A DNA stretch of 64,000 nt from Arcobacter sp. CECT 8983. Lineage in GTDB: Bacteria > Campylobacterota > Campylobacteria > Campylobacterales > Arcobacteraceae. Location: the NCBI RefSeq assembly GCF_004118855.1, contig NZ_PDKF01000004.1, positions 769,604-833,603 on the forward strand, read 5' to 3'. Below are positions 1 to 64,000 of the stretch, piece after piece (within the stretch, counting starts at the first letter, position 1; each line of letters starts with the position of its first letter). A program made the position numbers and the translations under genes. The notes below the pieces were generated by a model, which did no database searches, was not told the origin of the DNA, and worked only from the letters and a program-made list of their open reading frames with translations.

Positions 1-1420
1 TAAGAATTTCATTAATAGAAATCTTTTTATCTGTTTTTGCATCATTTATTAAAATAGTTGGTTTATTTACAGTTATTTTTGATATCTCTACATCTTGATT
101 TTTATTTTCTATTTCATTTAGATTTATATCAAAATCCTTTGTTGTTATATAAGTTTTTGATTTTTTGTCAGATACTTTTATTTCTTGTGATTTTAGATTA
201 AGATAATCAATTGTAATATCTTTGTTATTAACTTTTAGGTTCTTTCCTTTAAGATTTATATCTTTAATTATTGTTGAAAATAATGTTTTCTTGTCATCAA
301 AAGAGATTTTTGTATTATCAATATTTGTATTTGTTAAGTTTATCTTCCATGGTTTAGAAGTTTCATTTTGTGTTTTTGTTTCTTCTTTTTTTGTATCTTT
401 TTCTTCTTCAATATTTACTAACTTTGTAAGATTTATAGTCTCTTCTTCATCTTTGATAATCTTAGTATTTAATTGGTCTAAAGTAAAAGTTTTAATATCT
501 ACACTATTTTTTGGATAGTTAAGGTTTAAATCATCTATTTTTAGAGCTTTTAAATATACAGTTGAGTGTTTGTTTTGCATGATGTTTAAATTTGTAAGGG
601 CAAGATTTAGATTGTTGACTTTTACTTCCAACTCTTTTTTTGTATCTACGTTATATCCGAAGTCTAAGTTAATATTAGTTTCATCTGTTAGCTTGAAGTT
701 AAATAACTCTTCTTTATATGGTAAAAACTCATTTGGTCTTAAATTTGAAAGTTTTACATTCCCATACATATGGAAAGGATAAACTCTAAGCCCACCATTT
801 ATATCTAGTTTTGTATGTTTATTTACTAAAATATCTAAACTATGAGATGCCAAAATATTTCTAAAGGTACCTATATCATAAAATGTATAGTTAAACTCGT
901 TGATATTAGTTTCAAAAGGTTTTTTACCCTTTTGTAGTTTTGTAAATTTAATTTTTGCTTTTTGAATAGTTGTTTTATAGATCTGAAACTTGATTGGCTC
1001 TGTTGCTTTATCTGTTTTAGACTCTTTTTTCGAATCACTTTTTTCACTTGTTTTAATTAACTTTTCTAGATTAAAACTTTTATTTTCATTTTCAATTATA
1101 TGAATATAAGGATTAATCAATTGTAAATCTTGAAATGCTAAATGTTTTTCAGTAATAGTTCTAAAAAGATTGAAGTCAATAGTCAATGAATCAACTGAAA
1201 ATGTTGTCTCTTTTTTATCTTGAACTTTTAAATTTTCTAGTGTAACCGTAAATAAAAATGGATTAAAAGATACTTTTTCTAAGCTAGCTTTTTGTGTAAT
1301 GTTTGCATTTATATTATCAATAATAATAGGTTTTACTATTTTAGGAACAGCAACAAAACCTAAGATTGAATAGATGATTAATATAGATGATAATATTAAA
1401 GCTAATTTATTGTTCTTCAT
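1..1420 (-). CDS. DUF748 (AsmA-like) envelope protein, 3' part outside window
   Basis: An open frame runs leftward from an ATG at 1420 and leaves the window without a stop, giving at least 473 residues. It starts with one hydrophobic segment (about residues 6-26) and continues as a beta-rich, Lys/Asp/Asn-rich repetitive region with short phrases such as KVSFNPFLFTVTLENLKV and LTIDFNLFRTI. That pattern is typical of DUF748/AsmA-type proteins, which are anchored in the inner membrane and reach into the periplasm, where relatives affect outer-membrane lipid traffic. It is divergent from dapE with a 75-bp gap. The family call is by pattern and the exact role is unknown; the C-terminus cannot be seen. 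Confidence 0.75.
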   Translation of the reverse strand, partial: MKNNKLALILSSILIIYSILGFVAVPKIVKPIIIDNINANITQKASLEKVSFNPFLFTVTLENLKVQDKKETTFSVDSLTIDFNLFRTITEKHLAFQDLQLINPYIHIIENENKSFNLEKLIKTSEKSDSKKESKTDKATEPIKFQIYKTTIQKAKIKFTKLQKGKKPFETNINEFNYTFYDIGTFRNILASHSLDILVNKHTKLDINGGLRVYPFHMYGNVKLSNLRPNEFLPYKEELFNFKLTDETNINLDFGYNVDTKKELEVKVNNLNLALTNLNIMQNKHSTVYLKALKIDDLNLNYPKNSVDIKTFTLDQLNTKIIKDEEETINLTKLVNIEEEKDTKKEETKTQNETSKPWKINLTNTNIDNTKISFDDKKTLFSTIIKDINLKGKNLKVNNKDITIDYLNLKSQEIKVSDKKSKTYITTKDFDINLNEIENKNQDVEISKITVNKPTILINDAKTDKKISINEIL

Positions 1421-1495
1421 GGCATAGCCTTTTTATGTATTCAATATTATTATAACTAAATATTAGCTACAATCCGTTTACAATAAAGGAAAACA

Positions 1496-2596
1496 ATGAC
1501 AGTTATAGAATTATTTCAAAAATTATTAAGGTTTAAATCTGTTACTCCTGATGATGATGGAGCATTTGATTTTATAGAGGAGTATTTAGGCGAGGAATGG
1601 ACTTGCATAAATATCGATAGAGAAGATACTAAAAACAGATTTTATTATAAAAAGTTTAATGACAATCCTCAGCACCTATGTTTTGCAGGACATATTGATG
1701 TTGTACCTCCAGGTGAGGGTTGGGATGGTGATCCCTTTGCTGCTGATATTATAGATGGAGTAATTACTGCAAGAGGTGCCCAAGATATGAAAAGTGGTGA
1801 TGCTGCCTTTTTATATGCTTGTAAACATGCAAAAAACTTTGATGGAACACTTTCAATTTTAATGACAAGTGATGAAGAGGGTGAAGGAACTTACGGAACT
1901 ATCAAAGCCTTAGAACACTTAAAAGAAATTGACTTCATACCACAATATGCAGTTGTAGCAGAACCAACTTGTGAAGAAGTTTTTGGTGATGCAATTAAAG
2001 TAGGGCGAAGAGGAAGTATCAATGGATATATCACTATCAAAGGAAAGCAAGGGCATGCTGCATATCCTGAAAAATGTATAAATCCTGTGCATAACTTTGC
2101 AGAGATTTTACCAAAATTAGCTGGACATAATCTTGATGATGGAGATGAATATTTTGCTCCTAGTAAAATGGTTATCACTGATATAAGAGGTGGTATGCAA
2201 GTTACAAACGTAACTCCAAATGAGTTAAAACTTATGTTCAATGTAAGAAACTCAACAAATACTACAAGAGAATCAGTAGAAGAGTTTATTCATAAAAATC
2301 TTGAAGGTTTAGAGTATGACTTTAGGACAACTCAAGGCTCTTTTCCATTTGTTACAAACAAAGAATCAAAAGTAGTAAAAGCTATGGAAACTTCAATCCA
2401 AAAGGTACTTGGAGTAACTACAAAACACTCAACACACGGTGGAACTTCTGATGCCAGATATTTTGGAGCCTTTGGAATAGAAGCTATAGAGTTTGGAGTT
2501 ATAAATGATACTATTCACTCTGTAGGTGAGAGAACAACAGTTAAAGAGGTTGAAGGTTTAGCTGATGTTTATGTGGACTTGATTAAAAACTTTTAG
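1496..2596 (+). CDS. dapE: Succinyl-diaminopimelate desuccinylase
   Basis: 366 residues, the usual DapE length. It hydrolyses N-succinyl-LL-diaminopimelate to LL-diaminopimelate and succinate in the cytoplasm, for lysine and peptidoglycan synthesis. The M20 di-zinc peptidase motifs are present: GHIDVVPPG (His and Asp ligands), RGAQDMKSGD (bridging Asp), SDEEGEGTYG (Glu-Glu, general base and ligand) and a C-terminal HGGTSDARYF. A good ribosome site (AAAGGA) precedes the ATG. It is divergent from the DUF748 gene and 33 bp ahead of the nuclease-domain gene. Other M20 peptidases are alternatives, but the motif spacing and length fit DapE. Confidence 0.93.
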   Translation: MTVIELFQKLLRFKSVTPDDDGAFDFIEEYLGEEWTCINIDREDTKNRFYYKKFNDNPQHLCFAGHIDVVPPGEGWDGDPFAADIIDGVITARGAQDMKSGDAAFLYACKHAKNFDGTLSILMTSDEEGEGTYGTIKALEHLKEIDFIPQYAVVAEPTCEEVFGDAIKVGRRGSINGYITIKGKQGHAAYPEKCINPVHNFAEILPKLAGHNLDDGDEYFAPSKMVITDIRGGMQVTNVTPNELKLMFNVRNSTNTTRESVEEFIHKNLEGLEYDFRTTQGSFPFVTNKESKVVKAMETSIQKVLGVTTKHSTHGGTSDARYFGAFGIEAIEFGVINDTIHSVGERTTVKEVEGLADVYVDLIKNF

Positions 2597-2629
2597 ATTG
2601 CAAATGAATTTAAATCGATAAGGCAAAAC

Positions 2630-4348
2630 TTGAAACTAAATGCAGAAAATATAATTAGAGATAAACTTATAGAGAATTTAAAAATTTTAGATTCTGATTT
2701 AGTATTATTAAAAAAAGAAGAATTTTTGCCAAATAATCTTGGAACTAGAGGTTTTATTGATATACTGGCAAAAGATTCAAAAAATCGTTATGTAATTATA
2801 GAACTAAAAAGAAGTAAAGCTTCATCAAGAGAAGCACTACATGAAATCTTAAAATATATTGAGGGAATAAAAGAAAATAAAAGTCTAAGAAATGATGAAA
2901 TACAAGTTATGATTGTATCAACAGAGTGGGAAGAATTATTAGTTCCTTTCTCATCATTTATAAATAAAACATCAATATCAATTAGTGGGTATCTTTTAGA
3001 AATAGATACTCAATTAAATCCTATATCAGCTAAAATTGTTGAGCCTTTGGAATTAAATAATGATAGATTGCTTAGTGACATTCATTCGATTCATTTATAT
3101 GAAAATTTAGGAAATTTGAATAAGGGTGTGATATCACATAAAAAAGTTTTAGAACAAAAAAATATAGATGATTATTTATTAGTTATATTAAAAGCATCTC
3201 CTGAATACAATGAACTAGTAAAAGAATCAGTTTTATTTAGTTTAAATGAAGTATATAAAAATTTTGATGGAAATAAATCTGATACTAAAATATTTGATAT
3301 TATTGATAAGATTCCTTCTTATCACTATATTATTTATAGGGCAGTACAAGTATTAAGTGAAGCACACTACTATGATATTATAAAAAAGGATTCAGAACAA
3401 TATGAAGAATTAAATTACATAAAAGAAGATTATGAAGGAGATGACTTATTTAAATTATTACATGAGTATGCTCTTGATAACGTTGAACCTTCACCTTATT
3501 GTGATAGCATGGAAATAGGATATCCTGCAAAATTTTCAAAAAAGTTGTTAGAAGATGAAAAGTGGGAAATTCAAGAAATAATAAGGAACGGAAAATTTTT
3601 AAATAATAAACTATTAACTGACGATATACTGATAGAAGAAATATCAGGTAGTATGGGTACAAATAAACAAAAGTATTATAAAGAATTTTCTACAAAAAGT
3701 TTATCCTCTTTTGATGAAATAACCAAAGGTGTAAAAAAATGTTTACAAGATAATGTAATTTGGAAGCAAGGTATTTTATATGCATTACAAGCCATAAAAG
3801 AAAAAAATATAATTGAAACTGCAAAAGGACATATACAAATCTATAATCCTTCAAATACAATATTATCTATATATCAGTTTTTGAAAGCTAATTCTCCTAT
3901 TGAATCTTTTTTATGGATTCCAAATTATTTATTATCATTAGAAAATGATAATTATGCCTATGCATATATTGGAGGGTTAGAACCTAATAATATTAAAACT
4001 ACATTTGCGAATATACTCAATGAATATTATGAAGGTAATAGTTTTGGATTATTACACTGTATGACATGGGGTGGTTATGAACATAGAGATATCCAAATTA
4101 GTAGTTCTTTAGGATTAGAATATGCAAATTATTATGTAGAGATTGATAAGAAGAAAAAAAAGAAAACTATGTTTAAATTTAATGGATTCCAATATGTTCA
4201 AATTGAAGATGTAGATATTTTTAAATTATTTATAAATTTTATTAATAATAATGATAGCTTAGTTACAGAAATTTGTAATTTTTATGATAAACATTATATT
4301 GCTCCCGGAATACTAATGTCTATTAATGAAAATAATATAAGTTTATAG
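2630..4348 (+). CDS. DUF91/NucS-like nuclease-domain protein of unknown function
   Basis: 572 residues. The TTG start is chosen because AAGG lies 6 nt upstream and no in-frame ATG precedes the conserved region. The N-terminal 100 residues look like the PD-(D/E)XK fold of the DUF91/NucS group: RGFIDILAKD (Asp44), then VIIELKRSKAS (Glu58, Lys60), followed by a helix and a beta strand (IQVMIVSTEW). The remaining 460 residues are unfamiliar, mixed alpha/beta and rich in Lys, Asn and Tyr, with no membrane segment. A run of eight A lies near 4153-4160 inside a Lys stretch. It stands alone between dapE and a helix-hairpin-helix gene. A role in DNA repair or defence is possible but is only inference. 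Confidence 0.6.
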   Translation: MKLNAENIIRDKLIENLKILDSDLVLLKKEEFLPNNLGTRGFIDILAKDSKNRYVIIELKRSKASSREALHEILKYIEGIKENKSLRNDEIQVMIVSTEWEELLVPFSSFINKTSISISGYLLEIDTQLNPISAKIVEPLELNNDRLLSDIHSIHLYENLGNLNKGVISHKKVLEQKNIDDYLLVILKASPEYNELVKESVLFSLNEVYKNFDGNKSDTKIFDIIDKIPSYHYIIYRAVQVLSEAHYYDIIKKDSEQYEELNYIKEDYEGDDLFKLLHEYALDNVEPSPYCDSMEIGYPAKFSKKLLEDEKWEIQEIIRNGKFLNNKLLTDDILIEEISGSMGTNKQKYYKEFSTKSLSSFDEITKGVKKCLQDNVIWKQGILYALQAIKEKNIIETAKGHIQIYNPSNTILSIYQFLKANSPIESFLWIPNYLLSLENDNYAYAYIGGLEPNNIKTTFANILNEYYEGNSFGLLHCMTWGGYEHRDIQISSSLGLEYANYYVEIDKKKKKKTMFKFNGFQYVQIEDVDIFKLFINFINNNDSLVTEICNFYDKHYIAPGILMSINENNISL

Positions 4349-4445
4349 TAACATGAATTTTTATAAAGAGTTAAAATTAGATTTTACAATAGAAAAAAAC
4401 TTTATGATATATTCTAAGCATATGTAATCCATACAAAGGTAAAAA

Positions 4446-4682
4446 ATGCCATTTTCAAAAGAAGAAAAACAAAAGCTTTTAGAAGTAAAGTTTGAGGGTG
4501 AAACCGTTATAAGAAGATTTGAGCAAATAGGTATTGATTCTTTGGAGGCTTTATCTAAAAGTAGTGTGGATGAGATTACGGCTATTGTTTCAGATATTTT
4601 GGGAAGCAGTTGTTGGAAAAATTCTCCCCAAGTTAAAAAAGCGGTTCAAAATGCCATTGATTATGTTAAATCTGTCCAATAA
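4446..4682 (+). CDS. Small helix-hairpin-helix protein (Cdd1-like)
   Basis: 78 residues. The central part (EGETVIRRFEQIGIDSLEAL followed by a second helix pair ending in AIDYVKSVQ) looks like the helix-hairpin-helix fold of the Cdd1/pathogenicity-locus family, small proteins of unknown role thought to bind DNA. The ATG has AAAGG about 5 nt upstream. The next gene, an MmcQ/YjbR DNA-binding-fold protein, follows after 30 bp on the same strand, so the two may be co-transcribed. No catalytic motif is seen. Confidence 0.6.
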   Translation: MPFSKEEKQKLLEVKFEGETVIRRFEQIGIDSLEALSKSSVDEITAIVSDILGSSCWKNSPQVKKAVQNAIDYVKSVQ

Positions 4683-4712
4683 ATTTAAAAATTAAAAAAG
4701 AGTTAATACATA

Positions 4713-5069
4713 ATGAACCTAGAACAAATAGAATCTATATTTATGGCTAAACAAGGTGCAACAAAAGATTTTCCTTTTGGTGATGATACTATGGTCTTTA
4801 GAGTTATGGATAAGATGTTTGGTCTTATTAGTTTAAAAACAACTCCATTAAATATAAATTTAAAATGTGATCCAAATGATGCAATAGCCTATAGAGATAT
4901 TTATGAGTGTGTAAATCCAGGTTATCATATGAATAAAAAGCATTGGAATACTATAACTTTAGATGGGACTATGAAAGAAGAGACAATAAAAGACATGGTC
5001 AATGAATCATATGATTTAGTAGTATCGAAACTAACAAAAAAACAAAGAGAAGAGTTACTTTTTAAATAA
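4713..5069 (+). CDS. MmcQ/YjbR family protein
   Basis: 118 residues, the usual length for the MmcQ/YjbR (CyaY-like fold) family. Recognisable features are the N-terminal phrase GATKDFPFGDDTMVFRVMDKMFGLIS, the middle LNLKCDPNDAIAYRDIY, the conserved GYHMNKKHWNTITLDG and a C-terminal helix ending in SYDLVVSKL. Members bind DNA in vitro in some cases, but their physiological role is not settled. It follows the helix-hairpin-helix gene by 30 bp and sits upstream of the ABC-F transcription unit. Confidence 0.85.
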   Translation: MNLEQIESIFMAKQGATKDFPFGDDTMVFRVMDKMFGLISLKTTPLNINLKCDPNDAIAYRDIYECVNPGYHMNKKHWNTITLDGTMKEETIKDMVNESYDLVVSKLTKKQREELLFK

Positions 5070-5087
5070 CTATAAAATGAAAAGAGA

Positions 5088-5093
5088 TATACT
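5088..5093 (+). promoter_or_regulatory. Candidate -10 element (TATACT) for the ABC-F unit
   Basis: TATACT lies 29 bp before the leader ORF start at 5121. A transcript from here would begin near 5100 and carry a 5' leader of about 98 nt before the ABC-F start. The -35 region is not recognisable, as is common in Campylobacterota. Confidence 0.4.
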
Positions 5094-5120
5094 ATCGCAT
5101 AAATAAAAAAGGAAAAAACA

Positions 5121-5138
5121 ATGAATACTTTACTCTAA
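5121..5138 (+). CDS. Five-codon leader ORF (MNTLL) upstream of the ABC-F gene
   Basis: ATG AAT ACT TTA CTC TAA is preceded by a strong ribosome site (AAAAAGGAAAA) about 7 nt upstream. It ends one base before the first arm of a set of alternative hairpins. Leader peptides that control translation or transcription by ribosome stalling are well known for antibiotic-resistance ABC-F genes. Whether this one is translated or regulatory is inference from its position. Confidence 0.35.
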   Translation: MNTLL

Positions 5139-5139
5139 T

Positions 5140-5191
5140 TCAAGGGTAAAATCTGACTTATCCTTGATACTAAATATAGATAGTTCAAGGA
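5140..5191 (+). promoter_or_regulatory. Mutually exclusive hairpins covering the ABC-F ribosome site
   Basis: Three related segments occur: A, TCAAGGGTAA (5140-5149); B, TTATCCTTGA (5158-5167); and C, TCAAGGA (5185-5191), which is the ribosome site of the ABC-F ATG at 5198. B can pair with A over 10 bp (one G-U pair) across an 8-nt loop, or with C over 7 bp. When B pairs with C the ribosome site is hidden; when A pairs with B it is free. This is the layout of an attenuator. No U-tract follows, so A:B is not an intrinsic terminator. Confidence 0.45.
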
Positions 5192-5197
5192 ATTTAT

Positions 5198-6703
5198 ATG
5201 CAATATCTACAAATAAATAATCTTACTTTTAAATATACAAGCAGTGAAATATTTTCAAATCTTAATTTGAGTTTTGAAAAGGGTTGGAGCTGTTTAGTTG
5301 GTTCAAATGGTTCAGGTAAAACCACACTTTTTAAACTTATTGCCAAAAGATTAAACCCTCAAGAGGGAAATATCGTTGGCAATGAATTGGTCTATTATTG
5401 TGAACAAGAACTTCATGAAAAACCAAATGGTTTTGAAGAGTTTCTTTATACATACAATACAAAAACATTTAAGCTAAAAGAGTTGCTTCACATAGAAGAG
5501 GAGTGGTTTTATAGGTGGGAAACTCTAAGTTTCGGCGAGCGAAAACGCATACAAATAGCCATTGCTCTTTTTTTAGAGCCTGATGTTTTATTGCTTGATG
5601 AACCAAGTAATCATCTGGATATAAAAACAAAAGAGATATTGATAAAGAGTTTGAAAAACTTTAAAGGCATTGGTATTTTAATAAGCCATGACAGAGAACT
5701 TTTGAACTCTTTGTGCCATAACACAGTTATTATAAAAAATAAAAAAATCTATAACTATAAAACCACTTTCCAAAAGGCAATAGAAGAGTTAGATTTATAT
5801 TTTAACTTTTTGCAAAAAGAGAATGAAAATATAAACAATAAAGTGAAAAAATTACAAAAAAATATTCAAGTACAAAAAGAGAAAGTATCCCAATCAAAAA
5901 GCAGATTGTCCAAAAAAAATATAGATACAAAAGATAAAAGTCTAAAAGAGAAAATAAACTTAGCAAAACTTACAGGAAAAGATAAGTCTGATTCAAAACT
6001 TGTGACAAGTTTTTCTAAAAAAGCCCAAGAATTGTCCTCTAAAAAAAATGAAATAGAAAAAAGTTTTGACAAAGGTATTTCAATAAAAGATGAAAAGAGT
6101 AAAAAAGAGAACTTCTCTTTTCTTTTGCAAAAAGGTCAATTACATTTAGGTGAAAAAAAGATTTTAAAATATGAAAATCTATCTTTGAATAAAGGTGATA
6201 AAATAGTCATAATAGGTGATAATGGCGTAGGGAAAAGCAGTTTTTTAAAGCTACTTATTTCAAAAATAACACCCCTTAAAAGCTATTTATATCTTCCCCA
6301 AGAGATAGATTTAAAACAAAAAGAAAATCTTTTTGAAGCAATAAAGAGTTTGAACAATGAAAAAAAAGGTGAACTTTTTACTCTTATTCAAAGGTTATCT
6401 TCAAATCCTAAAAATCTTTTAAACAATGAAAATACAAGTTCTGGAGAGCTTAGAAAACTTTTTATTGCAAAGGCTTTATTGGATAATATACAACTTATAA
6501 TATTAGATGAACCAACCAATCATATGGATATAGATTCTATACAGTCTTTAGAACAAGCTTTAAAAGAGTATCAAAACACTCTAATAGTAGTAAGTCATGA
6601 TAAAACTTTTATAAAAAATATAAATACGAGAAAGTACTCCATCACAAAAGGTATAGATGATTTTTATGAGTTAAAGGAGTTAAATGCAAATAATACAATA
6701 TGA
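5198..6703 (+). CDS. ABC-F family ATPase (possible ribosome-protection protein)
   Basis: 501 residues, two ABC domains and no membrane segments, the ABC-F layout. Domain 1 has Walker A GSNGSGKTT (residues 35-43), signature LSFGERKRIQIA and Walker B VLLLDEPSNHLD. A Lys-rich coiled linker follows (about 200-300). Domain 2 has GDNGVGKSS, the signature SSGELRKLFIA and LIILDEPTNHMD. ABC-F proteins act on the ribosome, either as translation factors or by displacing antibiotics. The divergent sequence and the upstream leader with alternative hairpins favour a resistance-type member over a housekeeping Uup/EttA type, but this is inference. It overlaps the next gene by 20 bp. Confidence 0.85.
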   Translation: MQYLQINNLTFKYTSSEIFSNLNLSFEKGWSCLVGSNGSGKTTLFKLIAKRLNPQEGNIVGNELVYYCEQELHEKPNGFEEFLYTYNTKTFKLKELLHIEEEWFYRWETLSFGERKRIQIAIALFLEPDVLLLDEPSNHLDIKTKEILIKSLKNFKGIGILISHDRELLNSLCHNTVIIKNKKIYNYKTTFQKAIEELDLYFNFLQKENENINNKVKKLQKNIQVQKEKVSQSKSRLSKKNIDTKDKSLKEKINLAKLTGKDKSDSKLVTSFSKKAQELSSKKNEIEKSFDKGISIKDEKSKKENFSFLLQKGQLHLGEKKILKYENLSLNKGDKIVIIGDNGVGKSSFLKLLISKITPLKSYLYLPQEIDLKQKENLFEAIKSLNNEKKGELFTLIQRLSSNPKNLLNNENTSSGELRKLFIAKALLDNIQLIILDEPTNHMDIDSIQSLEQALKEYQNTLIVVSHDKTFIKNINTRKYSITKGIDDFYELKELNANNTI

Positions 6704-7142
6704 TAAGAAATATAAAAAAAAGATCCCCGAACTTTTTACCAACACCATTCATAAAACATGCAATAAAGAGTATACAAAAGAGCAATTAAACGCTTGGGCA
6801 AATTTGCATATTGATTATAAGTCTTGGGAAGAAAGATTAAATAAAACAAAACCATATTTGGCAATACTTGATGAAAAACTTGTAGGTTTTGCAGAGTTTT
6901 ATGAGAATTATATTGATTGTTTTTATGTACATCATGAGTATCAAGGTTGTGGTATAGGAAAGATGCTTTTAAATCATATTTTTAAAATAGCAAAAGAGAA
7001 AGAACAAACTTCATTAAGAGTAGATGCAAGTATCACTGCAAAACCATTTTTTGAGAAGTCTGGTTTTATAGAAGTAAAAAAGAATAAAGTCATAAGAAAT
7101 AATATAGAGTTAATAAATTTTAGTATGCAAAAAGTATTATAA
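6684..7142 (+). CDS. GNAT family N-acetyltransferase
   Basis: 152 residues with the single GNAT fold. The acetyl-CoA-binding motif A is clear: DCFYVHHEYQGCGIGKML, followed by a helix and the C-terminal SLRVDASITAKPFFEKSGF. An AWA(N) phrase near residue 40 resembles the YafP branch. The substrate is unknown. The gene overlaps the end of the ABC-F gene by 20 bp, so the two are translationally coupled and probably share a function such as drug or toxin tolerance. It ends against a hairpin facing the convergent gene. Confidence 0.85.
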   Translation: MQIIQYDKKYKKKIPELFTNTIHKTCNKEYTKEQLNAWANLHIDYKSWEERLNKTKPYLAILDEKLVGFAEFYENYIDCFYVHHEYQGCGIGKMLLNHIFKIAKEKEQTSLRVDASITAKPFFEKSGFIEVKKNKVIRNNIELINFSMQKVL

Positions 7143-7151
7143 TTAAAAGGC

Positions 7152-7171
7152 AATGAGTATTTATACTCATT
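7152..7171. terminator. Bidirectional hairpin between convergent genes
   Basis: AATGAGTAT and ATACTCATT form a perfect 9-bp inverted repeat around TT, between the acetyltransferase stop (7142) and the stop of the leftward CMD-family gene (7170-7172). U-tracts are weak, so termination is likely but not certain. Confidence 0.5.
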
Positions 7172-7706
7172 ATCCTTCATAATCTTCTATTTTAAAACTA
7201 TTAAAAAGTATGTCTGTTGCATACATTCTTGAACCATGATTTAAAGCATCTAATATATCTTTATCACTCCAACTTTGTGCTTTTAGTTCATTTATTATGT
7301 TTTCATCTACTTTGTGTGGATTTTTAACTGAATCAATTACAAATTTTAAAAGAGTATTTTCCTCTTTTGTTAATTTGTGACTAGCAATATCATTTTTTAG
7401 TTTTTCCACATCTTCTATGCTCCATTTTGCTTTGTTTATAAGAAGTGCAGAATTAAAATCAATACAAAAGTTACATTTTTCTTGATTTGATACACAAACT
7501 CTGATACTAGCAAGTAATGGCATTGATAAAGTTTGATGATTTGCATAATATTTAATAAATTCAAGTTGTTGTTTTAGTAACTGGGGACTTGAACTAAAAA
7601 GTTTAGCATTATTTCCTACTTCACCTCTTAGTTTTATTATCTCTTCATATATCTCTTGTAATTCACCAGTTGCTTCTTCTTTTTCATAGGTTTTAATTAG
7701 TGGCAT
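7170..7706 (-). CDS. Carboxymuconolactone decarboxylase (AhpD-like) family protein
   Basis: 178 residues from the ATG at 7706, chosen because AAAAGGAG lies about 6 nt upstream; a longer frame starting at 7739 has no ribosome site and would run through an operator. The AhpD-type active-site phrase CVSNQEKCNFCIDFNSALLI carries the CxxC pair. Such proteins act as peroxidases or decarboxylases; the actual substrate is unknown. It is divergent from a TetR regulator, with a matched pair of operators in between, so it is the probable target of that regulator. Confidence 0.8.
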   Translation of the reverse strand: MPLIKTYEKEEATGELQEIYEEIIKLRGEVGNNAKLFSSSPQLLKQQLEFIKYYANHQTLSMPLLASIRVCVSNQEKCNFCIDFNSALLINKAKWSIEDVEKLKNDIASHKLTKEENTLLKFVIDSVKNPHKVDENIINELKAQSWSDKDILDALNHGSRMYATDILFNSFKIEDYEG

Positions 7707-7723
7707 AAGTTCTCCTTTTATAG

Positions 7724-7739
7724 TTGACCTGTAGGTCAA
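7724..7739. promoter_or_regulatory. TetR operator 1 (palindrome)
   Basis: TTGACCTGTAGGTCAA is a palindrome with 7-bp arms around GT. It covers the probable transcription start of the leftward CMD-family gene. It shares the TTGACC...GTCAA pattern with operator 2, located 34 bp away centre to centre. Confidence 0.7.
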
Positions 7740-7744
7740 GTAGA

Positions 7745-7773
7745 ATAATACTTAAACTTGACCAGTTTGTCAA
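7745..7773 (-). promoter_or_regulatory. Sigma-70 type promoter of the CMD-family gene
   Basis: On the minus strand TTGACA (7773-7768) is followed after 17 bp by TATTAT (7750-7745). This is near-consensus spacing. The -35 lies inside operator 2 and the start site would fall in operator 1. Confidence 0.6.
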
Positions 7774-7775
7774 GT
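7756..7775. promoter_or_regulatory. TetR operator 2 (palindrome)
   Basis: ACTTGAC and GTCAAGT form perfect 7-bp arms around CAGTTT. It overlaps the -35 of the leftward gene and lies just upstream of the -10 (7785-7790) of the TetR gene, so one bound repressor could shut both promoters. Confidence 0.7.
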
Positions 7776-7784
7776 CCAAAATGT

Positions 7785-7790
7785 TATAAT
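7785..7790 (+). promoter_or_regulatory. -10 element (TATAAT) abutting the TetR start codon
   Basis: TATAAT ends 5 nt before the ATG at 7796 and there is no ribosome site between them. Transcription would be expected to begin at or next to the start codon, implying a leaderless mRNA. Confidence 0.5.
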
Positions 7791-7795
7791 AAAAA

Positions 7796-8368
7796 ATGGA
7801 AAAAAATACAAGAATCAATTTAATAAATTCAGCATTTAAAGAGATATATGAAAAGGGGTATCAAGGTGCTTCTATGACAACTATTTTAAAGAGTGCAAAA
7901 GTACACAAAGGATCAATGTATCATTTTTTTGCAAATAAGAAAGAGTTGGCTTTAGTATCTATAGAAGAAAAGATTTATGAAAGGTTTGATGAAAGATATA
8001 CTTCAATTTTACAAAATGAATCAAACTATTTAGAAACTTTTATTGAAAGTTTAAAAGATATTACCCAAAGAGATTTTAATAAAGGTTGTCCTATCGCAAA
8101 TGTAATACAAGAGATGTCAAATCTTGATAGTGATTTTAAAGTTTTGATGGAAAAAATTTATTTGTCTTTTAGAAAAAATATAAAAGATATTTTGGATAAA
8201 GCTATTGAAAAAAAAGAGATGAAACAATGTGATACTACAAAACTTGCACTTTATATAGCTTCAACTTTAGAAGGTGCAATACTTTCTGCAAAAGCAACAG
8301 GAAATATACAAGACTATGTAGATGTAGTAGAAATACTTTCTATTTATATTTTATCTTTTCGTTTATAA
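7796..8368 (+). CDS. TetR/AcrR family transcriptional regulator
   Basis: 190 residues. The N-terminal DNA-binding domain is typical: INSAFKEIYEKGYQGASMTTI, then KSAKVHKGSMYHFFANKKEL (recognition helix with MYHFF). The C-terminal ligand domain resembles the TetR_C_6/AcrR type, with NKGCPIANVIQEMS carrying a single Cys, as in the NemR-like group that senses electrophiles. It probably represses itself and the divergent CMD-family gene through two palindromes at 7724-7775. The ATG at 7796 has no ribosome site. The P-loop kinase gene follows after 9 bp. Confidence 0.88.
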   Translation: MEKNTRINLINSAFKEIYEKGYQGASMTTILKSAKVHKGSMYHFFANKKELALVSIEEKIYERFDERYTSILQNESNYLETFIESLKDITQRDFNKGCPIANVIQEMSNLDSDFKVLMEKIYLSFRKNIKDILDKAIEKKEMKQCDTTKLALYIASTLEGAILSAKATGNIQDYVDVVEILSIYILSFRL

Positions 8369-8377
8369 AGGAGTTAT

Positions 8378-8857
8378 ATGCAAAATAAATTACATTTTAT
8401 GTGTGGAAAAATGGCAGCAGGTAAATCTACACTATCAACAAAAATATCAAATGAAAATAATGCAATTTTTTTAAGTGAAGATGAACTTTTAAAAAAGTTA
8501 TATCCTGATGAAATAAAAAACATTGAAGATTATATAAAGTATTCAAAAAGATTAAAAGATACGATGTATGAATTTATTGTTGAACTTTTAAAAAAAGGCA
8601 ATGAAGTTGTTTTAGACTTCCCTGCAAATACTGTTGCTCAAAGGCAGTGGTTTAAAGATATATTTGAAACAGCAAATGTTGAACATATTATGTATTATGT
8701 AAAAAGAAGTGATGATGTGTGTAAAGAGCAACTAAAAAAAAGAAATGAAAACTTACCAAAAGATGCTCCTTTGATAGATGAAGCAACTTTTGATGCAATT
8801 ACAAAATATTTTCAAGAACCAAAAGAAGATGAGGGTTTTAATATAAAGTATGAATAA
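8378..8857 (+). CDS. Small P-loop kinase-like ATPase
   Basis: 159 residues. Walker A is GKMAAGKST (residues 10-18), followed by a DELL-type phrase (SEDELLKKLYPDE), a strand ending in EVVLDFPANTVAQRQW (Walker-B-like Asp) and a late LID-like segment with Arg/Lys. This is the layout of the zeta-toxin/gluconate-kinase-like AAA_33 group, which phosphorylates small metabolites. The substrate is unknown. It lies 9 bp behind the TetR gene with a good ribosome site (AAAGGAG) and ends at a strong hairpin, so it is probably in the TetR transcription unit. Confidence 0.75.
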   Translation: MQNKLHFMCGKMAAGKSTLSTKISNENNAIFLSEDELLKKLYPDEIKNIEDYIKYSKRLKDTMYEFIVELLKKGNEVVLDFPANTVAQRQWFKDIFETANVEHIMYYVKRSDDVCKEQLKKRNENLPKDAPLIDEATFDAITKYFQEPKEDEGFNIKYE

Positions 8858-8859
8858 TT

Positions 8860-8885
8860 TTGTGATAGGGTGTAGCCTATCACAA
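8860..8885. terminator. Bidirectional terminator hairpin
   Basis: TTGTGATAGG and CCTATCACAA form a perfect 10-bp stem around a 6-nt loop, flanked by T-rich sequence on both strands. It lies between the kinase stop (8857) and the stop of the leftward chemoreceptor gene (8899). Confidence 0.75.
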
Positions 8886-8898
8886 TTTAAGAATTTAT

Positions 8899-11199
8899 TT
8901 AAAAACTTTCCCAATCATCATTATCTTTTTTATCTTTGATAATTTCTTTTTGTATTGTTGGTTTTGATTTTTCTTCAGTCTCTATTTTCTTTTGATTTTT
9001 TTTAGCTTCAACATTATCTTTTCCTCTAAACTCTTTATTATCTGCATCACTTACTACAAATTTAGCTATTTGATCTGTTAAGCTTGCAATATCTTGTGTT
9101 TCAGATGCAATCATTGCATTTTCTTGTGTTTGCTGATCTAATTGGTTTACTGCAACATTTATTTGTTCTATTCCAGAAAGCTGCTCTTTAGAAGCACTCT
9201 CAACATCAGAAATTAGATTTGTTGTTTCTTGAATATCTTCATTTAATACTTTATATCCTTTAATCATCTCATCTGCAATATTTTTTCCATCATTAGCTTT
9301 ATTTGTTGCATTTTCTACTAATGATTTTATTTCACTTGCAGCTTCAGCACTTCTTGATGCTAAGTTTCTAACTTCTCCTGCAACAACAGCAAAACCTTTT
9401 CCTGCTTCACCTGCCGTTGCTGCTTCTACTGCTGCATTTAAGCTTAGAATATTTGTTTGGAAAGCTATTTGGTCTATTACAGTTATAGCCTCATTAATTG
9501 CAGTAACTTGCATATTAATATCTTCCATTGCAAGAGTTGTGTCATTTGCTAATTTTTCACCTTTACTTGCTGATTCAGTTACACCATCTGAAAGTCGAGA
9601 CATTTTTGCTATATTTTCTGTATTACTTCTAATATTACTCGTAATTTCTTCTAAAGCTGCTGCTGTTTCTTCAAGTGAACTTGCTGCTTCATTAGAACTT
9701 TCATTTAATTTATCTACATTATTTAGTAAGCTATTTGAACTTTTTTCTAGTGTTAAGCCATTTGATTTGTTTTCCACTAACATTTCAGTTATTGAATCAC
9801 CTAAACTATTTACTCCAGAGGCAAGTTTTAAAAGATGTTCTTTTAATCCTTTTGTAGATATTTTGTTTAAATAGTTATATGAAGAATATTCCTCAACAAT
9901 ATCTAATACATTATTAATATTGTTTTCTAAAGTATCTGCCATTTTATTTAGTACATCTTTTAGTTGCATTAATGCTGGATTTGATACATTTATATCTAAT
10001 CTTTGTATTAAGTCACCTTGTTCAAACTCCCCTAATACTGTTATCGTTTCATCTATTAATCTTCTATCTTCTTCTATTCCTTTTTTTGTTTTCTCTATAT
10101 TAATATTAATTATTTTTGTCATATTTCCAAATTCATCTGTGGAGTCAATTTTTATTAACTCCACTTCTGTTATTTCTCTGTTTAAGTATTTAAAGAAGTC
10201 TATTAGTCCTATTTGGAAAGTATTTAATAAGTTAGATATGTTTCTAGGTAATGCTATTGCTAGGAAAATTGCTAAAGTTAATATTATAATAGATATCGTT
10301 GTAATTAATGATTTCATATTTGAGTTTAATTGTTTAACTGCTGGTCCAATTAAATCTTGTTCTTCTTTTATTGATAATTTTACTTCTTCACTTAAATTTG
10401 CAATGACAGGACCAAGAACATTAAGTTTTTTTTCAAGTATTTCACTTCTTTTAAGAGTATCTTTATATATTAATGTAAGTGCATCTGTATATTTTTTTAT
10501 TAAATCAATTGCTTCATTAAGTTGAGTTATTCTTTTTGCACTTTGTATAGTATTTCTTAATTCAGTTAAATGTTTAGATAAAGATTTAAACTCACCTTCT
10601 ACTTTATTGTAGTTATTTTTAGATTCACTTTCTAAAAACTTCATTGTATAAAGTCGTGCTAATAGTAGACTTCTAATTGCACTACCAGTGAGATATGAAG
10701 CTTCATGGTCTTTTTCATTTTTTGTAGCTTCAAAAACAGAAGACAAAATAGTTTCAATTTTTTTGCCATTTACATTTAATATTGTATTTAATATTTTATC
10801 TTTATTTTTTGTATATTTTACTATTTCATAAAAGCTACTTTTATATGTAGTTAAATCATTTTCTATTTTTAACATATTTGTAGCTCGAGTTGGATGTTGA
10901 ATATCTTTTTTTGCTATATCAAGAAATTTTTGAGTTTTTTTGTAAGAGTCTTCGAAGCTATTTATATTTTCTTGCGTAGGTGTACTTAAGTATTTAACAA
11001 CACTAATTCTTGCCATTAGCATATTTGCTTGAATACGTGATGCAAGAGCAGTATTTTTTGCCATTTTTCTATATGAGTTAAATCCTTCACCTGCTTTATT
11101 GGTTGAATATATACTATAAGCTGCTAAGCAGATAATTAGACCAACTATTAAAACGAATGAAGATATTAATTTTGTTTTGATTGTCATATTTTTGAACAT
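8899..11199 (-). CDS. Methyl-accepting chemotaxis protein with long periplasmic sensor
   Basis: 766 residues. TM1 is at about residues 10-31 and TM2 at about 298-317. Between them a 265-residue all-helical periplasmic region has the size expected of a helical bimodular (HBM) sensor. HAMP-like and long coiled-coil segments lead to the conserved signalling tip ([34 protein letters not shown] is the hallmark region, quoted here only to locate it: [10 protein letters not shown] near residue 587). A Lys/Glu-rich linker ends in DDWESF, resembling the C-terminal WxxF pentapeptide that tethers CheR/CheB. The ATG lies one base after the stop of the upstream kinase-like gene, with its ribosome site inside that gene. 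The ligand is unknown. Confidence 0.93.
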
Positions 11200-11200
11200 A

Positions 11201-11902
11201 TTATCCCTTTTTTAATTCTTTAATATTATTTAAGTGAATACAAAACTCTATTCCATAAACACTTTTTCCTTTAAATTTAAACTTTTTATTTGCTATTTTC
11301 ATTTCTCCTTTATAATATTCTTCAATAATTTTTTTTGATATTTCAAGACTAATATCAAAAGGAATTTCATCAATAGTTATATTCGTGCTTTTAATTGAAA
11401 TTATGGTTTTATTTTTATTTCTTTGTGTATTTATTATTAAAAATTTAGATTCAGTTTTATTTTTTAAAATATTAGTTAATGAGCTCAAAATATATAGAAA
11501 TATTTGCGATAATTCATTCTCATAACCATAAATATAATTTGTAGTAGAATAATTAGTTTCAATAGTGATATCATGCTTTTTATAAGTAGAAGTATGTGAA
11601 GATATTATATTTTGTAAAGTATTATTAATATTAAACTGCTTAATTTCTTTTCCATTACATAAAAAAGTCTCAAAAGAGTTAATAGTATTTATTATTGATT
11701 TAATATTTTCATTTACTGAAACTAAAGTCTCATTATACATATCATCTGTAGCTAAACCAACTTCACTATTAACTAAAGTTCCCGATGACATAGTATATAT
11801 TTTATTTAATTTACTTTTCCAGTCATTTATTACATGTGTAATTTCATCAGCTAATTGTAAAATTCTATAATTTTTTTCAGTAAATAAATCATTTTTATTC
11901 AT
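11201..11902 (-). CDS. Degenerate histidine-kinase-like protein (pseudokinase)
   Basis: 233 residues, soluble. The first 95 residues match the dimerisation domain of the HQWRQPLN kinases common in Campylobacterota, but the box reads NDWKSKLN (residues 26-33), so the phosphoacceptor His is Asn. The ATPase part (about 95-230) keeps the N-box position ([15 protein letters not shown]) but without the key Asn, and it keeps the late [14 protein letters not shown] helix. The Gly-rich G1, F and G2 boxes that hold ATP are missing. It should dimerise but not phosphorylate. The downstream chemoreceptor starts one base after its stop, so their synthesis is coupled. A scaffold or adaptor role is inference. 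Confidence 0.6.
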
Positions 11903-11939
11903 AGATATCTTTTTAATTATTATTTTATAATTGATAATG

Positions 11940-11945
11940 ATTATA
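11940..11945 (-). promoter_or_regulatory. -10 element (TATAAT) of the kinase-like/MCP operon
   Basis: TATAAT on the minus strand lies 37 bp upstream of the ATG at 11902, and its -35 position abuts operator 1 (11970-11983). Confidence 0.5.
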
Positions 11946-11969
11946 GCTTACAACTAAACTTAATATCTA

Positions 11970-11983
11970 TATCCTATAGGATA
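11970..11983. promoter_or_regulatory. XRE operator 1 (TATCCTATAGGATA)
   Basis: Perfect 14-bp palindrome at the -35 region of the leftward kinase-like/MCP operon. The same core occurs at 12120-12137, and half of it recurs at 12221-12231, all beside a small XRE regulator gene. Confidence 0.65.
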
Positions 11984-12079
11984 AATTATTTAAATTGTTA
12001 TAAGTTATTATTTGCAGTATTAAAAAAATAGAAATGTATAAGATATGTAAAAATAATTTTAACATAGAAAATTTTTATA

Positions 12080-12097
12080 ATGCAAATTAATTTGCAT
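12080..12097. repeat. 18-bp perfect palindrome ATGCAAATTAATTTGCAT
   Basis: A perfect 18-bp palindrome without a loop lies between the two XRE operators, unrelated to them in sequence. It is not a terminator because it has no loop or following U-tract. It may be a binding site for a second regulator. Confidence 0.5.
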
Positions 12098-12119
12098 ATT
12101 ATATTTTTTTAATAGATGA

Positions 12120-12137
12120 TTTATCCTATAGGATAAA
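12120..12137. promoter_or_regulatory. XRE operator 2 (18-bp palindrome)
   Basis: TTTATCCTATAGGATAAA is a perfect 18-bp palindrome. It sits about 22 bp upstream of the -10 (12159-12164) of the XRE gene, so it covers the -35 region and is well placed for autoregulation. Confidence 0.7.
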
Positions 12138-12158
12138 CATAAAAAAATCCTCTAAGTA

Positions 12159-12164
12159 TATAAT
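12159..12164 (+). promoter_or_regulatory. -10 element (TATAAT) of the XRE gene
   Basis: TATAAT, 75 bp upstream of the ATG at 12239, gives a leader of about 68 nt that contains the third operator half-site. Confidence 0.45.
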
Positions 12165-12220
12165 AGTAATATTGGTTTAGATATATCTGTAATTTAATTC
12201 TCTGCAGTTTAACAAAGTTT

Positions 12221-12231
12221 TATAGGATAAA
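12221..12231 (+). promoter_or_regulatory. XRE operator half-site over the ribosome site
   Basis: TATAGGATAAA repeats the right half of operators 1 and 2. Its AGGA is the only plausible ribosome site for the ATG at 12239, at a rather long spacing of 11 nt. Confidence 0.4.
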
Positions 12232-12238
12232 TAGAATA

Positions 12239-12487
12239 ATGAATATTTTTACTAATTCAACCCAATCTGAGGTTGATATCTTTCATCGAAAAATATCACG
12301 AAACATTAAGAGGAGAAGATTAGAAAGAAATTTAAAACAGTTAGATGTTGCATTGGAAATAGGCATTAACTCAGTTGCTTTTTATTCAAATTGCGAAAAT
12401 TGCAAATATGGAAAACATTTTAATTTAGGACATATTTATAAAATAGCAAAGATATTTAATATTGAACCCTATGAATTGTTAAAATAA
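12239..12487 (+). CDS. Small XRE-family helix-turn-helix regulator
   Basis: 82 residues, almost entirely one lambda-repressor-like HTH (about residues 15-80): ISRNIKRRRLERNLKQLDVALEIG, then NSVAFYSNCENCKYGKHFN and IYKIAKIFNIEPYELL. Instead of the usual EraGK turn it has NCENCKYG, a CxxC pair beside the recognition helix. The flanking palindromes at 11970-11983 and 12120-12137, plus a half-site at its own ribosome site, suggest that it represses both itself and the divergent kinase-like/MCP operon. A role of the cysteines in sensing is speculation. Confidence 0.8.
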   Translation: MNIFTNSTQSEVDIFHRKISRNIKRRRLERNLKQLDVALEIGINSVAFYSNCENCKYGKHFNLGHIYKIAKIFNIEPYELLK

Positions 12488-12554
12488 AATAATATTAAGT
12501 TTACTAAAAATATTACAATTTGTATTTTAAAAGATTAAAGTAAATTGCTAAAAT

Positions 12555-12586
12555 AAATATTATAACATTGTTGAGTTATAATATTT
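12555..12586. terminator. Hairpin between convergent XRE and membrane-protein genes
   Basis: AAATATTATAAC and GTTATAATATTT form a perfect 12-bp stem around an 8-nt loop. It is A+T-only in the outer stem, so weak, but it is placed between two convergent stops. Confidence 0.45.
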
Positions 12587-12599
12587 TATTACTTTTAAA

Positions 12600-13112
12600 T
12601 CATTGTCCCATTGCAGACTTAGTTGCAAAGATTACAATTCCTATTGCAAATAATAAGACTATTAACAAAGAAATAATTTTATAGAAGGTGAGGTTGATTT
12701 TTACATTTTCATTATTTTCAGCTTCTATGTCATTGAATTTTATACATAAAGATATTAATACAAGAGCTATTATAGTACTGATAAATTCTATTGAAAATAG
12801 TGTTGTTGACATTGCTACTGGACTTGTTGGAAAAATCTCAAATAAATCAAGCATATATACAAAAATATAAAGAAGTGCAAAAATAGCACTTAATACAATT
12901 GAATGGTTTTTTTTCTTTGCAATTAAAAAAGCAACAACAAAACTTAAAAGTCCTAATGCAGTAAGAAATATATTAAATAAAGATAGAGTAGTTTCACTAT
13001 AGTGAGAAAAGTCTCTTGTTTCTATTGGACCACCTGGAACTAAGATTGTTAATAAAATAGATAATGTAACAAGTAAAAATGCAATAACATAATGAATGTT
13101 TTTTGAGAGCAT
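12600..13112 (-). CDS. Integral membrane protein of unknown function
   Basis: 170 residues with five or so hydrophobic segments: about 5-25, 42-63, 72-92, 98-122 and 145-164. No family motif is recognised. The first loop carries PGGPIETRDFSHY, and segment 4 is preceded by DLFEIFPTSPVAMSTT. The ATG at 13112 has AGGATATTT upstream. The gene stands alone between convergent and divergent neighbours, so context gives no function. Confidence 0.75.
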   Translation of the reverse strand: MLSKNIHYVIAFLLVTLSILLTILVPGGPIETRDFSHYSETTLSLFNIFLTALGLLSFVVAFLIAKKKNHSIVLSAIFALLYIFVYMLDLFEIFPTSPVAMSTTLFSIEFISTIIALVLISLCIKFNDIEAENNENVKINLTFYKIISLLIVLLFAIGIVIFATKSAMGQ

Positions 13113-13248
13113 AAATATCCTTTATATATAATAGTAACAATGATTTTACATAAAGAGATATTTTATTAAGGTTAAAGATTAGTCTTAAACTATGCAATAA
13201 GAATTTATAACTAATATAAAAAAGTAATTTTTGTTATAAAATATTTAG

Positions 13249-13254
13249 TATAAT
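13249..13254 (+). promoter_or_regulatory. -10 element (TATAAT) of the DUF815 ATPase gene
   Basis: TATAAT lies 41 bp upstream of the ATG at 13295 in an A+T-rich promoter region with no recognisable -35. Confidence 0.45.
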
Positions 13255-13294
13255 GAAATATTTTAGAAGAAAGATTAATTAAAAGGTAAAGCTT

Positions 13295-14065
13295 ATGGTA
13301 GATTGGGGACAAAATTATGCAGCTATTTATAGAGCTAAAAATGAATATTTAAAACCTGTTAAGTATCTTGACGAAGTGTTTTTTAGTGACTTATTAGGAA
13401 TTGATCATCAAAAAAATGAGATTATGAAAAATACTCAAAGATTTATTGATGGTTTACCTTCAAACAATGTTTTACTTTGGGGTGCAAGGGGTACTGGAAA
13501 ATCTTCACTAATAAAAGCAGTATTAAACGAATATAAATCTCAAAAATTAAGACTAATAGAGATTGATAGAGAAGATTTAGATGATTTGATAGAAATAATC
13601 GACAAGATAAGAGATTTACCATATAAGTTTATTATTTTTTGTGATGATTTATCTTTTGAAGAAGGAGAGCGAGGTTATAAAGGTTTAAAAAGAATCTTAG
13701 AAGGTTCTATTGAGGCAACACCTAAAAATGTAAAAATATATGCTACTTCAAATAGAAGACATCTAATCACTGAATATCATAGTGATAATGTAGGTACAAA
13801 AGTTGGTACTAATGGAGAGATTCACTATAGAGATAGTGTAGAAGAAAAAATATCCTTAAGTGATAGATTTGGTTTATGGTTGTCTTTTTATCATGGAACT
13901 CAACAAGAGTATTTAAAATTAGTTGATTTTTATTTTAAAGATTACAAAGGTGATAAAAAAGAACTATATAAACATGCACTTATGTTTGCCCAAAGTAGAG
14001 CAAGTAAAAGTGCAAGAACTGTAAAACAGTTTTTTAATAGTTTCTCAACCTTTGATTTATTATAA
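13295..14065 (+). CDS. DUF815 AAA+ ATPase
   Basis: 256 residues. Walker A is GARGTGKSS (63-71) and Walker B is FIIFCDDLSF. A sensor-like ATSNRRHLI follows, then the family phrase SLSDRFGLWLSFY, and near the C-terminus SRASKSARTVKQF with its likely arginine finger. This combination is typical of the DUF815 branch of AAA+ proteins, which are widespread and poorly characterised. It should bind and hydrolyse ATP in the cytoplasm; the partner is unknown. The gene has its own promoter and an AAAGG ribosome site and is followed 84 bp later by a separate unit. Confidence 0.88.
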   Translation: MVDWGQNYAAIYRAKNEYLKPVKYLDEVFFSDLLGIDHQKNEIMKNTQRFIDGLPSNNVLLWGARGTGKSSLIKAVLNEYKSQKLRLIEIDREDLDDLIEIIDKIRDLPYKFIIFCDDLSFEEGERGYKGLKRILEGSIEATPKNVKIYATSNRRHLITEYHSDNVGTKVGTNGEIHYRDSVEEKISLSDRFGLWLSFYHGTQQEYLKLVDFYFKDYKGDKKELYKHALMFAQSRASKSARTVKQFFNSFSTFDLL

Positions 14066-14120
14066 ATAAAATTAAAATTTTAAATTTATTTATCTAATTG
14101 TTTTTATCTTCTTTTGATAA

Positions 14121-14126
14121 TATAAT
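14121..14126 (+). promoter_or_regulatory. -10 element (TATAAT) of the GyrI-like gene
   Basis: TATAAT lies 24 bp upstream of the ATG at 14150 and probably drives the four-gene run up to 16843. Confidence 0.4.
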
Positions 14127-14149
14127 ATAAATAAAATAGAAAGAGACAA

Positions 14150-14596
14150 ATGAAAGTAAAATATTTAGAAAAATTTTATGTAGCAGGTATTACAACAAGA
14201 ACAAACAATGAAACTGAATTAAATGATGAAAATCCAAAGATACCAGCTTTATGGCAAAGATATGTAGATGAGAATATAGAAGGTAAAACTTTTAATAAAG
14301 CAAAATCTATGGCAATGTATGGAGTTTATAATAAATATGAAAGTGATGTAAACTCAGATTATGATTATACTATTGCAGTAGAAGTTACAAAACCTAAAAA
14401 TGCTATTACTATAGAAAAAGATAGATATTTAGTATTTACAAAAGAGGGTGAATTTCCAGAAGTAGTAATTGAAGCTTGGAAAGATGTATGGGATTATTTT
14501 GCTTCAGAGACTTGCGAATATGAAAGAGCATATAATTTTGACTTTGAAAAGTATACAAAAGAGAATGAAATAGAAATATATATATCTATAAAATAA
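14150..14596 (+). CDS. GyrI-like / AraC effector-binding domain protein
   Basis: 148 residues. The stand-alone small-molecule-binding fold is visible: KVKYLEKFYVAGITTRTNN at the start, IPALWQRYVDENI in the first helix, AMYGVYNKYESD then DYTIAVEV, and the C-terminal VWDYFASETCEYERAYNFDFEKY with the conserved Glu and Tyr residues. Such single-domain proteins bind or hydrolyse small hydrophobic compounds, or inhibit gyrase in the E. coli case. The ligand here is unknown. It begins a same-strand run with the SIMPL, racemase and aldo/keto reductase genes (gaps of 6-12 bp). Confidence 0.8.
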   Translation: MKVKYLEKFYVAGITTRTNNETELNDENPKIPALWQRYVDENIEGKTFNKAKSMAMYGVYNKYESDVNSDYDYTIAVEVTKPKNAITIEKDRYLVFTKEGEFPEVVIEAWKDVWDYFASETCEYERAYNFDFEKYTKENEIEIYISIK

Positions 14597-14606
14597 GGAA
14601 AATATA

Positions 14607-15323
14607 ATGCAAGAAAACAGTAAGATCAATTTTTTTATCTTAGGAATATTTATATTTTTAGGTTTGAGTACTTTAGGATACTTTTTTCAAAATGCAGTTA
14701 TTTCTTATAAGCAATATGATAGAAGTGTAAAAGTAAAAGGTTTGTCTGAGAAAGAGTATAAGGCAGATATTGTTATTTGGCCTATTTCATATACTGAAGT
14801 TAATAACAACCTTGAACAAATGTATAGTTCAATAGATAAAAACAATGAAAAGATTTATAATTTTTTAACTTCAAATGGTATAGAAAAAAGTGAAATAAGT
14901 TTTTCAGCACCAATAATAACTGACAAAGTTGCACAACAATATGGGAATGAAAAGATAAACTATAGATACAATGCATTTCAAACAATTACTGTCTATTCAA
15001 AAAATATTGATCTTGTAAGAGATGTAAAAAAATCTATATCAAAACTTGGAAAACAAGGCATAGTATTTTCAGGTAATAATTATACAAATCAAACAGAATA
15101 TATCTTTACAAAACTAAATGAAATTAAACCTAAGATGATAGAAGAAGCTACAAAAAAAGCTAGAGAAGTGGCTCAAAAGTTTGCAATAGATTCAAAAAGC
15201 AAACTAGGAAAAATAAAAAGAGCTTCACAAGGTCAATTTTCAATCTCTCAAAGGGATAAAAATAATCCTCAAATCAAAAAAATTAGAGTTGTTTCAACTG
15301 TTGAGTATTATTTAACAGATTGA
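14607..15323 (+). CDS. SIMPL (DUF541) domain periplasmic protein
   Basis: 238 residues. One N-terminal hydrophobic segment (about 8-27) is a signal anchor, followed by the SIMPL/DUF541 domain: VKVKGLSEKEYKADIVIWPI near residue 42, a central ISFSAPIITDK and a C-terminal ATKKAREVAQKFAIDSKSKLGKI. Family members are periplasmic or membrane-attached, of unclear function, some linked to oxidative-stress tolerance. It is 10 bp behind the GyrI-like gene and 12 bp ahead of the racemase gene. Confidence 0.85.
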   Translation: MQENSKINFFILGIFIFLGLSTLGYFFQNAVISYKQYDRSVKVKGLSEKEYKADIVIWPISYTEVNNNLEQMYSSIDKNNEKIYNFLTSNGIEKSEISFSAPIITDKVAQQYGNEKINYRYNAFQTITVYSKNIDLVRDVKKSISKLGKQGIVFSGNNYTNQTEYIFTKLNEIKPKMIEEATKKAREVAQKFAIDSKSKLGKIKRASQGQFSISQRDKNNPQIKKIRVVSTVEYYLTD

Positions 15324-15335
15324 TAAAGGAATAAA

Positions 15336-16028
15336 ATGAAAACTATAGGACTACTTGGTGGAATGAGCTGGGAAAGCACAGCTTTATATTATAAACAAAT
15401 CAATGAAGAAGTTAAAAAACAACTTGGTGGATTGCATAGTGCTAAAGTAGTCATCTATAGTGTAGATTTTGATGAGATAGAAAAGCTTCAACATGAGGGC
15501 AAGTGGGACGAAACAGCAAAGATATTAAGTGAAGCAGCTAAAAATCTTCAAAATGCAAGTGCGGATTTTTTAGTTATATGTACAAACACTATGCATAAAG
15601 TAGCTCCTGCTATCCAAGAAAATATTGATATTCCTATTTTACATATTGCAAGTGCTACAGGTAAAAAACTTCAAAAAGAAGGTATTAAAAAAGTAGGACT
15701 TTTAGGAACTGCTTTTACTATGGAACAAGATTTTTATAAAAATACAATTTATGATAACTTTGATATTGAAGTTATAGTTCCTAATAAAGAGGATATAAAA
15801 ATAGTACATAGTATTATATATGAAGAACTGTGCTTAGGAATTATAAAAGAGTCATCAAAAAAAGAGTATTTACGTATAATAGACTCACTTGAAAATAAAG
15901 GGGCGCAAGGTGTTATTTTAGGTTGTACGGAAATAGGGATGTTAGTATCTCAAGAAGATACTAACATAAAACTGTTTGATACAACATATATACATGCACT
16001 TGAGGCTGTAAATAAAGCCCTTAGTTAA
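15336..16028 (+). CDS. Aspartate/glutamate racemase family protein
   Basis: 230 residues, the length of the two-domain Asp/Glu racemase fold. GLLGGMSWESTALYYKQIN starts domain 1. The two catalytic cysteines appear as ICTNTMHK and LGCTEIGML. This matches the YgeA/RacX branch, broad-specificity amino-acid racemases without cofactor, rather than MurI. D-amino acids could serve cell-wall remodelling. Adjacent genes (SIMPL before, aldo/keto reductase after, 11 bp away) give no clear pathway. Confidence 0.88.
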   Translation: MKTIGLLGGMSWESTALYYKQINEEVKKQLGGLHSAKVVIYSVDFDEIEKLQHEGKWDETAKILSEAAKNLQNASADFLVICTNTMHKVAPAIQENIDIPILHIASATGKKLQKEGIKKVGLLGTAFTMEQDFYKNTIYDNFDIEVIVPNKEDIKIVHSIIYEELCLGIIKESSKKEYLRIIDSLENKGAQGVILGCTEIGMLVSQEDTNIKLFDTTYIHALEAVNKALS

Positions 16029-16039
16029 AAGGATTGATT

Positions 16040-16843
16040 ATGCCAAATATGATTTATGGAACAGCATGGAAAAAAGAGAATACAACTTCTTTAGTAGAAG
16101 AGGCACTTTTATGTGGTTTCAAAGCTATAGATACTGCTTGTCAACCAAAACACTACAGAGAAGATTTAGTTGGGATAGGACTTGAAAATGCCATAAAAAA
16201 AGGTATTGAAAGAAAAAATATCTTTATTCAAACAAAGTTTACTCCAATAGCAGGACAAGACAGAACAAATATGCCATATGAAGCTAGTGATGATATTTTA
16301 ACACAACTAGAAAAATCTTTTTATAAGTCAAAACAAAATCTAAAAGTAGATTTTATAGACTCTTATCTTATACATTCACCTTTTGCCCCATTGGAAGATT
16401 TAATAAAAGTATATAAGACTATGGAAGAGTTTGTTATTTCTGGTGAAGTAGGGCAAATAGGCATTTCAAATTGTTATGATTTAAACTTACTTGCATATAT
16501 TTATGATGTAGCAAAAGTAAAACCAAAGGTGATACAAAATAGATTTTATGCTGAAACTTCTTATGATAAAGAAATACGTGAATTTGCAAGACAAACAGGT
16601 ATGATGTATCAAGGTTTTTGGTCACTAACTGCAAACCCACAGTTATTAAAACTTGATGAGATACAAACTCTAGCAAGAAACTATAAAAGAACAGTTCCCC
16701 AAATATTTTATAAGTTTTTAAATCATATTGGAATAACTCCTCTTAATGGAACAACTTCTAAAACTCATATGCAACAAGACTTAGATATAAAGAGCTTTTC
16801 ACTAGAAGAGGATGAGGTAAACTCAATACTTCGATATATATAA
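16040..16843 (+). CDS. Aldo/keto reductase
   Basis: 267 residues from the ATG at 16040, chosen because AAAAGGA lies 6 nt upstream; an in-frame TTG at 16034 overlaps that site. AKR features: FKAIDTACQPKHYREDLVG (Asp and Tyr-equivalent region), IFIQTKFTP (Lys), DSYLIHSPF (His) and the cofactor phrases IGISNCYD and GFWSLTANP. The catalytic Tyr is replaced or shifted: the usual DTAxxY reads DTACQPKHY, so activity may differ. Substrate unknown. Last gene of the 14150-16843 run. Confidence 0.8.
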   Translation: MPNMIYGTAWKKENTTSLVEEALLCGFKAIDTACQPKHYREDLVGIGLENAIKKGIERKNIFIQTKFTPIAGQDRTNMPYEASDDILTQLEKSFYKSKQNLKVDFIDSYLIHSPFAPLEDLIKVYKTMEEFVISGEVGQIGISNCYDLNLLAYIYDVAKVKPKVIQNRFYAETSYDKEIREFARQTGMMYQGFWSLTANPQLLKLDEIQTLARNYKRTVPQIFYKFLNHIGITPLNGTTSKTHMQQDLDIKSFSLEEDEVNSILRYI

Positions 16844-16881
16844 TTAACCCATATGTAACCAAACTTATGATAACATGCGCT

Positions 16882-16887
16882 TATAAT
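16882..16887 (+). promoter_or_regulatory. -10 element (TATAAT) of the yjdM-like gene
   Basis: TATAAT lies 23 bp upstream of the ATG at 16910; AAAGGAAAG provides the ribosome site. Confidence 0.45.
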
Positions 16888-16909
16888 TATATTAAGTTAA
16901 AGGAAAGAA

Positions 16910-17260
16910 ATGGAGCAATTACCAAATTGTCCTAAGTGTAATGGAGAATATACTTATGAAGACGGAAGTTTATTAATCTGTCCTGAGTGTGCACATGAAT
17001 GGTCAAAAGATGCTGTAGAAACTGAAGATGAAGATGTATTAGTAGTAAAAGATGCTAATGGTACAGTTTTACAAGATGGAGATGATGTAACAGTTATCAA
17101 AGATCTTAAAGTAAAAGGAAGCTCTTCAGGTATTAAAGTTGGTACAAAAGTAAAAGGTATCAGACTTGTAGAAGGAAATGATGGTCATAATATCGACTGT
17201 AAGATTTCTGGAGTTGGAGCAATTAAATTAAAACAAGAGTTTGTTAAAAAATCTAACTAA
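16910..17260 (+). CDS. yjdM: Zinc-ribbon protein YjdM (PhnA family)
   Basis: 116 residues. An N-terminal zinc ribbon ([21 protein letters not shown], four Cys in two CxxC pairs at about residues 8-28) is followed by the PhnA beta-barrel domain: [25 protein letters not shown], then [10 protein letters not shown] and [16 protein letters not shown]. The family was named for alkylphosphonate use but lacks a proven enzymatic role in most bacteria. It is a single-gene unit with its own promoter, convergent with a YnfA gene across a hairpin. Confidence 0.92.
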
Positions 17261-17262
17261 TA

Positions 17263-17288
17263 AAATGAGAGTTTAATTACTCTCATTT
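17263..17288. terminator. Bidirectional terminator hairpin
   Basis: AAATGAGAGT and ACTCTCATTT form a perfect 10-bp stem around TTAATT, between convergent yjdM and ynfA genes; it touches the last codon of ynfA. Confidence 0.7.
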
Positions 17289-17628
17289 ATATACTACTTA
17301 TAGCTTTTTGATTTCCAAAAAGAATAATACAAATCCCTACAAATACAACAAGAGAACCTAAAATATCCCATTTATTAAAAGCTTGTTTTTCTACTAAAAA
17401 TAGCCAAGCTAAAGAAGAGATAATATAAATACCTCCATATATAGCATAAGCTCGTCCCGCAAACTCTAAATTTACTCTAGTAAGTAAGTAGGCAAAAAGA
17501 ACTAAAGAGATAACACCTGTAAAAAGCCAAAAAGATGATTTTTGAAGTTTAAAAACCATCCAAAAACTATAGCATCCTAATATTTCAAAAAATGCTGCTA
17601 AAAAATATATTGCAAACTCTAAACCCAA
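17287..17628 (-). CDS. YnfA family (UPF0060) membrane protein
   Basis: 113 residues with four membrane helices. Family phrases are present: FFEILGCYSFWMVFKL in helix 1, RAYAIYGGIYIISSLAWLFLVE in helix 3 and DILGSLVVFVGICIILFG in helix 4. The start is a TTG at 17628 with GGAG 5 nt upstream; no ATG fits. YnfA proteins resemble small multidrug-resistance-type transporters and some have been linked to drug export, but the substrate is unknown. It is a single gene. Confidence 0.9.
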   Translation of the reverse strand: MGLEFAIYFLAAFFEILGCYSFWMVFKLQKSSFWLFTGVISLVLFAYLLTRVNLEFAGRAYAIYGGIYIISSLAWLFLVEKQAFNKWDILGSLVVFVGICIILFGNQKAISSI

Positions 17629-17716
17629 AGTAACTCCAAAAGATTTTATTATTAGTATTGAATATCATTACTAAATTGAACTTTAGTTAAAAACCTTTTA
17701 AAAGCTACTAAAACTA

Positions 17717-19078
17717 TTATCCTATATATCTCATCCAATAAAACTCTAAAGGATATAAAAATGTTATAGTGATAATAGCTAATAGAAGTATTACTTTTAT
17801 CATATACTTTTGTTTCATACCAGATAAAGCAAGTCCTACTGCTAAAGGTGGAGCTTGAAATGGAAAATAAATATTAGAAAAAGCAGCAACTTGCATCATA
17901 AAAATTTCGTTTAATGAAAAGCTACTTATATTACTTAGGTGTTCTGCTATTGGTGTATAAATAGCTGGAATAGTTGGTTGAGTGATAATAGTTCCACTTA
18001 AAGACATCAAAGTAGTGATTTTTATATAATCAATTAATTCATACTCTGATGGTGTGTATAGATTTATAATACCAAGTAGTCCCTCTTTTATGAACTCATT
18101 ATTTGCAACAATACTTCCAAGACTAATAATAGCAGCTACAAAAATCAAAGAAGAGAAGTTGATACTATTTATATCTTTACTTTTTATGATATTTATACTT
18201 GGGTATGCTAAAAACAGAACTCCAATCATAGCAATTACACTAGGTGAGATTTTATGGATAAAATCAGTTAACCAAAATAGAAGCATGATAGATAAAGTTA
18301 TCATAACTATTTTTTCATTTTTACTAAAAGAACTAGTGTCTTTTTCTAGTTTGTTATGTTTTATTTCATCTTTAAAAAATAGGTATATTAAAGCAACAAT
18401 TATAATATTTTTTAGTAAACCTAGAACAAAGAAGTTTGATAATAAATAGTGAGAAAATAAAAGCTCAAAATCATATATCTCTTTTGTAAGTCCACTTAAA
18501 ATCATATTTGGTACATTTGCAGGTAAAACAGTAAATGCAGGAATAGAAGTACAAAGTATAAAAGTAAGTAGTATTCCAATATAACCTTTGTCATTTTCTT
18601 CAAAACCAAAAGCTTTTGCTATTGTTATAGCTAAAGGTACTAATAAAACAACTCTAACTACACTAGAAGGCATTAAAAAGCTAAAAGCTATGCAGAATAT
18701 AGAAATAACAGATAAAAGCTTTAAATAGCTAATATTGTTGATTATAGAAAAGAAGTTGGAAAATCTATTACTTAGGTTTACATTTTTTATAGCAGTTGCA
18801 ATTAACATACCAGAAAAAACTAACCAAAAAGCAGAAGAAGAGAACCCAGAAAAGATTATCTCTTTAGGACTTAGTGCAAATACTAAACAAGTAAATAAAA
18901 ATATAAGTGATGAAAAATATAAAGGTATTAGGTTTGTTGCCCAATAAACTATAGTAGAAAGAATCAAAGTAATTAGTATTAAGTCTTTTGTTTGCCCAAT
19001 AAAACTATTTAAAATAAAATATAAAAATAAGGGAATGCAAATAAAAGCAATATTTTTCATAATAGAGTGTTTTGTCAT
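17717..19078 (-). CDS. SLC13 (DASS) family anion permease
   Basis: 453 residues, about 11-12 membrane helices, the size of divalent anion/sodium symporters. Family features include FSSSAFWLVFSGMLIATAI, the SNT-like region at MPSSVVRVVLLVPLAI (first motif) and a late PTIPAIYTPIAEHL and FPFQAPPLAVGLALSG (second half). Substrates of relatives are dicarboxylates, citrate or sulfate; which one applies here cannot be told. Its start overlaps the stop of the upstream Crp-type regulator by 4 bp, so that regulator is in the same operon and may control it. Confidence 0.85.
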   Translation of the reverse strand: MTKHSIMKNIAFICIPLFLYFILNSFIGQTKDLILITLILSTIVYWATNLIPLYFSSLIFLFTCLVFALSPKEIIFSGFSSSAFWLVFSGMLIATAIKNVNLSNRFSNFFSIINNISYLKLLSVISIFCIAFSFLMPSSVVRVVLLVPLAITIAKAFGFEENDKGYIGILLTFILCTSIPAFTVLPANVPNMILSGLTKEIYDFELLFSHYLLSNFFVLGLLKNIIIVALIYLFFKDEIKHNKLEKDTSSFSKNEKIVMITLSIMLLFWLTDFIHKISPSVIAMIGVLFLAYPSINIIKSKDINSINFSSLIFVAAIISLGSIVANNEFIKEGLLGIINLYTPSEYELIDYIKITTLMSLSGTIITQPTIPAIYTPIAEHLSNISSFSLNEIFMMQVAAFSNIYFPFQAPPLAVGLALSGMKQKYMIKVILLLAIITITFLYPLEFYWMRYIG

Positions 19079-19680
19079 TTTTTACTCTTTAGTGATTTTC
19101 TTATTCTACTAAGGTGAGTAGGTGAGATACCTAAGTATGAAGCAATATGGTGTTGAGATAGTCTTGATAAGATGTGCTCAAACTCTTTTAAAAATCTTTC
19201 ATATCTAACTTGAGCATCTTCTAAAACCAGTGCATAAGTGTTATGATCTTTTTGTAGTATCCAATGTTTTTCTAAATATAAAATATGATACATCTTCAAG
19301 TCTTCATACTTTGATAAAAGCTCTCTATATTTTGTATGGTTTATATCTACAACAATAGAGTCTTCAATAGCTTGAACTGATGAGGTATTTTCAGTATTTG
19401 AAAGTAGTGCAACCATAGGACCATAAAATCTAGTTTCCCAAAAGAAGTTTTTTGTGTACTCTTCCCCGTGTTCATTTGTAGAGAAGGTTCTAAATAATCC
19501 TTTATAAACAAAAGAGATAGCATCAACTTTATCAAATAGTTCAAAAGCATAGTCATTTTTTTTGATCTCTTTTATAGTGCATATATTTTTAAAGTCATTC
19601 CATGTAGTCTCAGAAATCTTAGTATAAGAGTCCATAGTGTTTTTTAATGAGTCAAAAATTTCATTTATATTTATATTCAT
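19075..19680 (-). CDS. Crp/Fnr family transcriptional regulator
   Basis: 201 residues. The N-terminal cyclic-nucleotide-binding-like barrel includes IKEIKKNDYAFELFDKVDAISFVYKGLFRTF and EEYTKNFFWETRFYGPM. The C-terminal winged helix ends in LSQHHIASYLGISPTHLSRIRKSLK. There are no cysteines for an Fnr-type cluster. The layout is that of the common short cNMP-binding regulators with an AraC-like IRKSL end. It overlaps the SLC13 permease gene by 4 bp, implying joint expression. The effector is unknown. Confidence 0.88.
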   Translation of the reverse strand: MNININEIFDSLKNTMDSYTKISETTWNDFKNICTIKEIKKNDYAFELFDKVDAISFVYKGLFRTFSTNEHGEEYTKNFFWETRFYGPMVALLSNTENTSSVQAIEDSIVVDINHTKYRELLSKYEDLKMYHILYLEKHWILQKDHNTYALVLEDAQVRYERFLKEFEHILSRLSQHHIASYLGISPTHLSRIRKSLKSKK

Positions 19681-19790
19681 AATATCTCATATATTTTTTG
19701 TAAAGAATAGTATATATTTATTAAAAAATCAACATATGTAAATGACAAAAAGAGATTATTTTTATAATCTTCCATAAAAAAAGGAAGAAT

Positions 19791-20675
19791 ATGTCAAAAG
19801 AGTTAAACTCTCATCTTATTATTTTATTTGCTACATTTTTAGTAGCAGGTTCATTTATCGTTTCTCAAAAAATATCTGGAATAATTGATCCAATTTCTAT
19901 TACACTTCTTAGGTTTGTTATAGCATCTGTTATTTTAGCTCCAATAGTTTTATTAAAAAAAGAGTTTAGAAAAAAAATAACTACAACATTTAAAAGAGCT
20001 ATGATTATTAGTTTTTTTTACTCTTTATATTTTATTGGCTTATTTAAGTCTTTAGAATATACTACCGCACTAAATACAGGAACACTATTTACACTTGTAC
20101 CTTTACTTACAGCTATAGTCTCTATTTTTGTATTTAAACAAAAAATTCCCTCAAAGCAGTATTTAGTTTATTTTTTAGGAATACTAGGAACTTGTATTGT
20201 GATATTTAAAGGTAGCTTGCAAATGTTTTTATCTTTAGCTTTAAATCAAGGTGATATTTTATTTATTGCTTCAGTTTTATGTATGGCTTTATATTCTGTC
20301 TGTGCAAAGTATTTTCATAAAGAAGATGATAAGTTAGTAGTATTAGTATTTTTAACACTTGTGGGTGGAAGTATTTGGATGAGTATTGCCTTAATAGCTT
20401 TTAATATTCCTTTAGAGTGGAACAAGATAAATAGTCCACAGTTTTTAGCAATGGCTTATTTAAGTATAGCTGCTACTTTAGTAACTTCATATCTTTATCA
20501 AAAAGGAACAATCGTTTTAGGACCTAAGAAAGTAATGTCCTATGTTTATCTAAACCCAGCAGCTATTGCAATACTTTTATTGGTATTTGAGTTTAAGTTT
20601 ATAAATGTTTGGATGATACTTGGAATTATGATTTCATCTTTTGCTACTTTTGTTTTGTTACGTAGTAGAATCTAA
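19791..20675 (+). CDS. EamA family DMT transporter
   Basis: 294 residues with ten membrane helices in two EamA repeats: LLRFVIASVILAPIVLL and ALNTGTLFTLVPLLTAIVSIF in repeat 1, ILFIASVLCMALYSVCAKYF and VMSYVYLNPAAIAILLLV in repeat 2. Such drug/metabolite transporters export amino acids or other metabolites; the substrate cannot be read from sequence. AAAAAGGAAG precedes the ATG. It is divergent from the Crp/SLC13 operon. Confidence 0.9.
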   Translation: MSKELNSHLIILFATFLVAGSFIVSQKISGIIDPISITLLRFVIASVILAPIVLLKKEFRKKITTTFKRAMIISFFYSLYFIGLFKSLEYTTALNTGTLFTLVPLLTAIVSIFVFKQKIPSKQYLVYFLGILGTCIVIFKGSLQMFLSLALNQGDILFIASVLCMALYSVCAKYFHKEDDKLVVLVFLTLVGGSIWMSIALIAFNIPLEWNKINSPQFLAMAYLSIAATLVTSYLYQKGTIVLGPKKVMSYVYLNPAAIAILLLVFEFKFINVWMILGIMISSFATFVLLRSRI

Positions 20676-20678
20676 AAG

Positions 20679-20708
20679 TATAGAGGAGATTATAAAATCT
20701 CTTCTATA
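20679..20708. terminator. Hairpin between convergent EamA and ABC-ATPase genes
   Basis: TATAGAGGAGATT and AATCTCTTCTATA pair over 13 bp with one wobble around ATAA. It overlaps the last codons of the leftward ATPase gene. Confidence 0.6.
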
Positions 20709-21478
20709 AAGTATCTATTGTTTTTTTCATTAACATGAATTTCTATATCAAAGATAGAAGATAAGTTTTTGCTTGTAAGTAACTCTTCTTTTTTCCCTTG
20801 TTTGTAGATTGTATTGTTATGAATTAGTGCAATATTATCTATCTCTTCAAATATCTCTTCTAAATGGTGAGTTACTAAGATAATACTTGCTTCTTTTGAT
20901 AGTTTTTTAAGCATTTTTATAAAGTTTATTTGTGCTTTTATATCTAAGCCAACTGTTGGCTCATCAAGAATAAATGCTTTTGGACTATGAATTAAAGCTC
21001 GTCCTACAATACACTTTCTAAGTTCACCTGTTGACATCTCATTTACTTTTTTATCTTTTAGATGTTCTATTTCAAGAAAACTCATAACTTCCTTTGCTTT
21101 ATTTAATTGTTCTTGTGAAAAGTCTTGGAAAGTATAAACCCCTATAGAACTATAATGACCACTTAATACAACTTTATATCCTGTAAGAAAGCTTCCTTCT
21201 TTTGCAAAGTAGTTATGTAAATCATTTGTGATAATACCTAGACTTTTTCTTAGTTCAAAAACAGAATAAGTAGATTTACCTAAAATCTCTTTTTTGAACT
21301 TTGAAGTTCTTCTTGGATGAATTTCAGATTGTATTAATTTCATAAGTGTAGATTTTCCTGAACCATTTGCACCTAAAATAGCCCAGTGTTCTTTTTCTTT
21401 TATTTTTAAGGTAATATCTTTTAGTACAATCTTCTCATCATAACCTACATTAATATTTTCAAAATCTATAATATTCAT
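20690..21478 (-). CDS. ABC transporter ATP-binding protein (lone ATPase)
   Basis: 262 residues, one ABC domain: Walker A ILGANGSGKST, signature MSTGELRKCIVG, Walker B AFILDEPTVGLD and the H-loop LVTHHLEEI. The phrase KEHWAILGANGSGKSTLMKLI and the 60-residue insert resemble the YlmA/ModF type. No permease or binding protein lies next to it, so it either serves a distant permease or has a non-transport role. AAAGG stands upstream of the ATG. Confidence 0.88.
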   Translation of the reverse strand: MNIIDFENINVGYDEKIVLKDITLKIKEKEHWAILGANGSGKSTLMKLIQSEIHPRRTSKFKKEILGKSTYSVFELRKSLGIITNDLHNYFAKEGSFLTGYKVVLSGHYSSIGVYTFQDFSQEQLNKAKEVMSFLEIEHLKDKKVNEMSTGELRKCIVGRALIHSPKAFILDEPTVGLDIKAQINFIKMLKKLSKEASIILVTHHLEEIFEEIDNIALIHNNTIYKQGKKEELLTSKNLSSIFDIEIHVNEKNNRYFIEEIL

Positions 21479-21612
21479 GAAAAGAACCTTTTAGTTAGTA
21501 TGCATAATAGCTTTAAATTATTGTTTAGCCAATGATTTTACAGCAATTGAAATCTCTTTTTCATTAAAGCAGTAAAACTTTAGATATAAAATATTGTTAT
21601 TTAGAATTTTGA

Positions 21613-21618
21613 TATAAT
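21613..21618 (+). promoter_or_regulatory. -10 element (TATAAT) of the MOSC gene
   Basis: TATAAT lies 30 bp upstream of the ATG at 21648. Confidence 0.45.
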
Positions 21619-21647
21619 ACTTTTTAAGCTGACCAAAGGATTATTGA

Positions 21648-22346
21648 ATGGAAAATAATGCAAAAGTACTTTTTATAAAAGTAGGGAAAGTAACTACAAC
21701 AAAATTAGAAAATCAAAAAAGAAAAGAATTAGTATCTGGTATAAAAAAATATCCAGTAGAAAAAGCATATCTATCTAAAACAGGGTTTTTAGAAGATGAA
21801 CAAGCAGATTTAAATCATCATGGTGGAGAGAATAAAGCTCTGTTTTTATTTTCAAATTTGACATATAAAAAGATAAATAAAGATTGTAATACTAATTATA
21901 AAATAGATGAGGTATCACATTTTGGAGAAAATATAGTTTTATCTAATATAAGTGAAGAAGATGTTTGTATAGGTGATATCTATAAAATTGGAGAAACAAT
22001 AATACAAATAACTCAACCAAGACAACCTTGTTGGAAATTAAGTGCAAATACAAATAAAAAAGAGATGACAAAATTTATTTTCAATAGTGGTTTAACTGGG
22101 TGGTATGCAAAAGTTATAAAAGAGGGTGTAATTAGTAAGAATGATATGTTTGAACTTATAGAAAGAGTAGAAGATGATTTAACTATTAGTATTTTAAATA
22201 AGCTTATGCTAAATGTTGATATTGATATAAGTTTAGCAAAAAAAGCTATTGAATCTAAATATTTAGGAAAACCCTTTCAAGATTCTTTAAAAAAAAGAGT
22301 TCAATTAAAAGAAAAAGACAATCAATTTGAAGTTTATCATAGCTAA
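21648..22346 (+). CDS. MOSC domain protein (YiiM-like)
   Basis: 232 residues. The MOSC core shows KTGFLEDEQADLNHHGGENKALFLF, the FGENIVLSNISEEDVCIGDIYKIG strand pair and ITQPRQPCWKL with the conserved Cys that holds the molybdenum cofactor's sulfur. A C-terminal helical 3-alpha domain follows (about 175-232). YiiM-type proteins reduce N-hydroxylated compounds such as 6-hydroxylaminopurine. That role is plausible but not proven here. It is a single gene ending at a strong terminator. Confidence 0.9.
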   Translation: MENNAKVLFIKVGKVTTTKLENQKRKELVSGIKKYPVEKAYLSKTGFLEDEQADLNHHGGENKALFLFSNLTYKKINKDCNTNYKIDEVSHFGENIVLSNISEEDVCIGDIYKIGETIIQITQPRQPCWKLSANTNKKEMTKFIFNSGLTGWYAKVIKEGVISKNDMFELIERVEDDLTISILNKLMLNVDIDISLAKKAIESKYLGKPFQDSLKKRVQLKEKDNQFEVYHS

Positions 22347-22372
22347 GTACCATTTTAAATAAAATGGTACTT
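22345..22372. terminator. Strong bidirectional terminator
   Basis: AAGTACCATTTTA and TAAAATGGTACTT form a perfect 13-bp stem around AA, flanked by T-rich sequence. It lies between the convergent MOSC and DoxX genes and begins inside the MOSC stop codon. Confidence 0.8.
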
Positions 22373-22381
22373 TAATATAGA

Positions 22382-22801
22382 TTATCTTTTATCTACGCTG
22401 ATTTTTCCAGCACCTAAGAACATTAAAGCAATAGCTCCTAACATAAATAAAAGTGGAGTTTCGATTAAAAGACCACCTGTTTTTGAATTTATTACAAAAA
22501 TATCTGAAAAATGAGCTAAATAAATTGCAAAAATCATTGTTGCTGCATATATAAAACTATTAATTCTTGTATATAGTCCAATGATTATTAGAATAGGAAC
22601 TATTAATTCTCCAATATAAACGCCATAAGCTAAGAATTCAGGAAATCCGTTTTTAGTAACTAGAAATTTAATACCTTCAATTCCTTTTTCTAATTTACTT
22701 ATTCCATGAAAAAGCATTAGAATACCAAGATTTAATCTTAGAATTAGTTTTCCCATATCATCACTTAAAACTCTAGCTAAAAAGTTTTCTAACGTCCTCA
22801 T
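22382..22801 (-). CDS. DoxX family membrane protein
   Basis: 139 residues from the ATG at 22801, chosen for the AGGAG 8 nt upstream; a longer frame to 22873 lacks a ribosome site. Four membrane helices, with the DoxX phrases LRLNLGILMLFHGISKLEKG, GELIVPILIIIGLYTRINS and a last helix rich in Gly/Ala. DoxX-like proteins are small quinone-associated or thiosulfate-related membrane proteins of mixed function; the role here is unknown. Confidence 0.88.
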   Translation of the reverse strand: MRTLENFLARVLSDDMGKLILRLNLGILMLFHGISKLEKGIEGIKFLVTKNGFPEFLAYGVYIGELIVPILIIIGLYTRINSFIYAATMIFAIYLAHFSDIFVINSKTGGLLIETPLLFMLGAIALMFLGAGKISVDKR

Positions 22802-22885
22802 ACTATTTTCTCCTAGAAAATTAAATATTTTATAAATTATTTGATAGAATTTATAATGTTGCAATTGTATCAAAAGCTTTAATAA

Positions 22886-24289
22886 TCAAAGTTTATATAA
22901 ATTACTTTTACTCTTTTGTTCTTGCCAAAGAGTATAAAATATCTCAAGTGCTTTTTTTAAATCATTCTCTTTAAAACCTCCAAATCCCATAGATAAAACT
23001 TCTTCTTTTGTATTTAAATTTCTTAAATACAATTTCATATACTTGTTTTGTGCTTCTTTTTTTAATATTTCTAAATCTATATTTATTATTGGTTTTATTA
23101 AAATATTTAGTCCACTTCCTTCTCTTAAAATCTCAATTTCATCTATCATTTTTGAATATAAAAAATTTTTCATAATATCATGTTTCTTTTTATTTTGAGT
23201 TCTTACTTTTCTTAAGTGTCTTTCCCAAAATCCTTCTTTTATAAATAAAGCAAGAGTTTTTTGTATATCAATAGGAATATTTGAAAAATGATAATCAAAC
23301 TCTTTTTTGTACCTTTTTAATAATTTAGTAGGTAAAACTAAATAAGCAACTCTAATTGAAGGGGAAAATGATTTAGAAAAAGTTCCTGTATATATTACTT
23401 GTTCATTGTTATTTATACCTTGCATAGCTGGAATTGGTCTATTGTTGTAACTTAATTCACTATCATAATCATCTTCAATGATATAAGAGTTATTATCTTT
23501 TGCCCAATTTATTATTTCAATTCTATTTGCAATAGGAGTTGTCACTCCAAAAAAGTATTGATGGGATGGCGTTAGATATAGAAGTTTTGCATTGGATTTT
23601 TTTAATTGATTTAGATTTATACCATTTTGTTGTACTTCTATCTCTTCAATCTCAAAATTATGTTGTTCAAAAACTTTTTTGGCAACTCTATAACTTGGAG
23701 TTTCAAACGCAATTTTTTTAATTTCATCTTTTAATATTTTTGAAACGATAAACATAGAATCTGCAAAACCACTTGTAAGAACAATATTATCAACTGTACA
23801 GTTTACACTCCTTGAACTTTTAAGATATTTTGTAATTTGTTCTCTAAGTTCAATATCACCTTGATTGTTGTGATATATCCCAAGATTTAAAGAGCTTTTT
23901 AAAACTTTATTATAAAGTCTTAACCAAGTCTTTTTTGGAAAAGTATCAGCACTTAAACAAGCTGGAAAAAAGTCATATTTGACAATATTATCTGTTGTTT
24001 TATCTTCTACTTCAATTTCATTTTCTTTTTTAAAACTATCATAAAGATTTTCACTTACAAAATATCCACTTTGAGGAATACTCTCTATATAACCCTCTGC
24101 AAAAAGCTGATTATAAGCTGTTTGTACAGTATTTTTACTAATTTTATAATCTGTGGTCATTTTTCTAATAGAAGGCAGTTTTTCTCCAGCTTTTAGATTT
24201 GTTTGAATATCTTTTTTTATCTCTTCATAGAGTTGAAGATAGATTGGTTTTTTTAATTTTGAATCTATATTATACAAAACTGTCTCCAT
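22886..24289 (-). CDS. MocR-type (GntR/aminotransferase) regulator
   Basis: 467 residues from the ATG at 24289. The frame stays open further upstream, but that stretch is hydrophobic, Leu/Tyr-rich and unlike the family. The N-terminal GntR winged helix is PIYLQLYEEIKKDI, then GEKLPSIRKMTTDYKISKNTVQTAYNQL. A 350-residue aminotransferase-I-like domain follows, with YIIEDDYDSELSY and the PLP-lysine phrase YTGTFSKSFSPSIRVAYLV. MocR proteins use PLP as part of sensing. It is divergent from a three-gene operon that begins at 24376, its likely target. Confidence 0.9.
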   Translation of the reverse strand: METVLYNIDSKLKKPIYLQLYEEIKKDIQTNLKAGEKLPSIRKMTTDYKISKNTVQTAYNQLFAEGYIESIPQSGYFVSENLYDSFKKENEIEVEDKTTDNIVKYDFFPACLSADTFPKKTWLRLYNKVLKSSLNLGIYHNNQGDIELREQITKYLKSSRSVNCTVDNIVLTSGFADSMFIVSKILKDEIKKIAFETPSYRVAKKVFEQHNFEIEEIEVQQNGINLNQLKKSNAKLLYLTPSHQYFFGVTTPIANRIEIINWAKDNNSYIIEDDYDSELSYNNRPIPAMQGINNNEQVIYTGTFSKSFSPSIRVAYLVLPTKLLKRYKKEFDYHFSNIPIDIQKTLALFIKEGFWERHLRKVRTQNKKKHDIMKNFLYSKMIDEIEILREGSGLNILIKPIINIDLEILKKEAQNKYMKLYLRNLNTKEEVLSMGFGGFKENDLKKALEIFYTLWQEQKSKSNLYKL

Positions 24290-24303
24290 AAAAAAATTAT
24301 AAT

Positions 24304-24325
24304 TTGTATCTTGTAGTAAGTACAA
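24304..24325. promoter_or_regulatory. Candidate MocR operator
   Basis: TTGTA occurs at 24304 and again at 24311, and the second copy forms an inverted repeat with TACAA at 24321 (TTGTAGTAAGTACAA). It lies between the divergent MocR gene and its presumed target. MocR sites often combine direct and inverted repeats. Confidence 0.4.
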
Positions 24326-24375
24326 TTTATTGATATTATACGTAAAACAACTTAATAAAAAGCAAAGGATATAAA

Positions 24376-24825
24376 ATGGATAAAAGAATAAATCTAGGAA
24401 AAGAAGCACCACATATGTATGATAAATTAATATCTTTAAAGCATGATATGCAAGCTTTGATAAAAGATGCAAATATAAATGAAGGATTTAGTCATCTATT
24501 ATTACTTAGAGCTTCACAAATAAATGGTTGTGCTTTTTGTGTAAGACTGCATACAAAAGATTCTTTAGATGCAGGTGAAACTATAGAAAGAGTAAGTGTA
24601 CTTCCAGCTTGGAGAGAAACCGAATATTTTAATGAAAAAGAAAGAGTAAGTTTAGAATTAGTTGAGGCAATTTGTTATATCAAAGATACACATATTCCAG
24701 ATACTCTTTATGAAAAAGCAAAAGAAGTTTTAACAAAAAAGGAAATTTTGGCAGTTGAATGGTTAGCACTTGTAATAAATGCTTTAAATATATTAGCTAT
24801 AAGTAGTAGGTTGGAAGTAAAATAG
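24376..24825 (+). CDS. Carboxymuconolactone decarboxylase (AhpD-like) family protein
   Basis: 149 residues. The AhpD-type active site is ASQINGCAFCVRLHTKD, with the CxxC pair and following His. PAWRETEYFNEKERVSLELVEAI is also typical of the short AhpD-like proteins. It may act as an alkylhydroperoxidase. It heads a run with a flavin-fold oxidase-like gene (9-bp gap) and an acetyltransferase gene, divergent from a MocR regulator, an arrangement seen for MocR-controlled detoxification genes. Confidence 0.88.
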   Translation: MDKRINLGKEAPHMYDKLISLKHDMQALIKDANINEGFSHLLLLRASQINGCAFCVRLHTKDSLDAGETIERVSVLPAWRETEYFNEKERVSLELVEAICYIKDTHIPDTLYEKAKEVLTKKEILAVEWLALVINALNILAISSRLEVK

Positions 24826-24834
24826 GAAACATAG

Positions 24835-25431
24835 ATGAGAAAAAGTGAATTTGAAATAAAAAACAAAGAGATTATTGAAGAGATTTTAAATAGCAGTGAA
24901 TATGCAACATTGGCACTTGCTTGCGATAATAAACCCTATAGTGTACCTGTAAATTTTGTCCATGATGGAAATGTTGTATATTTTCATGGAGCAAAAAAAG
25001 GTAAGAAAAAAGAGTTTATTGTCTCAAACTCTTATGCTGCTTTTAGTATTGCTTTGCCTTACTCTTTAATACAATCATATTTTAGTAGCAATGATGAGTT
25101 AGCTTGTCCTGCTACACAATTTTTTAGATCAGTTTGTGCAAGTGGACAAATTTTTATAGTTGAAGATTATGATGAAAAAGTAAGAGCATTATCTCTTTTG
25201 ATGAAAAAGCTTCAACCAGAAGGAAAATATAAACCATTGAACCAAGAGGTTTATACTAAAATGATAAATGCAACAGAAGTTTTTAGGTTTAATATTGAAA
25301 ATATAACAGGAAAACTAAAAGTAGGGCAGAACTTATCTCAAGATAGATATGAAATGGTTTTAGATTACCTTGAAAAAAGAGCTTATAATATAGATAAAGA
25401 AACAATTTTAAGTATGAAGGAAAATAGATGA
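24835..25431 (+). CDS. Pyridoxamine 5'-phosphate oxidase-like flavin-binding protein
   Basis: 198 residues. The split-barrel flavin fold of the NimA/PNPOx-like group is visible: EYATLALACDNKPYSVPVNFVHDGNVVYFHGAKKGKK, then SYAAFSIALPYSLIQSYF and RSVCASGQIFIVEDYDEKVRAL. FMN binding is expected. NimA relatives reduce nitroimidazoles; the substrate here is unknown. It is the middle gene of the MocR-linked trio and overlaps the next gene by 4 bp. Confidence 0.85.
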   Translation: MRKSEFEIKNKEIIEEILNSSEYATLALACDNKPYSVPVNFVHDGNVVYFHGAKKGKKKEFIVSNSYAAFSIALPYSLIQSYFSSNDELACPATQFFRSVCASGQIFIVEDYDEKVRALSLLMKKLQPEGKYKPLNQEVYTKMINATEVFRFNIENITGKLKVGQNLSQDRYEMVLDYLEKRAYNIDKETILSMKENR

Positions 25432-25991
25432 TAGAGTGTAGATTAGCAACCTTAGATGATATAGATGAGATTTTAAAACTTCATTCACGTTATCAAGTTG
25501 ATACTATAAATGAAGAGGATAAAAAAGATGGATTTATAACAACAGCTTTTACCAAAGAACAGTTGACAGCTTTAATTGAAGATGAAAAAGGTTTATTTGT
25601 TGCTATCAAAGATAAAGAGATTGTTGCTTATGTTATGGCAGCATCTTGGGCATATTGGTCAGCATGGCCTATGTTTGTACATATGATAAAAGATTTACCA
25701 AATGTTAAATTTCAAGGTGTTACATTAAGTGTAGATAACTCATATCAATATGGACCAGTTTGTGTGGACAAAAGTGTAAGAGGGACAGAAGTATTAAAAA
25801 AAATATTTAATTTTGCAAGAGAACAGATGAATAAAAAATATCCTATATTAGTAACCTTTATAAACAAGATAAATACTAGGTCATTTGAAGCTCACACAAG
25901 AAAACTTGGACTTCAAGTAGTAAAAGAGTTTGAGTTTAATAATAATAGTTATTATAAATTATGTTATGATACTTCAAAAGCAGTAAACTAA
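25428..25991 (+). CDS. GNAT family N-acetyltransferase
   Basis: 187 residues. The N-terminal IECRLATLDDIDEILKLHSRY is a GNAT start, and the acetyl-CoA region lies around QYGPVCVDKSVRGTEVLKKIFNFAREQ, followed by FINKINTRSFEAHTRKLGLQVVKEF. It overlaps the flavin-fold gene by 4 bp (ATGA), so it belongs to the MocR-linked operon. The substrate is unknown. Confidence 0.82.
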   Translation: MIECRLATLDDIDEILKLHSRYQVDTINEEDKKDGFITTAFTKEQLTALIEDEKGLFVAIKDKEIVAYVMAASWAYWSAWPMFVHMIKDLPNVKFQGVTLSVDNSYQYGPVCVDKSVRGTEVLKKIFNFAREQMNKKYPILVTFINKINTRSFEAHTRKLGLQVVKEFEFNNNSYYKLCYDTSKAVN

Positions 25992-26017
25992 AAAGCCCAA
26001 AATTTTGGACTTTTTAG
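25988..26017. terminator. Bidirectional terminator hairpin
   Basis: CTAAAAAG, one mismatch, then the self-complementary CCAAAATTTTGG and CTTTTTAG form a long stem between the convergent acetyltransferase and aldo/keto reductase genes, with T runs on both strands. Confidence 0.65.
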
Positions 26018-26020
26018 TAT

Positions 26021-27043
26021 TTATTTCCCATCTATATCTTTAAATCTTTCAACCATCCACTGTGGATACTCTTTATTTAAAGCACTAATTTCATCTAAGT
26101 TTTCAAGTTCTGTTTCACTTAAAATGATATTTGTTGATTCAACATTATCTTTAAGTTGTTCTACTTTTTTTGCACCAATGATTGTACTTGTAATTGCTTT
26201 TTGAGCCTCTACCCAAGCTAAAGCTATTTGAGCAACAGATACTTGGTGTACTTTAGCAATTTCTTTTAAAACATCAATAATCTCATAGCTTTTATCTTTA
26301 TTTAGTGGTGGAAAATCAAAGTTTTCTCTTCTTGAATCTGTAGTTTTTTCTTCTTTTGTATATTTTCCACTTAAAAAACCACCACTTAAAGGACTCCAAG
26401 GCATAATTGATAGGTTTTCATCTAAAGCTAAAGGGATTAACTCTCTTTCAATATCTCTAGCAGAAAGAGAATAGTGGTATTGTAAAGCTACAAATTTATG
26501 CCAAGCATTTTTTGAAGCTATTGCATTGGCTTTCATCACCATCCAAGCTGGCCAGTTACAAACACCTAAGTATCTTACTTTGCCACTTTCAACTACATCA
26601 TTTAGTGAACGCATTATCTCTTCTATATCTGTAGTGCTGTCTGTTCCATGAACATATAAAATATCCACATGATTCATTTGCAGTCTTTTTAAACTATCTT
26701 CTAAAGAGTTAAAAATATGGTATCGTGAAAGCCCAGAATGGTTGGGTTTTTCTTTCATCATACTTCTTACTTTTGTAGCAATAACCACTTCATCTCGTGG
26801 GATATTTAAGTCTTGTAATGCTTGTCCTAAAAGTTGTTCTGCTTCTCCATATGAGTAGATATTTGCAGTATCAATGAAGTTGATTCCACTTTCAAAAGCA
26901 GTTTTTACAATATTATTTACCTCTTCTTGATTTGCTTTTCCTATATGTTCCCAAAAGCCACCTCTGTTTCCACCAAAAGTCATTGTGCCTAAACAAAGCT
27001 CTGATACTAATAGTCCTGTATTACTTAAGTTGTTGTATTTCAT
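26021..27043 (-). CDS. Aldo/keto reductase (YajO/Tas-like)
   Basis: 340 residues, the long AKR type. The catalytic tetrad is visible: INFIDTANIYSYGEAE (Asp, Tyr), VIATKVRSMM (Lys) and VDILYVHGTDST (His). The NADP(H)-binding phrases LGVCNWPAWMV and SIMPWSPLSGGFLSGKY follow, and near the end TSTIIGAKKVEQL. It reduces carbonyl compounds; the substrate is unknown. TAAGGAG precedes the ATG. An AraC-type regulator gene lies just upstream on the same strand, 95 bp away, and probably controls it. Confidence 0.92.
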   Translation of the reverse strand: MKYNNLSNTGLLVSELCLGTMTFGGNRGGFWEHIGKANQEEVNNIVKTAFESGINFIDTANIYSYGEAEQLLGQALQDLNIPRDEVVIATKVRSMMKEKPNHSGLSRYHIFNSLEDSLKRLQMNHVDILYVHGTDSTTDIEEIMRSLNDVVESGKVRYLGVCNWPAWMVMKANAIASKNAWHKFVALQYHYSLSARDIERELIPLALDENLSIMPWSPLSGGFLSGKYTKEEKTTDSRRENFDFPPLNKDKSYEIIDVLKEIAKVHQVSVAQIALAWVEAQKAITSTIIGAKKVEQLKDNVESTNIILSETELENLDEISALNKEYPQWMVERFKDIDGK

Positions 27044-27125
27044 GTTAATATCTCCTTAAAATAGATAAGAAAATATTAACTTATAAGTGAAAAAAAGTTT
27101 ATACTATATTCAATCAAAAAATTGT

Positions 27126-27140
27126 AAAAATCAAATATTT
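27126..27140 (+). repeat. AAAAATCAAATATTT, copy 1
   Basis: This 15-mer lies about 83 bp upstream of the aldo/keto reductase start, at the end of the AraC gene. The identical 15-mer recurs at 28046-28060 just upstream of the AraC gene, which makes it a candidate AraC-protein site. Confidence 0.35.
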
Positions 27141-28032
27141 ACAAATCTCTGTATTTTTTAGGTGTAGTTTTTATTCTTTTTTTAAAAAAGTTTATAAAAT
27201 GTGGTGGCTCTTCAAAGCCTAAACTAAAAGCAATATCAGAAATAGACCACGGGGTATGTTTAAGCAGTATTTTTGCCTCTTGTAAAACTCTGTTTGAGAT
27301 AAGTTTAGAGGTTGTTTTTCCTGTAATCTCTTTTAAGACTTTATTTAAATGATTGGTATGTATATTTAAATTTTGAGCAAAATCGTTGGCACTTCGTAGT
27401 TCAAATCTTTGATAAGGTGATTCTATAGGAAACTGTCTTTCAAGTAGTTCAGTAAAAAGAGTTGCAATTTTTGTAGCACGATCTTCGTTTTTAAGATTGC
27501 TTGTAAGAGCTGGTTGCATCTTCATAGCATAATGAATCAGTTCAAAACAAAGGTTTCTTAAAACATCGTATTTATAAGCATACTCTGAATTTATCTCTTC
27601 AAACATTTTTTCAAATATCTCTTCCACATCTTTTAAAGAATTTTCATTTAGAATAAAGAGCTTATTTTGATTTGCTTGGAAAACAGGGTACTGTCTTAGG
27701 GAACCATACTTATGAAAAAAAGTCTCTGTAAAGATACAAAAACAACCACTTTGGTTCTCATCCAAAGGTTCCCAACTGTATGGAACTAAAGGATCAGAGA
27801 ACATCAAAGCATATTTTTCACTTATAAAACTTTTATCGGCATAATCAACTTTGATTTTCCCTTTTAAAAGGGTGATTTTAAAAAAATCTCGTCTGTTAAA
27901 AGAGATAGGCTTTGTTTTTGAATTGCCTCTTTTGAAAATATTAAAATGACCAATATCATTTTTTAACTCTTTTGGAATATATTCTAATTTGTTTCTTTGA
28001 TAAAATTCTTCTATGTTTTCTGTATTTTTCAT
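27139..28032 (-). CDS. AraC family transcriptional regulator
   Basis: 297 residues. An N-terminal cupin-like sensor (about 1-150) includes GHFNIFKRGN and ALMFSDPLVPYSWEPLDEN. The C-terminal double HTH (about 195-297) shows SANDFAQNLNIHTNHLNKVLKEITGKT and WSISDIAFSLGFEEPPHFINFFKKRIKTTPKKYR. It is close to the family that regulates neighbouring oxidoreductases. It lies upstream of the aldo/keto reductase gene on the same strand and shares a 15-bp repeat with its upstream region. Confidence 0.9.
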   Translation of the reverse strand: MKNTENIEEFYQRNKLEYIPKELKNDIGHFNIFKRGNSKTKPISFNRRDFFKITLLKGKIKVDYADKSFISEKYALMFSDPLVPYSWEPLDENQSGCFCIFTETFFHKYGSLRQYPVFQANQNKLFILNENSLKDVEEIFEKMFEEINSEYAYKYDVLRNLCFELIHYAMKMQPALTSNLKNEDRATKIATLFTELLERQFPIESPYQRFELRSANDFAQNLNIHTNHLNKVLKEITGKTTSKLISNRVLQEAKILLKHTPWSISDIAFSLGFEEPPHFINFFKKRIKTTPKKYRDL

Positions 28033-28045
28033 AGACTAATCATAC

Positions 28046-28060
28046 AAAAATCAAATATTT
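28046..28060 (+). repeat. AAAAATCAAATATTT, copy 2
   Basis: Second identical copy, 14 bp upstream of the AraC start codon. Autoregulation is a possible reading. Confidence 0.35.
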
Positions 28061-28145
28061 TTTGTCAATAGTTTAAAATTTATTTTTAGATTTAGGATAT
28101 TTTATTATAATCACTTTTACTTAGATATTTATGTAGATATTAATT

Positions 28146-28790
28146 ATGGAAAATAAAATGAATATAGAAAAATTAAAAGATTTAGAAGCAGAGTTTTTTG
28201 ATGAATATCCAAAGGCTTTTGAAGATGAAAGGCTTTTAAAAATAATGAAAAAGTTTAACCCTTCAAAATTAGAAGAACTTTCAAAAGATTATTTTCATAA
28301 AGATAATTTTTCTCAACCTGATGTAGTCTGCGGAAATTTTATTAAGATAGTTTCAAAATCAGTAGTTGTCTCTTTTTATGACAAAATGAAATTAAAAGAT
28401 GCAATAAAAGATATGGGATTATATGAAAAAGATATGTTTAGTATTGCTTTATATGATTTATTGCATGGAAATAAAAAAGAAGGATATGCTTCACTTGTAG
28501 AAATCCTTAGTCAATATAGCCTTGCAAAGTGGACTTTAATCTCTTTAGTTCCATATTATATGAATAGAAAAGAAGAGTACTTTATAAAACCTACAACAGC
28601 TAAAAATATAATAAGTTATTTAGAGCTAAAAGATTTAAAGTATAAACCAAAACCTAGTTTTGAGTTTTATAAAGGCTTTAAAAAAGCATTGGATGAGATT
28701 AAAGAAAATGTACCTAAAAATTTATCAGAAGAGAATATTTGTTTAACTGCTTTTTTGAGGCTTGCAATTGATATTTGTGAAGTTGAGTAA
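28146..28790 (+). CDS. Hypothetical helical protein
   Basis: 214 residues (a second in-frame ATG at 28161 is an alternative start; neither has a good ribosome site). It is soluble, predicted mostly helical and charged, with phrases such as EAEFFDEYPKAFEDERLLKIMKKFNP and LVPYYMNRKEEYFIKPTTAKNII. I recognise no domain. It has a single-gene context between the AraC regulator (divergent) and the DsbC-like gene (convergent), with a strong terminator after it. Its codon use looks like the neighbours', so it is a real gene. Confidence 0.7.
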   Translation: MENKMNIEKLKDLEAEFFDEYPKAFEDERLLKIMKKFNPSKLEELSKDYFHKDNFSQPDVVCGNFIKIVSKSVVVSFYDKMKLKDAIKDMGLYEKDMFSIALYDLLHGNKKEGYASLVEILSQYSLAKWTLISLVPYYMNRKEEYFIKPTTAKNIISYLELKDLKYKPKPSFEFYKGFKKALDEIKENVPKNLSEENICLTAFLRLAIDICEVE

Positions 28791-28795
28791 AAAAT

Positions 28796-28830
28796 ATTAA
28801 ACTACAGAAGAAAATCTTCTATAGTTTAAT
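28796..28830. terminator. Strong bidirectional terminator
   Basis: ATTAAACTA, a C/A mismatch, AGAAGA, loop AAA, TCTTCT and TAGTTTAAT make a 16-position stem between convergent genes, followed by a T-rich stretch. Confidence 0.75.
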
Positions 28831-28833
28831 TTC

Positions 28834-29562
28834 TTATTCTACAGTAACTCCATAATTTTGTAGCATTTGTGCCCAGATTATTTTATTACCATTTTTATCA
28901 AATAAAGATGGTGTTCCGCTGATTCCAAGTTTTCTTGCAATACTCATTTGTTCATCTAATTTTTCTTCAAGTTTAGCTAACTCTTTAGAGTCGATTTTTC
29001 TATTTTTAAATGCTTCTGTATCTTTTGTAGTATTAATCATTGCATCTTTTTTATCTTTATAAGAGTCTTGACTCATAATATAAAGTGAAATATCCCTTGC
29101 ATTTTTATGGAAAGATAAAGGGAAAAAGAATACTCTAATTTTAACTTTATCTTCTATTTGAGAGAAATATGATTCAAATTTTTTGCAATAAGGACATTCA
29201 GGGTCTGTAAAAAGTACATATTCATCATTTCCTGTTCCATAAGTAAAGGCTTCTTTTCCAAGTGTTGGTGAGATATCAACTGGTAATTGTAATTGTTGCC
29301 CATTTTGAGTGTTGATAGCATCTCCTGGAAGTAAATATTTTTTGTCTTTAGTTAAGAAGATTGTGTCCATTCTTCCTTTTACTTTTACATTTAAACCATA
29401 AAGGCTTCCAAAATCAGTACCATCTTTCACTTCAACTTGTGCCATATTAATTAATGGTAAAGCTTGAATCTCTTGTAACTCTTTTTGTGATAGTTTATCT
29501 GCTGCACTTAAGCCTGTAGTTAGAGAAAGTGCTAATAAGATATTTCTAGCTGTTTTTATCAT
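28834..29562 (-). CDS. DsbC-like periplasmic thiol:disulfide protein
   Basis: 242 residues. A signal peptide (about 1-20, ending LSAAD) is followed by a dimerisation-like N-terminal region and a thioredoxin fold with VLFTDPECPYCKKFE (Cys123, Cys126), helix inserts, and the cis-Pro phrase GISGTPSLFDKNG. This matches DsbC/DsbG-type isomerases that reshuffle disulfides in the periplasm. A DsbA-type role is the alternative. It is a single-gene unit with AGGAAATTAA before the ATG. Confidence 0.88.
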   Translation of the reverse strand: MIKTARNILLALSLTTGLSAADKLSQKELQEIQALPLINMAQVEVKDGTDFGSLYGLNVKVKGRMDTIFLTKDKKYLLPGDAINTQNGQQLQLPVDISPTLGKEAFTYGTGNDEYVLFTDPECPYCKKFESYFSQIEDKVKIRVFFFPLSFHKNARDISLYIMSQDSYKDKKDAMINTTKDTEAFKNRKIDSKELAKLEEKLDEQMSIARKLGISGTPSLFDKNGNKIIWAQMLQNYGVTVE

Positions 29563-29655
29563 TTAATTTCCTATATAAAAAATTTTAATGATAATACAAT
29601 ATTAATGTTTAGTTTACATGTAGTTTTGACTTTTATAAATAAATTTTACTTATAG

Positions 29656-30555
29656 TTACAAAATAATTAAAGATAAGAAATAAGTTGTTATAAATGAAAA
29701 AATAATTCCATATCCTACAATAGCAGTGCTAAGTCTTGGAGCTAAATTTGCCATACAAGCCACGGCTCCTGCTGTAATCATTGGTGCCATACCAGCTTCA
29801 AAAATAGAAGTTTTTCCTGCAAGATTATACCAATCAAAAACTATACATATTCCAAAAGCAATTAATGGTGCAATAACTAATTTAATGATAAGACCAATAC
29901 TAAGTGGAAGTAAATCATCTTTTGGAAGTTTAAATTGTAGTTGTAACCCAACTGCTACAAGAGCAACTGGAACTAAAGTATTTGCAAACTTTGTTAAAAC
30001 ATCAGTAATAATTGGAGGAAAAGTTTGTCCTAAAAGAAGTAAGGCTATAACTAAAGCTATAAAAGAAGGAAAAGTTAATATTTTTTGTATGATAACTCTA
30101 GGTTTTATATTGCCTGTTGTACTGTAATAAGCAGTAATAAAAGTACCATAAGCAGCAAGGGCTAAAAAAGTACCTAGTTGGTCATAGATTAAAACATAAG
30201 GAAGGGCTTGTTCTCCTAAATATAATTCAATGATAGGAATACCCATAATAGAACTATTTGTTAAAATAGATACAAGAAGTAAACTTCCAGTTATCTCTTT
30301 TGACCATGAGAATATTTTAGAAAAAATTAAAACAATAATAGCAGAAATTGCCATTACAAGCCAAGCAATGATTGTTGGAATAAGAACGTCAAATGAGAAT
30401 GTTAGCTTTGGAACTTGCAATAAAATAATAGCAGGCAATGAAATATAGATTATATATTTATTTAAAATTATTGAAGTTTCTTCAGGAAAGATTTTAAATT
30501 TTTGAAGACCATAACCTACTATAATTGCAATAGCAATTAGTGCAAAATTTTCCAT
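29656..30555 (-). CDS. AEC family transporter
   Basis: 299 residues with ten membrane helices. The AEC (auxin efflux carrier) signature is spread over the helices: GYGLQKFKIFPEETSIILNKYIIYISLPAIIL, NSSIMGIPIIELYLG and a late APMITAGAVACMANLAPRLSTAIVGYGII. Relatives export or import organic acids such as malate. It starts directly after the stop of the HxlR gene (TAG then ATG) without its own ribosome site, so it is translated by coupling and regulated with that gene. Confidence 0.9.
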   Translation of the reverse strand: MENFALIAIAIIVGYGLQKFKIFPEETSIILNKYIIYISLPAIILLQVPKLTFSFDVLIPTIIAWLVMAISAIIVLIFSKIFSWSKEITGSLLLVSILTNSSIMGIPIIELYLGEQALPYVLIYDQLGTFLALAAYGTFITAYYSTTGNIKPRVIIQKILTFPSFIALVIALLLLGQTFPPIITDVLTKFANTLVPVALVAVGLQLQFKLPKDDLLPLSIGLIIKLVIAPLIAFGICIVFDWYNLAGKTSIFEAGMAPMITAGAVACMANLAPRLSTAIVGYGIIFSFITTYFLSLIIL

Positions 30556-30933
30556 CTATTTTTTTCTATTTGATTCTGTATGACACATATTATCTTTTGT
30601 GATTTTTCCGTATTCATTTACGTACTCTACACCCCAATCAAACATTTCATGTAATACTGGTTTTAATCTTTTACCTGCATCAGTTAAAGAGTAAACAACC
30701 TTAGGTGGAACTTCTGGAAACACTTCTCTATTTATAATGTTTTTTTCTTCTAGCTCTTTTAATTTAACAGTTAAAGTTTTTTGTGTTATTTCTGAAATTT
30801 CTTCATGCAAGTCTTTAAATCTTTTGTCATTTTCTAATAAATGCCAAATTATAGATAATTTCCATCTGTCATTAAAAATATCGAGTGTTACGTTAATTGA
30901 GCATCTAAACTCTTTATTATTAATATAATACAT
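30556..30933 (-). CDS. HxlR family transcriptional regulator
   Basis: 125 residues, an MarR-like winged helix of the HxlR type: CSINVTLDIFNDRWKLSIIWHLLENDKRFKDLHEEI, then ITQKTLTVKLKELEEKNIINREVFPEVPPKVVYSLTDAGKRL. The Cys at residue 10 (EFRCSIN) is where thiol-sensing members such as YodB/HypR keep their redox cysteine; those control quinone and electrophile reductases. The divergent eight-gene reductase operon fits such a regulon. Confidence 0.9.
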   Translation of the reverse strand: MYYINNKEFRCSINVTLDIFNDRWKLSIIWHLLENDKRFKDLHEEISEITQKTLTVKLKELEEKNIINREVFPEVPPKVVYSLTDAGKRLKPVLHEMFDWGVEYVNEYGKITKDNMCHTESNRKK

Positions 30934-30957
30934 TTAAATCCTTTCAATATTGAGATT

Positions 30958-30963
30958 ATTATA
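30958..30963 (-). promoter_or_regulatory. -10 element (TATAAT) of the HxlR/AEC unit
   Basis: TATAAT on the minus strand, 25 bp upstream of the HxlR start at 30933. Confidence 0.45.
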
Positions 30964-30988
30964 ACATAAGGATTATTAAACTCCATTA

Positions 30989-31013
30989 CTTACCTAAAGT
31001 AAAGTAAGGTAAG
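30989..31013. promoter_or_regulatory. Candidate HxlR operator
   Basis: CTTACCT and AGGTAAG are a perfect 7-bp inverted repeat with 11 bp between. It lies midway between the divergent HxlR and oxidoreductase genes and covers the -35 position of the rightward promoter. Confidence 0.55.
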
Positions 31014-31030
31014 ATTAAGTTAACAAGCTA

Positions 31031-31036
31031 TATAAT
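31031..31036 (+). promoter_or_regulatory. -10 element (TATAAT) of the eight-gene reductase operon
   Basis: TATAAT, 26 bp upstream of the ATG at 31062. Confidence 0.5.
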
Positions 31037-31061
31037 TTTCAAAAATAAACAAGGATTTTTT

Positions 31062-31640
31062 ATGAAAAATGTTTTGATATTAAATGGGCACCAATATTAT
31101 GATGTTGTTGCAAAGGGTGAATTAACGAATAATTATATAAATACAGCTACTTCATTTTTAGAAGATAAAGGTTTTAATGTAAAAACTACTCATATTGAAA
31201 AAGGATATGACATTAAAGAAGAATCAGAAAAATTAGTTTGGGCTGATTATGTGATTTTTCAATACCCAGTTTATTGGATGAGTATGCCTTGGATTGCAAA
31301 AAAATATTTTGATGAAGTTTTAACTCAAGGAGTTCATTACTCAGGAGATGGAAGAAGTAGAGAAGATTCATCTAAAACTTATGGAAGTGGTGGATTATTA
31401 AAAGGTAAGTATATGTTGTCTTTAACATATAATTGTCCAGAATCTGAGTTTGATAATGAAAAAGGTTTCTTTGATGGACTATCATTAGATGATTCACATG
31501 TTGCTGTACATAAAATTTTCCAATTTTGTGGAATGACACCAATGCAAAGTTATGCTGTACATGATATTTTTAAAGGTGATTTAGATTTAGAGAAAGAACT
31601 AGCAAGATTTGAAAAAGTTTTAATTAACAATTTTTTATAG
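31062..31640 (+). CDS. MdaB-like NAD(P)H:quinone oxidoreductase (flavodoxin-fold)
   Basis: 192 residues. KNVLILNGHQYYDVVAKGELTNNYI is the flavin-phosphate loop, and VIFQYPVYWMSMPWIAKKYFDEV is the diagnostic MdaB/NQO stretch, followed by GGLLKGKYMLSLTYNCP. Such FAD/FMN enzymes reduce quinones by two electrons, avoiding semiquinones. It heads the 31062-36713 operon, and the HxlR regulator is divergent from it. Confidence 0.88.
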   Translation: MKNVLILNGHQYYDVVAKGELTNNYINTATSFLEDKGFNVKTTHIEKGYDIKEESEKLVWADYVIFQYPVYWMSMPWIAKKYFDEVLTQGVHYSGDGRSREDSSKTYGSGGLLKGKYMLSLTYNCPESEFDNEKGFFDGLSLDDSHVAVHKIFQFCGMTPMQSYAVHDIFKGDLDLEKELARFEKVLINNFL

Positions 31641-31655
31641 AAGATTGGAGTAATT

Positions 31656-32405
31656 ATGAATGAGATTATAAAACAACTTAGTTCAAGAAAATCTATAAGA
31701 CAATTTACAGGTGAAAGTGTAAAAGATGAAGATTTAGAACTTATTATAAAAACAGCACAAAGATGTCCAACTTCTATAAATGGACAACAAATATCTTTAG
31801 TATATACAAGAGATAAAGAAAAAATAAAACAAATAGCAGAGTTTTGTTCTGGACAACAACAAGTTGCAATTGCTGATGTATTTATTTTTATATGTGTTGA
31901 CTTTAATAGAACTATTTTTGCAGTAGAACAAACAGGAGCAGAACATCAAATTGATAAATCAGCTGAGGGTGTACTTGTAGGTGCTGTTGATGCTGGAATT
32001 ATGCTAAATGCTATACAAATAAGTGCAGAATCTCTTGGTTATGGAACAACTGCAATTGGTGCTGTAAGAAACCAGCCAGCTGCAATAATTGAGTTATTAA
32101 GACTTCCACCAAAAACATTTCCAATCGTAGGAACTACTATTGGAGTACCTACAAAAGAAGCTAAAGATGCTCCTTTAAAACCTAGAATTCCAATTGAGAG
32201 CTTTGCTTTTGAAGAAAAGTACGATGATAAAAAAGTAAAAGATGGTGTTTTATTATATGAAAAACAGATGAAAAAATTTAGAGAAGATAATAATATGAAC
32301 TATTTACAATCATATTGTGAACAAACTGCAAGTTATTATAAAAATATCTATTTTCGAAAAATTGAAGAAAACTATACAAAACAAGGCTTTGTATTTAAAG
32401 ACTAA
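31656..32405 (+). CDS. NfsA-like FMN nitroreductase / NADPH oxidoreductase
   Basis: 249 residues. It has the nitroreductase fold of the NfsA/FRP branch: LSSRKSIRQFTGESVKDEDLELIIKTAQRCPTSINGQQISLVYTRD at the start and SAESLGYGTTAIGAVRNQPAAIIELL then PIVGTTIGVPTKEAKDAPLKPRIP. It reduces nitroaromatics and quinones with NADPH. It lies 15 bp after the MdaB-like gene with a GGAG ribosome site. Confidence 0.9.
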   Translation: MNEIIKQLSSRKSIRQFTGESVKDEDLELIIKTAQRCPTSINGQQISLVYTRDKEKIKQIAEFCSGQQQVAIADVFIFICVDFNRTIFAVEQTGAEHQIDKSAEGVLVGAVDAGIMLNAIQISAESLGYGTTAIGAVRNQPAAIIELLRLPPKTFPIVGTTIGVPTKEAKDAPLKPRIPIESFAFEEKYDDKKVKDGVLLYEKQMKKFREDNNMNYLQSYCEQTASYYKNIYFRKIEENYTKQGFVFKD

Positions 32406-32415
32406 AAGGAATTTT

Positions 32416-33429
32416 ATGGAATATTTTAATGCAGTTAAAATTAATAGTTTTGGTACTAGCGAAGTTTTGGAACAGACAACTCTTAAGTTAAATGAGCCTA
32501 ACTCTGATGAAGTAATTATTAAAATTAGTCATTGTGGAATAGCTTTTTTAGATATTCTTATGAGAAAAGGCTCTTATCCAAATCTTCCTTCTTTACCTTT
32601 TATTCTTGGTAAAGATGTAGTTGGACACATTCATAAAGTCGGAAAAGACGTAAAAGATTTGAAAGTAGGACAAAGAGTATTGTCACATCTAAACTTAGGT
32701 GGTTATGCACAATTCGCTATTACAGATGCTAAAAACATAATAAAAGTTTCAGAAAATTTAGATGCAAATAAATTAGTTGCCTTACCTTTAAATTATGTGA
32801 CAGCATATCAGTTACTTCATCGTATAGCTAAAGTAAAAAAGGGTTCTACTATTTTAGTTCATGGTGGAGCTGGTGGAGTAGGTACTGCTTTACTTGAACT
32901 TGCGAGATTAAGTGATATAAAAGCTTATGCTACAGTTTCTTCAAAAGAAAAAATTGAAAGTGTTAAAAAAAGAGGAGCTATTCCAATAAATTATAAAAGT
33001 ACAGATTTTGTCTCTTTTTTAAAAGAAGAAGCTCCAAAAGGTATAGATGCTGTATTTGACCCTATAGCTGAAGAATATTGGAAAAAGTCTTCAAAGGTAC
33101 TAAAAAAAGGTGGTATTTTAGTAGCTTACGGTTTTTCAAGTTTAGTTTCAAATGATAATGTTATCTCACCTGAAGAATTGTCAAATGTAATTGGAAAATT
33201 AGTTGAGCTAGAAAAGTCAGAAATTAAACCTACTTGGTATAGCATAACAAAATTAAAAATGGAAGAACCTGAAATATATTTTGAAGATTTACTTAAAGTT
33301 GTTAAATTATTTGAAGAAGGAATAATTGATCCTGAAGTAGATTCCATATTTTCTTTAAAAGATGTAAAAAAAGCCCATGATCTTATAGAAAAAGGCTCTG
33401 TTATTGGGAAAGTAGTATTAAAAATATAA
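32416..33429 (+). CDS. Zinc-independent quinone oxidoreductase (MDR family)
   Basis: 337 residues from the ATG at 32416, which has AAAGGA 5 nt upstream; the frame is open from 32317, but that part overlaps the previous gene. MDR features: HCGIAFLDILMRKGSYPNLPSLPFILGKDVVG, VGQRVLSHL, the Rossmann GGAGGVGTALLELARL, and a C-terminal GSVIGKVVLKI. No zinc ligands are seen. It reduces quinones or enones with NADPH. It is the third gene of the reductase operon. Confidence 0.88.
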   Translation: MEYFNAVKINSFGTSEVLEQTTLKLNEPNSDEVIIKISHCGIAFLDILMRKGSYPNLPSLPFILGKDVVGHIHKVGKDVKDLKVGQRVLSHLNLGGYAQFAITDAKNIIKVSENLDANKLVALPLNYVTAYQLLHRIAKVKKGSTILVHGGAGGVGTALLELARLSDIKAYATVSSKEKIESVKKRGAIPINYKSTDFVSFLKEEAPKGIDAVFDPIAEEYWKKSSKVLKKGGILVAYGFSSLVSNDNVISPEELSNVIGKLVELEKSEIKPTWYSITKLKMEEPEIYFEDLLKVVKLFEEGIIDPEVDSIFSLKDVKKAHDLIEKGSVIGKVVLKI

Positions 33430-33457
33430 AAAACTTAGAGTTAAAAAAGGAAATATA

Positions 33458-33754
33458 ATGAAAGAAGTTGTAATTGTAGCAACAATTAAAGTAAAAGATG
33501 GATTTAAAGATGAAGTTTATAGTGAACTTTTAAAATTACACGAAGCAACTCATAAACATGATGAGGGTTGTCTTCAATATGATTTACATAAAAATTTAGA
33601 TGATGAAAATAGTTTTACTTTTATTGAAACTTGGGAAAATACAAAACTTTTAGATAAACATATGGAGAAAGAACATTTTTTACAATTTGTTAAATTTGTA
33701 GATGGTAAATTAGAAAATATGGATATAAAAAGATTAGAAAAAGAAGAATATTAA
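33458..33754 (+). CDS. Antibiotic biosynthesis monooxygenase (ABM) domain protein 1
   Basis: 98 residues, a single ABM (YgiN-like) ferredoxin-fold domain: VATIKVKDGFKDEVYSELLKLHEATHKHDEGCLQYDLHKNLDDENSFTFIETWENTKLLDKHMEKEHF. YgiN-type proteins oxidise quinols and pair with MdaB-type quinone reductases. The MdaB-like gene upstream makes that pairing likely here. A second, divergent ABM gene follows 1 bp later. Confidence 0.88.
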   Translation: MKEVVIVATIKVKDGFKDEVYSELLKLHEATHKHDEGCLQYDLHKNLDDENSFTFIETWENTKLLDKHMEKEHFLQFVKFVDGKLENMDIKRLEKEEY

Positions 33755-33755
33755 T

Positions 33756-34058
33756 ATGATTATTGCAATTGTAAAAGCAAAAATAAAAAATAATAAACAT
33801 GCAGAATTAAGAGAAATAGCAAATATTTTACAGTATGAATATGCCACAAAAGAAGAGGGTTGTGAACAGTATGAATCATTTATTGATGGTGATACTTTTA
33901 TTACTATTGAAAGATGGAGTTCTCAGGAATTACTTGATTTACACCTTGAATCTGAACATGTAAAAAAGTATGTACCAAAATTAAGAGAATGTGTAGTTGA
34001 TGAAACATTTGATGTTCAATTTATAAAAAGTGATGATATCTCTTTTTTAAAAATATAA
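33756..34058 (+). CDS. ABM domain protein 2
   Basis: 100 residues, again one ABM domain: IIAIVKAKIKNNKHAELREIANILQYEYATKEEGCEQYESFIDGDTFITIERWSSQELLDLHLESEHVKKY. It is clearly related to the preceding ABM protein but only by domain, so the pair may form a heterodimer, as ABM proteins work as dimers. It starts one base after the stop of the first ABM gene and has only a weak ribosome site, so it is probably coupled. Confidence 0.85.
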   Translation: MIIAIVKAKIKNNKHAELREIANILQYEYATKEEGCEQYESFIDGDTFITIERWSSQELLDLHLESEHVKKYVPKLRECVVDETFDVQFIKSDDISFLKI

Positions 34059-34072
34059 AAGTATAAATATTC

Positions 34073-34996
34073 ATGAAAAAAGAAGAAAATAAAACCAAAT
34101 ATTTTGTTGGTATGTTAATAGCCATGTTACTTTGGGGAGTTGCATGGACTTCTGGAAAAGCAGCAGTTGAACACTCAAATATACAAGTGGCTTCATTTTG
34201 GAGATATACTATTTCTTTTATAGGAATGATACCAGTTATAATTTATATGAAAAAAACTTTAAAAACTGACTTTTTAGGATATTTTTATATGATTTTAGCT
34301 GGATTATTAAGTGCAGCTTTTAGTTACTTGTTTTTTGCAGGACTTGCCCATGGAGAAGCTGGATATGGTGGAACTATGGTTACCTCATTAGTCCCTTTAC
34401 TTACATATTTTTTATCTATTTTACTTTTTGGTACAAAAGTATCAGCAAAACAAGTACTTGCTTTAGGTATTGGTGTATTTGGAGCTATTATTTTACTTCG
34501 TATACCAATGGAGGGATTAGACTTTCTAAATCTTGATAGTATATATTTCTTAATTTGTGCTATTGTTTGGTCTTTTGTTACAGTTCTAACGCAAAAGGCT
34601 TCAAAAAGAGTTGACCCTATGTTTTATACTTTAGTGATTTTTGGTGTAACTTCTTTTACAAATATGATTATTGCCTTACCATATCATCCTTTTGAAATAG
34701 GATTATATGACTCAGTATTTTGGTTAAATATTTTATTTGTAGGGTTATTCTCTGGAACTTTTGCTATGGCAATATTTTTTGCAAGTGCAAGTAGAATTGG
34801 TGCACACAATACAGGTGTGTTTATGTTTATAGTTCCAGTTGGTGCAATAATCTCAAGTTATTTTGCATATAATGAGAAAATAGTATCTTCTACTGTAATA
34901 GGTTGTTTATTAGCACTAATAGCTGTTATACTATTTAACAAAAAAAGTAAACTAGAAAAACTAAAATTAAAAGAAGCAAAGCTTGGAATTGACTAA
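34073..34996 (+). CDS. EamA family DMT transporter
   Basis: 307 residues with ten membrane helices: MLLWGVAWTSGKAAVEHSNIQVASFWRY opens repeat 1, and IYFLICAIVWSFVTVLTQKAS and GAHNTGVFMFIVPVGAIISSYF belong to repeat 2. It sits inside the reductase operon, 14 bp behind ABM 2, which suggests it exports the toxic substrate or its reduced product. That is inference; the substrate is unknown. Confidence 0.9.
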   Translation: MKKEENKTKYFVGMLIAMLLWGVAWTSGKAAVEHSNIQVASFWRYTISFIGMIPVIIYMKKTLKTDFLGYFYMILAGLLSAAFSYLFFAGLAHGEAGYGGTMVTSLVPLLTYFLSILLFGTKVSAKQVLALGIGVFGAIILLRIPMEGLDFLNLDSIYFLICAIVWSFVTVLTQKASKRVDPMFYTLVIFGVTSFTNMIIALPYHPFEIGLYDSVFWLNILFVGLFSGTFAMAIFFASASRIGAHNTGVFMFIVPVGAIISSYFAYNEKIVSSTVIGCLLALIAVILFNKKSKLEKLKLKEAKLGID

Positions 34997-35033
34997 GCTT
35001 TTTGATATATAAAATTAAATTAAAAGGATAATT

Positions 35034-35663
35034 ATGGAAAAAACATTTATGGAAGCTATGGATTTTAGACATGCTTGTAAAATTTTTGATGATACAAAAA
35101 AGATTACTGATGAGGATTTAACATATATTTTAGAAGCTGGTAGAAAATCTTGTTCTTCTTTTGGGATGGAACCTTGGAAATTTTTAGTTATTACAAATGA
35201 TGATTTAAGAGAAAAGTTAAAAGAAGTATGTTGGAATCAGCCTCAAATAACTACTTGTTCTCATCTTGTAATTATTCTTGCAGCAATTGAAAATGTAAAA
35301 CCAGAATCTGGTGTGCCTAAAAGAAAATTTGGAAGAAGAGAGATGCCTCAAGAAAAATTAGATTTTTATTTAAATCTTTATGCTACTCATTTAAAAGAAA
35401 CACTTTCTACTGACGAAAATATCTATGCTTGGACTTCAAAACAAACATATATAGCAGCTTCAAATATGATGACAGCAGCAGCTGTAAGAGGAATTGATTC
35501 TTGTCCTATTGAAGGTTTTGAAAAAGAGAATGTTGAAAAGATTTTAGAATTAGATATAACAAAATATCAATTATCATTAGTTTTACCATTTGGATATAGA
35601 ATTAATGAACAATCATCTCAACAAAGAGAAAAATTAGAAGATATCGTAGAATATATCAAATAG
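35034..35663 (+). CDS. NfsB-like nitroreductase
   Basis: 209 residues, the length of oxygen-insensitive nitroreductases. AMDFRHACKIFDDTKKITDEDLTYILEAGRKSCSSFGMEPWKFLVI is the FMN-binding start; later QTYIAASNMMTAAAVRGIDSCPIEGFEKENVEKIL carries the family phrase for the flavin site, and a C-terminal LVLPFGYRIN follows. It reduces nitro compounds or quinones. It is a second, different nitroreductase branch in the operon. Confidence 0.9.
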   Translation: MEKTFMEAMDFRHACKIFDDTKKITDEDLTYILEAGRKSCSSFGMEPWKFLVITNDDLREKLKEVCWNQPQITTCSHLVIILAAIENVKPESGVPKRKFGRREMPQEKLDFYLNLYATHLKETLSTDENIYAWTSKQTYIAASNMMTAAAVRGIDSCPIEGFEKENVEKILELDITKYQLSLVLPFGYRINEQSSQQREKLEDIVEYIK

Positions 35664-35681
35664 CCATCAGAAGGTACAATA

Positions 35682-36713
35682 ATGAGTTTACTTTTAAGTC
35701 CTAGTAGTATTGGAAATTGTCAATTAAAAAATAAAGTAGTTATGCCTCCAATGTGCATGTATAAAAGTGATAATAGTGGAAAAATTATGCCTTTTCACTC
35801 TTTTCATTATGCTTCACGGGCAATGGGAAATGTTGGTTTAATTATTGTTGAAGCAACAGCAGTTGAAGCAAGGGGAAGAATTTCTAATAATGACTTAGGA
35901 CTTTGGGAAGATTCTCAAATTGCTGGACATAAACAACTTGTAGATCAAGCCCATGAGTTTGGTTCAAAAATAGCTATTCAACTTGCCCATGCAGGAAGAA
36001 AGAGTTTAGTTAAAGAGACAACTCCTATAGCTCCTTCTTCAATAGCTTTTGATACAAGTGGTGGATTTAAAACTCCCCAGTCTTTAGATTTAGAACATAT
36101 AGCTTTAGTTAAACAGTTATTTTTAGACTCTGCAAAAAGAGCAAAAGAAGCTGGTTATGATATTTTAGAACTTCATGCAGCCCATGGATATTTACTTTGT
36201 GAATTTTTATCTCCTTTAACAAACAAAAGAGAAGATATCTATGGTGGAAGTTTAGAAAATAGATGTAGGTTAACTTTAGAGATTGCAAAACTTTTAAAAG
36301 AGCAAATAGATTTACCTTTAATAGTTAGAATTTCAGCGAGTGAATGGAAAACAGATGGCTGGAATATTGAAGATTCTCTTTATTTATCAAAAGAGCTTAA
36401 AAAAATAGGAGTTGATTCTATTCATGTTTCAGCAGGAGGAAATCAAAAAGATCCAGATTTGATGCCAGAACTTTCTGCTTTATATCAATGTGATTATGCA
36501 AAAAAGATAAAAGAAAGTATATCTATTCCTGTGATTGCAGTTGGATTAATAACAACTTCAAAACAAGGAGAAGCTATTTTACAAGATAAAGTTTGTGATT
36601 TCGTAGCTTATGGAAGAGAACTTTTAAGAAATGCAAATCTAGTATTTCAATTTGCAAAAGAGCTTAATCAAAAAGAGTTAATAGATAACTCTTATCTTAG
36701 AGCATATTTATAA
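35682..36713 (+). CDS. Old yellow enzyme family NADH:flavin oxidoreductase (YqjM-like)
   Basis: 343 residues. The OYE TIM barrel is clear: LKNKVVMPPMCMYKSDNSGKIMPFHSFHYASRA (Cys26-type residue as in YqjM), EATAVEARGRISNNDLGLW, AIQLAHAGRKS (His/Ala-Gly-Arg) and LELHAAHGYLLCEFLSPLTNKREDIYGGSLENR. It reduces alpha,beta-unsaturated carbonyls and some nitro compounds with NADPH. It is the last gene of the operon and ends in a terminator hairpin. Confidence 0.92.
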   Translation: MSLLLSPSSIGNCQLKNKVVMPPMCMYKSDNSGKIMPFHSFHYASRAMGNVGLIIVEATAVEARGRISNNDLGLWEDSQIAGHKQLVDQAHEFGSKIAIQLAHAGRKSLVKETTPIAPSSIAFDTSGGFKTPQSLDLEHIALVKQLFLDSAKRAKEAGYDILELHAAHGYLLCEFLSPLTNKREDIYGGSLENRCRLTLEIAKLLKEQIDLPLIVRISASEWKTDGWNIEDSLYLSKELKKIGVDSIHVSAGGNQKDPDLMPELSALYQCDYAKKIKESISIPVIAVGLITTSKQGEAILQDKVCDFVAYGRELLRNANLVFQFAKELNQKELIDNSYLRAYL

Positions 36714-36742
36714 AAAGCTAGGTTTTAAACTAGCTTTTTATA
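36709..36742. terminator. Strong bidirectional terminator
   Basis: TATAAAAAGCTAG and CTAGCTTTTTATA form a perfect 13-bp stem around an 8-nt loop, overlapping the stop of the OYE gene and the end of the convergent MFS gene. Confidence 0.8.
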
Positions 36743-37858
36743 TAAAATCCCAAGTAATATTACTACAAATAAACCAAGCCCTACTGCTAAAAAGAAGTTA
36801 TGAATTCCTAAATTTCTTACTACTGGATAAAACACTATTGGTGAAGCAAATTGTCCTAAAAAAACTGAACTTGTTAGATATCCAGAGGCTTTAACTCTTT
36901 TTTCAAATGTTGTTTTACTTAACATCCAAGCAGAGATATTTGTCATCATAAGACCTCCACCAAAACCAAGTAAAATACCAGTTAGAAAGAAGAAATATAC
37001 ATTATTGACAAATGAAATAGCAGTTAATCCTATTGCGCATATAGTTAGTGCAATTAAATAAATAGTAGAAAAACTATATTTCTTTTTAAATTTTGAAAAA
37101 TACATTGCTCCAATTCCATTAGAAAGAAATGCAAGACCTATAATAGAACCAGTTAATTTTCCACTTGCATGGAATTCATTTATTATTAAAAATGGAAGTT
37201 GAGTAGGTAAAATAAAGAAAATTGTCATATATAAAAAACCTAAAAAATATATTCCAATAAGATTTGTTGGAACCACAGTTATTTCTTCTTGTTTTAAATC
37301 TTCTTGATGTTTTTCAACTAAAAAGTATATAACCATTGGAAGAAGTAAAAATCCAATCAAATATATTCCAAAAGGGAATCTCCAGTTTATATCAGATAAA
37401 AATCCTCCACCAACAACAAATACAACACCTCCTATAGACATAAAAGCACTTTGATAGCCCATAAATTTGTGTCTTGCTTCTCCTTGAAAATAGTCGCCAA
37501 CTAAAGAAGTAGATACAATCATAAGTATTGCAATTGCTATTCCAAAAAGTGACCTTGAGAATAAGAACATTTCTACATTTTCTAAGTATAATCCAGCACT
37601 TCCAGTTAATGCAAAAATAATTAAAGCTGAAATAGCTGATTTCTTTTTTCCAATCTTAAAAATCAGATGACCTAAAAACGGTGAGAATAGGGCAATAATA
37701 ACTGAAGGTAATGTAAGCATTAACCTTGAATAAAACTCAATGTTTTTTATATCACTAAAATAGTCTTGAAATCTAGGAAGTGCTGTTACAATAGCAACAT
37801 TTGACATCATAGTTGTCATAGATAAAAATAATAATGTAAGAATAGCTGTTTTTTTAAT
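36725..37858 (-). CDS. MFS transporter, probably starting at ATT
   Basis: 377 residues if started at the ATT at 37858. The reason is that AAAGG lies 7 nt upstream and the 13 codons between it and the first ATG (37819) encode IKKTAILTLLFLS, the first half of a normal MFS helix 1; starting at ATG would cut that helix and leaves no ribosome site. No ATG, GTG or TTG occurs in frame upstream before a stop. Eleven to twelve helices follow, with LGHLIFKIGKKKSAISAL (motif A region) and GFGGGLMMTNISAWML. It is a drug or metabolite exporter by family; the substrate is unknown. Confidence 0.75.
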   Translation of the reverse strand: MKKTAILTLLFLSMTTMMSNVAIVTALPRFQDYFSDIKNIEFYSRLMLTLPSVIIALFSPFLGHLIFKIGKKKSAISALIIFALTGSAGLYLENVEMFLFSRSLFGIAIAILMIVSTSLVGDYFQGEARHKFMGYQSAFMSIGGVVFVVGGGFLSDINWRFPFGIYLIGFLLLPMVIYFLVEKHQEDLKQEEITVVPTNLIGIYFLGFLYMTIFFILPTQLPFLIINEFHASGKLTGSIIGLAFLSNGIGAMYFSKFKKKYSFSTIYLIALTICAIGLTAISFVNNVYFFFLTGILLGFGGGLMMTNISAWMLSKTTFEKRVKASGYLTSSVFLGQFASPIVFYPVVRNLGIHNFFLAVGLGLFVVILLGILYKKLV

Positions 37859-37929
37859 TATATAACCTTTTATGAATTTTAAGAGAATGTAATTTTAGCA
37901 TAAAATTTTTTATATGTAATATTTATTTA

Positions 37930-38009
37930 AAAGATTCCTTAAATAAGGGTTCTTTAAGTATCTTAAAATCATAAAATGTGAAATAAATGTATTAAAAGTT
38001 TCCTTAAAT
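37930..38009 (+). repeat. TTCCTTAAAT repeats upstream of the TRAP operon
   Basis: AAAGATTCCTTAAAT (37930-37944) and AAAGTTTCCTTAAAT (37995-38009) differ at one base and are 65 bp apart. Looser copies (TCTTTAAGT, TCTTAAAAT) lie in between. They precede dctP and could bind its regulator. Confidence 0.35.
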
Positions 38010-38117
38010 TTAAAAACTATAAATATGAAATATTACAAAAAATAACCAGTTTAATTGTGTAACATAAGTTAAAATTTGTCATACTAGGAGTGTAATTTTA
38101 ACGCAAAAGGGGATAAA

Positions 38118-39131
38118 ATGAAATTAACAAAATTTAAAGGACTGGTTTTAGCAGGTATGCTTGCCGCTACAAGTTTAAGTGCAGCTACGTGGAAATATGC
38201 TTTTGGTGAAGGTACAAGTGATCCTCAAGGAATATATGCAACTGCGTTTAAAGATTTTATTGAAGATAACTCAAGACATAAGATTGAACTTTATGAAGTT
38301 GGTTCTTTAGGTGAAGAATCAGATATGATGGAGCAAGCAAAAGCTGGTTTATTACAGTTTATTGGTCAATCAACAGGATATATGGGTGGAACAATTCCAC
38401 AAATGGATGTTTTCACAGTACCATATGTTCTTCCAACAGATACAAAAGAGCTTGATTATTTTTTCAAAAACTCTAAAGTAGTTAATGAAATGCTACCAAA
38501 AATCTTTAATAAACATGGATTAGAACTTTTAGCGATTTTCCCAGAAGGTGAAATGGCAGTTACAACTATGGAAGAGTTCAGAAGCCCTGATGATTTAAAG
38601 GGTAAAAAAATGAGAGTAATGCCAGGTTCTCCTATTTTAGTAGAAACTTATGAAGCATTTGGTGCTTCTCCTCAACCAATGACATGGGGTGATTTAGTTG
38701 GTGCTCTTAAAACTGGAATGGTTGATGGACAAGAAAATCCAACAGTTTGGATTGAAGCATATGGATTAGATGAATTAACTAAAGTACTTACTTATACAGG
38801 ACATGGACACTTTAATGCATCAGTTAGTGCAAATAAGAACTTCTTTGATGGATTAGGTAAAAGAGATAAAAGGTTAGTTGAAGAAGCAGCTAAGTATGCT
38901 CAAAAAGTAATTCTTGAAGAGGCTCAAAAACTTGATGCAATAGGTATTGGAAGAATAGTAAAAACAAATCCTGATTATAAAATCAATATGTTAACAAAAG
39001 AAGAGAGAGCTGCATTTAAAAAAGCAGCACAAAAAGTACAAGACTCGTTTGCTTCAAAGAGTGCTTCTAATAAAAAAATCATGGATCAAATCAAAAGAGA
39101 TTTAGCTGAAGCTGAAAAAAATACAAAGTAA
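38118..39131 (+). CDS. dctP: TRAP transporter substrate-binding protein
   Basis: 337 residues. A signal peptide (about 1-22, ending SLSAAT) leads to the DctP fold: AFGEGTSDPQGIYATAFKDFIEDNSRHKIELYEVGSLGEE, the ligand-contact phrase KKMRVMPGSPILVETYEAFGA with the conserved Arg that binds carboxylates, and GALKTGMVDGQENP. It captures a carboxylated solute in the periplasm. The ribosome site AAAAGGGGAT is strong. A stem-loop separates it from the two permease genes. The ligand is unknown. Confidence 0.92.
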   Translation: MKLTKFKGLVLAGMLAATSLSAATWKYAFGEGTSDPQGIYATAFKDFIEDNSRHKIELYEVGSLGEESDMMEQAKAGLLQFIGQSTGYMGGTIPQMDVFTVPYVLPTDTKELDYFFKNSKVVNEMLPKIFNKHGLELLAIFPEGEMAVTTMEEFRSPDDLKGKKMRVMPGSPILVETYEAFGASPQPMTWGDLVGALKTGMVDGQENPTVWIEAYGLDELTKVLTYTGHGHFNASVSANKNFFDGLGKRDKRLVEEAAKYAQKVILEEAQKLDAIGIGRIVKTNPDYKINMLTKEERAAFKKAAQKVQDSFASKSASNKKIMDQIKRDLAEAEKNTK

Positions 39132-39136
39132 TATAC

Positions 39137-39164
39137 AAAACATCTAGCAAAAGCTAGATGTTTT
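39137..39164 (+). terminator. Stem-loop between dctP and dctQ
   Basis: AAAACATCTAGC and GCTAGATGTTTT make a perfect 12-bp stem around AAAA, starting 6 bp after the dctP stop. Only TTTTAC follows, so it is more likely a partial terminator or mRNA-protecting hairpin that raises binding protein over permease than a full stop. Confidence 0.65.
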
Positions 39165-39178
39165 ACAAAGGGGAAAAT

Positions 39179-39772
39179 ATGTTCGAAAAGAAAAGAGAAG
39201 ACTCAGCTGAAAACTCGAAAAATAAAAACATATTTCTTAGGGCTGTAGATTTTTTAGATTTAATGCTTAGCCGCTTTGAAGAATTTATGTTAGCTATTGG
39301 TGTTGTCGCAATGGCAGCGGTAACAATTCTGTCAGTTATTACTAGATTCATCTTTAATGATGCTTTGACTGTTACTGATGAGTTAAATATGATATTTATA
39401 GTTATAGTTACTTTTGCAGGACTTAGTTATGCAGCAAGAAATGCAAGACATATTAGAATGTCAGCTATTTATGATGCAATGTCTAAACCAGTTAGAAAAG
39501 TGCTTATAATATTTATTTCATCAGTTACAGCTTTTTTTATGTTTGTATTAACATACTATTCATATAGTTATATTGTAGAAGTATATGAAAGTGGAAGAAT
39601 TCTTCCAGCATTAGGAATTCCTGTATTTTATATTTATTTGTGGGTTCCAATTGGTTTTGCCATAACAGGTTTACAATATAGTTTTACAGTAATCAAGAAT
39701 CTTCGAAAAAGTGATGTTTTCCTTTCTACAAAGGTAAAAGATGGCTATAAAGAAACAAATATTGAAGTATAG
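39179..39772 (+). CDS. dctQ: TRAP transporter small permease
   Basis: 197 residues from the ATG at 39179, chosen for AAAGGGG 5 nt upstream; an earlier in-frame ATG at 39158 lies inside the stem-loop. Four membrane helices are seen, with the DctQ phrases VLSVITRFIFNDALTVTDELNMIFIVIVTFAGLSYAARNARHIRMSAIYD and LPALGIPVFYIYLWVPIGFAITG. It forms the membrane complex with DctM. It is 9 bp ahead of dctM. Confidence 0.9.
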   Translation: MFEKKREDSAENSKNKNIFLRAVDFLDLMLSRFEEFMLAIGVVAMAAVTILSVITRFIFNDALTVTDELNMIFIVIVTFAGLSYAARNARHIRMSAIYDAMSKPVRKVLIIFISSVTAFFMFVLTYYSYSYIVEVYESGRILPALGIPVFYIYLWVPIGFAITGLQYSFTVIKNLRKSDVFLSTKVKDGYKETNIEV

Positions 39773-39781
39773 GGCTTAATC

Positions 39782-41491
39782 ATGAAAACAAATATATTAA
39801 AAAAACTATTATTACTATCTTTTCTTTTAGTTAGTATCATTTCAAATACATTTGCAGAAGATAATGTTTCTATGTCAATAGATGAGATTCAAACAGTAAA
39901 AAAAGAGGGCAACTTTTTTACTACTGTATATGGGTATTCTCAGGCAGAAGATTTTAATAGTCATAAGTGGCGAGTTGTTGAAGTAGTTTTTAGAGACCAA
40001 GATTCTAATAGTATATTGTTAGAAACTGAAACAGATAAAAGAGGTATGTGGGAAATTGTTGATGCAGATATCTCTTCTTTATCTGATGGTGAAATTGCTA
40101 TTGAAGCAACAATGATTAATGATTATGGTGATATTTTAAGTTCAGTTACTTCAAGTGAAATAAAAGATACAAGTTTTAGTTTATATGAATTTCTTAAAAA
40201 TAATATTGCAACTTCAATTTTTATATTAATGGTTGTTTTACTTCTTTTAGGTTTTCCTATGAAAATCCCATTAATTGCAGGAACAACTTTCGGTATATAT
40301 TTACTTTTTGATTCTGATTTTTCAAAAATGCAATTTATGGTACAACAAATGATGGCAGGAATTAGGCCAGCTGCTTTAATTGCTGTACCTATGTTTATAC
40401 TTTCTGCTGATATTATGACAAGAGGACATTCTGCTGAAAAGTTAATCGACCTTGTAATGGCTTTTGTAAGACATATAAAAGGTGGACTTGCCATAAGTAC
40501 TGCAGGAGCTTGTACAATGTTTGGTGCTGTTTCAGGTTCAACTCAAGCAACAGTAGTTGCAATTGGTTCTCCTCTTAGACCAAGACTTAAAAAAGGTGGA
40601 TATAAGGATTCATTTATATTAGCACTTATTGTAAATTCTAGTGATATCGCATTTTTAATTCCACCAAGTATTGGGATGATTATTTATGGAATTGTTGCAA
40701 AAACTTCTATTCCTGAACTATTTATTGCAGGAATTGGTCCAGGGCTTTTAATCTTAGCACTGTTTTCTATTTATAGTATTATTTATGCATATAGACACAA
40801 TATTCCAACAGAGCCAAAAGCTTCATGGAAAGAACGATTTACAGCTTTATATAAAGCCCTTTGGCCTTTAGGTTTTCCTGCAATTATCGTAGGTGGTATT
40901 TTTGGTGGAATTTTTAGTCCAACAGAAGCTGCTGCTGTAAGTGTTGCTTATGCAATATTCTTAGAAGGTTTTATTTTTAAAACTATGAAACTAAAAGATT
41001 TTTATGCAACGGCAAAATCTACAGGGTTAGTAACAGCAGTTGTATTTATCTTAGTGGGGGCTGGAGCTGGTTTTGCTTGGGTTTTATCTTTTGCACAAGT
41101 TCCTCAAGAGATATTAGGTTCAATTGGAATTAATGAGATGGGACCATATGGAGTTCTTGCAGTTATCTCAATAGCCTTCTTTGTTGGTTGTATGTTTGTT
41201 GATCCAATCGTTGTTATTTTAGTTTTAGTACCAATCTTTGCACCTGTAGTAACTGCAGTTGGTCTGGACCCAGTACTTGTAGGAACTATTATTACTCTTC
41301 AAGTTGCAATTGGTTCAGCAACTCCACCATTTGGTTGTGATATATTTACGGCAATAGCAGTATTTAAAAGACCTTATATTGAAGTTATAAAAGGTACACC
41401 ACCATTTATTTTTATTCTTTTAAGTGTATCTGTGGCATTGATTTTCTTCCCACAAATTGCACTATTTTTAAGGGATGTTGCTTTTAGATAA
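39782..41491 (+). CDS. dctM: TRAP transporter large permease with N-terminal Ig-like extension
   Basis: 569 residues; a normal DctM is about 430. The core from about residue 136 is typical (LLLGFPMKIPLIAGTTFGIYLLF, STAGACTMFGAVSGSTQATVVAIGSPLRP, NSSDIAFLIPPSIGMIIYG, FSPTEAAAVSVAYAIFLE). Before it come a signal peptide (1-25, ending NTFAED) and about 110 soluble residues with the pattern of a bacterial Ig-like strand set: HKWRVVEVVFRDQDSNS, KRGMWEIVDADISSLSDGEIAIEATMINDYGD. This part should face the periplasm, near the binding protein. Function of the extension is unknown. Confidence 0.88.
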   Translation: MKTNILKKLLLLSFLLVSIISNTFAEDNVSMSIDEIQTVKKEGNFFTTVYGYSQAEDFNSHKWRVVEVVFRDQDSNSILLETETDKRGMWEIVDADISSLSDGEIAIEATMINDYGDILSSVTSSEIKDTSFSLYEFLKNNIATSIFILMVVLLLLGFPMKIPLIAGTTFGIYLLFDSDFSKMQFMVQQMMAGIRPAALIAVPMFILSADIMTRGHSAEKLIDLVMAFVRHIKGGLAISTAGACTMFGAVSGSTQATVVAIGSPLRPRLKKGGYKDSFILALIVNSSDIAFLIPPSIGMIIYGIVAKTSIPELFIAGIGPGLLILALFSIYSIIYAYRHNIPTEPKASWKERFTALYKALWPLGFPAIIVGGIFGGIFSPTEAAAVSVAYAIFLEGFIFKTMKLKDFYATAKSTGLVTAVVFILVGAGAGFAWVLSFAQVPQEILGSIGINEMGPYGVLAVISIAFFVGCMFVDPIVVILVLVPIFAPVVTAVGLDPVLVGTIITLQVAIGSATPPFGCDIFTAIAVFKRPYIEVIKGTPPFIFILLSVSVALIFFPQIALFLRDVAFR

Positions 41492-41520
41492 TATGTAGAG
41501 TTAATAAGTAAGGAATATAA

Positions 41521-41961
41521 ATGTTTACAAAAATACTAGTTCCATTGGATGGTTCTGATAAATCTTTTGAAGCTTTAGACATGGCATGTAATGTTGCTAA
41601 AAAATATGATGCGGAAGTATTTTTACTTTCTGTATTTAGAAAATATAGTTTTATGGAAGGTTCTTTTGTTTCATTTAATAGTAGTGTTGATAAAGATAAT
41701 TTTGAAGATGCTTTAAGAGATGCTTCTAAAGAGATTGTATCTGAAGGAAAAGAGATATTAAAAAACAATGATGTAACAAAAGTAAGAGCTTTTGTTAGAA
41801 TGGGTGCTGCTGCAAAAGAGATTCTAAAGTTTGCTAAAGAAAATAATATTGATTTGATTATTATTGGTTCAAAGGGGCAAGGAGAGCTTTCTGGATACTT
41901 ATTAGGTGGAGTTTCTCATAAGGTTACAGGATTAGCTAAGTGTCCAGTGATGGTTGTATAA
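41521..41961 (+). CDS. Universal stress protein (UspA family)
   Basis: 146 residues, a single Usp domain: KILVPLDGSDKSFEALDMACNVAKKYDAEVFLLSVF, and the ATP-binding C-terminal phrase IIGSKGQGELSGYLLGGVSHKVTGLAKCPVMVV, which fits the G-2x-G-9x-G(S) motif of nucleotide-binding members. It is 29 bp downstream of dctM. Usp proteins encoded beside TRAP permeases (TeaD in the ectoine TRAP system) regulate transport; the same role is plausible here. Confidence 0.9.
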   Translation: MFTKILVPLDGSDKSFEALDMACNVAKKYDAEVFLLSVFRKYSFMEGSFVSFNSSVDKDNFEDALRDASKEIVSEGKEILKNNDVTKVRAFVRMGAAAKEILKFAKENNIDLIIIGSKGQGELSGYLLGGVSHKVTGLAKCPVMVV

Positions 41962-41985
41962 TTTAGAAATATTGATATTTTATGG

Positions 41986-41991
41986 TATAAT
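41986..41991 (+). promoter_or_regulatory. Extended -10 element (TGGTATAAT) of thiI
   Basis: TATAAT with an upstream TGG, 34 bp before the thiI start. Confidence 0.5.
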
Positions 41992-42024
41992 CGCGCCTTT
42001 ATAAAATAATAAGGTATTTAAATA

Positions 42025-43491
42025 ATGAGCGAATCAAAAGCAAAGACGCAAAAGTTTATTGTTAAGTTTTTTCCAGAAGTAATGGTAAAAGGAAGTAAAG
42101 CAAAAAGGCAAATGATTGACCAGCTTTATAGTAACATAAGAACAATACTAGAGCGAATTAGCAAGAATATTGAATATAAAAAGTTTTTTGATAAAATTGA
42201 AATTGTATGTCCTATTGATGTAGTTGTAGAAGTTAGAGAAAGCTTATTGAATACTTCAGGAATAGAGCTTGTTTTAGAAGCCTTACAGTTTGATAATGTT
42301 TCAACAATTGATGAAATGAAAGAGATAGTAAATAAGTGTACTGCAAAGGAAATACAAGGTAAAAGTTTTGTTGTAAGAGCAAAAAGAACAGGACAACAAG
42401 AGTTTAAATCAACTGATATGGAAAGAAATATTGGTGGCTATATGCTAGCACAAAATCCAAACTCAAAAGGTGTTGATTTAAGAAATGCAGAAGTTACTAT
42501 TAATATAGAACTTATTCATAAACAGTTAAATATTATTACGCAAAAATACCAAGGTTTATCAGGTTTTCCTATTGGAACACAAGGTGATATTTTATCCCTT
42601 ATGTCAGGTGGTTTTGATTCAACTATAGCTTCATATTTGACTATGAAAAGAGGAATTAAAACACATTTTGTTTTCTTTAATCTTGGTGGAATTGCTCATG
42701 AAATAGGTGTTAAACAAGTTGCTTATTATCTTTGGAATAAATATGGAAGTTCTCATAGAATAACTTTTACATCTGTTCCTTTTGAAGATGTTGTAACAGA
42801 AATTTTCAATTCAACAAGCCAATCATATATGGGTGTAACACTAAAAAGACTTATGCTGATGGCTTCTGAAAAAATTGCTGATAAAATGGGAATTGAAGCA
42901 CTTCTTACAGGAGAAAGTGTTGCTCAAGTATCAAGTCAAACTTTAAGAAACCTTGCCTTAATTGACCAAGTTACTAATAAACTTGTATTAAGACCATTGG
43001 CAACAATGAATAAACCTGAAATTATGGAAATGGCAAATAAAATTGGAACTAGAAGATTCGCAGAAACTATGCCAGAATATTGTGGTGTAATTTCACAAAA
43101 TCCAATTACGCATGGTTCTTTTTCTAGAATGGAAAAAGAAGCAGAAAAATTCAATTATGAAGTTTTAGATAAAGCTGTTGAAAATGCAATTACAATCAAT
43201 GTAGATGACATTGATGAAGATGTTAATGATATAGGACAAGTTGATATTGTAAATGATATCTCAAGTGGTGAATATACAATTATTGATATTAGACAAAATG
43301 ATGATTGTATTGAAACTTCTTGTGAAACTATAAAAATACCGTTTTTCAAATTAAAGTCTCAATTTGAGAAACTTCCTCAAGACAAACAATATCTTTTTTA
43401 TTGTGACAAAGGTATTTTAAGTCAATTACATGCTCAGTATTTAATTGACTCTAAGGGATATAAAAATATTAAAGTGTATAGACCACAGTAG
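42025..43491 (+). CDS. thiI: tRNA 4-thiouridine synthase with rhodanese domain
   Basis: 488 residues in the long ThiI layout. An N-terminal ferredoxin-like/THUMP part (about 1-175) includes KFFPEVMVKGSKAKRQMI and ELVLEALQ. The PP-loop ATPase is LLSLMSGGFDSTIASYLTMKRG, and an AANH region has ALLTGESVAQVSSQTLRNL plus the active-site Cys in EYCGVISQNP. The C-terminal rhodanese-like domain (about 400-488) has the persulfide-carrying Cys in YLFYCDKGILSQLHA. It makes s4U8 in tRNA, and the sulfur may also feed thiamine synthesis. Own promoter; terminator at its end. Confidence 0.93.
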   Translation: MSESKAKTQKFIVKFFPEVMVKGSKAKRQMIDQLYSNIRTILERISKNIEYKKFFDKIEIVCPIDVVVEVRESLLNTSGIELVLEALQFDNVSTIDEMKEIVNKCTAKEIQGKSFVVRAKRTGQQEFKSTDMERNIGGYMLAQNPNSKGVDLRNAEVTINIELIHKQLNIITQKYQGLSGFPIGTQGDILSLMSGGFDSTIASYLTMKRGIKTHFVFFNLGGIAHEIGVKQVAYYLWNKYGSSHRITFTSVPFEDVVTEIFNSTSQSYMGVTLKRLMLMASEKIADKMGIEALLTGESVAQVSSQTLRNLALIDQVTNKLVLRPLATMNKPEIMEMANKIGTRRFAETMPEYCGVISQNPITHGSFSRMEKEAEKFNYEVLDKAVENAITINVDDIDEDVNDIGQVDIVNDISSGEYTIIDIRQNDDCIETSCETIKIPFFKLKSQFEKLPQDKQYLFYCDKGILSQLHAQYLIDSKGYKNIKVYRPQ

Positions 43492-43499
43492 GTCTATAC
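43476..43499. terminator. Hairpin at the thiI 3' end
   Basis: GTATAGACC and GGTCTATAC form a 9-bp stem around ACAGTA, followed by TTTATTT. It covers the thiI stop and faces a convergent lipocalin gene. Confidence 0.7.
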
Positions 43500-43507
43500 T
43501 TTATTTA

Positions 43508-44020
43508 CTATTCTTGAATTGTCCAAATAAGTTTAGATAAATCATAGTCTAAAGACTCTAATTTTTTTAAAATCTTCTCTTTTGTATCTTCATCTAAGTT
43601 CTTTGTTCTAGATAAAATCCATAGATACTCTTTACTTGGTTCACTAATTACTGCATAAGAGTAGTCTTCATCAAGCATTATAATCCAATAATCTCCATAA
43701 AAAGGCCAGAAAAAAGAGACTTTTAATTTAGAGTTTGTATTATCTACAGCATAGGCTTCTCCTACTGCTTTAGACTTTTCACCAGTAGTTATTTTAGTAC
43801 ACCTATTGATAACTTCAATTTTATCATCTTCTTTAAGACTATATGTTGCAGTTACATTTTTACAATCTTTTTCAAACTTGTGTTCATATCTTGCTATTTC
43901 ATACCATGAACCAAGATATCTGTCTAGATCTACACTTGGTACACTTTTGATGTTTGGATCTTTATATGAACAAGCAGTAAATAAAAATATTGTAAATATA
44001 CTAAGAAATAAATATTTCAT
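43508..44020 (-). CDS. Lipocalin family lipoprotein (Blc-like)
   Basis: 170 residues. A lipoprotein signal (IFTIFLFTAC, Cys about 17) is followed by the bacterial lipocalin domain: YLGSWYEIARYEHKFEKDCKNVTATYSLKEDD, then NRCTK and the late EYLWILSRTK. Blc-type lipocalins sit in the outer membrane and bind fatty acids or lysophospholipids. AAAGGGGGG is its ribosome site. It is a single gene with a paralogue at 60262-60801. Confidence 0.9.
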   Translation of the reverse strand: MKYLFLSIFTIFLFTACSYKDPNIKSVPSVDLDRYLGSWYEIARYEHKFEKDCKNVTATYSLKEDDKIEVINRCTKITTGEKSKAVGEAYAVDNTNSKLKVSFFWPFYGDYWIIMLDEDYSYAVISEPSKEYLWILSRTKNLDEDTKEKILKKLESLDYDLSKLIWTIQE

Positions 44021-44089
44021 TTTAATTTCCCCCCTTTTGATATTAGTATATATAAAAATAGTGTTTCTTTGTAGATATTTTATAGTAAT

Positions 44090-44818
44090 TTATAGAAACT
44101 CTGTCATATATGTTCTATACAAAAGGGGAACAAAGTTTTGTTGACATTTTCTATTTTCTCTTGTTTGTATTGCAACTGCTTCAAAAAAAGTAGTCCAAAG
44201 TTTTCTAAACTTTTCTTCATTTTGTGATAGTTTTGGTTCTTCAAAATAAGCAATATTTTGAACACCTAAATATTCATTATTTTTTATGAAAGCAAGTTTT
44301 CTATTTATATCATGGATAATATAGTTTTGATTGTTTAATCTTTTTAAAAAATGTTTGCCTAAAAAATAAACTACATTAAACTTTGTTTCTATTTTTGCAT
44401 ATAAAGTTCCATCCTCAAGCTCTTCAAATCTAGTAAAACCATACATTTTATGAACATGCCTAAATAGTTCTTTTTCTAAGTTTTGTAAATAGAAAACTTC
44501 CTTTTGGTTTATATTAAAAAGTTCATTACTATCTTTAAAGCCCAAAATAATATATTTTAGAAGCTCTAATTCAAACTCTTTTGTATCACACATAAAAATA
44601 TTAAGTATTAGTTCAAAACATTTTTTTGGAAACTTCTTTTTAATAGCTTCTAAGACTTTAAAGCTTTTTTCTTTGTCTTCTTTTATTTCTACTATCTCAT
44701 CTAAAAGTAGGGTGTCTGGAACTTTACTTACAATTTCTTTTGGTTGTAGTTTTTCATAATATACCTCATAAACTAAAGTTAAAAATCCTTCAAAGGTTTT
44801 GTCATATACTAAAATCAT
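44090..44818 (-). CDS. TIGR03915 family putative DNA repair protein
   Basis: 242 residues. It matches the TIGR03915 family: MILVYDKTFEGFLTLVYEVYYEKLQPKEIVS at the start, FKDSNELFNINQKEVFYLQNLEKELFRHVHKMYGFTRFEEL in the middle and FRKLWTTFFEAVAIQTRENRKCQQNFVPLLYRTYMTEF at the end. These proteins are always found with a radical-SAM partner and are thought to act in DNA repair, sometimes fused to a uracil-DNA-glycosylase-like domain. The chemistry is unknown. It overlaps its partner gene by 4 bp. Confidence 0.88.
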   Translation of the reverse strand: MILVYDKTFEGFLTLVYEVYYEKLQPKEIVSKVPDTLLLDEIVEIKEDKEKSFKVLEAIKKKFPKKCFELILNIFMCDTKEFELELLKYIILGFKDSNELFNINQKEVFYLQNLEKELFRHVHKMYGFTRFEELEDGTLYAKIETKFNVVYFLGKHFLKRLNNQNYIIHDINRKLAFIKNNEYLGVQNIAYFEEPKLSQNEEKFRKLWTTFFEAVAIQTRENRKCQQNFVPLLYRTYMTEFL

Positions 44819-46056
44819 AATTCACCTGTAATATGACTGTAGTTTATATCAAATAGTGAGGGTTGTATTATCTTTTTTTTAGGTGGTGCAATTATTGCTT
44901 GTTTAATATCTTCTTTATAAAAAGCAGTTTTACTATTGTACTTTCCCTTACAAGTTATAAAATATTTAGCTCTTTTTAGGGATATCTTTAACTTCTTTAA
45001 ATCCTCAAAATCTAAGGATTTAAATCTTCTAGCTTTTAAAATTTTAAATACACCCCTTACGCCAATTCCTGGAATTCTAAGAAGTTCATCTTTACTAGCT
45101 TTGTTTATTTCCATTGGGAAATATTGTAAGTTTAAAAGAGCCCATGAGGTTTTTGGGTCTACTTCTTCATCTAAATCTGGGAACTCATCACTTACTATTT
45201 CATCATAAGAAAAGTCATAAAATCTTAAAAGCCAATCAGCTTGATAAAGTCTATGTTCCCTTAAAAGTGGTGGTTTATTTATTATTGCAGGAAGGTTTTT
45301 ATCATCATTTACTGGAATATAAGCACTATAGTAGACTCTTTTTAACAAGGCTTTATCATATAAAACAGAACTAAGTTTTAGAATGTCTTTGTCACTTTCA
45401 GGAGTTGCTCCAACTATTAGTTGAGTACTCATTCCTATAGGTTTTGTATCTTTTTCCAAGCTAATATCTCTAGCATACTTCAACGGTTGAAGAACACTCT
45501 CTTTTGTTTTATTTGGTGCTAAAAGTTTTAAAGACTTATCACTTGGAAGTTCTATATTTGAGCTTACTCTATTTGCTAGGGCAACTATTTGTTCTATTAT
45601 TTTCTCATCAGTACCAGGTATTAATTTTACATGAATATAGCCATTGAAATGGTATTCTTTTCTTAATATTCTAAGTGCTCTTAATATCAAGTTTGAAGTA
45701 TGGTCTTCACTATCAATTATTCCAGAACTTAAAAAAAGACCTTCGATATAGTTTCTTTTGTAAAAATTGATTGTGATATCAGCAAGTTCTCTTGGTGCAA
45801 AAGCAGCTCTTTTTATTTCATTACTTTTTTTATTTATACAATAAGCACAATCATATATGCAGAAATTTGTCAAAAGTACTTTTAATAAAGAAACACATCT
45901 TCCATCAGCAGTAAAGGTATGACATATACCACTATTATGTGTTGCTCCTAGTTCACCAGTTTTGTGATTATTATCACTTCCACTAGAACTACAACTTACA
46001 TCATATTTTGCACTATCTGCAAGTATTTGCATCTTTTCATAAATATCTTTTCTCAT
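44815..46056 (-). CDS. Putative DNA modification/repair radical SAM protein
   Basis: 413 residues. The radical-SAM cluster motif is CIYDCAYC (Cys66, Cys70, Cys73; CX3CX2C), preceded by SSSGSDNNH and GICHTFTADGRCVSLLKVLLTNF. The C-terminal helix-hairpin-helix LLRIPGIGVRGVFKILKARRFKSLDF suggests DNA binding. This is the standard partner of the TIGR03915 protein downstream, with a 4-bp overlap. The reaction and lesion are not known. The ribosome site upstream of the ATG is weak. Confidence 0.9.
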   Translation of the reverse strand: MRKDIYEKMQILADSAKYDVSCSSSGSDNNHKTGELGATHNSGICHTFTADGRCVSLLKVLLTNFCIYDCAYCINKKSNEIKRAAFAPRELADITINFYKRNYIEGLFLSSGIIDSEDHTSNLILRALRILRKEYHFNGYIHVKLIPGTDEKIIEQIVALANRVSSNIELPSDKSLKLLAPNKTKESVLQPLKYARDISLEKDTKPIGMSTQLIVGATPESDKDILKLSSVLYDKALLKRVYYSAYIPVNDDKNLPAIINKPPLLREHRLYQADWLLRFYDFSYDEIVSDEFPDLDEEVDPKTSWALLNLQYFPMEINKASKDELLRIPGIGVRGVFKILKARRFKSLDFEDLKKLKISLKRAKYFITCKGKYNSKTAFYKEDIKQAIIAPPKKKIIQPSLFDINYSHITGEL

Positions 46057-46139
46057 AAAGATATTTTAACTTAAAATATTTGCATAATGTTTTTTTATTA
46101 CAATTTGTAATATTTTACTAGAGTCTATAGAGTAAAAGC

Positions 46140-46166
46140 AAAACTACCAAAGTTTATGGTAGTTTT
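46140..46166. terminator. Bidirectional terminator hairpin
   Basis: AAAACTACCA and TGGTAGTTTT form a perfect 10-bp stem around a 7-nt loop, with T-rich flanks. It lies just after the stop of the 25-residue peptide gene on the minus strand. Confidence 0.7.
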
Positions 46167-46188
46167 ACTTATTAGGAATTATATTGTC

Positions 46189-46266
46189 TTAAAAGCTAGC
46201 GCTAATAAAACCAATAGCTGCAAAAGATACAGCTATTAAAACAATTAGATTTCTTAGAAAACTCAT
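46189..46266 (-). CDS. 25-residue single-helix membrane peptide
   Basis: ATG at 46266 to TAA at 46189, 25 residues: MSFLRNLIVLIAVSFAAIGF then ISASF. It has basic residue(s) at the N-terminus followed by one membrane helix. The ribosome site GAAGGAG, 6 nt upstream of the ATG, is among the best in the window. A -10 TATAAT (46289-46294) precedes it, and a hairpin terminator follows, so it is a complete small gene. It lies directly downstream of the nhaA/two-component operon, with TTGACA boxes in its promoter. A role as a regulator of the kinase, as for other small membrane peptides, is inference. Confidence 0.6.
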   Translation of the reverse strand: MSFLRNLIVLIAVSFAAIGFISASF

Positions 46267-46288
46267 ACTATCTCCTTCAATAAAACTA

Positions 46289-46294
46289 ATTATA
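46289..46294 (-). promoter_or_regulatory. -10 element (TATAAT) of the 25-residue peptide gene
   Basis: TATAAT on the minus strand, 22 bp upstream of the start codon at 46266. A TTGACA (46309-46314) lies 14 bp further upstream, too close for a normal -35, so it more likely is a regulator box. Confidence 0.5.
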
Positions 46295-46308
46295 TTTTAT
46301 ATGATAAG

Positions 46309-46350
46309 TGTCAATATCCCAATATACATTTACTTGACAAAAACTTGACA
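46309..46350. promoter_or_regulatory. TTGACA boxes, two spaced by 11 bp
   Basis: TTGACA occurs on the plus strand at 46334-46339 and 46345-46350, exactly one helical turn apart (ACTTGACAA twice), and inverted at 46309-46314. OmpR-type regulators bind such direct repeats, and one is encoded about 1.4 kb away. The same hexamer recurs three times upstream of nhaA (49825-49876). Confidence 0.45.
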
Positions 46351-46353
46351 ATT

Positions 46354-47748
46354 TTAATTTTTAAAAGTAATTGAGAAAATATTGTATGGTTTGTTATATT
46401 TATAATCAAGTTTAAACTCATGCATTTGAATTATCTTATTTACAATATTTAATCCTAATCCATGACCTAATTGTTGATTTGGTTCCCTTGTAAAAGGTTG
46501 GGTATAATAAATAAGATCACTTGTAAGTTTTTTTGCAATATTTTTAACCTCAATCTTATTTTCAGTAGCTTCAATTATAATTGGGTATTCCTGCGCATAT
46601 TTCATTGCATTGTCAATTAAGTTTTTAAGTGCAATTGTTAAATAATATTTATCTGCAAGTATGTTAAAGTCCTCTTTTATAATAACTTCTACCTTTGATT
46701 CATCATCAATAGAGAGTTTAGATAATGATTCAAGAATCAAGCTACTAGTTTTAAACTTTGAAGAGTTGATTTTTGCAAAATTTAATTTCTCTCTTTGTAA
46801 TAGTTTGCTTGTAAGTTCTTCTATGTCTATGAAAACTTTATTTAGGCTATCTATTTGTTTATCATCTTTGTTTTGTCTTAAATTTTCAAGTACAAATTTA
46901 GCTTTTGAAATTGGTGTTTTTAATTCATGACTTATATTTCTTAAAAGCTCTTCCCTTGAATGAATAATATCACTTTGCTTTTCAAGGTATGAATTTAGAT
47001 TATGTGTTATTTCACTTAATTCATTGTTCTTACCAATGTCTATTTTAATAGTAGTTTCATCATCTTTAAAAAGCTGTAAAGTACCTTTGTTTAGTTTGTC
47101 AAGCTTGTCTTTTATCTGTTTTGTAATACGTGATGAGATGATAGATGATAAAAGAAATGCAATAATAAAAAGTATAACTACTTCAACTTTTATTGTATCT
47201 ATAAATTGATTTCGTTTCTTTTCTGTTTTATCTAATTTAGTTTGAAGATAATCTATCTCTTCTTTTAAAAGTTTATCTATTTTAAGACTTATATTTTCAA
47301 ATTTTTTATTAAAATTATCAAAAGCTATTTTTTCATTTTTGCTTACTAAAATAAGCTTATATAATTGGTATTTTATTAGATTTTCAATCTCTTCAAAATA
47401 TTTAAATATTTGCTGTATGTTTTGTTTTTCAATTGTTGATTCAGAGTTATCTATTGTCTTTTTCTTCTTAATAATCAACTTTTTAAAAAGTTCATCTGAT
47501 TTTTTTAGACGTTTTTTCACTACTTCTATCTTTTCATAATCAGTTACAATATCCAAAACAATCCAAGAAAAAGAGTTGTTATACTCTTTTAGTTTTTCAA
47601 CTCTTCTTATTTGGTCATATCTGTGTATTTGATTTTTATGTATTTCACTTAGATTAAAAATTGTATAAAAAAATACTCCTATTATTGATAGCATAATAAG
47701 TAGTATCAAAGAAAATGATATAAAAAGTCTTTGTCTAATTGTTATCAC
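46354..47748 (-). CDS. Sensor histidine kinase (ArsS-like)
   Basis: 464 residues. TM1 is at about 8-33, a 150-residue coiled-coil periplasmic region follows, and TM2 is at about 188-207. A HAMP-like segment leads to the H-box NISHELKTPISKAKF (His274), N-box IALKNLIDNAMKYA, and G2 region LGHGLGLNIVNKII; G1 is weak (VKNIAKKLTS). It resembles the ArsS acid/ion-sensing kinases of Campylobacterota. It phosphorylates the response regulator encoded upstream with a 14-bp overlap. The nhaA gene in the same operon suggests sensing of pH or sodium. Confidence 0.9.
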   Translation of the reverse strand: MITIRQRLFISFSLILLIMLSIIGVFFYTIFNLSEIHKNQIHRYDQIRRVEKLKEYNNSFSWIVLDIVTDYEKIEVVKKRLKKSDELFKKLIIKKKKTIDNSESTIEKQNIQQIFKYFEEIENLIKYQLYKLILVSKNEKIAFDNFNKKFENISLKIDKLLKEEIDYLQTKLDKTEKKRNQFIDTIKVEVVILFIIAFLLSSIISSRITKQIKDKLDKLNKGTLQLFKDDETTIKIDIGKNNELSEITHNLNSYLEKQSDIIHSREELLRNISHELKTPISKAKFVLENLRQNKDDKQIDSLNKVFIDIEELTSKLLQREKLNFAKINSSKFKTSSLILESLSKLSIDDESKVEVIIKEDFNILADKYYLTIALKNLIDNAMKYAQEYPIIIEATENKIEVKNIAKKLTSDLIYYTQPFTREPNQQLGHGLGLNIVNKIIQMHEFKLDYKYNKPYNIFSITFKN

Positions 47749-48415
47749 AAAATTTATACCCTATACCCCAAATTGATTTGATATATATTGATTCCTTTGA
47801 ATCATCATTTATTTTAAATCTAATATTACTAACATGCATATCGATAGTTCTATTTTTTGTATCTTCTTTTAATGAAGTTTGATTTATGATATCTTCCCTT
47901 GATACAACTTTGTTTATATTTTCAATAAACATAAAAAAGATTTCTGCTTCTATTTTTGTAAATTCAATTTGTTGATTTTCTAAGAAGACACTTCTTTTAT
48001 TTAAATCAATTCTTAAATCATTTATTTGAAGTTCTTCACTATCTTTATATCTTTTAAGTGTTGCATCAATTCTTAGAACTAACTCTCTTGGTTCATAAGG
48101 TTTAGATAAGTAATCATCAGCTCCTAATTCAAAGCCATAGATTTTATTTCCTATATCATCCCTTGCAGTTGAGATGATAATAGGTATATTTTTAATTTTC
48201 TTTATTTTTTTGAAAAGGTCAAAGCCATCCATTCTAGGAAGGGATAAATCTAAAATAACAATAGAGTATTTTGCGTGATTTTCTTCAAACTCTTTCAATG
48301 CTTCAAAAGGTTCTGAATATACAATACAATTATAATTATAATCTTTTAGAAATGTGCTTATAAGTTCTTGTAGTTCGATATTGTCTTCAATCAATAGAAC
48401 ACTTTTACTTTTCAC
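47735..48415 (-). CDS. OmpR-family response regulator
   Basis: 226 residues, starting at a GTG at 48415 with AAAGG 6 nt upstream. Receiver domain: VLLIEDNIELQELI, phosphoacceptor VILDLSLPRMDGFD (Asp56), IISTARDD and Lys in YLSKPYEPREL. The C-terminal winged helix (about 130-226) has NKVVSREDIINQTSLKEDTKNRTIDMHVSNIRFKI and IKSIWGIGYKF. It lies 12 bp downstream of nhaA and overlaps the kinase gene by 14 bp. TTGACA repeats upstream of nhaA and of the small peptide gene are candidate binding sites. Confidence 0.92.
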   Translation of the reverse strand: MKSKSVLLIEDNIELQELISTFLKDYNYNCIVYSEPFEALKEFEENHAKYSIVILDLSLPRMDGFDLFKKIKKIKNIPIIISTARDDIGNKIYGFELGADDYLSKPYEPRELVLRIDATLKRYKDSEELQINDLRIDLNKRSVFLENQQIEFTKIEAEIFFMFIENINKVVSREDIINQTSLKEDTKNRTIDMHVSNIRFKINDDSKESIYIKSIWGIGYKFCDNN

Positions 48416-48427
48416 TTTTAACCTTTA

Positions 48428-49783
48428 CTATTTTGTATTATCATCTTGAATTTTGTTTTTCGATGATACTGATTTTAACCAAAAATATCCAAATAAACCT
48501 GAAAATAAAGAAGCACTTAAGATTCCTATTTTTGCTTGGAAAATAAGTTCAGGGTTTCCAACAAAAGCTAAATCTGCAACAAATATAGACATTGTAAATC
48601 CTATTCCACCTAAAAATGCTACTCCAAATACTTGGCTCATATTACTCTCTTTTGGAAGCTCTGCAATTTTTAGTTTTACTGCTAGGAAAGAAACCCCAAA
48701 TATACCAATAACTTTTCCTAAAATAAGTCCTAAAATAATACCTAACGAAACAGGTTCTAAGATTGTAGTACCAATTGAGCTAAAGTCAATTTTAACTCCT
48801 GCATTTGCTAAAGCAAAGATAGGAATAATTAATAATGCAACTGGTAAATGAAGATTATATTCTAATCTTGCAGCAGGTGTTCCTACTTCATTGATTTTAT
48901 CTTTTATATTTGTAAGAATCTTTTTTTGTTTTTCATGCATCATGTGATTTTCTTGGACTGGATAGTTATCATATTCATCTAATAAACGTTTTGTATCTTG
49001 GGTAAAGGTTTCAGGAGCTCTTTTAGGCGTTGAAGGTATTGCTAGTGCAGCTAAAACACCTGCAATTGTAGCGTGAACACCAGATTCTAACATGAAAAAC
49101 CACATTACTAAACCTACAACAAAGTAAGGTAGAATCATATGAATACCAAATCTATTAAAAGCAATCATTAAAGCAAACATAACTCCTGCTAAACTAAGTG
49201 CAAGCATATTTATAGTTTCTGTATAAAAAATTGCTATAACTAAAACAGCTCCTAAGTCATCAACAATAGCAAGGGCAACTAAAAATGTTACAAGGGTTGT
49301 GGGAACTCTTTTTCCTAATAAAACTAAAGCACTAATTGCAAAAGCAATATCTGTTGCCATTGGGATTCCCCAACCTGCTGCTCCTTGTGTTCCATAATTT
49401 AAACTTGTATATATAAGTGCAGGAAAAATCATACCACCAATTGCTGCTAAAATGGGAAGCATTGCTACTTTTATATTTGATAGTTCACCTGCTGTAATTT
49501 CTCTTTTTATTTCAAGACCAATTAAAAAGAAGAAAATGGCCATAAGTCCATCATTAATCCAATGATGAAGAGAATGAGAAAGTTTCCATGAACCTACATT
49601 AAAATCAATATATGTATGAAAAAAATGTGCATAGATATCATATAAAGGACTATTTGCTAATACTAATGCTAATACAGTTGTTATTATTAAAATCAAGCCT
49701 GTTGTTGTTTGGGCATGTAAAAAATCTTCAAAGGGTGTTGATACTTTTTTAAAAGCTTTTTCCCAAGGTGCGTATAGTTTCAT
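48428..49783 (-). CDS. nhaA: Na+/H+ antiporter NhaA
   Basis: 451 residues, slightly longer than E. coli NhaA (388). The NhaA features are clear: HHWINDGLMAIFFFLIGLEIKREITAGEL, PMATDIAFAISALVLLGKRVPTTLVTFLVALAIVDDLGAVLVIAIFY with the two essential aspartates, and ESGVHATIAGVLAALAIP. A central loop of about 60 charged residues (about 265-325) is longer than usual. It exchanges sodium for protons at the inner membrane. It is first in an operon with a response regulator and kinase, and CTAGGAG is its ribosome site. Confidence 0.95.
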   Translation of the reverse strand: MKLYAPWEKAFKKVSTPFEDFLHAQTTTGLILIITTVLALVLANSPLYDIYAHFFHTYIDFNVGSWKLSHSLHHWINDGLMAIFFFLIGLEIKREITAGELSNIKVAMLPILAAIGGMIFPALIYTSLNYGTQGAAGWGIPMATDIAFAISALVLLGKRVPTTLVTFLVALAIVDDLGAVLVIAIFYTETINMLALSLAGVMFALMIAFNRFGIHMILPYFVVGLVMWFFMLESGVHATIAGVLAALAIPSTPKRAPETFTQDTKRLLDEYDNYPVQENHMMHEKQKKILTNIKDKINEVGTPAARLEYNLHLPVALLIIPIFALANAGVKIDFSSIGTTILEPVSLGIILGLILGKVIGIFGVSFLAVKLKIAELPKESNMSQVFGVAFLGGIGFTMSIFVADLAFVGNPELIFQAKIGILSASLFSGLFGYFWLKSVSSKNKIQDDNTK

Positions 49784-49830
49784 TCAAACTCCTAGTAAAT
49801 TTTTAACTATTTTTATTTGCAAAGTGTCAA

Positions 49831-49836
49831 ATTATA
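49831..49836 (-). promoter_or_regulatory. -10 element (TATAAT) of the nhaA operon
   Basis: TATAAT on the minus strand, 47 bp upstream of the nhaA start, flanked by TTGACA boxes at 49846-49851 and 49825-49830 (21 bp apart, two helical turns). Confidence 0.5.
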
Positions 49837-49841
49837 CAAAT

Positions 49842-49880
49842 AAAATGTCAAGAAATTTATACATTTTTTCTTGACATTTT
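49842..49880. terminator. Inverted repeat between uvsE and nhaA, containing TTGACA boxes
   Basis: AAAATGTCAAGAAA and TTTCTTGACATTTT form perfect 14-bp arms around 11 nt. It can end transcripts from uvsE on the minus strand, and its arms carry TTGACA in opposite directions just upstream of the nhaA -10, so it may also be a regulator site. Confidence 0.6.
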
Positions 49881-49918
49881 CTTGGTAATAATTTTAAAAC
49901 TACTATTTGAGTCTTTTT

Positions 49919-50785
49919 CTATTTTTTTATATCAGTTTTTAATTTTTGTATTGCAATCTCTTTTTTCTTTGCTTCAACCATAATATCTATATTTTTAGTA
50001 TCTTTTTTAAACATTTTTTCAAGTTCAAAGAAGTCTTTTGCTTCAATATAGTCAGCATGATTTCCAAATTTTCCATCACCTTTAGAAGAAAGATGCACTT
50101 TAGGTCTTTTATTTCCCCAAGTTTTAAGTATATCTTTTGGGTTAAATTCACTTAGATTTAGGCTATGATGATATATATCAAAAACCATTGGTATTTTTGT
50201 TGCTTGGCATACATCAAGAATTTCATCTGCTGTATAAACTCTTTCATCATTTTCTAAAGCTAATCTTTGTTTTAACCACTCTTCTTTTTCAATAGTTTCA
50301 ATAAGTCTTTCCATGGCTGAGACTTTGTCTCCGTAGGCTCCACCACCGTGAATTAGTACAGTTCCATTGTCATCAATTCCAAGTCTATCAAAAAGCCAAA
50401 AAAACATCTCTAATTCCCTTAAAGAGTTTTCTATAACATTCTCTTTGGGAGAGTTTAAAACTGTATATTGTCCTGGATGTATAGTTATTCTTATATTAAA
50501 ATCTTTTAGTCTCTCTTTTGTTTCATCAAAAATTGGTGCTAGTTTGTCAAGCCAAGCCATATCAAAAAGTTTATGTGAAATAAAAGGAACAAAAGAGTTT
50601 CCTAATCTAAAAATAGGGTAGTTTTTAGATTTTGAATACTCTAATAAATCAATTAGCTCTTTAGCATTTTGTTTTACTTTTTTTTCAACGTTTTCATAGT
50701 TTAAGTTATTTAAATTCATAGTTCTATTTGTTGATAAACTATTATCACTTTTTGAACAAAAAAATCCAAATCTATACATTACCAT
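49919..50785 (-). CDS. uvsE: UV DNA damage endonuclease
   Basis: 288 residues of the UvsE/UVDE TIM-barrel family: RFGFFCSKSDNSLSTNRTMNLNNL at the start, then IFRLGNSFVPFISHKLFD, IRITIHPGQYTVLNSP, VLIHGGGAYGDK, PMVFDIYHHSLN and KVHLSSKGDGKFGNHADYIE, with the metal-binding His and Glu residues. It nicks DNA 5' of UV photoproducts. It overlaps the TIGR03643 gene by 7 bp and ends a six-gene packed run (54570 to 49919). Confidence 0.93.
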   Translation of the reverse strand: MVMYRFGFFCSKSDNSLSTNRTMNLNNLNYENVEKKVKQNAKELIDLLEYSKSKNYPIFRLGNSFVPFISHKLFDMAWLDKLAPIFDETKERLKDFNIRITIHPGQYTVLNSPKENVIENSLRELEMFFWLFDRLGIDDNGTVLIHGGGAYGDKVSAMERLIETIEKEEWLKQRLALENDERVYTADEILDVCQATKIPMVFDIYHHSLNLSEFNPKDILKTWGNKRPKVHLSSKGDGKFGNHADYIEAKDFFELEKMFKKDTKNIDIMVEAKKKEIAIQKLKTDIKK

Positions 50786-51024
50786 GGTCCTTTAAATCTA
50801 ATTGGTTTAAATTCTACTTTTTTTTCATGTTTAGTAACTCTTCCTTGAACTCTTTTTCTCCATCTTTTATATGCTTGTGGACAAATAAGTTCTCTCATGA
50901 GGTTTTTTACTTGGTTTTCTGTTAGGTTAAACTCTTTTTTTATACCATCAAAAGTAGTTCTATCTTGCCAAGCCATTTGTATTAATCGGTTTTTATCTTC
51001 TACATTTAATTTAACATTTTTCAT
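50779..51024 (-). CDS. TIGR03643 family protein
   Basis: 81 residues. It matches TIGR03643: DKNRLIQMAWQDRTTFDGIKKEFNLTENQVKNLMRELICPQAYKRWRKRVQGRVTKHEKK. It contains a short HTH-like segment and many basic residues, so nucleic-acid binding is likely. The family function is unknown; members often lie near photolyase or cryptochrome genes, which agrees with its overlap with a UV-endonuclease gene here. It overlaps the UbiB-like gene upstream by 4 bp. Confidence 0.85.
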   Translation of the reverse strand: MKNVKLNVEDKNRLIQMAWQDRTTFDGIKKEFNLTENQVKNLMRELICPQAYKRWRKRVQGRVTKHEKKVEFKPIRFKGPW

Positions 51025-52574
51025 TTATATAAAATCCTTATAAAGCCTAATGCAAAAAGAGCTAAGGAAACTTCTTTTGGCTCAAAACCATAGAGTAAAT
51101 AAAAAATTGCAGCAAAAAATAAAGCAAAAGAGATACTATAAGCTTTAATTTGTTTTTTAGTAGATTCTTGAAGATATTCTAGTTGATTACGTGAAAGTTC
51201 AACTTCAAGGTTACCTTCACTTGCTCTTTTTACCATGGTTTTAAAATCTTTTACAATAAAAGGTAAATCTTTTACCTCTTCAATGATAGTTTCGCTTATT
51301 GATTCCTTTGCCCCTAAAGCTTTTGGAAGATTCTTTTGTAAAATAGGCAAGATATCTTTTACTCCATTGAAGTTTTCAATATATGTTGTTCCAAGTCCTT
51401 CAATAATTGCACTAACTCTAAGTATATAAATTGCATCACTTGGAAGTTTAAAAGGTAAGTCTCTAGTACTTTCTAACACTTCAAAAGCAAGTTTTTGCAT
51501 AGATTCACTATCAAGATTATCATTTGAAAAAATATCAAACATTTTTGAAGTAAATTCTGTAAGTTCTCCCATAGGTGCTTCATAAGCAATTGTTCCAAGT
51601 TTTTTACTTGCATTAATATATGTTTCATAATCCTGTTCATTTGCAGCTTTTATAAGCTCAATTATTGCAATTCTTTTATCATTTGGCACTGTTTTAACCA
51701 TACCAAAATCAAGTAAAATAAGTTCACCTTTTTTATTTACAAGTAGATTTCCGGGATGTGGGTCAGCATGAAAATATCCATTTATAAGCATTTGAGTTGT
51801 ATAAAAGTCAACTAAATTTGAGATGATTTTTTTAAAATCAATTTTATGTTTAAAGATATTTTCTTTATCATCAAATCTAAAACCTTCTTCAAAACTCATA
51901 ACTAAAGCGTCATCACAAGAATACTTCTTATATGCTTTTGGAAATTTTACTTTTTGTTTTTTATATACTTTTTTGAAGTTTTTTAGGTTTTGTAACTCTT
52001 GATTTAAACTAACTTCTTCAACAATCATTTTTGAAAACTCTTGAATTACTGCTTCAATAGAGTTTTTTGTATAACTTGAAAATAGAGGTTTAAATAATGA
52101 ATTGAACATATTTATAATTTTAATATCAGCTAAGACTTGTTGTTTAATACCTTTTCGTCTTAATTTTATTGCTACTTTCTTATCGTTTTGTAGGATTGCT
52201 TTATGAACTTGTCCAATAGAAGCTGAAGCAATTGGTTCTTTATCAAACTCTTTGAAAACTTGTTTATCTTTAAATGCAATATTATAAATTTCTTCAAAAT
52301 CTTTTTGCTTCATAGGAGGAATTTGGTCATGAAGATTTCTTAATTCTTCTAAATATTCTTCACTAAAAAAATCAGACCTAGTAGCAAGAACTTGCGCAAG
52401 CTTTATAAAGGAAGCTCCTAGTTTAATAATTGTATATTTTAGTTTTTTAGGTTTAAGTGGTTTTATAAATAAAAAGCTATCTTTTCTTTTTATTACTAGA
52501 TAAACTGTTAATAAAAATATAAAAACTCTGTAAACTCTAAATGGTGAATAAAATTTTATAATAAATCCTTTCAA
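51021..52574 (-). CDS. UbiB/AarF (ABC1) family atypical kinase
   Basis: 517 residues. The protein-kinase-like core shows KLGASFIKLAQVLATRSDF (the KxGQ motif reads KLAQ, residues 58-61), ASASIGQVHKA (Ala-rich loop), VAIKLRR (Lys), YFHADPHPGNLLVN and LILLDFGMV. One or two C-terminal membrane helices (about 475-512) are present. UbiB proteins support ubiquinone/lipid metabolism through ATPase activity. The start is uncertain: TTG at 52574 has no ribosome site, while an AAAGG just after it would suit an ATT/ATA codon. It overlaps TIGR03643 by 4 bp. Confidence 0.88.
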   Translation of the reverse strand: MKGFIIKFYSPFRVYRVFIFLLTVYLVIKRKDSFLFIKPLKPKKLKYTIIKLGASFIKLAQVLATRSDFFSEEYLEELRNLHDQIPPMKQKDFEEIYNIAFKDKQVFKEFDKEPIASASIGQVHKAILQNDKKVAIKLRRKGIKQQVLADIKIINMFNSLFKPLFSSYTKNSIEAVIQEFSKMIVEEVSLNQELQNLKNFKKVYKKQKVKFPKAYKKYSCDDALVMSFEEGFRFDDKENIFKHKIDFKKIISNLVDFYTTQMLINGYFHADPHPGNLLVNKKGELILLDFGMVKTVPNDKRIAIIELIKAANEQDYETYINASKKLGTIAYEAPMGELTEFTSKMFDIFSNDNLDSESMQKLAFEVLESTRDLPFKLPSDAIYILRVSAIIEGLGTTYIENFNGVKDILPILQKNLPKALGAKESISETIIEEVKDLPFIVKDFKTMVKRASEGNLEVELSRNQLEYLQESTKKQIKAYSISFALFFAAIFYLLYGFEPKEVSLALFALGFIRILYK

Positions 52575-52577
52575 ACT

Positions 52578-53642
52578 TTAAAAATATATCATTCTTATTG
52601 GTTCTGCCATTGGTTTATTGAAATAATATCCTTGTGCATAATCAACACCAATCTCTTTTATTGTATTTAACTCATAAGGGGTTTCAATGCCTTCTGCTAA
52701 TATCTCAATGCCATTTTCTCTAGCAAGATTAAACAGTGCTTTGTAAACAGAACGTTTTAATTCATCATTGTTAATATTTGAGATAATATTTCTATCAACC
52801 TTTATAATATCTGGTTTTAATTCTATAATCATATTTAAACTTGAATATCCTTCTCCCACATCATCAAGTGCTATTTTAAAGCCTTGTTCTCTGTAGAATT
52901 CAAGTATCTTTTTTAAGTGTTTTTGATCTTTTATACTTTCAGTTTCAACAACTTCAAAAACAATATTTGATGTATCAAACTCTAGTTGCTTTGCCCATTT
53001 TACAGTTGAGTTTAAACAAAATTCTGGGTCATAAATAGAAGTTGGAAGAAAGTTTATAAAAACTTTTTGTTTCACTTTTTTAGTAGCAGCTGTTTTTAGA
53101 GCACTTTCTCTACAAAGTCTATCTAAGTTAAAGTTCATATCATTTCTTGTAGATTTTTCAAATAGTTCATTTGGATATATTAAAGTTCCATCAGGTCTAA
53201 CACCTCTAACTAAAGTTTCATAACCATAAATTTGATCTGTTCTCATATCTATTATTGCTTGAAAGTGTGAAGTTAAAGATTGGTTTTTTATTACATCAAA
53301 GAACTCTCCATCTTCAATCATATTTATATATCGCTGAAGGGGTTTTGAATTTAAAACTGCTTTATATGATAGACCTTCATTGTTATAGTCAATAAAAATT
53401 TTTATATCTTCTGTTTCTAAAGAGTTAAAAGTAGTTTCAATAGCATCTATATTTTCATAAAAGAATTTTTTTGTATCTTCAACTTCTATGTATACTATAT
53501 TTTCAATCTTTTGAAAATCAATATTTAATTTTTTTAAAAATATTTTTACTTTTGAAATAAGTTCATCAAATTCACTTATAAAATATATTTTTGAAGAGTT
53601 ATTACTAAACTCATATTTTATATCACATCTATTACAAGGCAT
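52578..53642 (-). CDS. EAL domain c-di-GMP phosphodiesterase
   Basis: 354 residues. An N-terminal 115 residues of unknown fold start with a CxxC (MPCNRCD). The EAL domain (about 115-354) keeps the catalytic set: YETLVRG (EAL read as ETL), VFINFLPTS (Asn), IVFEVVETE (Glu), KIALDDVGEGYSS (Asp-Asp), IIKVDRNI (Lys), LAEGIET (Glu) and AQGYYFNKP (Gln). It should hydrolyse c-di-GMP in the cytoplasm. It lies 10 bp after pdxH and 3 bp before the UbiB-like gene, in the packed run. Confidence 0.9.
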   Translation of the reverse strand: MPCNRCDIKYEFSNNSSKIYFISEFDELISKVKIFLKKLNIDFQKIENIVYIEVEDTKKFFYENIDAIETTFNSLETEDIKIFIDYNNEGLSYKAVLNSKPLQRYINMIEDGEFFDVIKNQSLTSHFQAIIDMRTDQIYGYETLVRGVRPDGTLIYPNELFEKSTRNDMNFNLDRLCRESALKTAATKKVKQKVFINFLPTSIYDPEFCLNSTVKWAKQLEFDTSNIVFEVVETESIKDQKHLKKILEFYREQGFKIALDDVGEGYSSLNMIIELKPDIIKVDRNIISNINNDELKRSVYKALFNLARENGIEILAEGIETPYELNTIKEIGVDYAQGYYFNKPMAEPIRMIYF

Positions 53643-53652
53643 AATTTTCCTT

Positions 53653-54294
53653 TTATGGTTCTAATCTATATATATTCCACTCTTGGTTTTCATTTAGTTC
53701 ATATACGAATCTATCATGAAGCCTATTTAGTCCACCTTGCCAAAATTCAAAGTATGTTGGAACAATTTGATATCCACCCCAAAAAGAGGGAAATGGTATC
53801 TCTCCTTTTGAAAACTTTTTTCTCATTTCATCAAAATTTGATTCTAAAATACTTCTTGAGTTTACAACTTTACTTTGGTGTGAAACCCAAGCTCCAAGTT
53901 GGCTTCCTTTTGGTCTTGATAGGAAATATTTCATTGAAGCATTTTTTGAAATTTTTGAAATTTTACCTTCTATTCTTACTTGTCTTTCTAAACCTAGCCA
54001 AGCAAAGTGCGCAGAGACATTAGGGTTTTTATCTATATGCTGTGATTTTTTACTTTTATAGTTTGAAAAAAATACAAAACCATTTTCATCATACATTTTA
54101 AGTAATACAGTTCTTTGTGTTGGTTTTAAATCAATTCCAACTGTACTTAGTGTAAATGCATTTGGTTCTATAAGTTCAGCTTCTAAAGCTTGATTAAACC
54201 ATTTTTCGAATTGTTTAAAAGGAGTTTCTTCTAAGTCTTCTTTATGCAATCCTTTTGAAACATATTCTTGTCTCATTCTTGATATATCAGGCAT
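53653..54294 (-). CDS. pdxH: Pyridoxine/pyridoxamine 5'-phosphate oxidase
   Basis: 213 residues, the family length. PdxH features: LSTVGIDLKPTQRTVLLKMYDENGFVFFSNYKSKKS (FMN phosphate site), HFAWLGLERQVRIEGKI, YFLSRPKGSQLGAWVSHQS and the C-terminal PTYFEFWQGGLNRLHDRFVYE, ending in RLEP. It makes pyridoxal phosphate with FMN and oxygen. It lies 9 bp downstream of the phasin-like gene and 10 bp upstream of the EAL gene. Confidence 0.95.
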   Translation of the reverse strand: MPDISRMRQEYVSKGLHKEDLEETPFKQFEKWFNQALEAELIEPNAFTLSTVGIDLKPTQRTVLLKMYDENGFVFFSNYKSKKSQHIDKNPNVSAHFAWLGLERQVRIEGKISKISKNASMKYFLSRPKGSQLGAWVSHQSKVVNSRSILESNFDEMRKKFSKGEIPFPSFWGGYQIVPTYFEFWQGGLNRLHDRFVYELNENQEWNIYRLEP

Positions 54295-54303
54295 AAAAGT
54301 CCT

Positions 54304-54570
54304 TTAATTTTTAAGCTCTTCTTTTAACTTTTTTAAGTCTTTTTTTGTAGCTAAATCTAAGTCTTCTATCACTTCTTTTATTAAAGATTTGATTTGTTTT
54401 TTGATTTTTTTATCTTCTACTTTACCTTTTTTCTCAAGTGATTTTATAAACTCTTTAGCATCAGATTTTTTGATTTTTCCATTTTTTTCTAAAGTTTTTA
54501 TCTCATCTTCCACTTTTTGTCTAACTATAACAGCAGCCCCAAGTCCTGAGTAAATCAATTCTTTAAACAT
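54304..54570 (-). CDS. Phasin-like small coiled-coil protein
   Basis: 88 residues. The N-terminal FKELIYSGLGAAVIVRQKVEDEIKTLEKNGKIKKSDAKEF and the Lys/Glu-rich coiled coil after it match the short phasin / PhaF-like regulators named for polyhydroxyalkanoate granules. In bacteria without such polymer these are of unknown function. It starts the run that continues with pdxH, EAL and UvsE. No catalytic residues are seen. Confidence 0.7.
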   Translation of the reverse strand: MFKELIYSGLGAAVIVRQKVEDEIKTLEKNGKIKKSDAKEFIKSLEKKGKVEDKKIKKQIKSLIKEVIEDLDLATKKDLKKLKEELKN

Positions 54571-54660
54571 TTTTATTCCTTTGTATTTTCATATCTAGTT
54601 TATATATTATAATGAATTTTATTAGATAAAGTAGAATCTTTGTAGTAAAAAAATGTTAGT

Positions 54661-55029
54661 TTATACAAAAGGTCGATTTATATCATGAAGTATAATATCT
54701 TCAATTTTTTCAGACTTACCAAAGTGTGGTAATAGTTTAAACATAATATTTTTATGTTCTTGTCTTAAATTTTCTATAATATTTGGGATATCACTTGTTA
54801 CGTGTTTACCTGAATTTAAAAAATATGGATAAAAAACAATCTCTCTTGCTCCATTTATTATAAATTCAGTTACTACACTTTTTATATCTGGACTTGCAAG
54901 TTCTAAAAAAGCTGCTTTTTTTAATCCATATTTATTATCTTTATGTGAAATCTTTTCAATTAATTGTATAAACTCTTCATTTGATTCTTCTTTTTTACTA
55001 CCATGGGCTACAAAAATTATTGCTCTCAT
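54661..55029 (-). CDS. CbiX-like sirohydrochlorin chelatase-family protein
   Basis: 122 residues, the small single-domain CbiX type. RAIIFVAHGSKKEESNEEF has the metal-binding His, and AFLELASPDIKSVVTEFIINGAREIVFYPYFLNSGKHVTSDIP carries the second conserved His region. It would insert cobalt, iron or nickel into a tetrapyrrole. It starts inside the thiE stop codon (TAATG), an unexpected partner for thiamine genes, so it may only share the transcript. Confidence 0.85.
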   Translation of the reverse strand: MRAIIFVAHGSKKEESNEEFIQLIEKISHKDNKYGLKKAAFLELASPDIKSVVTEFIINGAREIVFYPYFLNSGKHVTSDIPNIIENLRQEHKNIMFKLLPHFGKSEKIEDIILHDINRPFV

Positions 55030-55655
55030 TATTTACCTTTTAAAATATTTGTGTATTCTTCACACTTCTTTTTTATATTTTTACTTTTCCAAATATCACT
55101 TATAACTGCAAGCATGTTTGCACCTTCATTTATAAGTATATTAGCATTTTTGCTTGTAATACCACCTATAACACAAACTGGAATATTAAGTTCCTTTTTT
55201 GCATTTTTTATAACTTCTTTATTTACAACTGCTGCATTTGGTTTTGTTAAAGAAGGGAAGAATGAACCAAAGGCAACATAATCAGCACCCTTGTCTTGCA
55301 TCTCTTTTGCTAATTGTAAATTTCCATAACAAGAGATACCTAAAATACCTTTATACTCTTTTCTTATTTCTTCAACTCTATGATGATCACTTCTTCCAAC
55401 ATGTAAACCATCACATTGAAGTTTTATTGCAAGTTCAACTCTATCATTTAATACAAACAAAGCTTTGTATTTTCTACAAAGTTCTTGTAAATCTAAAACT
55501 AATTTTTCTATCTCTTCATCAGAAGAAGTTTTATCTCTCAGTTGAACAATTGTTGCCCCACCTTCTAAAGCTTCTTTTACTTGAATTAAAATAGTTTCTT
55601 TTGGAGTTAGAATATCATCACTAATTACATATAAACCATTTAAATTTATAGACAT
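55029..55655 (-). CDS. thiE: Thiamine phosphate synthase
   Basis: 208 residues. ThiE barrel motifs: GLYVISDDILTP, ALEGGATIVQLRDKTSSDEEI (diphosphate site), LFVLNDRVELAIKLQCDGLHVGRSD, GISCYGNLQLAKEMQDKGADYVAFGSFFPSLTKPNA and VCVIGGITSKNANILINEGANMLAVIS. It joins the pyrimidine and thiazole phosphates in thiamine synthesis. It overlaps thiD by 10 bp. Confidence 0.94.
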   Translation of the reverse strand: MSINLNGLYVISDDILTPKETILIQVKEALEGGATIVQLRDKTSSDEEIEKLVLDLQELCRKYKALFVLNDRVELAIKLQCDGLHVGRSDHHRVEEIRKEYKGILGISCYGNLQLAKEMQDKGADYVAFGSFFPSLTKPNAAVVNKEVIKNAKKELNIPVCVIGGITSKNANILINEGANMLAVISDIWKSKNIKKKCEEYTNILKGK

Positions 55656-56425
55656 TCTTTACCTTTTTTATGTGAAATTGGTCCTTTACCATGACCTATA
55701 TTTGGTGCATTTAAAATTGCTTGATATATAAACTCTTTTGAAATTTTAATTGCTTCTTCTAATGATTTACCTAAGGCTATATTTGCAGCAATGGCACTTG
55801 AAAAACTACAGCCTGTACCATGATTATTTGAAGTTTCAATAAGTTTTGTATAGTACACTTTTTTATCATTATTATCAAAGAAAGTATCCATACTAAAATC
55901 TTCGTTCTCTTTTTTTACAATATCATTTTTGATAACTACTTTACAAGGAAGTTTAGAAATCTCTTCTATAGCTTTCTCATTTAATACATCATAATTAAAA
56001 AGTGCTTTTGCTTCATATAAGTTTGGAGTAATAATATCTACATAAGGAAATAGTGTTTTTAAGTTTTCAATTGCATCATCATTTAAAAGTTTTGAACCAG
56101 CTTTAGAGATAAATACTGGATCAAATACAATTGGAATATCTAAATCTTTAATAGTTTCTCTTACTATATCAATAATTTCGTTTGAAAAAAGCATACCAAT
56201 TTTTATGGCATTTACTTCAAAGTCTTCTAGTACTCTTAATATTTGTTCTTGTACAAAAGAAGGAGAAATCTCTTGAATATTTGTTACTCCTTGAGTGTTT
56301 TGAGCTGTTAAAACAGTAAGCGCACTACAGCCAAAAGTGTCAAAAGCTTCAAAGGTTTTCAAATCTGCTTGAATACCAGCTCCACCACTACTGTCACTTC
56401 CAGCAACCGTAAGTACTACTTTCAT
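55646..56425 (-). CDS. thiD: Hydroxymethylpyrimidine (phosphate) kinase
   Basis: 259 residues. ThiD ribokinase-like motifs: VLTVAGSDSSGGAGIQADLKTFEAFDTFGCSALTVLTAQNTQGV at the start, AIKIGMLFS, FDPVFISKAGSKLL and the C-terminal NNHGTGCSFSSAIAANIALGKSLEEAI with the anion-hole GTGC and catalytic Cys/Asp region. It phosphorylates HMP and HMP-P. It heads the thiD-thiE-cbiX unit. I see no thiamine-pyrophosphate riboswitch in the 72 bp upstream. Confidence 0.95.
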   Translation of the reverse strand: MKVVLTVAGSDSSGGAGIQADLKTFEAFDTFGCSALTVLTAQNTQGVTNIQEISPSFVQEQILRVLEDFEVNAIKIGMLFSNEIIDIVRETIKDLDIPIVFDPVFISKAGSKLLNDDAIENLKTLFPYVDIITPNLYEAKALFNYDVLNEKAIEEISKLPCKVVIKNDIVKKENEDFSMDTFFDNNDKKVYYTKLIETSNNHGTGCSFSSAIAANIALGKSLEEAIKISKEFIYQAILNAPNIGHGKGPISHKKGKECL

Positions 56426-56497
56426 AAAAGTCCTTCATTTTTTTTGCTTATTGTCTTTAAGTTTGACTTTAAAGCTATTTAAAAAATTTATTAGAAA

Positions 56498-57055
56498 TTA
56501 CTTTTTAGGAAAATCTTTTATTATAGTAATAACAAGTTCTCCAACTGTAAATCCAAATTTTTTCATTTTTGAGTGGTTTATGATTACTCCATCTTCTTGT
56601 AAATGAAGCCAGTCTTTTACACTAATATCAATAGTACTATTATTATATGGAACTCTCATTACATAATCCATCATAACAGTATTCCCTAAAGCTTGCATTT
56701 TTGCAGTTCCTACTATATCACCTGCTGTTGCATCGAAAGTTTTCTCTCCTGTAGGTACTAATTTCCAAACTCTTGTTAGTTCTTCCCCATCATCATAAAG
56801 AAACTCTTCATTTAAAGTTCCTACACCATTTTCATCCCAAGAACCAATAAGTGTTCCTTTAAAAGTTCTAATAATCTTTCCAGACCTATTTTTAACTAAA
56901 CCATAGGCAGTTAATTTTCCATTAAAATACTCTTGAGGAATAAACTCAGGAGTTTTGTTTTTAAAATCTTCTATTTGCATTTTGCTACATCCTGTAAAAA
57001 ATAAAATTGCTAAAACAATAAAAAAACTGCTAAAAAATCTATTTAAATTTTTCAT
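56498..57055 (-). CDS. DUF3833 family lipoprotein
   Basis: 185 residues. A lipoprotein signal (LAILFFTGC, Cys about 23) precedes the DUF3833 beta domain: FIPQEYFNGKLTAYGLVKNRSGKIIRTFKGTLIGSWDENGVGTLNEEFLYDDGEELTRVWKLVPTGEKTF and a C-terminal KMKKFGFTVGELVITIIKDF. The family function is unknown; it usually travels with Cfa, DUF1365 and FAD-oxidoreductase genes, as it does here. It is the last gene of the lipid operon and overlaps cfa by 4 bp. Confidence 0.9.
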   Translation of the reverse strand: MKNLNRFFSSFFIVLAILFFTGCSKMQIEDFKNKTPEFIPQEYFNGKLTAYGLVKNRSGKIIRTFKGTLIGSWDENGVGTLNEEFLYDDGEELTRVWKLVPTGEKTFDATAGDIVGTAKMQALGNTVMMDYVMRVPYNNSTIDISVKDWLHLQEDGVIINHSKMKKFGFTVGELVITIIKDFPKK

Positions 57056-58278
57056 GCCACAAGTCCTTTATTTAAATTTATGTTTTCATATCTTGTAAAT
57101 ACAAGCTGAACAAGATTGATATTTCTAGTTAAAAAGCCAGCTTCACAATAACATAGATACATTTTCCACATTCTAATGAAGTATTCATCAAAACCTAACT
57201 TTTGAACTTCATCAAGATTGTCTAAAAAGTTTTTATGCCAAACATTTAAAGTCTTTGCATAGTGCTCTGTAAACTCTTCCATATGAAGTAAATTTAATTT
57301 TGTATGTTTTGTTGTGGTTTCAAGTATTTTTCCTACACTTGGAAGATGACCACCTGGGAAAATATACTTTTGAATAAAATCTGTTCCTTTTGCGTATGAA
57401 TCATATCTTTGATCAGGCATTGTAATTATTTGCATAACCAAAACACCGCTAGGTTTTAATAAGCTTTGACATTTTTTAAAAAAAACATCAAAATATTCCC
57501 GTCCAACTGCTTCAAACATTTCAACTGCAATGATTGCATCAAATTGTCCTTGCATATCTCTGTAGTCTTTAAGCATAATATTTATTGATTCTTCTATCTT
57601 GTGCTCTTTGAATCTATCTTCACAAAGCTTTTTTTGTTCTTTTGAAAGAGTTAAAGTGGTTACTTCACATTCATATTTCTTTACTAGATGCATAGCCATA
57701 GCTCCCCACCCAGAACCTATTTCAAGTACTTTTAAACCTTTTTTTAGATTTAATTTTTTTGCTAAAATATCAAGTTTTCTATTTTGTGCTTCAAATAAAT
57801 CTTCATTTTCATGTTGAAAAACAGCAGCAGAGTACATCATCGTATCGTCAAGCATAAGTTTAAAAAAATCATTTGATAAGTCATAATGTTTTTGAATATT
57901 TTTTTGTGCTCTTGTTTTAGAGTTTTTTCTAAGAAAATGTTTCATTTTATTAAAAAATGGAAACAGATTATAAAGACTAAAACTTTTTTCATCTTCACTT
58001 TTTGTTTGAAGTTCACTTGAGTTTAAAAGAGCAATTTTTATTAATGAAGTTAAATCGTCACAATCAAAATCTTTGTCCATATAGCTTTCTGCAAAACCAA
58101 TATCACCATAAAAAGTTAATCTTTTAAAAAGATTTCCATTGTGCAAAACTAATGTTGCTTTTGGATAAGTCTTATCACCATAAGTTTTAACTTGACCATT
58201 ACAAAAGTGAACTTCTAAATCACCTCTTTTTATTTTAGATAAAAATTTATCTCCTATTTTGTTCCAGAAAGTTTCCAT
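57052..58278 (-). CDS. cfa: Cyclopropane-fatty-acyl-phospholipid synthase family methyltransferase
   Basis: 408 residues. The N-terminal cap shows GDLEVHFCNGQVKTYGD and IGFAESYMDKDFDCDDLTSL. The methyltransferase core shows IQKHYDLSNDFFKLMLDDTMMYSAAVF, SAM motif GLKVLEIGSGWGAMAMHL, YRDMQGQFDAIIAVEMFEAVG and FIQKYIFPGGHLPS. It methylates unsaturated acyl chains of membrane phospholipids. The partner FAD and DUF1365 genes suggest that the product may be modified further, as in furan fatty acid synthesis. It overlaps both neighbours. Confidence 0.93.
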   Translation of the reverse strand: METFWNKIGDKFLSKIKRGDLEVHFCNGQVKTYGDKTYPKATLVLHNGNLFKRLTFYGDIGFAESYMDKDFDCDDLTSLIKIALLNSSELQTKSEDEKSFSLYNLFPFFNKMKHFLRKNSKTRAQKNIQKHYDLSNDFFKLMLDDTMMYSAAVFQHENEDLFEAQNRKLDILAKKLNLKKGLKVLEIGSGWGAMAMHLVKKYECEVTTLTLSKEQKKLCEDRFKEHKIEESINIMLKDYRDMQGQFDAIIAVEMFEAVGREYFDVFFKKCQSLLKPSGVLVMQIITMPDQRYDSYAKGTDFIQKYIFPGGHLPSVGKILETTTKHTKLNLLHMEEFTEHYAKTLNVWHKNFLDNLDEVQKLGFDEYFIRMWKMYLCYCEAGFLTRNINLVQLVFTRYENINLNKGLVA

Positions 58279-59027
58279 TAGTATCTCCTCACTGTATCTT
58301 TTTCAATTGGTTTATTCCATTTTAAACCTAATAGTTTAAGTTTTATACTTTGATATATTGTTCTTGTAACAACCCAAAATGTTAAAAATGTATGTTTAAA
58401 GAATAAACTTTTCAAGTTTTGGGCTGAAAACTCTTTAGCTTTTGCTGTAAAGTTAGATGTTAATTTTTTCTTTTCATCTTCAAAAAGAGTTATACCTAGA
58501 TTTATATTTTTTTCATTATAAACTAATGTAAACTCATAATCCCCATCTCTTTTAAAAAATGGAGAAACATACATATCTTTTTTAGTTCTTCCTTTAAAAG
58601 TTTTATTATTTGAAGTTGTAAGTTCAACAGGATAGATTACTCTTCCTCCATTGTAATTGTGTACTTCTGCAATAAGAAAGCTTGGTTTATTGTCTTCAAG
58701 AAGAATTAATACACTAATTGGATTAAAAACAAAACCTGCAATTCTTGGAAGGGTTATGAATCTCATTTCTTGTGTTGCTTTGATTCCAAAACTTTTTAAT
58801 AAAAAATCTACATTTTCTAAGAAGTTTTCTTTTTTCCCAAAGTGGTCTTTTGAATAAAAAGAGAATAAGTTAAATTTATTGTATGAAAAAACTTTATTTT
58901 TAATATTTTCAATAGAAGATAAATCAATATCTAGCATAAAAAAATTATATTTAAAACTATGCTCTTTAGGAAGAAATCTTTTATGATAAATCTTTCCATC
59001 AAAAATTAAGTGTTTCATAACTGGCAT
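58278..59027 (-). CDS. DUF1365 family protein
   Basis: 249 residues. DUF1365 features: HLIFDGKIYHKRFLPKEHSFKYNFFMLDIDLSSIE, KVFSYNKFNLFSFYSKDHF, EMRFITLPRIAGFVFNPISVLILLEDN and FLIAEVHNYNGGRVIYPV. The enzymatic role is not established; it is almost always encoded beside a Cfa and an FAD-oxidoreductase gene. It overlaps the FAD gene by 13 bp and touches the cfa start (TAATG). Confidence 0.92.
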   Translation of the reverse strand: MPVMKHLIFDGKIYHKRFLPKEHSFKYNFFMLDIDLSSIENIKNKVFSYNKFNLFSFYSKDHFGKKENFLENVDFLLKSFGIKATQEMRFITLPRIAGFVFNPISVLILLEDNKPSFLIAEVHNYNGGRVIYPVELTTSNNKTFKGRTKKDMYVSPFFKRDGDYEFTLVYNEKNINLGITLFEDEKKKLTSNFTAKAKEFSAQNLKSLFFKHTFLTFWVVTRTIYQSIKLKLLGLKWNKPIEKDTVRRY

Positions 59028-60265
59028 CCAAACTCTTTTGCTATTGTATTTGCACTATATAATCCATCTTCATGGAAACCATATCTCCAATATGCCCCTG
59101 CATAATAAGTATTGTTTTTCCCATTTATAAGTTCTCTTTTCTCTTGAGCTTTTATAGCTTTTAAATCAAATTGTGGATGGGAATAACTAATCTTTTCAAT
59201 TATATTATCTAAATTTTGTGTTTCATTTAAAGAAACAAAATACTCTTTTTCTTTTTTTAGATTTTGTAAAGTATTTAACCAATAAGATAAAGTTACGTTA
59301 TCTTCTTTTCCATCTGTTTTATAATTCCAAGCTGCATAGGCTTTTTTATTTGGGAATAAAGCTTTTGTATCAGTATGTAAAACAGCATCATTATCTTTAT
59401 ATTTAAAACTTAATAAAACATCTGTTTCATCATCACTTGGGCTTTCTAACATACTATATGCATCAGGAGCATGCATTGCTAAAATAACTTTATCATAAAC
59501 TGATTCACCTAAGTCTTCATGTACTAAAATAACTTTATCTTTTTCTCTTCTTATAGATTTTACAGTAGAGTTTGTATATATTTTTCCAGAAATTTCTAAG
59601 GCAATTTTATTTACATAATTTATTGAACCACCACTTACAGTAAGCCATTGATGGTGAGTATCAACTCCTAATAGTCCATGATTTTTAAAAAAGTTTAAAA
59701 AAGCTCTAGCTGGAAACTCGTTCATTTTTTTAGTTGGTGTTGACCAAATTGAAGCTCCCATAGGAATAATATATCTGTCTTTAAAGTATTTTGAATAAGG
59801 TTTTAAATATTCACCTAAACTTAAATCTAAGTCTTCGTTGTTATTATCTAAATCTTCATTTGCTTTTTTATTAAATTTTAAAATATCTTTAATCATAATA
59901 TAATGACTTAGATTAAATAGATTTTTCTTTTGAAAGAACATACCTTTTAAAGATTGCCCATTATAAGCAGTATTAGATTTAGTATTCCAAAATGCAAAAC
60001 TCATATCAGAGTTTTCAATTTTCACATCTAATTCTTTAAATAGTTTTGTTAATAAAGGATAAGTTTCATGGTTAAATACTAAAAAGCCAGTATCAACACC
60101 AAACTCTTTATTATCTTCTTTCACAAAAGTAGTTCTTGCATGACCACCAAGTCTTGAATCTTTTTCATAAAGGTCAACATGATGCTTTTTACTTAATAAA
60201 TATGCAGAACCTAATCCACTAATTCCAGCTCCTAGTACTGCTATTTTTAATCTTTTTTCTTTCAT
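59015..60265 (-). CDS. FAD-dependent oxidoreductase (amine-oxidase-like)
   Basis: 416 residues. The Rossmann start is LKIAVLGAGISGLGSAYLLSKKHHVDLYEKDSRLGGHARTTFVKE. The GVDTGFLVFNHETYPLLTKLF and PMGASIWSTPTKKMNEFPARAFLNFFKNHGLL phrases are typical of the oxidoreductases paired with DUF1365 and Cfa. The C-terminal KNNTYYAGAYWRYGFHEDGLYSANTIA closes the FAD site. Homologues act on cyclopropane or methylated acyl chains. Substrate here is inferred from context. It overlaps the neighbours by 4 and 13 bp. Confidence 0.92.
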   Translation of the reverse strand: MKEKRLKIAVLGAGISGLGSAYLLSKKHHVDLYEKDSRLGGHARTTFVKEDNKEFGVDTGFLVFNHETYPLLTKLFKELDVKIENSDMSFAFWNTKSNTAYNGQSLKGMFFQKKNLFNLSHYIMIKDILKFNKKANEDLDNNNEDLDLSLGEYLKPYSKYFKDRYIIPMGASIWSTPTKKMNEFPARAFLNFFKNHGLLGVDTHHQWLTVSGGSINYVNKIALEISGKIYTNSTVKSIRREKDKVILVHEDLGESVYDKVILAMHAPDAYSMLESPSDDETDVLLSFKYKDNDAVLHTDTKALFPNKKAYAAWNYKTDGKEDNVTLSYWLNTLQNLKKEKEYFVSLNETQNLDNIIEKISYSHPQFDLKAIKAQEKRELINGKNNTYYAGAYWRYGFHEDGLYSANTIAKEFGCQL

Positions 60266-60801
60266 TTGTATCTTCCATTTTTATCTTGTTTTGTAAATAT
60301 TAACTTTGATGTATCCATATACTTATCTATATATTTAATAAGTTTATCTAATTTCTTTTCTTCCATAAATGGATTTCTATGCATAATCCATAGATTTTCC
60401 ATAGATTTATCACTCATAATTGCTGTTTGATAAGATTTATCCAAATAAATAATTCTATACTCTTTTGAAAAAATCCAATAATATGTTTTATCTAGTTGTG
60501 CTAAATTGTTTTCTAAGAGTGGTTTGACGATGCCAGTATAAGATATAAGTTCTCCACCAATTTCATGTTCAAAACATCTGTTGAAAACTTTTAATTTATT
60601 ATTTTCTAATTGTTTATATTCAACTGTTGCAGCTACACAATTTTCTTCAAATTTATTATAAGTTCTTGCTATTTCGTACCAAAGCCCAGCAAAACTTTTA
60701 GGACTGACATATTCAACGGGCTTTGGAGTATCAGATTTTAAAAGAGCTTGAGATGAGAATAGTAGGGAAACTAAACTTAGTAATAAAAATATTGATTTCA
60801 T
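60262..60801 (-). CDS. Lipocalin family protein (periplasmic)
   Basis: 179 residues. A signal peptide (about 1-18, SLLFSSQA) without a lipobox precedes the lipocalin domain: FAGLWYEIARTYNKFEENCVAATVEYKQLENNKLKVFNRCFEHE, DKTYYWIFSKEYRIIYLDKSYQTAIMSDKSMENLWIMHRNP. It could carry a fatty-acid product of the operon to or from the membrane. It is paralogous to 43508-44020, which is a lipoprotein. It overlaps the FAD gene by 4 bp. Confidence 0.88.
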   Translation of the reverse strand: MKSIFLLLSLVSLLFSSQALLKSDTPKPVEYVSPKSFAGLWYEIARTYNKFEENCVAATVEYKQLENNKLKVFNRCFEHEIGGELISYTGIVKPLLENNLAQLDKTYYWIFSKEYRIIYLDKSYQTAIMSDKSMENLWIMHRNPFMEEKKLDKLIKYIDKYMDTSKLIFTKQDKNGRYK

Positions 60802-60877
60802 ATCAAACTCCTTTCAATATCTATTTTATATGTTATTAAAGGATTTTTGTATATAAAAAATGTCAATTAATAAACTA

Positions 60878-62131
60878 TTATTTATCTTCTTTATATTTAT
60901 TGATAAAAATAATTGCAATAATTTTTAAAATAACAGGAGCTAATCCATAAAGTAGGGCAAGGGTTAAAATAGAACTATTACTAGGATTATTTTCATTAAA
61001 ATCAACTAAACCTAAAATACCGAAAGATATTGCGACACTTAAAGCAAGAGATAGTTTTGTAATCATTGCCCAAAGTCCAAAAAGTAATCCTGAACAATTG
61101 CTTTTTATCTTCTCTGCTTTTTGACTTAAGTCTGAATGAATAGAAGTAGGAAAAGCTAAATCAGCACCTAAAGAAAAACCTGAGATTATACAAATTATTA
61201 GAAAAGGTATAAAATCATTTTCTCCTAAAAAAGGAACAAAAATAAAAGAACTTGATGCTAAAGCAATTGAATAAATCCAAACTCTTTTTTTACTTGTTTT
61301 TTTTGAAATAGCAGTCCACACAGGAAGAGCTAAAACCCCTGAAAGAAAATATACAATAAGAAGCAAACCACTTGATTTTGGTTCTTTTATTACAAACTCA
61401 ACAAAAAGTAAAAATAGTGTTGCAGGAATTGCATTTGCTAAGTTATTAAAAAAATATCCTATTTGCAAAGATTTAATTTTTGGCAATTCTTTATATATAT
61501 TTTTTAAATATGAAAATTTGAAGTTTTCCATATTTTCACTTGTAACAGTCTTTATTTTTTTTAAGGAAACGATTGTAAACCAAATAAAAAGAGAAATAAA
61601 AACAATAAATAATAAGTCTAAAACTTCTTTTGTATTACTTGAAATAGAAAATAAAAAAGGAAGTAAAAGTGCAATAAGCACACCAACTATTGTTCCTATT
61701 TCCCTTACACTATTTAGTTTTGTTTTAAAATAATAATCATTTGTAATCTCAGCTGACCATGTAAGGTATGGAATATTTACCATACTCCAAGCAATATAAA
61801 CTAAAAAAGAAAAAGAAAATAACCAAAGGTTTGCATACTCTTTATTAGGATTAATCAACAAATAAAAACCTATTATTAATAAAACAGCTCCAACAGCTAC
61901 TAAAGGTTTTCTTGAGTTAAATCTTTGCTTACTTTTATCACTTAAATACCCCAAATATGGATCTAAAAAAACATCAAATAATCTTGCAAAGAAAAGAATC
62001 CCACCTACTAAAGCCATATCAATACCAATATTTTTTGCATAAAATGTTGGTAAATAAATATATAAAGGAAGTCCAAGTATTGCCAAAGGAACAGCAAGAA
62101 GACTATAGTAGGTTAAGGTTGCTTTAGTCAT
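60878..62131 (-). CDS. MFS transporter of the GPH type
   Basis: 417 residues with twelve helices. The GPH phrases are clear: YYSLLAVPLAILGLPLYIYLPTFYAKNIGIDMALVGGILFFARLFDVFLDPYLGYLSDKSKQRFNSRKPLVAVGA and NIPYLTWSAEITNDYYFKTKLNSVREIGTIVG, then GADLAFPTSIHSDLSQKAEKIKS. Such carriers usually move sugars with sodium or protons, but in this gene set the substrate is unknown and may be a lipid. It overlaps the NTF2-like gene by 8 bp and is followed by a 76-bp gap before the lipocalin gene. Confidence 0.9.
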   Translation of the reverse strand: MTKATLTYYSLLAVPLAILGLPLYIYLPTFYAKNIGIDMALVGGILFFARLFDVFLDPYLGYLSDKSKQRFNSRKPLVAVGAVLLIIGFYLLINPNKEYANLWLFSFSFLVYIAWSMVNIPYLTWSAEITNDYYFKTKLNSVREIGTIVGVLIALLLPFLFSISSNTKEVLDLLFIVFISLFIWFTIVSLKKIKTVTSENMENFKFSYLKNIYKELPKIKSLQIGYFFNNLANAIPATLFLLFVEFVIKEPKSSGLLLIVYFLSGVLALPVWTAISKKTSKKRVWIYSIALASSSFIFVPFLGENDFIPFLIICIISGFSLGADLAFPTSIHSDLSQKAEKIKSNCSGLLFGLWAMITKLSLALSVAISFGILGLVDFNENNPSNSSILTLALLYGLAPVILKIIAIIFINKYKEDK

Positions 62132-62543
62132 TTATTTTTCTTTTTACAAATTTTATAAGTAATGATATCACAGGTAGTTTTTCATATAGATTTGAAGCAG
62201 CATCCCAAAAGTCTTCATGTAAGATTACTTTATCATCTGAGTTAAAAATAACTCTACTAACTCCTTCAAAATTTTGTATATCTTTTTCTTTTTTGAATTT
62301 AAAAGAGAAAGTCCATTTTATATAAGCAATATTTCTATTTTCAACTATTTCATCTACTTTGAATTTAGGTTCATCAAGTTTTTTGTACATATTTAAAAAA
62401 ACCCTAAAAATATTTTGTAAGCCTTTTACTTCATGAAAAGGGTCTTTAAATTTAGCGTTTAAATCAAAAAACTTAGCATACTCCTTTAAAGGTGTATTTT
62501 TGTCTATTGACTCAAAGAATAAGGCATAGTTTTTTGCTTTCAT
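62124..62543 (-). CDS. NTF2-like (SnoaL-type) protein
   Basis: 139 residues, the NTF2 cone fold: NYALFFESIDKNTPLKEYAKFFDLNAKFKDPFHEVKGLQNIFRVFLNMYKKL, then IAYIKWTFSFKFKKEKDIQNFEGVSRVIFNSDDKVILHEDFWDAASNLYEKLP. Some members are isomerases, others binding proteins. It overlaps both the SDR and the MFS gene by a few bases, so it belongs to the lipid operon. The substrate is unknown. Confidence 0.85.
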   Translation of the reverse strand: MKAKNYALFFESIDKNTPLKEYAKFFDLNAKFKDPFHEVKGLQNIFRVFLNMYKKLDEPKFKVDEIVENRNIAYIKWTFSFKFKKEKDIQNFEGVSRVIFNSDDKVILHEDFWDAASNLYEKLPVISLLIKFVKRKIND

Positions 62544-63304
62544 TTTATTAACCTTTTCGTAATTGCTAGAGAAAATTTATATGGAATAAGACTTAAAAAC
62601 TGTAAAAATAATCTTAGTTTTGTTGGAAATCTTATCTCAAAACGATTATCTCTTGTGATTCCTTTGAAAATTTGTTCTGCTGCAAACTTTGGTTCCATAA
62701 GTTGAGGCATTTCAAAACTATTTTTACTTGTAAGTCTAGTTTTAACAAAACCATGATTTATAATTTGTAAGTTAATATTCTCTTGTTGTAATTCAGGATG
62801 AATTGATTGAGCAAGATTTAGTAAAGCAGTTTTAGGTGCAGAATATCCTCCTCCATTAGGTAATCCAAAATATGTTGAAAGACTTAAATTCCAAATCCAT
62901 TTTCCCTTTTTTTGTTCTATGAAATATTTTGAAATATGTGTCATGATATTAATAACACCTAAGTAGTTTGTACTATTCATTAAAGCAAATTTTTTATAAT
63001 CCCATGATTTCATATCCATGACTTCATAAGCCCCTGCATTATAAAACCAAATATCTAAGCCATCAAAAACTTCCCAAGCCTCTTTTATTTTAGCTTCAAT
63101 ATTTTCTGTATCTTCAACATCTAAATCTAGTAAATAGATTTTTTCTTTATACAGTTCTTTTAATTTTAAAAGTTCTTCACTACTTGTTGCATTTCTTGAA
63201 CTAGCTACTATTTTAAATTCATTATTTAAAAGAATTTTCATTAACTCTAATCCTATACCACTACTTCCACCAACTAGCCAGATTCTTTTGTTTGAATTTT
63301 TCAT
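62540..63304 (-). CDS. Short-chain dehydrogenase/reductase
   Basis: 254 residues. SDR motifs: IWLVGGSSGIGLELMKILLNN (cofactor Gly motif), DLDVEDTENIE, WFYNAGAYEVMD and the catalytic GGGYSAPKTALLNLAQ (Tyr, Lys). It acts on a keto or hydroxy group with NAD(P). It is first in the lipid operon with a promoter 20 bp upstream; AGAGG is the ribosome site. Confidence 0.9.
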   Translation of the reverse strand: MKNSNKRIWLVGGSSGIGLELMKILLNNEFKIVASSRNATSSEELLKLKELYKEKIYLLDLDVEDTENIEAKIKEAWEVFDGLDIWFYNAGAYEVMDMKSWDYKKFALMNSTNYLGVINIMTHISKYFIEQKKGKWIWNLSLSTYFGLPNGGGYSAPKTALLNLAQSIHPELQQENINLQIINHGFVKTRLTSKNSFEMPQLMEPKFAAEQIFKGITRDNRFEIRFPTKLRLFLQFLSLIPYKFSLAITKRLIK

Positions 63305-63323
63305 AATAGCCTCTTTTTATTTT

Positions 63324-63329
63324 ATTATA
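63324..63329 (-). promoter_or_regulatory. -10 element (TATAAT) of the lipid operon
   Basis: TATAAT on the minus strand, 19 bp upstream of the SDR start, giving a leader of about 13 nt. No ECF-sigma-type -35 (GGAAC or TGATCC) is evident. Confidence 0.45.
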
Positions 63330-63424
63330 TATTTTATTGTGTATTTTTGGTAGGTCTATTTTGTTAAAATATATGAAAAATATATATAAATATTACCATT
63401 AAAAAGGCTTTAATTTTATTCTTG

Positions 63425-63430
63425 TATAAT
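63425..63430 (+). promoter_or_regulatory. -10 element (TATAAT) of the PAS-domain gene
   Basis: TATAAT, 31 bp upstream of the TTG start at 63462, divergent from the lipid operon. Confidence 0.45.
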
Positions 63431-63461
63431 ATTTATTTATATTTTATTATTAAGGATAATC

Positions 63462-64000
63462 TTGGCTTTTATTACAGATGTTTACTATAAAGAGCTATTT
63501 GAAAATGCACCTATGCCTATGTTTATTATTGATGATGGATTAATAGTAGAAGCAAATGATGCCATGGCTAATGTTTTTAAAGTTAATACAAAAGAAGATA
63601 TATATAAATTACACCCTTCTCAGTTATCACCTAAATATCAGCCAGATGGTAAAACTTCTGAAGAAAAAGCAAATGAAATATTTGAGTCTTGTCTTAAATA
63701 CGGATTTGTACAATTTGAATGGTTACATAAAGACTTAGAAGATAAAGAGTTTTTAGTTGAAATTACTTTAAAAACAATAATCATAAATCAAAAACAAATG
63801 TTTTTTACAACTTTTAGAGATATTACTAAAGAAAAAGATTATGAAGAAAACTTAAAAAAGAAAAATGAAAAATTAGAAAATAAAAATAAATACTTTTTAG
63901 AAATAAATAAGATATTAAAAACAGACCATCAATGGGAACAACTTATTGATAAAATTTTCTTATTAGAAGAGTTTAGAAAAGCTTTAGACGAGAGTTCTAT
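63462..64000 (+). CDS. PAS-domain signalling protein, cut by the right edge
   Basis: Open frame from a TTG at 63462 (AAGGA 5 nt upstream) to the window end, at least 179 residues. The PAS domain (about 8-125) shows YYKELFENAPMPMFIIDDGLIVEANDAMANVFKVN, LSPKYQPDGKTSEEKANEIF, GFVQFEWLHKD and FRDITKEKDYEE. A coiled coil follows, and the last residues (RKALDES) look like the start of a second PAS domain. The output domain is outside the window; histidine kinase or GGDEF are both possible. It is divergent from the lipid operon. Confidence 0.75.
   Translation, partial: MAFITDVYYKELFENAPMPMFIIDDGLIVEANDAMANVFKVNTKEDIYKLHPSQLSPKYQPDGKTSEEKANEIFESCLKYGFVQFEWLHKDLEDKEFLVEITLKTIIINQKQMFFTTFRDITKEKDYEENLKKKNEKLENKNKYFLEINKILKTDHQWEQLIDKIFLLEEFRKALDESS

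Follow-up and report, generated by a model that had tools for sequence, protein, structure and literature searches.

The 233-residue protein encoded immediately before a methyl-accepting chemotaxis protein (MCP) gene of Arcobacter sp. CECT 8983 is a pseudokinase that is under selection yet dispensable and that descends from a soluble histidine kinase paired with a chemoreceptor. The gene was analyzed within a window of 64,000 nucleotides (contig NZ_PDKF01000004.1, positions 769,604 to 833,603), and the features of the locus are listed in Table 1. In sensing, the pseudokinase probably serves as a structural or docking component. In its fuller form, according to which a dead HQW-type kinase, descended from a soluble kinase standing before the chemoreceptor and probably XRE-controlled together with it, acts as docking partner of the receptor, we give this reading an even chance.

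Table 1. Features of the pseudokinase-chemoreceptor locus (window coordinates)
Feature	Position	Strand	Remarks
Methyl-accepting chemotaxis protein, 766 aa, MCPsignal domain, C-terminal DDWESF	8899..11199	-	
Pseudo-histidine-kinase, 233 aa	11201..11902	-	DHp helices aa 9-47, 53-82 and lid-less CA-like domain aa 88-225, predicted
Degenerate phosphoacceptor box NDWKSKLN, aa 26-33	11804..11827	-	translation and alignment to HQW kinases
Palindrome TATCCTATAGGATA, probable operator	11970..11983	.	67 bases before pseudokinase start
Palindrome TATCCTATAGGATA, probable operator	12122..12135	.	103 bases before XRE start
Divergent XRE/Cro-type HTH protein (HTH_3), 82 aa	12239..12487	+	conserved with the module

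Both reading frames were as described in a preliminary description of this DNA, and the descent from HQWRQPLN-type kinases which it had proposed was confirmed by alignment and by matches in the same genome. The pseudokinase could be aligned to HQW kinases along its length. In this alignment the acceptor His is replaced by Asn (NDWKSKL in place of HQWKQPL) and the N-box Asn by Ser (ILSS in place of ILNN), G1 is lost (STNITI where HQW kinases have D-x-A-G-G-I), and a deletion has removed 17 residues from the F/lid region and the beginning of G2, in agreement with the lack of these boxes noted earlier. The end of the CA domain is retained, with the terminal G-x-x-F strand (YGIEF) and IIEE-x-x-x-GE. 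At the level of sequence, loss of catalysis is established for both the acceptor His and the ATP site. No match to HisKA or HATPase_c was obtained for the window protein in Pfam at E-values up to 10 (HMMER filters on), nor was a PAS or other sensor domain found (Pfam; the first long helix is predicted to begin at aa 9). Because 44 other places in the same genome match the pseudokinase at E <= 0.02 (best 2.6e-19), all of them inside open frames of at least 273 aa, its apparent kinase origin is no chance resemblance.

An AlphaFold model of the pseudokinase (pLDDT 81.4, pTM 0.65, from an input alignment of only 9 rows) consists of the two long helices given in Table 1 and a CA-like alpha/beta domain, and the DHp plus CA fold is thus retained by prediction. 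The nearest PDB structures in Foldseek were the HK853-RR468 complexes and the best match in VIA-align was the ThkA CA domain (Z 19.3, 2.1 A over 133 residues). DivL appeared in both lists (4q20, Z 16.1 in VIA-align), and the RetS-GacS co-complex 7n0e was among the VIA-align matches (Z 16.1, 123 residues aligned). Matches to all histidine-kinase structures were of similar strength, so that the fold is no specific argument for a DivL-like role.

The downstream gene carries an MCP signalling domain (PF00015, E 9.1e-39), and its C-terminal DDWESF is an xWxxF tail which we take to be CheR-tether-like. Such a tail is present in 10 of the 28 MCPs of the genome, the window MCP counted (one of these sequences has a masked end). 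The pseudokinase stop codon (11201-11203) and the MCP ATG (11197-11199) are separated by 1 base, and AAGGGA within the last pseudokinase codons is a plausible ribosome site for the MCP, as the preliminary description had stated. The translational coupling that it had proposed from this arrangement stands for the window but does not extend to the orthologues described below, in which the spacer, with the listed ATG as start, is 50 (G004), 20 (G010) and 70 bases (G048). Strict coupling as a general trait was thus rejected, tight coupling between pseudokinase and MCP being a local feature.

Intact pseudokinases were found, at E 1e-25, in 4 of the 104 family genomes: that of the window (G000), G004, G010 and G048, the last from another genus. 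The orthologues are 81%, 68% and 53% identical to the window protein, respectively. This count is a lower bound, since at most 27 candidates were scored per genome and the threshold misses short forms; two of these surfaced otherwise, in G015 through a profile search and in G047 through a palindrome search. All four intact copies stand before an MCP and have the 17-residue lid deletion in common, so homologues with comparable losses and a neighbour of the same type, which the preliminary description had proposed to look for, do exist. In the order given, the His position is occupied by N, N, N and A, the phosphoacceptor box of the G048 protein reading AECKNPL, and the residue at His+4 is S, T, T and N, as against Q in intact kinases and Y in G047. 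Pfam did not recognize a kinase domain in the G048 protein (E 0.01), and the gene surroundings of this copy are unlike those of the others. A chance ORF or sequencing artefact was rejected on account of the three further intact copies in other genomes. The phosphotransferases Spo0B and ChpT have a conserved His in the DHp bundle; a protein of this type was also rejected, as no His is invariant in the four-row alignment of intact copies.

An order-wide search of 398 genomes at E 1e-25, in which the best 7 candidates per genome were scored, gave a match in two genomes, G000 and G004, with G010 and G048 outside that draw. A six-row profile matched 44 of the 398 order genomes at E 1e-40; among the matches listed, the four module members scored 1e-100 or better and the rest 5e-51 and weaker, and these weaker matches look like ordinary kinases. 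Of eight loci revealed by scanning of genome contigs, one is a pseudokinase (L015), whose protein is identical to that of G010. A 170-aa ORF upstream occurs in 7 of 16 genus genomes, including three that do not have the module (G001, G005, G007). In G100 a stand-alone kinase-like ORF (L084:4970-5761; HATPase_c 6.1e-22) was observed with Asp at the acceptor His (TDQWKNPL); the ORFs next to it presumably resemble heme oxygenase and bacteriophytochrome.

The effect of selection on the pseudokinase was determined from pairwise dN/dS (Nei-Gojobori with Jukes-Cantor correction). For the whole gene dN/dS was 0.25-0.43, with bootstrap upper bounds of 0.40-0.62 at dS 0.37-0.94, indicating purifying selection and a preserved frame in the comparison across relatives that the preliminary description had suggested. 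The CA part (0.20-0.40, upper bounds 0.36-0.64) was better constrained than the DHp part (0.38-0.86, with wide intervals). For the latter the dN/dS interval stayed below 1 in the three between-genus pairs, and the within-genus values of 0.42, 0.86 and 0.52 (upper bounds 1.37, 2.62 and 1.30) were indistinguishable from 1, with few synonymous changes. Neutral simulation of the ORF, run without indels, introduced on average 5.7 stops at d 0.1 and 16.0 at d 0.45, and the frame remained open in 1 of 1000 runs at d 0.1 and in none of 1000 at each of four larger distances. These sequence comparisons demonstrate that the pseudokinase frame has been kept under purifying selection across two genera. Values for the MCP (0.15-0.47) and for the 170-aa ORF (0.12-0.31) show that the constraint on the pseudokinase does not exceed that on the adjoining genes. 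The constraint on the dead CA domain argues that this domain still does something structural. Over the first 85 codons (window 11648-11902) within-genus pS was 0.14-0.25 as against 0.35-0.51 later in the gene, which inflates dN/dS in this part. Recombination, or an element hidden in the DNA or RNA, may be the cause of the low pS.

Upstream DNA conserved in five genomes revealed the divergent XRE gene, which was absent from the preliminary description. Two exact copies of TATCCTATAGGATA, likewise missing from that description, lie between the pseudokinase and XRE starts, 0.07 matches being expected in the window with one mismatch allowed. The exact palindrome is present in 15 of the 104 genomes, and the reversed pattern, used as control, in 3. 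In 13 of the 15 an XRE homologue adjoins it (the exceptions are G067 and G072), and the pair therefore resembles a regulator and its operator, a putative assignment. XRE homologues as such are more frequent, with 54 of the 104 genomes positive at E 1e-12, and the homologue is frameshifted or truncated in G048 and G015. The modules of G006, G045 and G061 lack an exact copy and contain instead a palindrome that differs at one base. The divergent XRE protein probably controls the pseudokinase and MCP genes through the TATCCTATAGGATA operators. At five further loci (L169, L170, L171, L176 and L180) an XRE gene and an exact palindrome are found near other genes, with no kinase or MCP match in the stretch. 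The XRE frame shift of G048 (L014:8750-9020) lies near a run of ten A and may reflect sequencing error, phase variation or decay.

Homologues with intact His and ATP boxes at this locus would, according to the preliminary description, refute its reading. Such homologues were found in the equivalent module of G084 and G085, both of one third genus, whose modules contain kinases of 244 and 256 aa with intact HQWKQPL, N box, G1 and G2, in which HATPase_c was recognized by Pfam and which precede an MCP of like kind. A tree was built from 73 kinase rows: of 86 left after deduplication, 67 passed a motif and length filter, and six named rows were added. In it these two kinases and the four pseudokinases formed one clade with support 100/97. 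The tree alone would not be decisive because the pseudokinase stem is long (1.37); beyond it, the G084 and G085 loci have the XRE gene, the exact palindrome and the following MCP in common with the pseudokinase loci. Upstream of their active-looking kinases, G084 and G085 also have an extra degenerate CA-like ORF of 182 and 192 aa, respectively (L079:6971-7519 and L080:6795-7373), without DHp helix 1 and without a Pfam match.

Other genomes differ in what occupies the kinase slot. In G047 an ORF of 103 aa encodes only the DHp part, with N at the His position, the CA part having been lost, and G015, which belongs to the same genus as the window, has a broken kinase remnant with stops and shifts before an MCP that stays. 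Nothing recognizable is left in G045, in which one MCP is followed by a second. On the other hand, a 638-aa sensor kinase occupies the slot in G006, with a 4-base overlap with an MCP carrying a CZB domain, and G061 has a stand-alone kinase of 242 aa there, no MCP lying within the 8 kb examined. These two cases show that kinase, receptor and regulator are combined in other ways too. Since the gene is broken in G015, CA-less in G047 and missing in G045 and the MCP is kept, the receptor does not need the pseudokinase everywhere. The assumption that the gene is not decaying did not hold throughout: decay is real in G015 and possible in G047, in which the DHp part may be enough or decay may be under way, and the gene is therefore useful rather than essential. 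The preserved non-catalytic role that had been proposed is supported by selection and by the DHp-type fold, but the intact kinases of G084 and G085 and the decayed G015 copy mark it as a derived, dispensable state and not a fixed old component. Contacts of such an adaptor with the chemoreceptor, CheA or other kinases, as proposed in the preliminary description, are putative.

MCP sensor domains related to that of the window receptor occur in 13 of the 16 genus genomes, and at 18 places outside the module no small kinase ORF was found before them. In L143 a 906-aa sensor kinase gene lies 133 bases before an MCP with a related sensor domain. Response-regulator genes precede related-sensor MCPs in L141, L142 and L144, the first two also having a sensor kinase gene, and the L141 regulator combines Response_reg and Trans_reg_C. 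Near the four intact pseudokinases a BLASTP search with two receivers found no receiver-like ORF of at least 80 aa within roughly 4-7 kb on either side; in the positive control, L144, both receivers were returned.

The pseudokinase could be a decaying passenger, lost as a kinase from a kinase-receptor operon and retained as a late-stage frame that is kept for now by coupling to MCP translation. The graded series fits this explanation, running from the intact kinases of G084 and G085 through the four pseudokinases to the DHp-only, broken and missing forms of G047, G015 and G045, as does the DHp part, for which within-genus constraint was not demonstrated by dN/dS. However, the catalytic loss and the lid deletion are common to two genera, in which four frames are open at dS 0.37-0.94, the dN/dS upper bounds of 0.40-0.62 and the closing of simulated neutral frames argue for selection, and MCP spacing of 1 to 70 bases means that tight coupling is not general; we regard decay as an unlikely explanation of the intact copies. 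It is also improbable that the protein is a dedicated phosphatase, kinase-dead and only dephosphorylating a receiver (CheY, CheV or an orphan regulator) to set the output tone of the receptor. A precedent is BumS of Campylobacter jejuni, a cytoplasmic sensor phosphatase with no detectable autokinase activity and, like the window protein, a kinase-dead member of the kinase family (PMC11796366, in extract), and the residues at His+4 in the four intact copies, S, T, T and N instead of the Q of intact kinases, could be read in the same sense, since among tested HisKA kinases T/N at His+4 was the only feature required for the phosphatase reaction and for nothing else (PMC3510030, in extract; also CrdS). 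Nevertheless, the residue in the window protein is S and not T/N, that of G047 is Y, and HQW kinases are not classical HisKA. In addition, BumS carries a PAS domain for sensing and has BumR as its cognate regulator, whereas the window protein has no sensor domain and no receiver-like ORF nearby.

RetS, a non-catalytic histidine kinase, pairs with and silences GacS, and the DHp helices of the pseudokinase might pair with and silence an active HQW kinase in the same manner. The predicted DHp fold, the RetS-GacS co-complex among the structural matches and the 44 further kinase-like matches in the genome at E <= 0.02 would allow such inhibition. The closest kinase of the same genome is only 30% identical, however, the nine kinases of this genome that were included in the tree all fall outside the clade, and many histidine kinases match the model equally or better, so this explanation is very unlikely.

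For a docking partner of the receptor, the reading that we prefer, the DHp helices would form a dimer that could still dock another protein. The simplest candidates are a receiver domain (CheY or CheV, for example) and another HQW kinase, and the pseudokinase would couple the state of the docked protein to the co-expressed receptor without phosphate transfer. Contact with the receptor should be cytoplasmic, because the G004 orthologue precedes an MCP with an unrelated sensor half and a conserved signalling half (pN 0.50 and 0.08, respectively). By analogy, this docking model would join a DivL-like logic to a CetB-like gene arrangement. DivL of Caulobacter, which has Tyr at the acceptor His position, is likewise a kinase-like DHp-CA protein that lacks the acceptor His. 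It has been converted from a kinase into a sensor for a phosphorylated response regulator, binding DivK~P through a docking interface and having neither kinase nor phosphatase activity (PMC4211667, in extract). On the other hand, DivL has PAS sensors and acts in cell-cycle control, whereas the window protein is sensor-less, has its ATP lid deleted and has a chemoreceptor as partner. In the CetA/CetB system of C. jejuni a partner protein and an MCP are encoded and transcribed together (PMC2628428, in extract; CetA2/CetB2 are treated in PMC12442639, in extract); CetB is a PAS protein, whereas the window partner is a kinase relic for which spacing suggests co-transcription. The kinases of G084 and G085 have the same XRE-palindrome-kinase-MCP module, the same clade and a similar length, and differ from the window protein in the kept His, N box, G1 and G2 and in the extra CA-like ORF. 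A further-reaching proposal, which we find possible but on balance doubtful, is that a kinase-receptor operon under one XRE regulator has turned its kinase into a non-catalytic receptor subunit, a two-component docking surface wired into the chemoreceptor array, with the DHp-only form of G047 as the minimal such adaptor.

In Arcobacter, cheY genes adjoin chemosensory genes such as a chemoreceptor gene (PMC9321776, an extract on Campylobacterota chemosensory evolution), and the A. butzleri genome encodes 29 MCPs and 37 sensor histidine kinases (PMC2147049, in extract). Among the matches listed in the open-licence PMC literature, as far as their extracts go, no pseudo-histidine-kinase beside a chemoreceptor was recognized, and the extracts of PMC11796366, PMC3510030, PMC2628428, PMC12442639, PMC4211667, PMC9321776 and PMC2147049 contain no description of the pseudokinase-MCP pair or of the XRE-palindrome module. 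Single examples of non-catalytic histidine kinases are known, such as DivL, BumS and RetS; here active-looking, dead, truncated, broken and missing forms occur in one module. The series is a clean case of a signalling enzyme becoming a pseudoenzyme and, since the module and the kind of chemoreceptor stay the same, it makes directly testable what a kinase can do for a receptor without phosphate.
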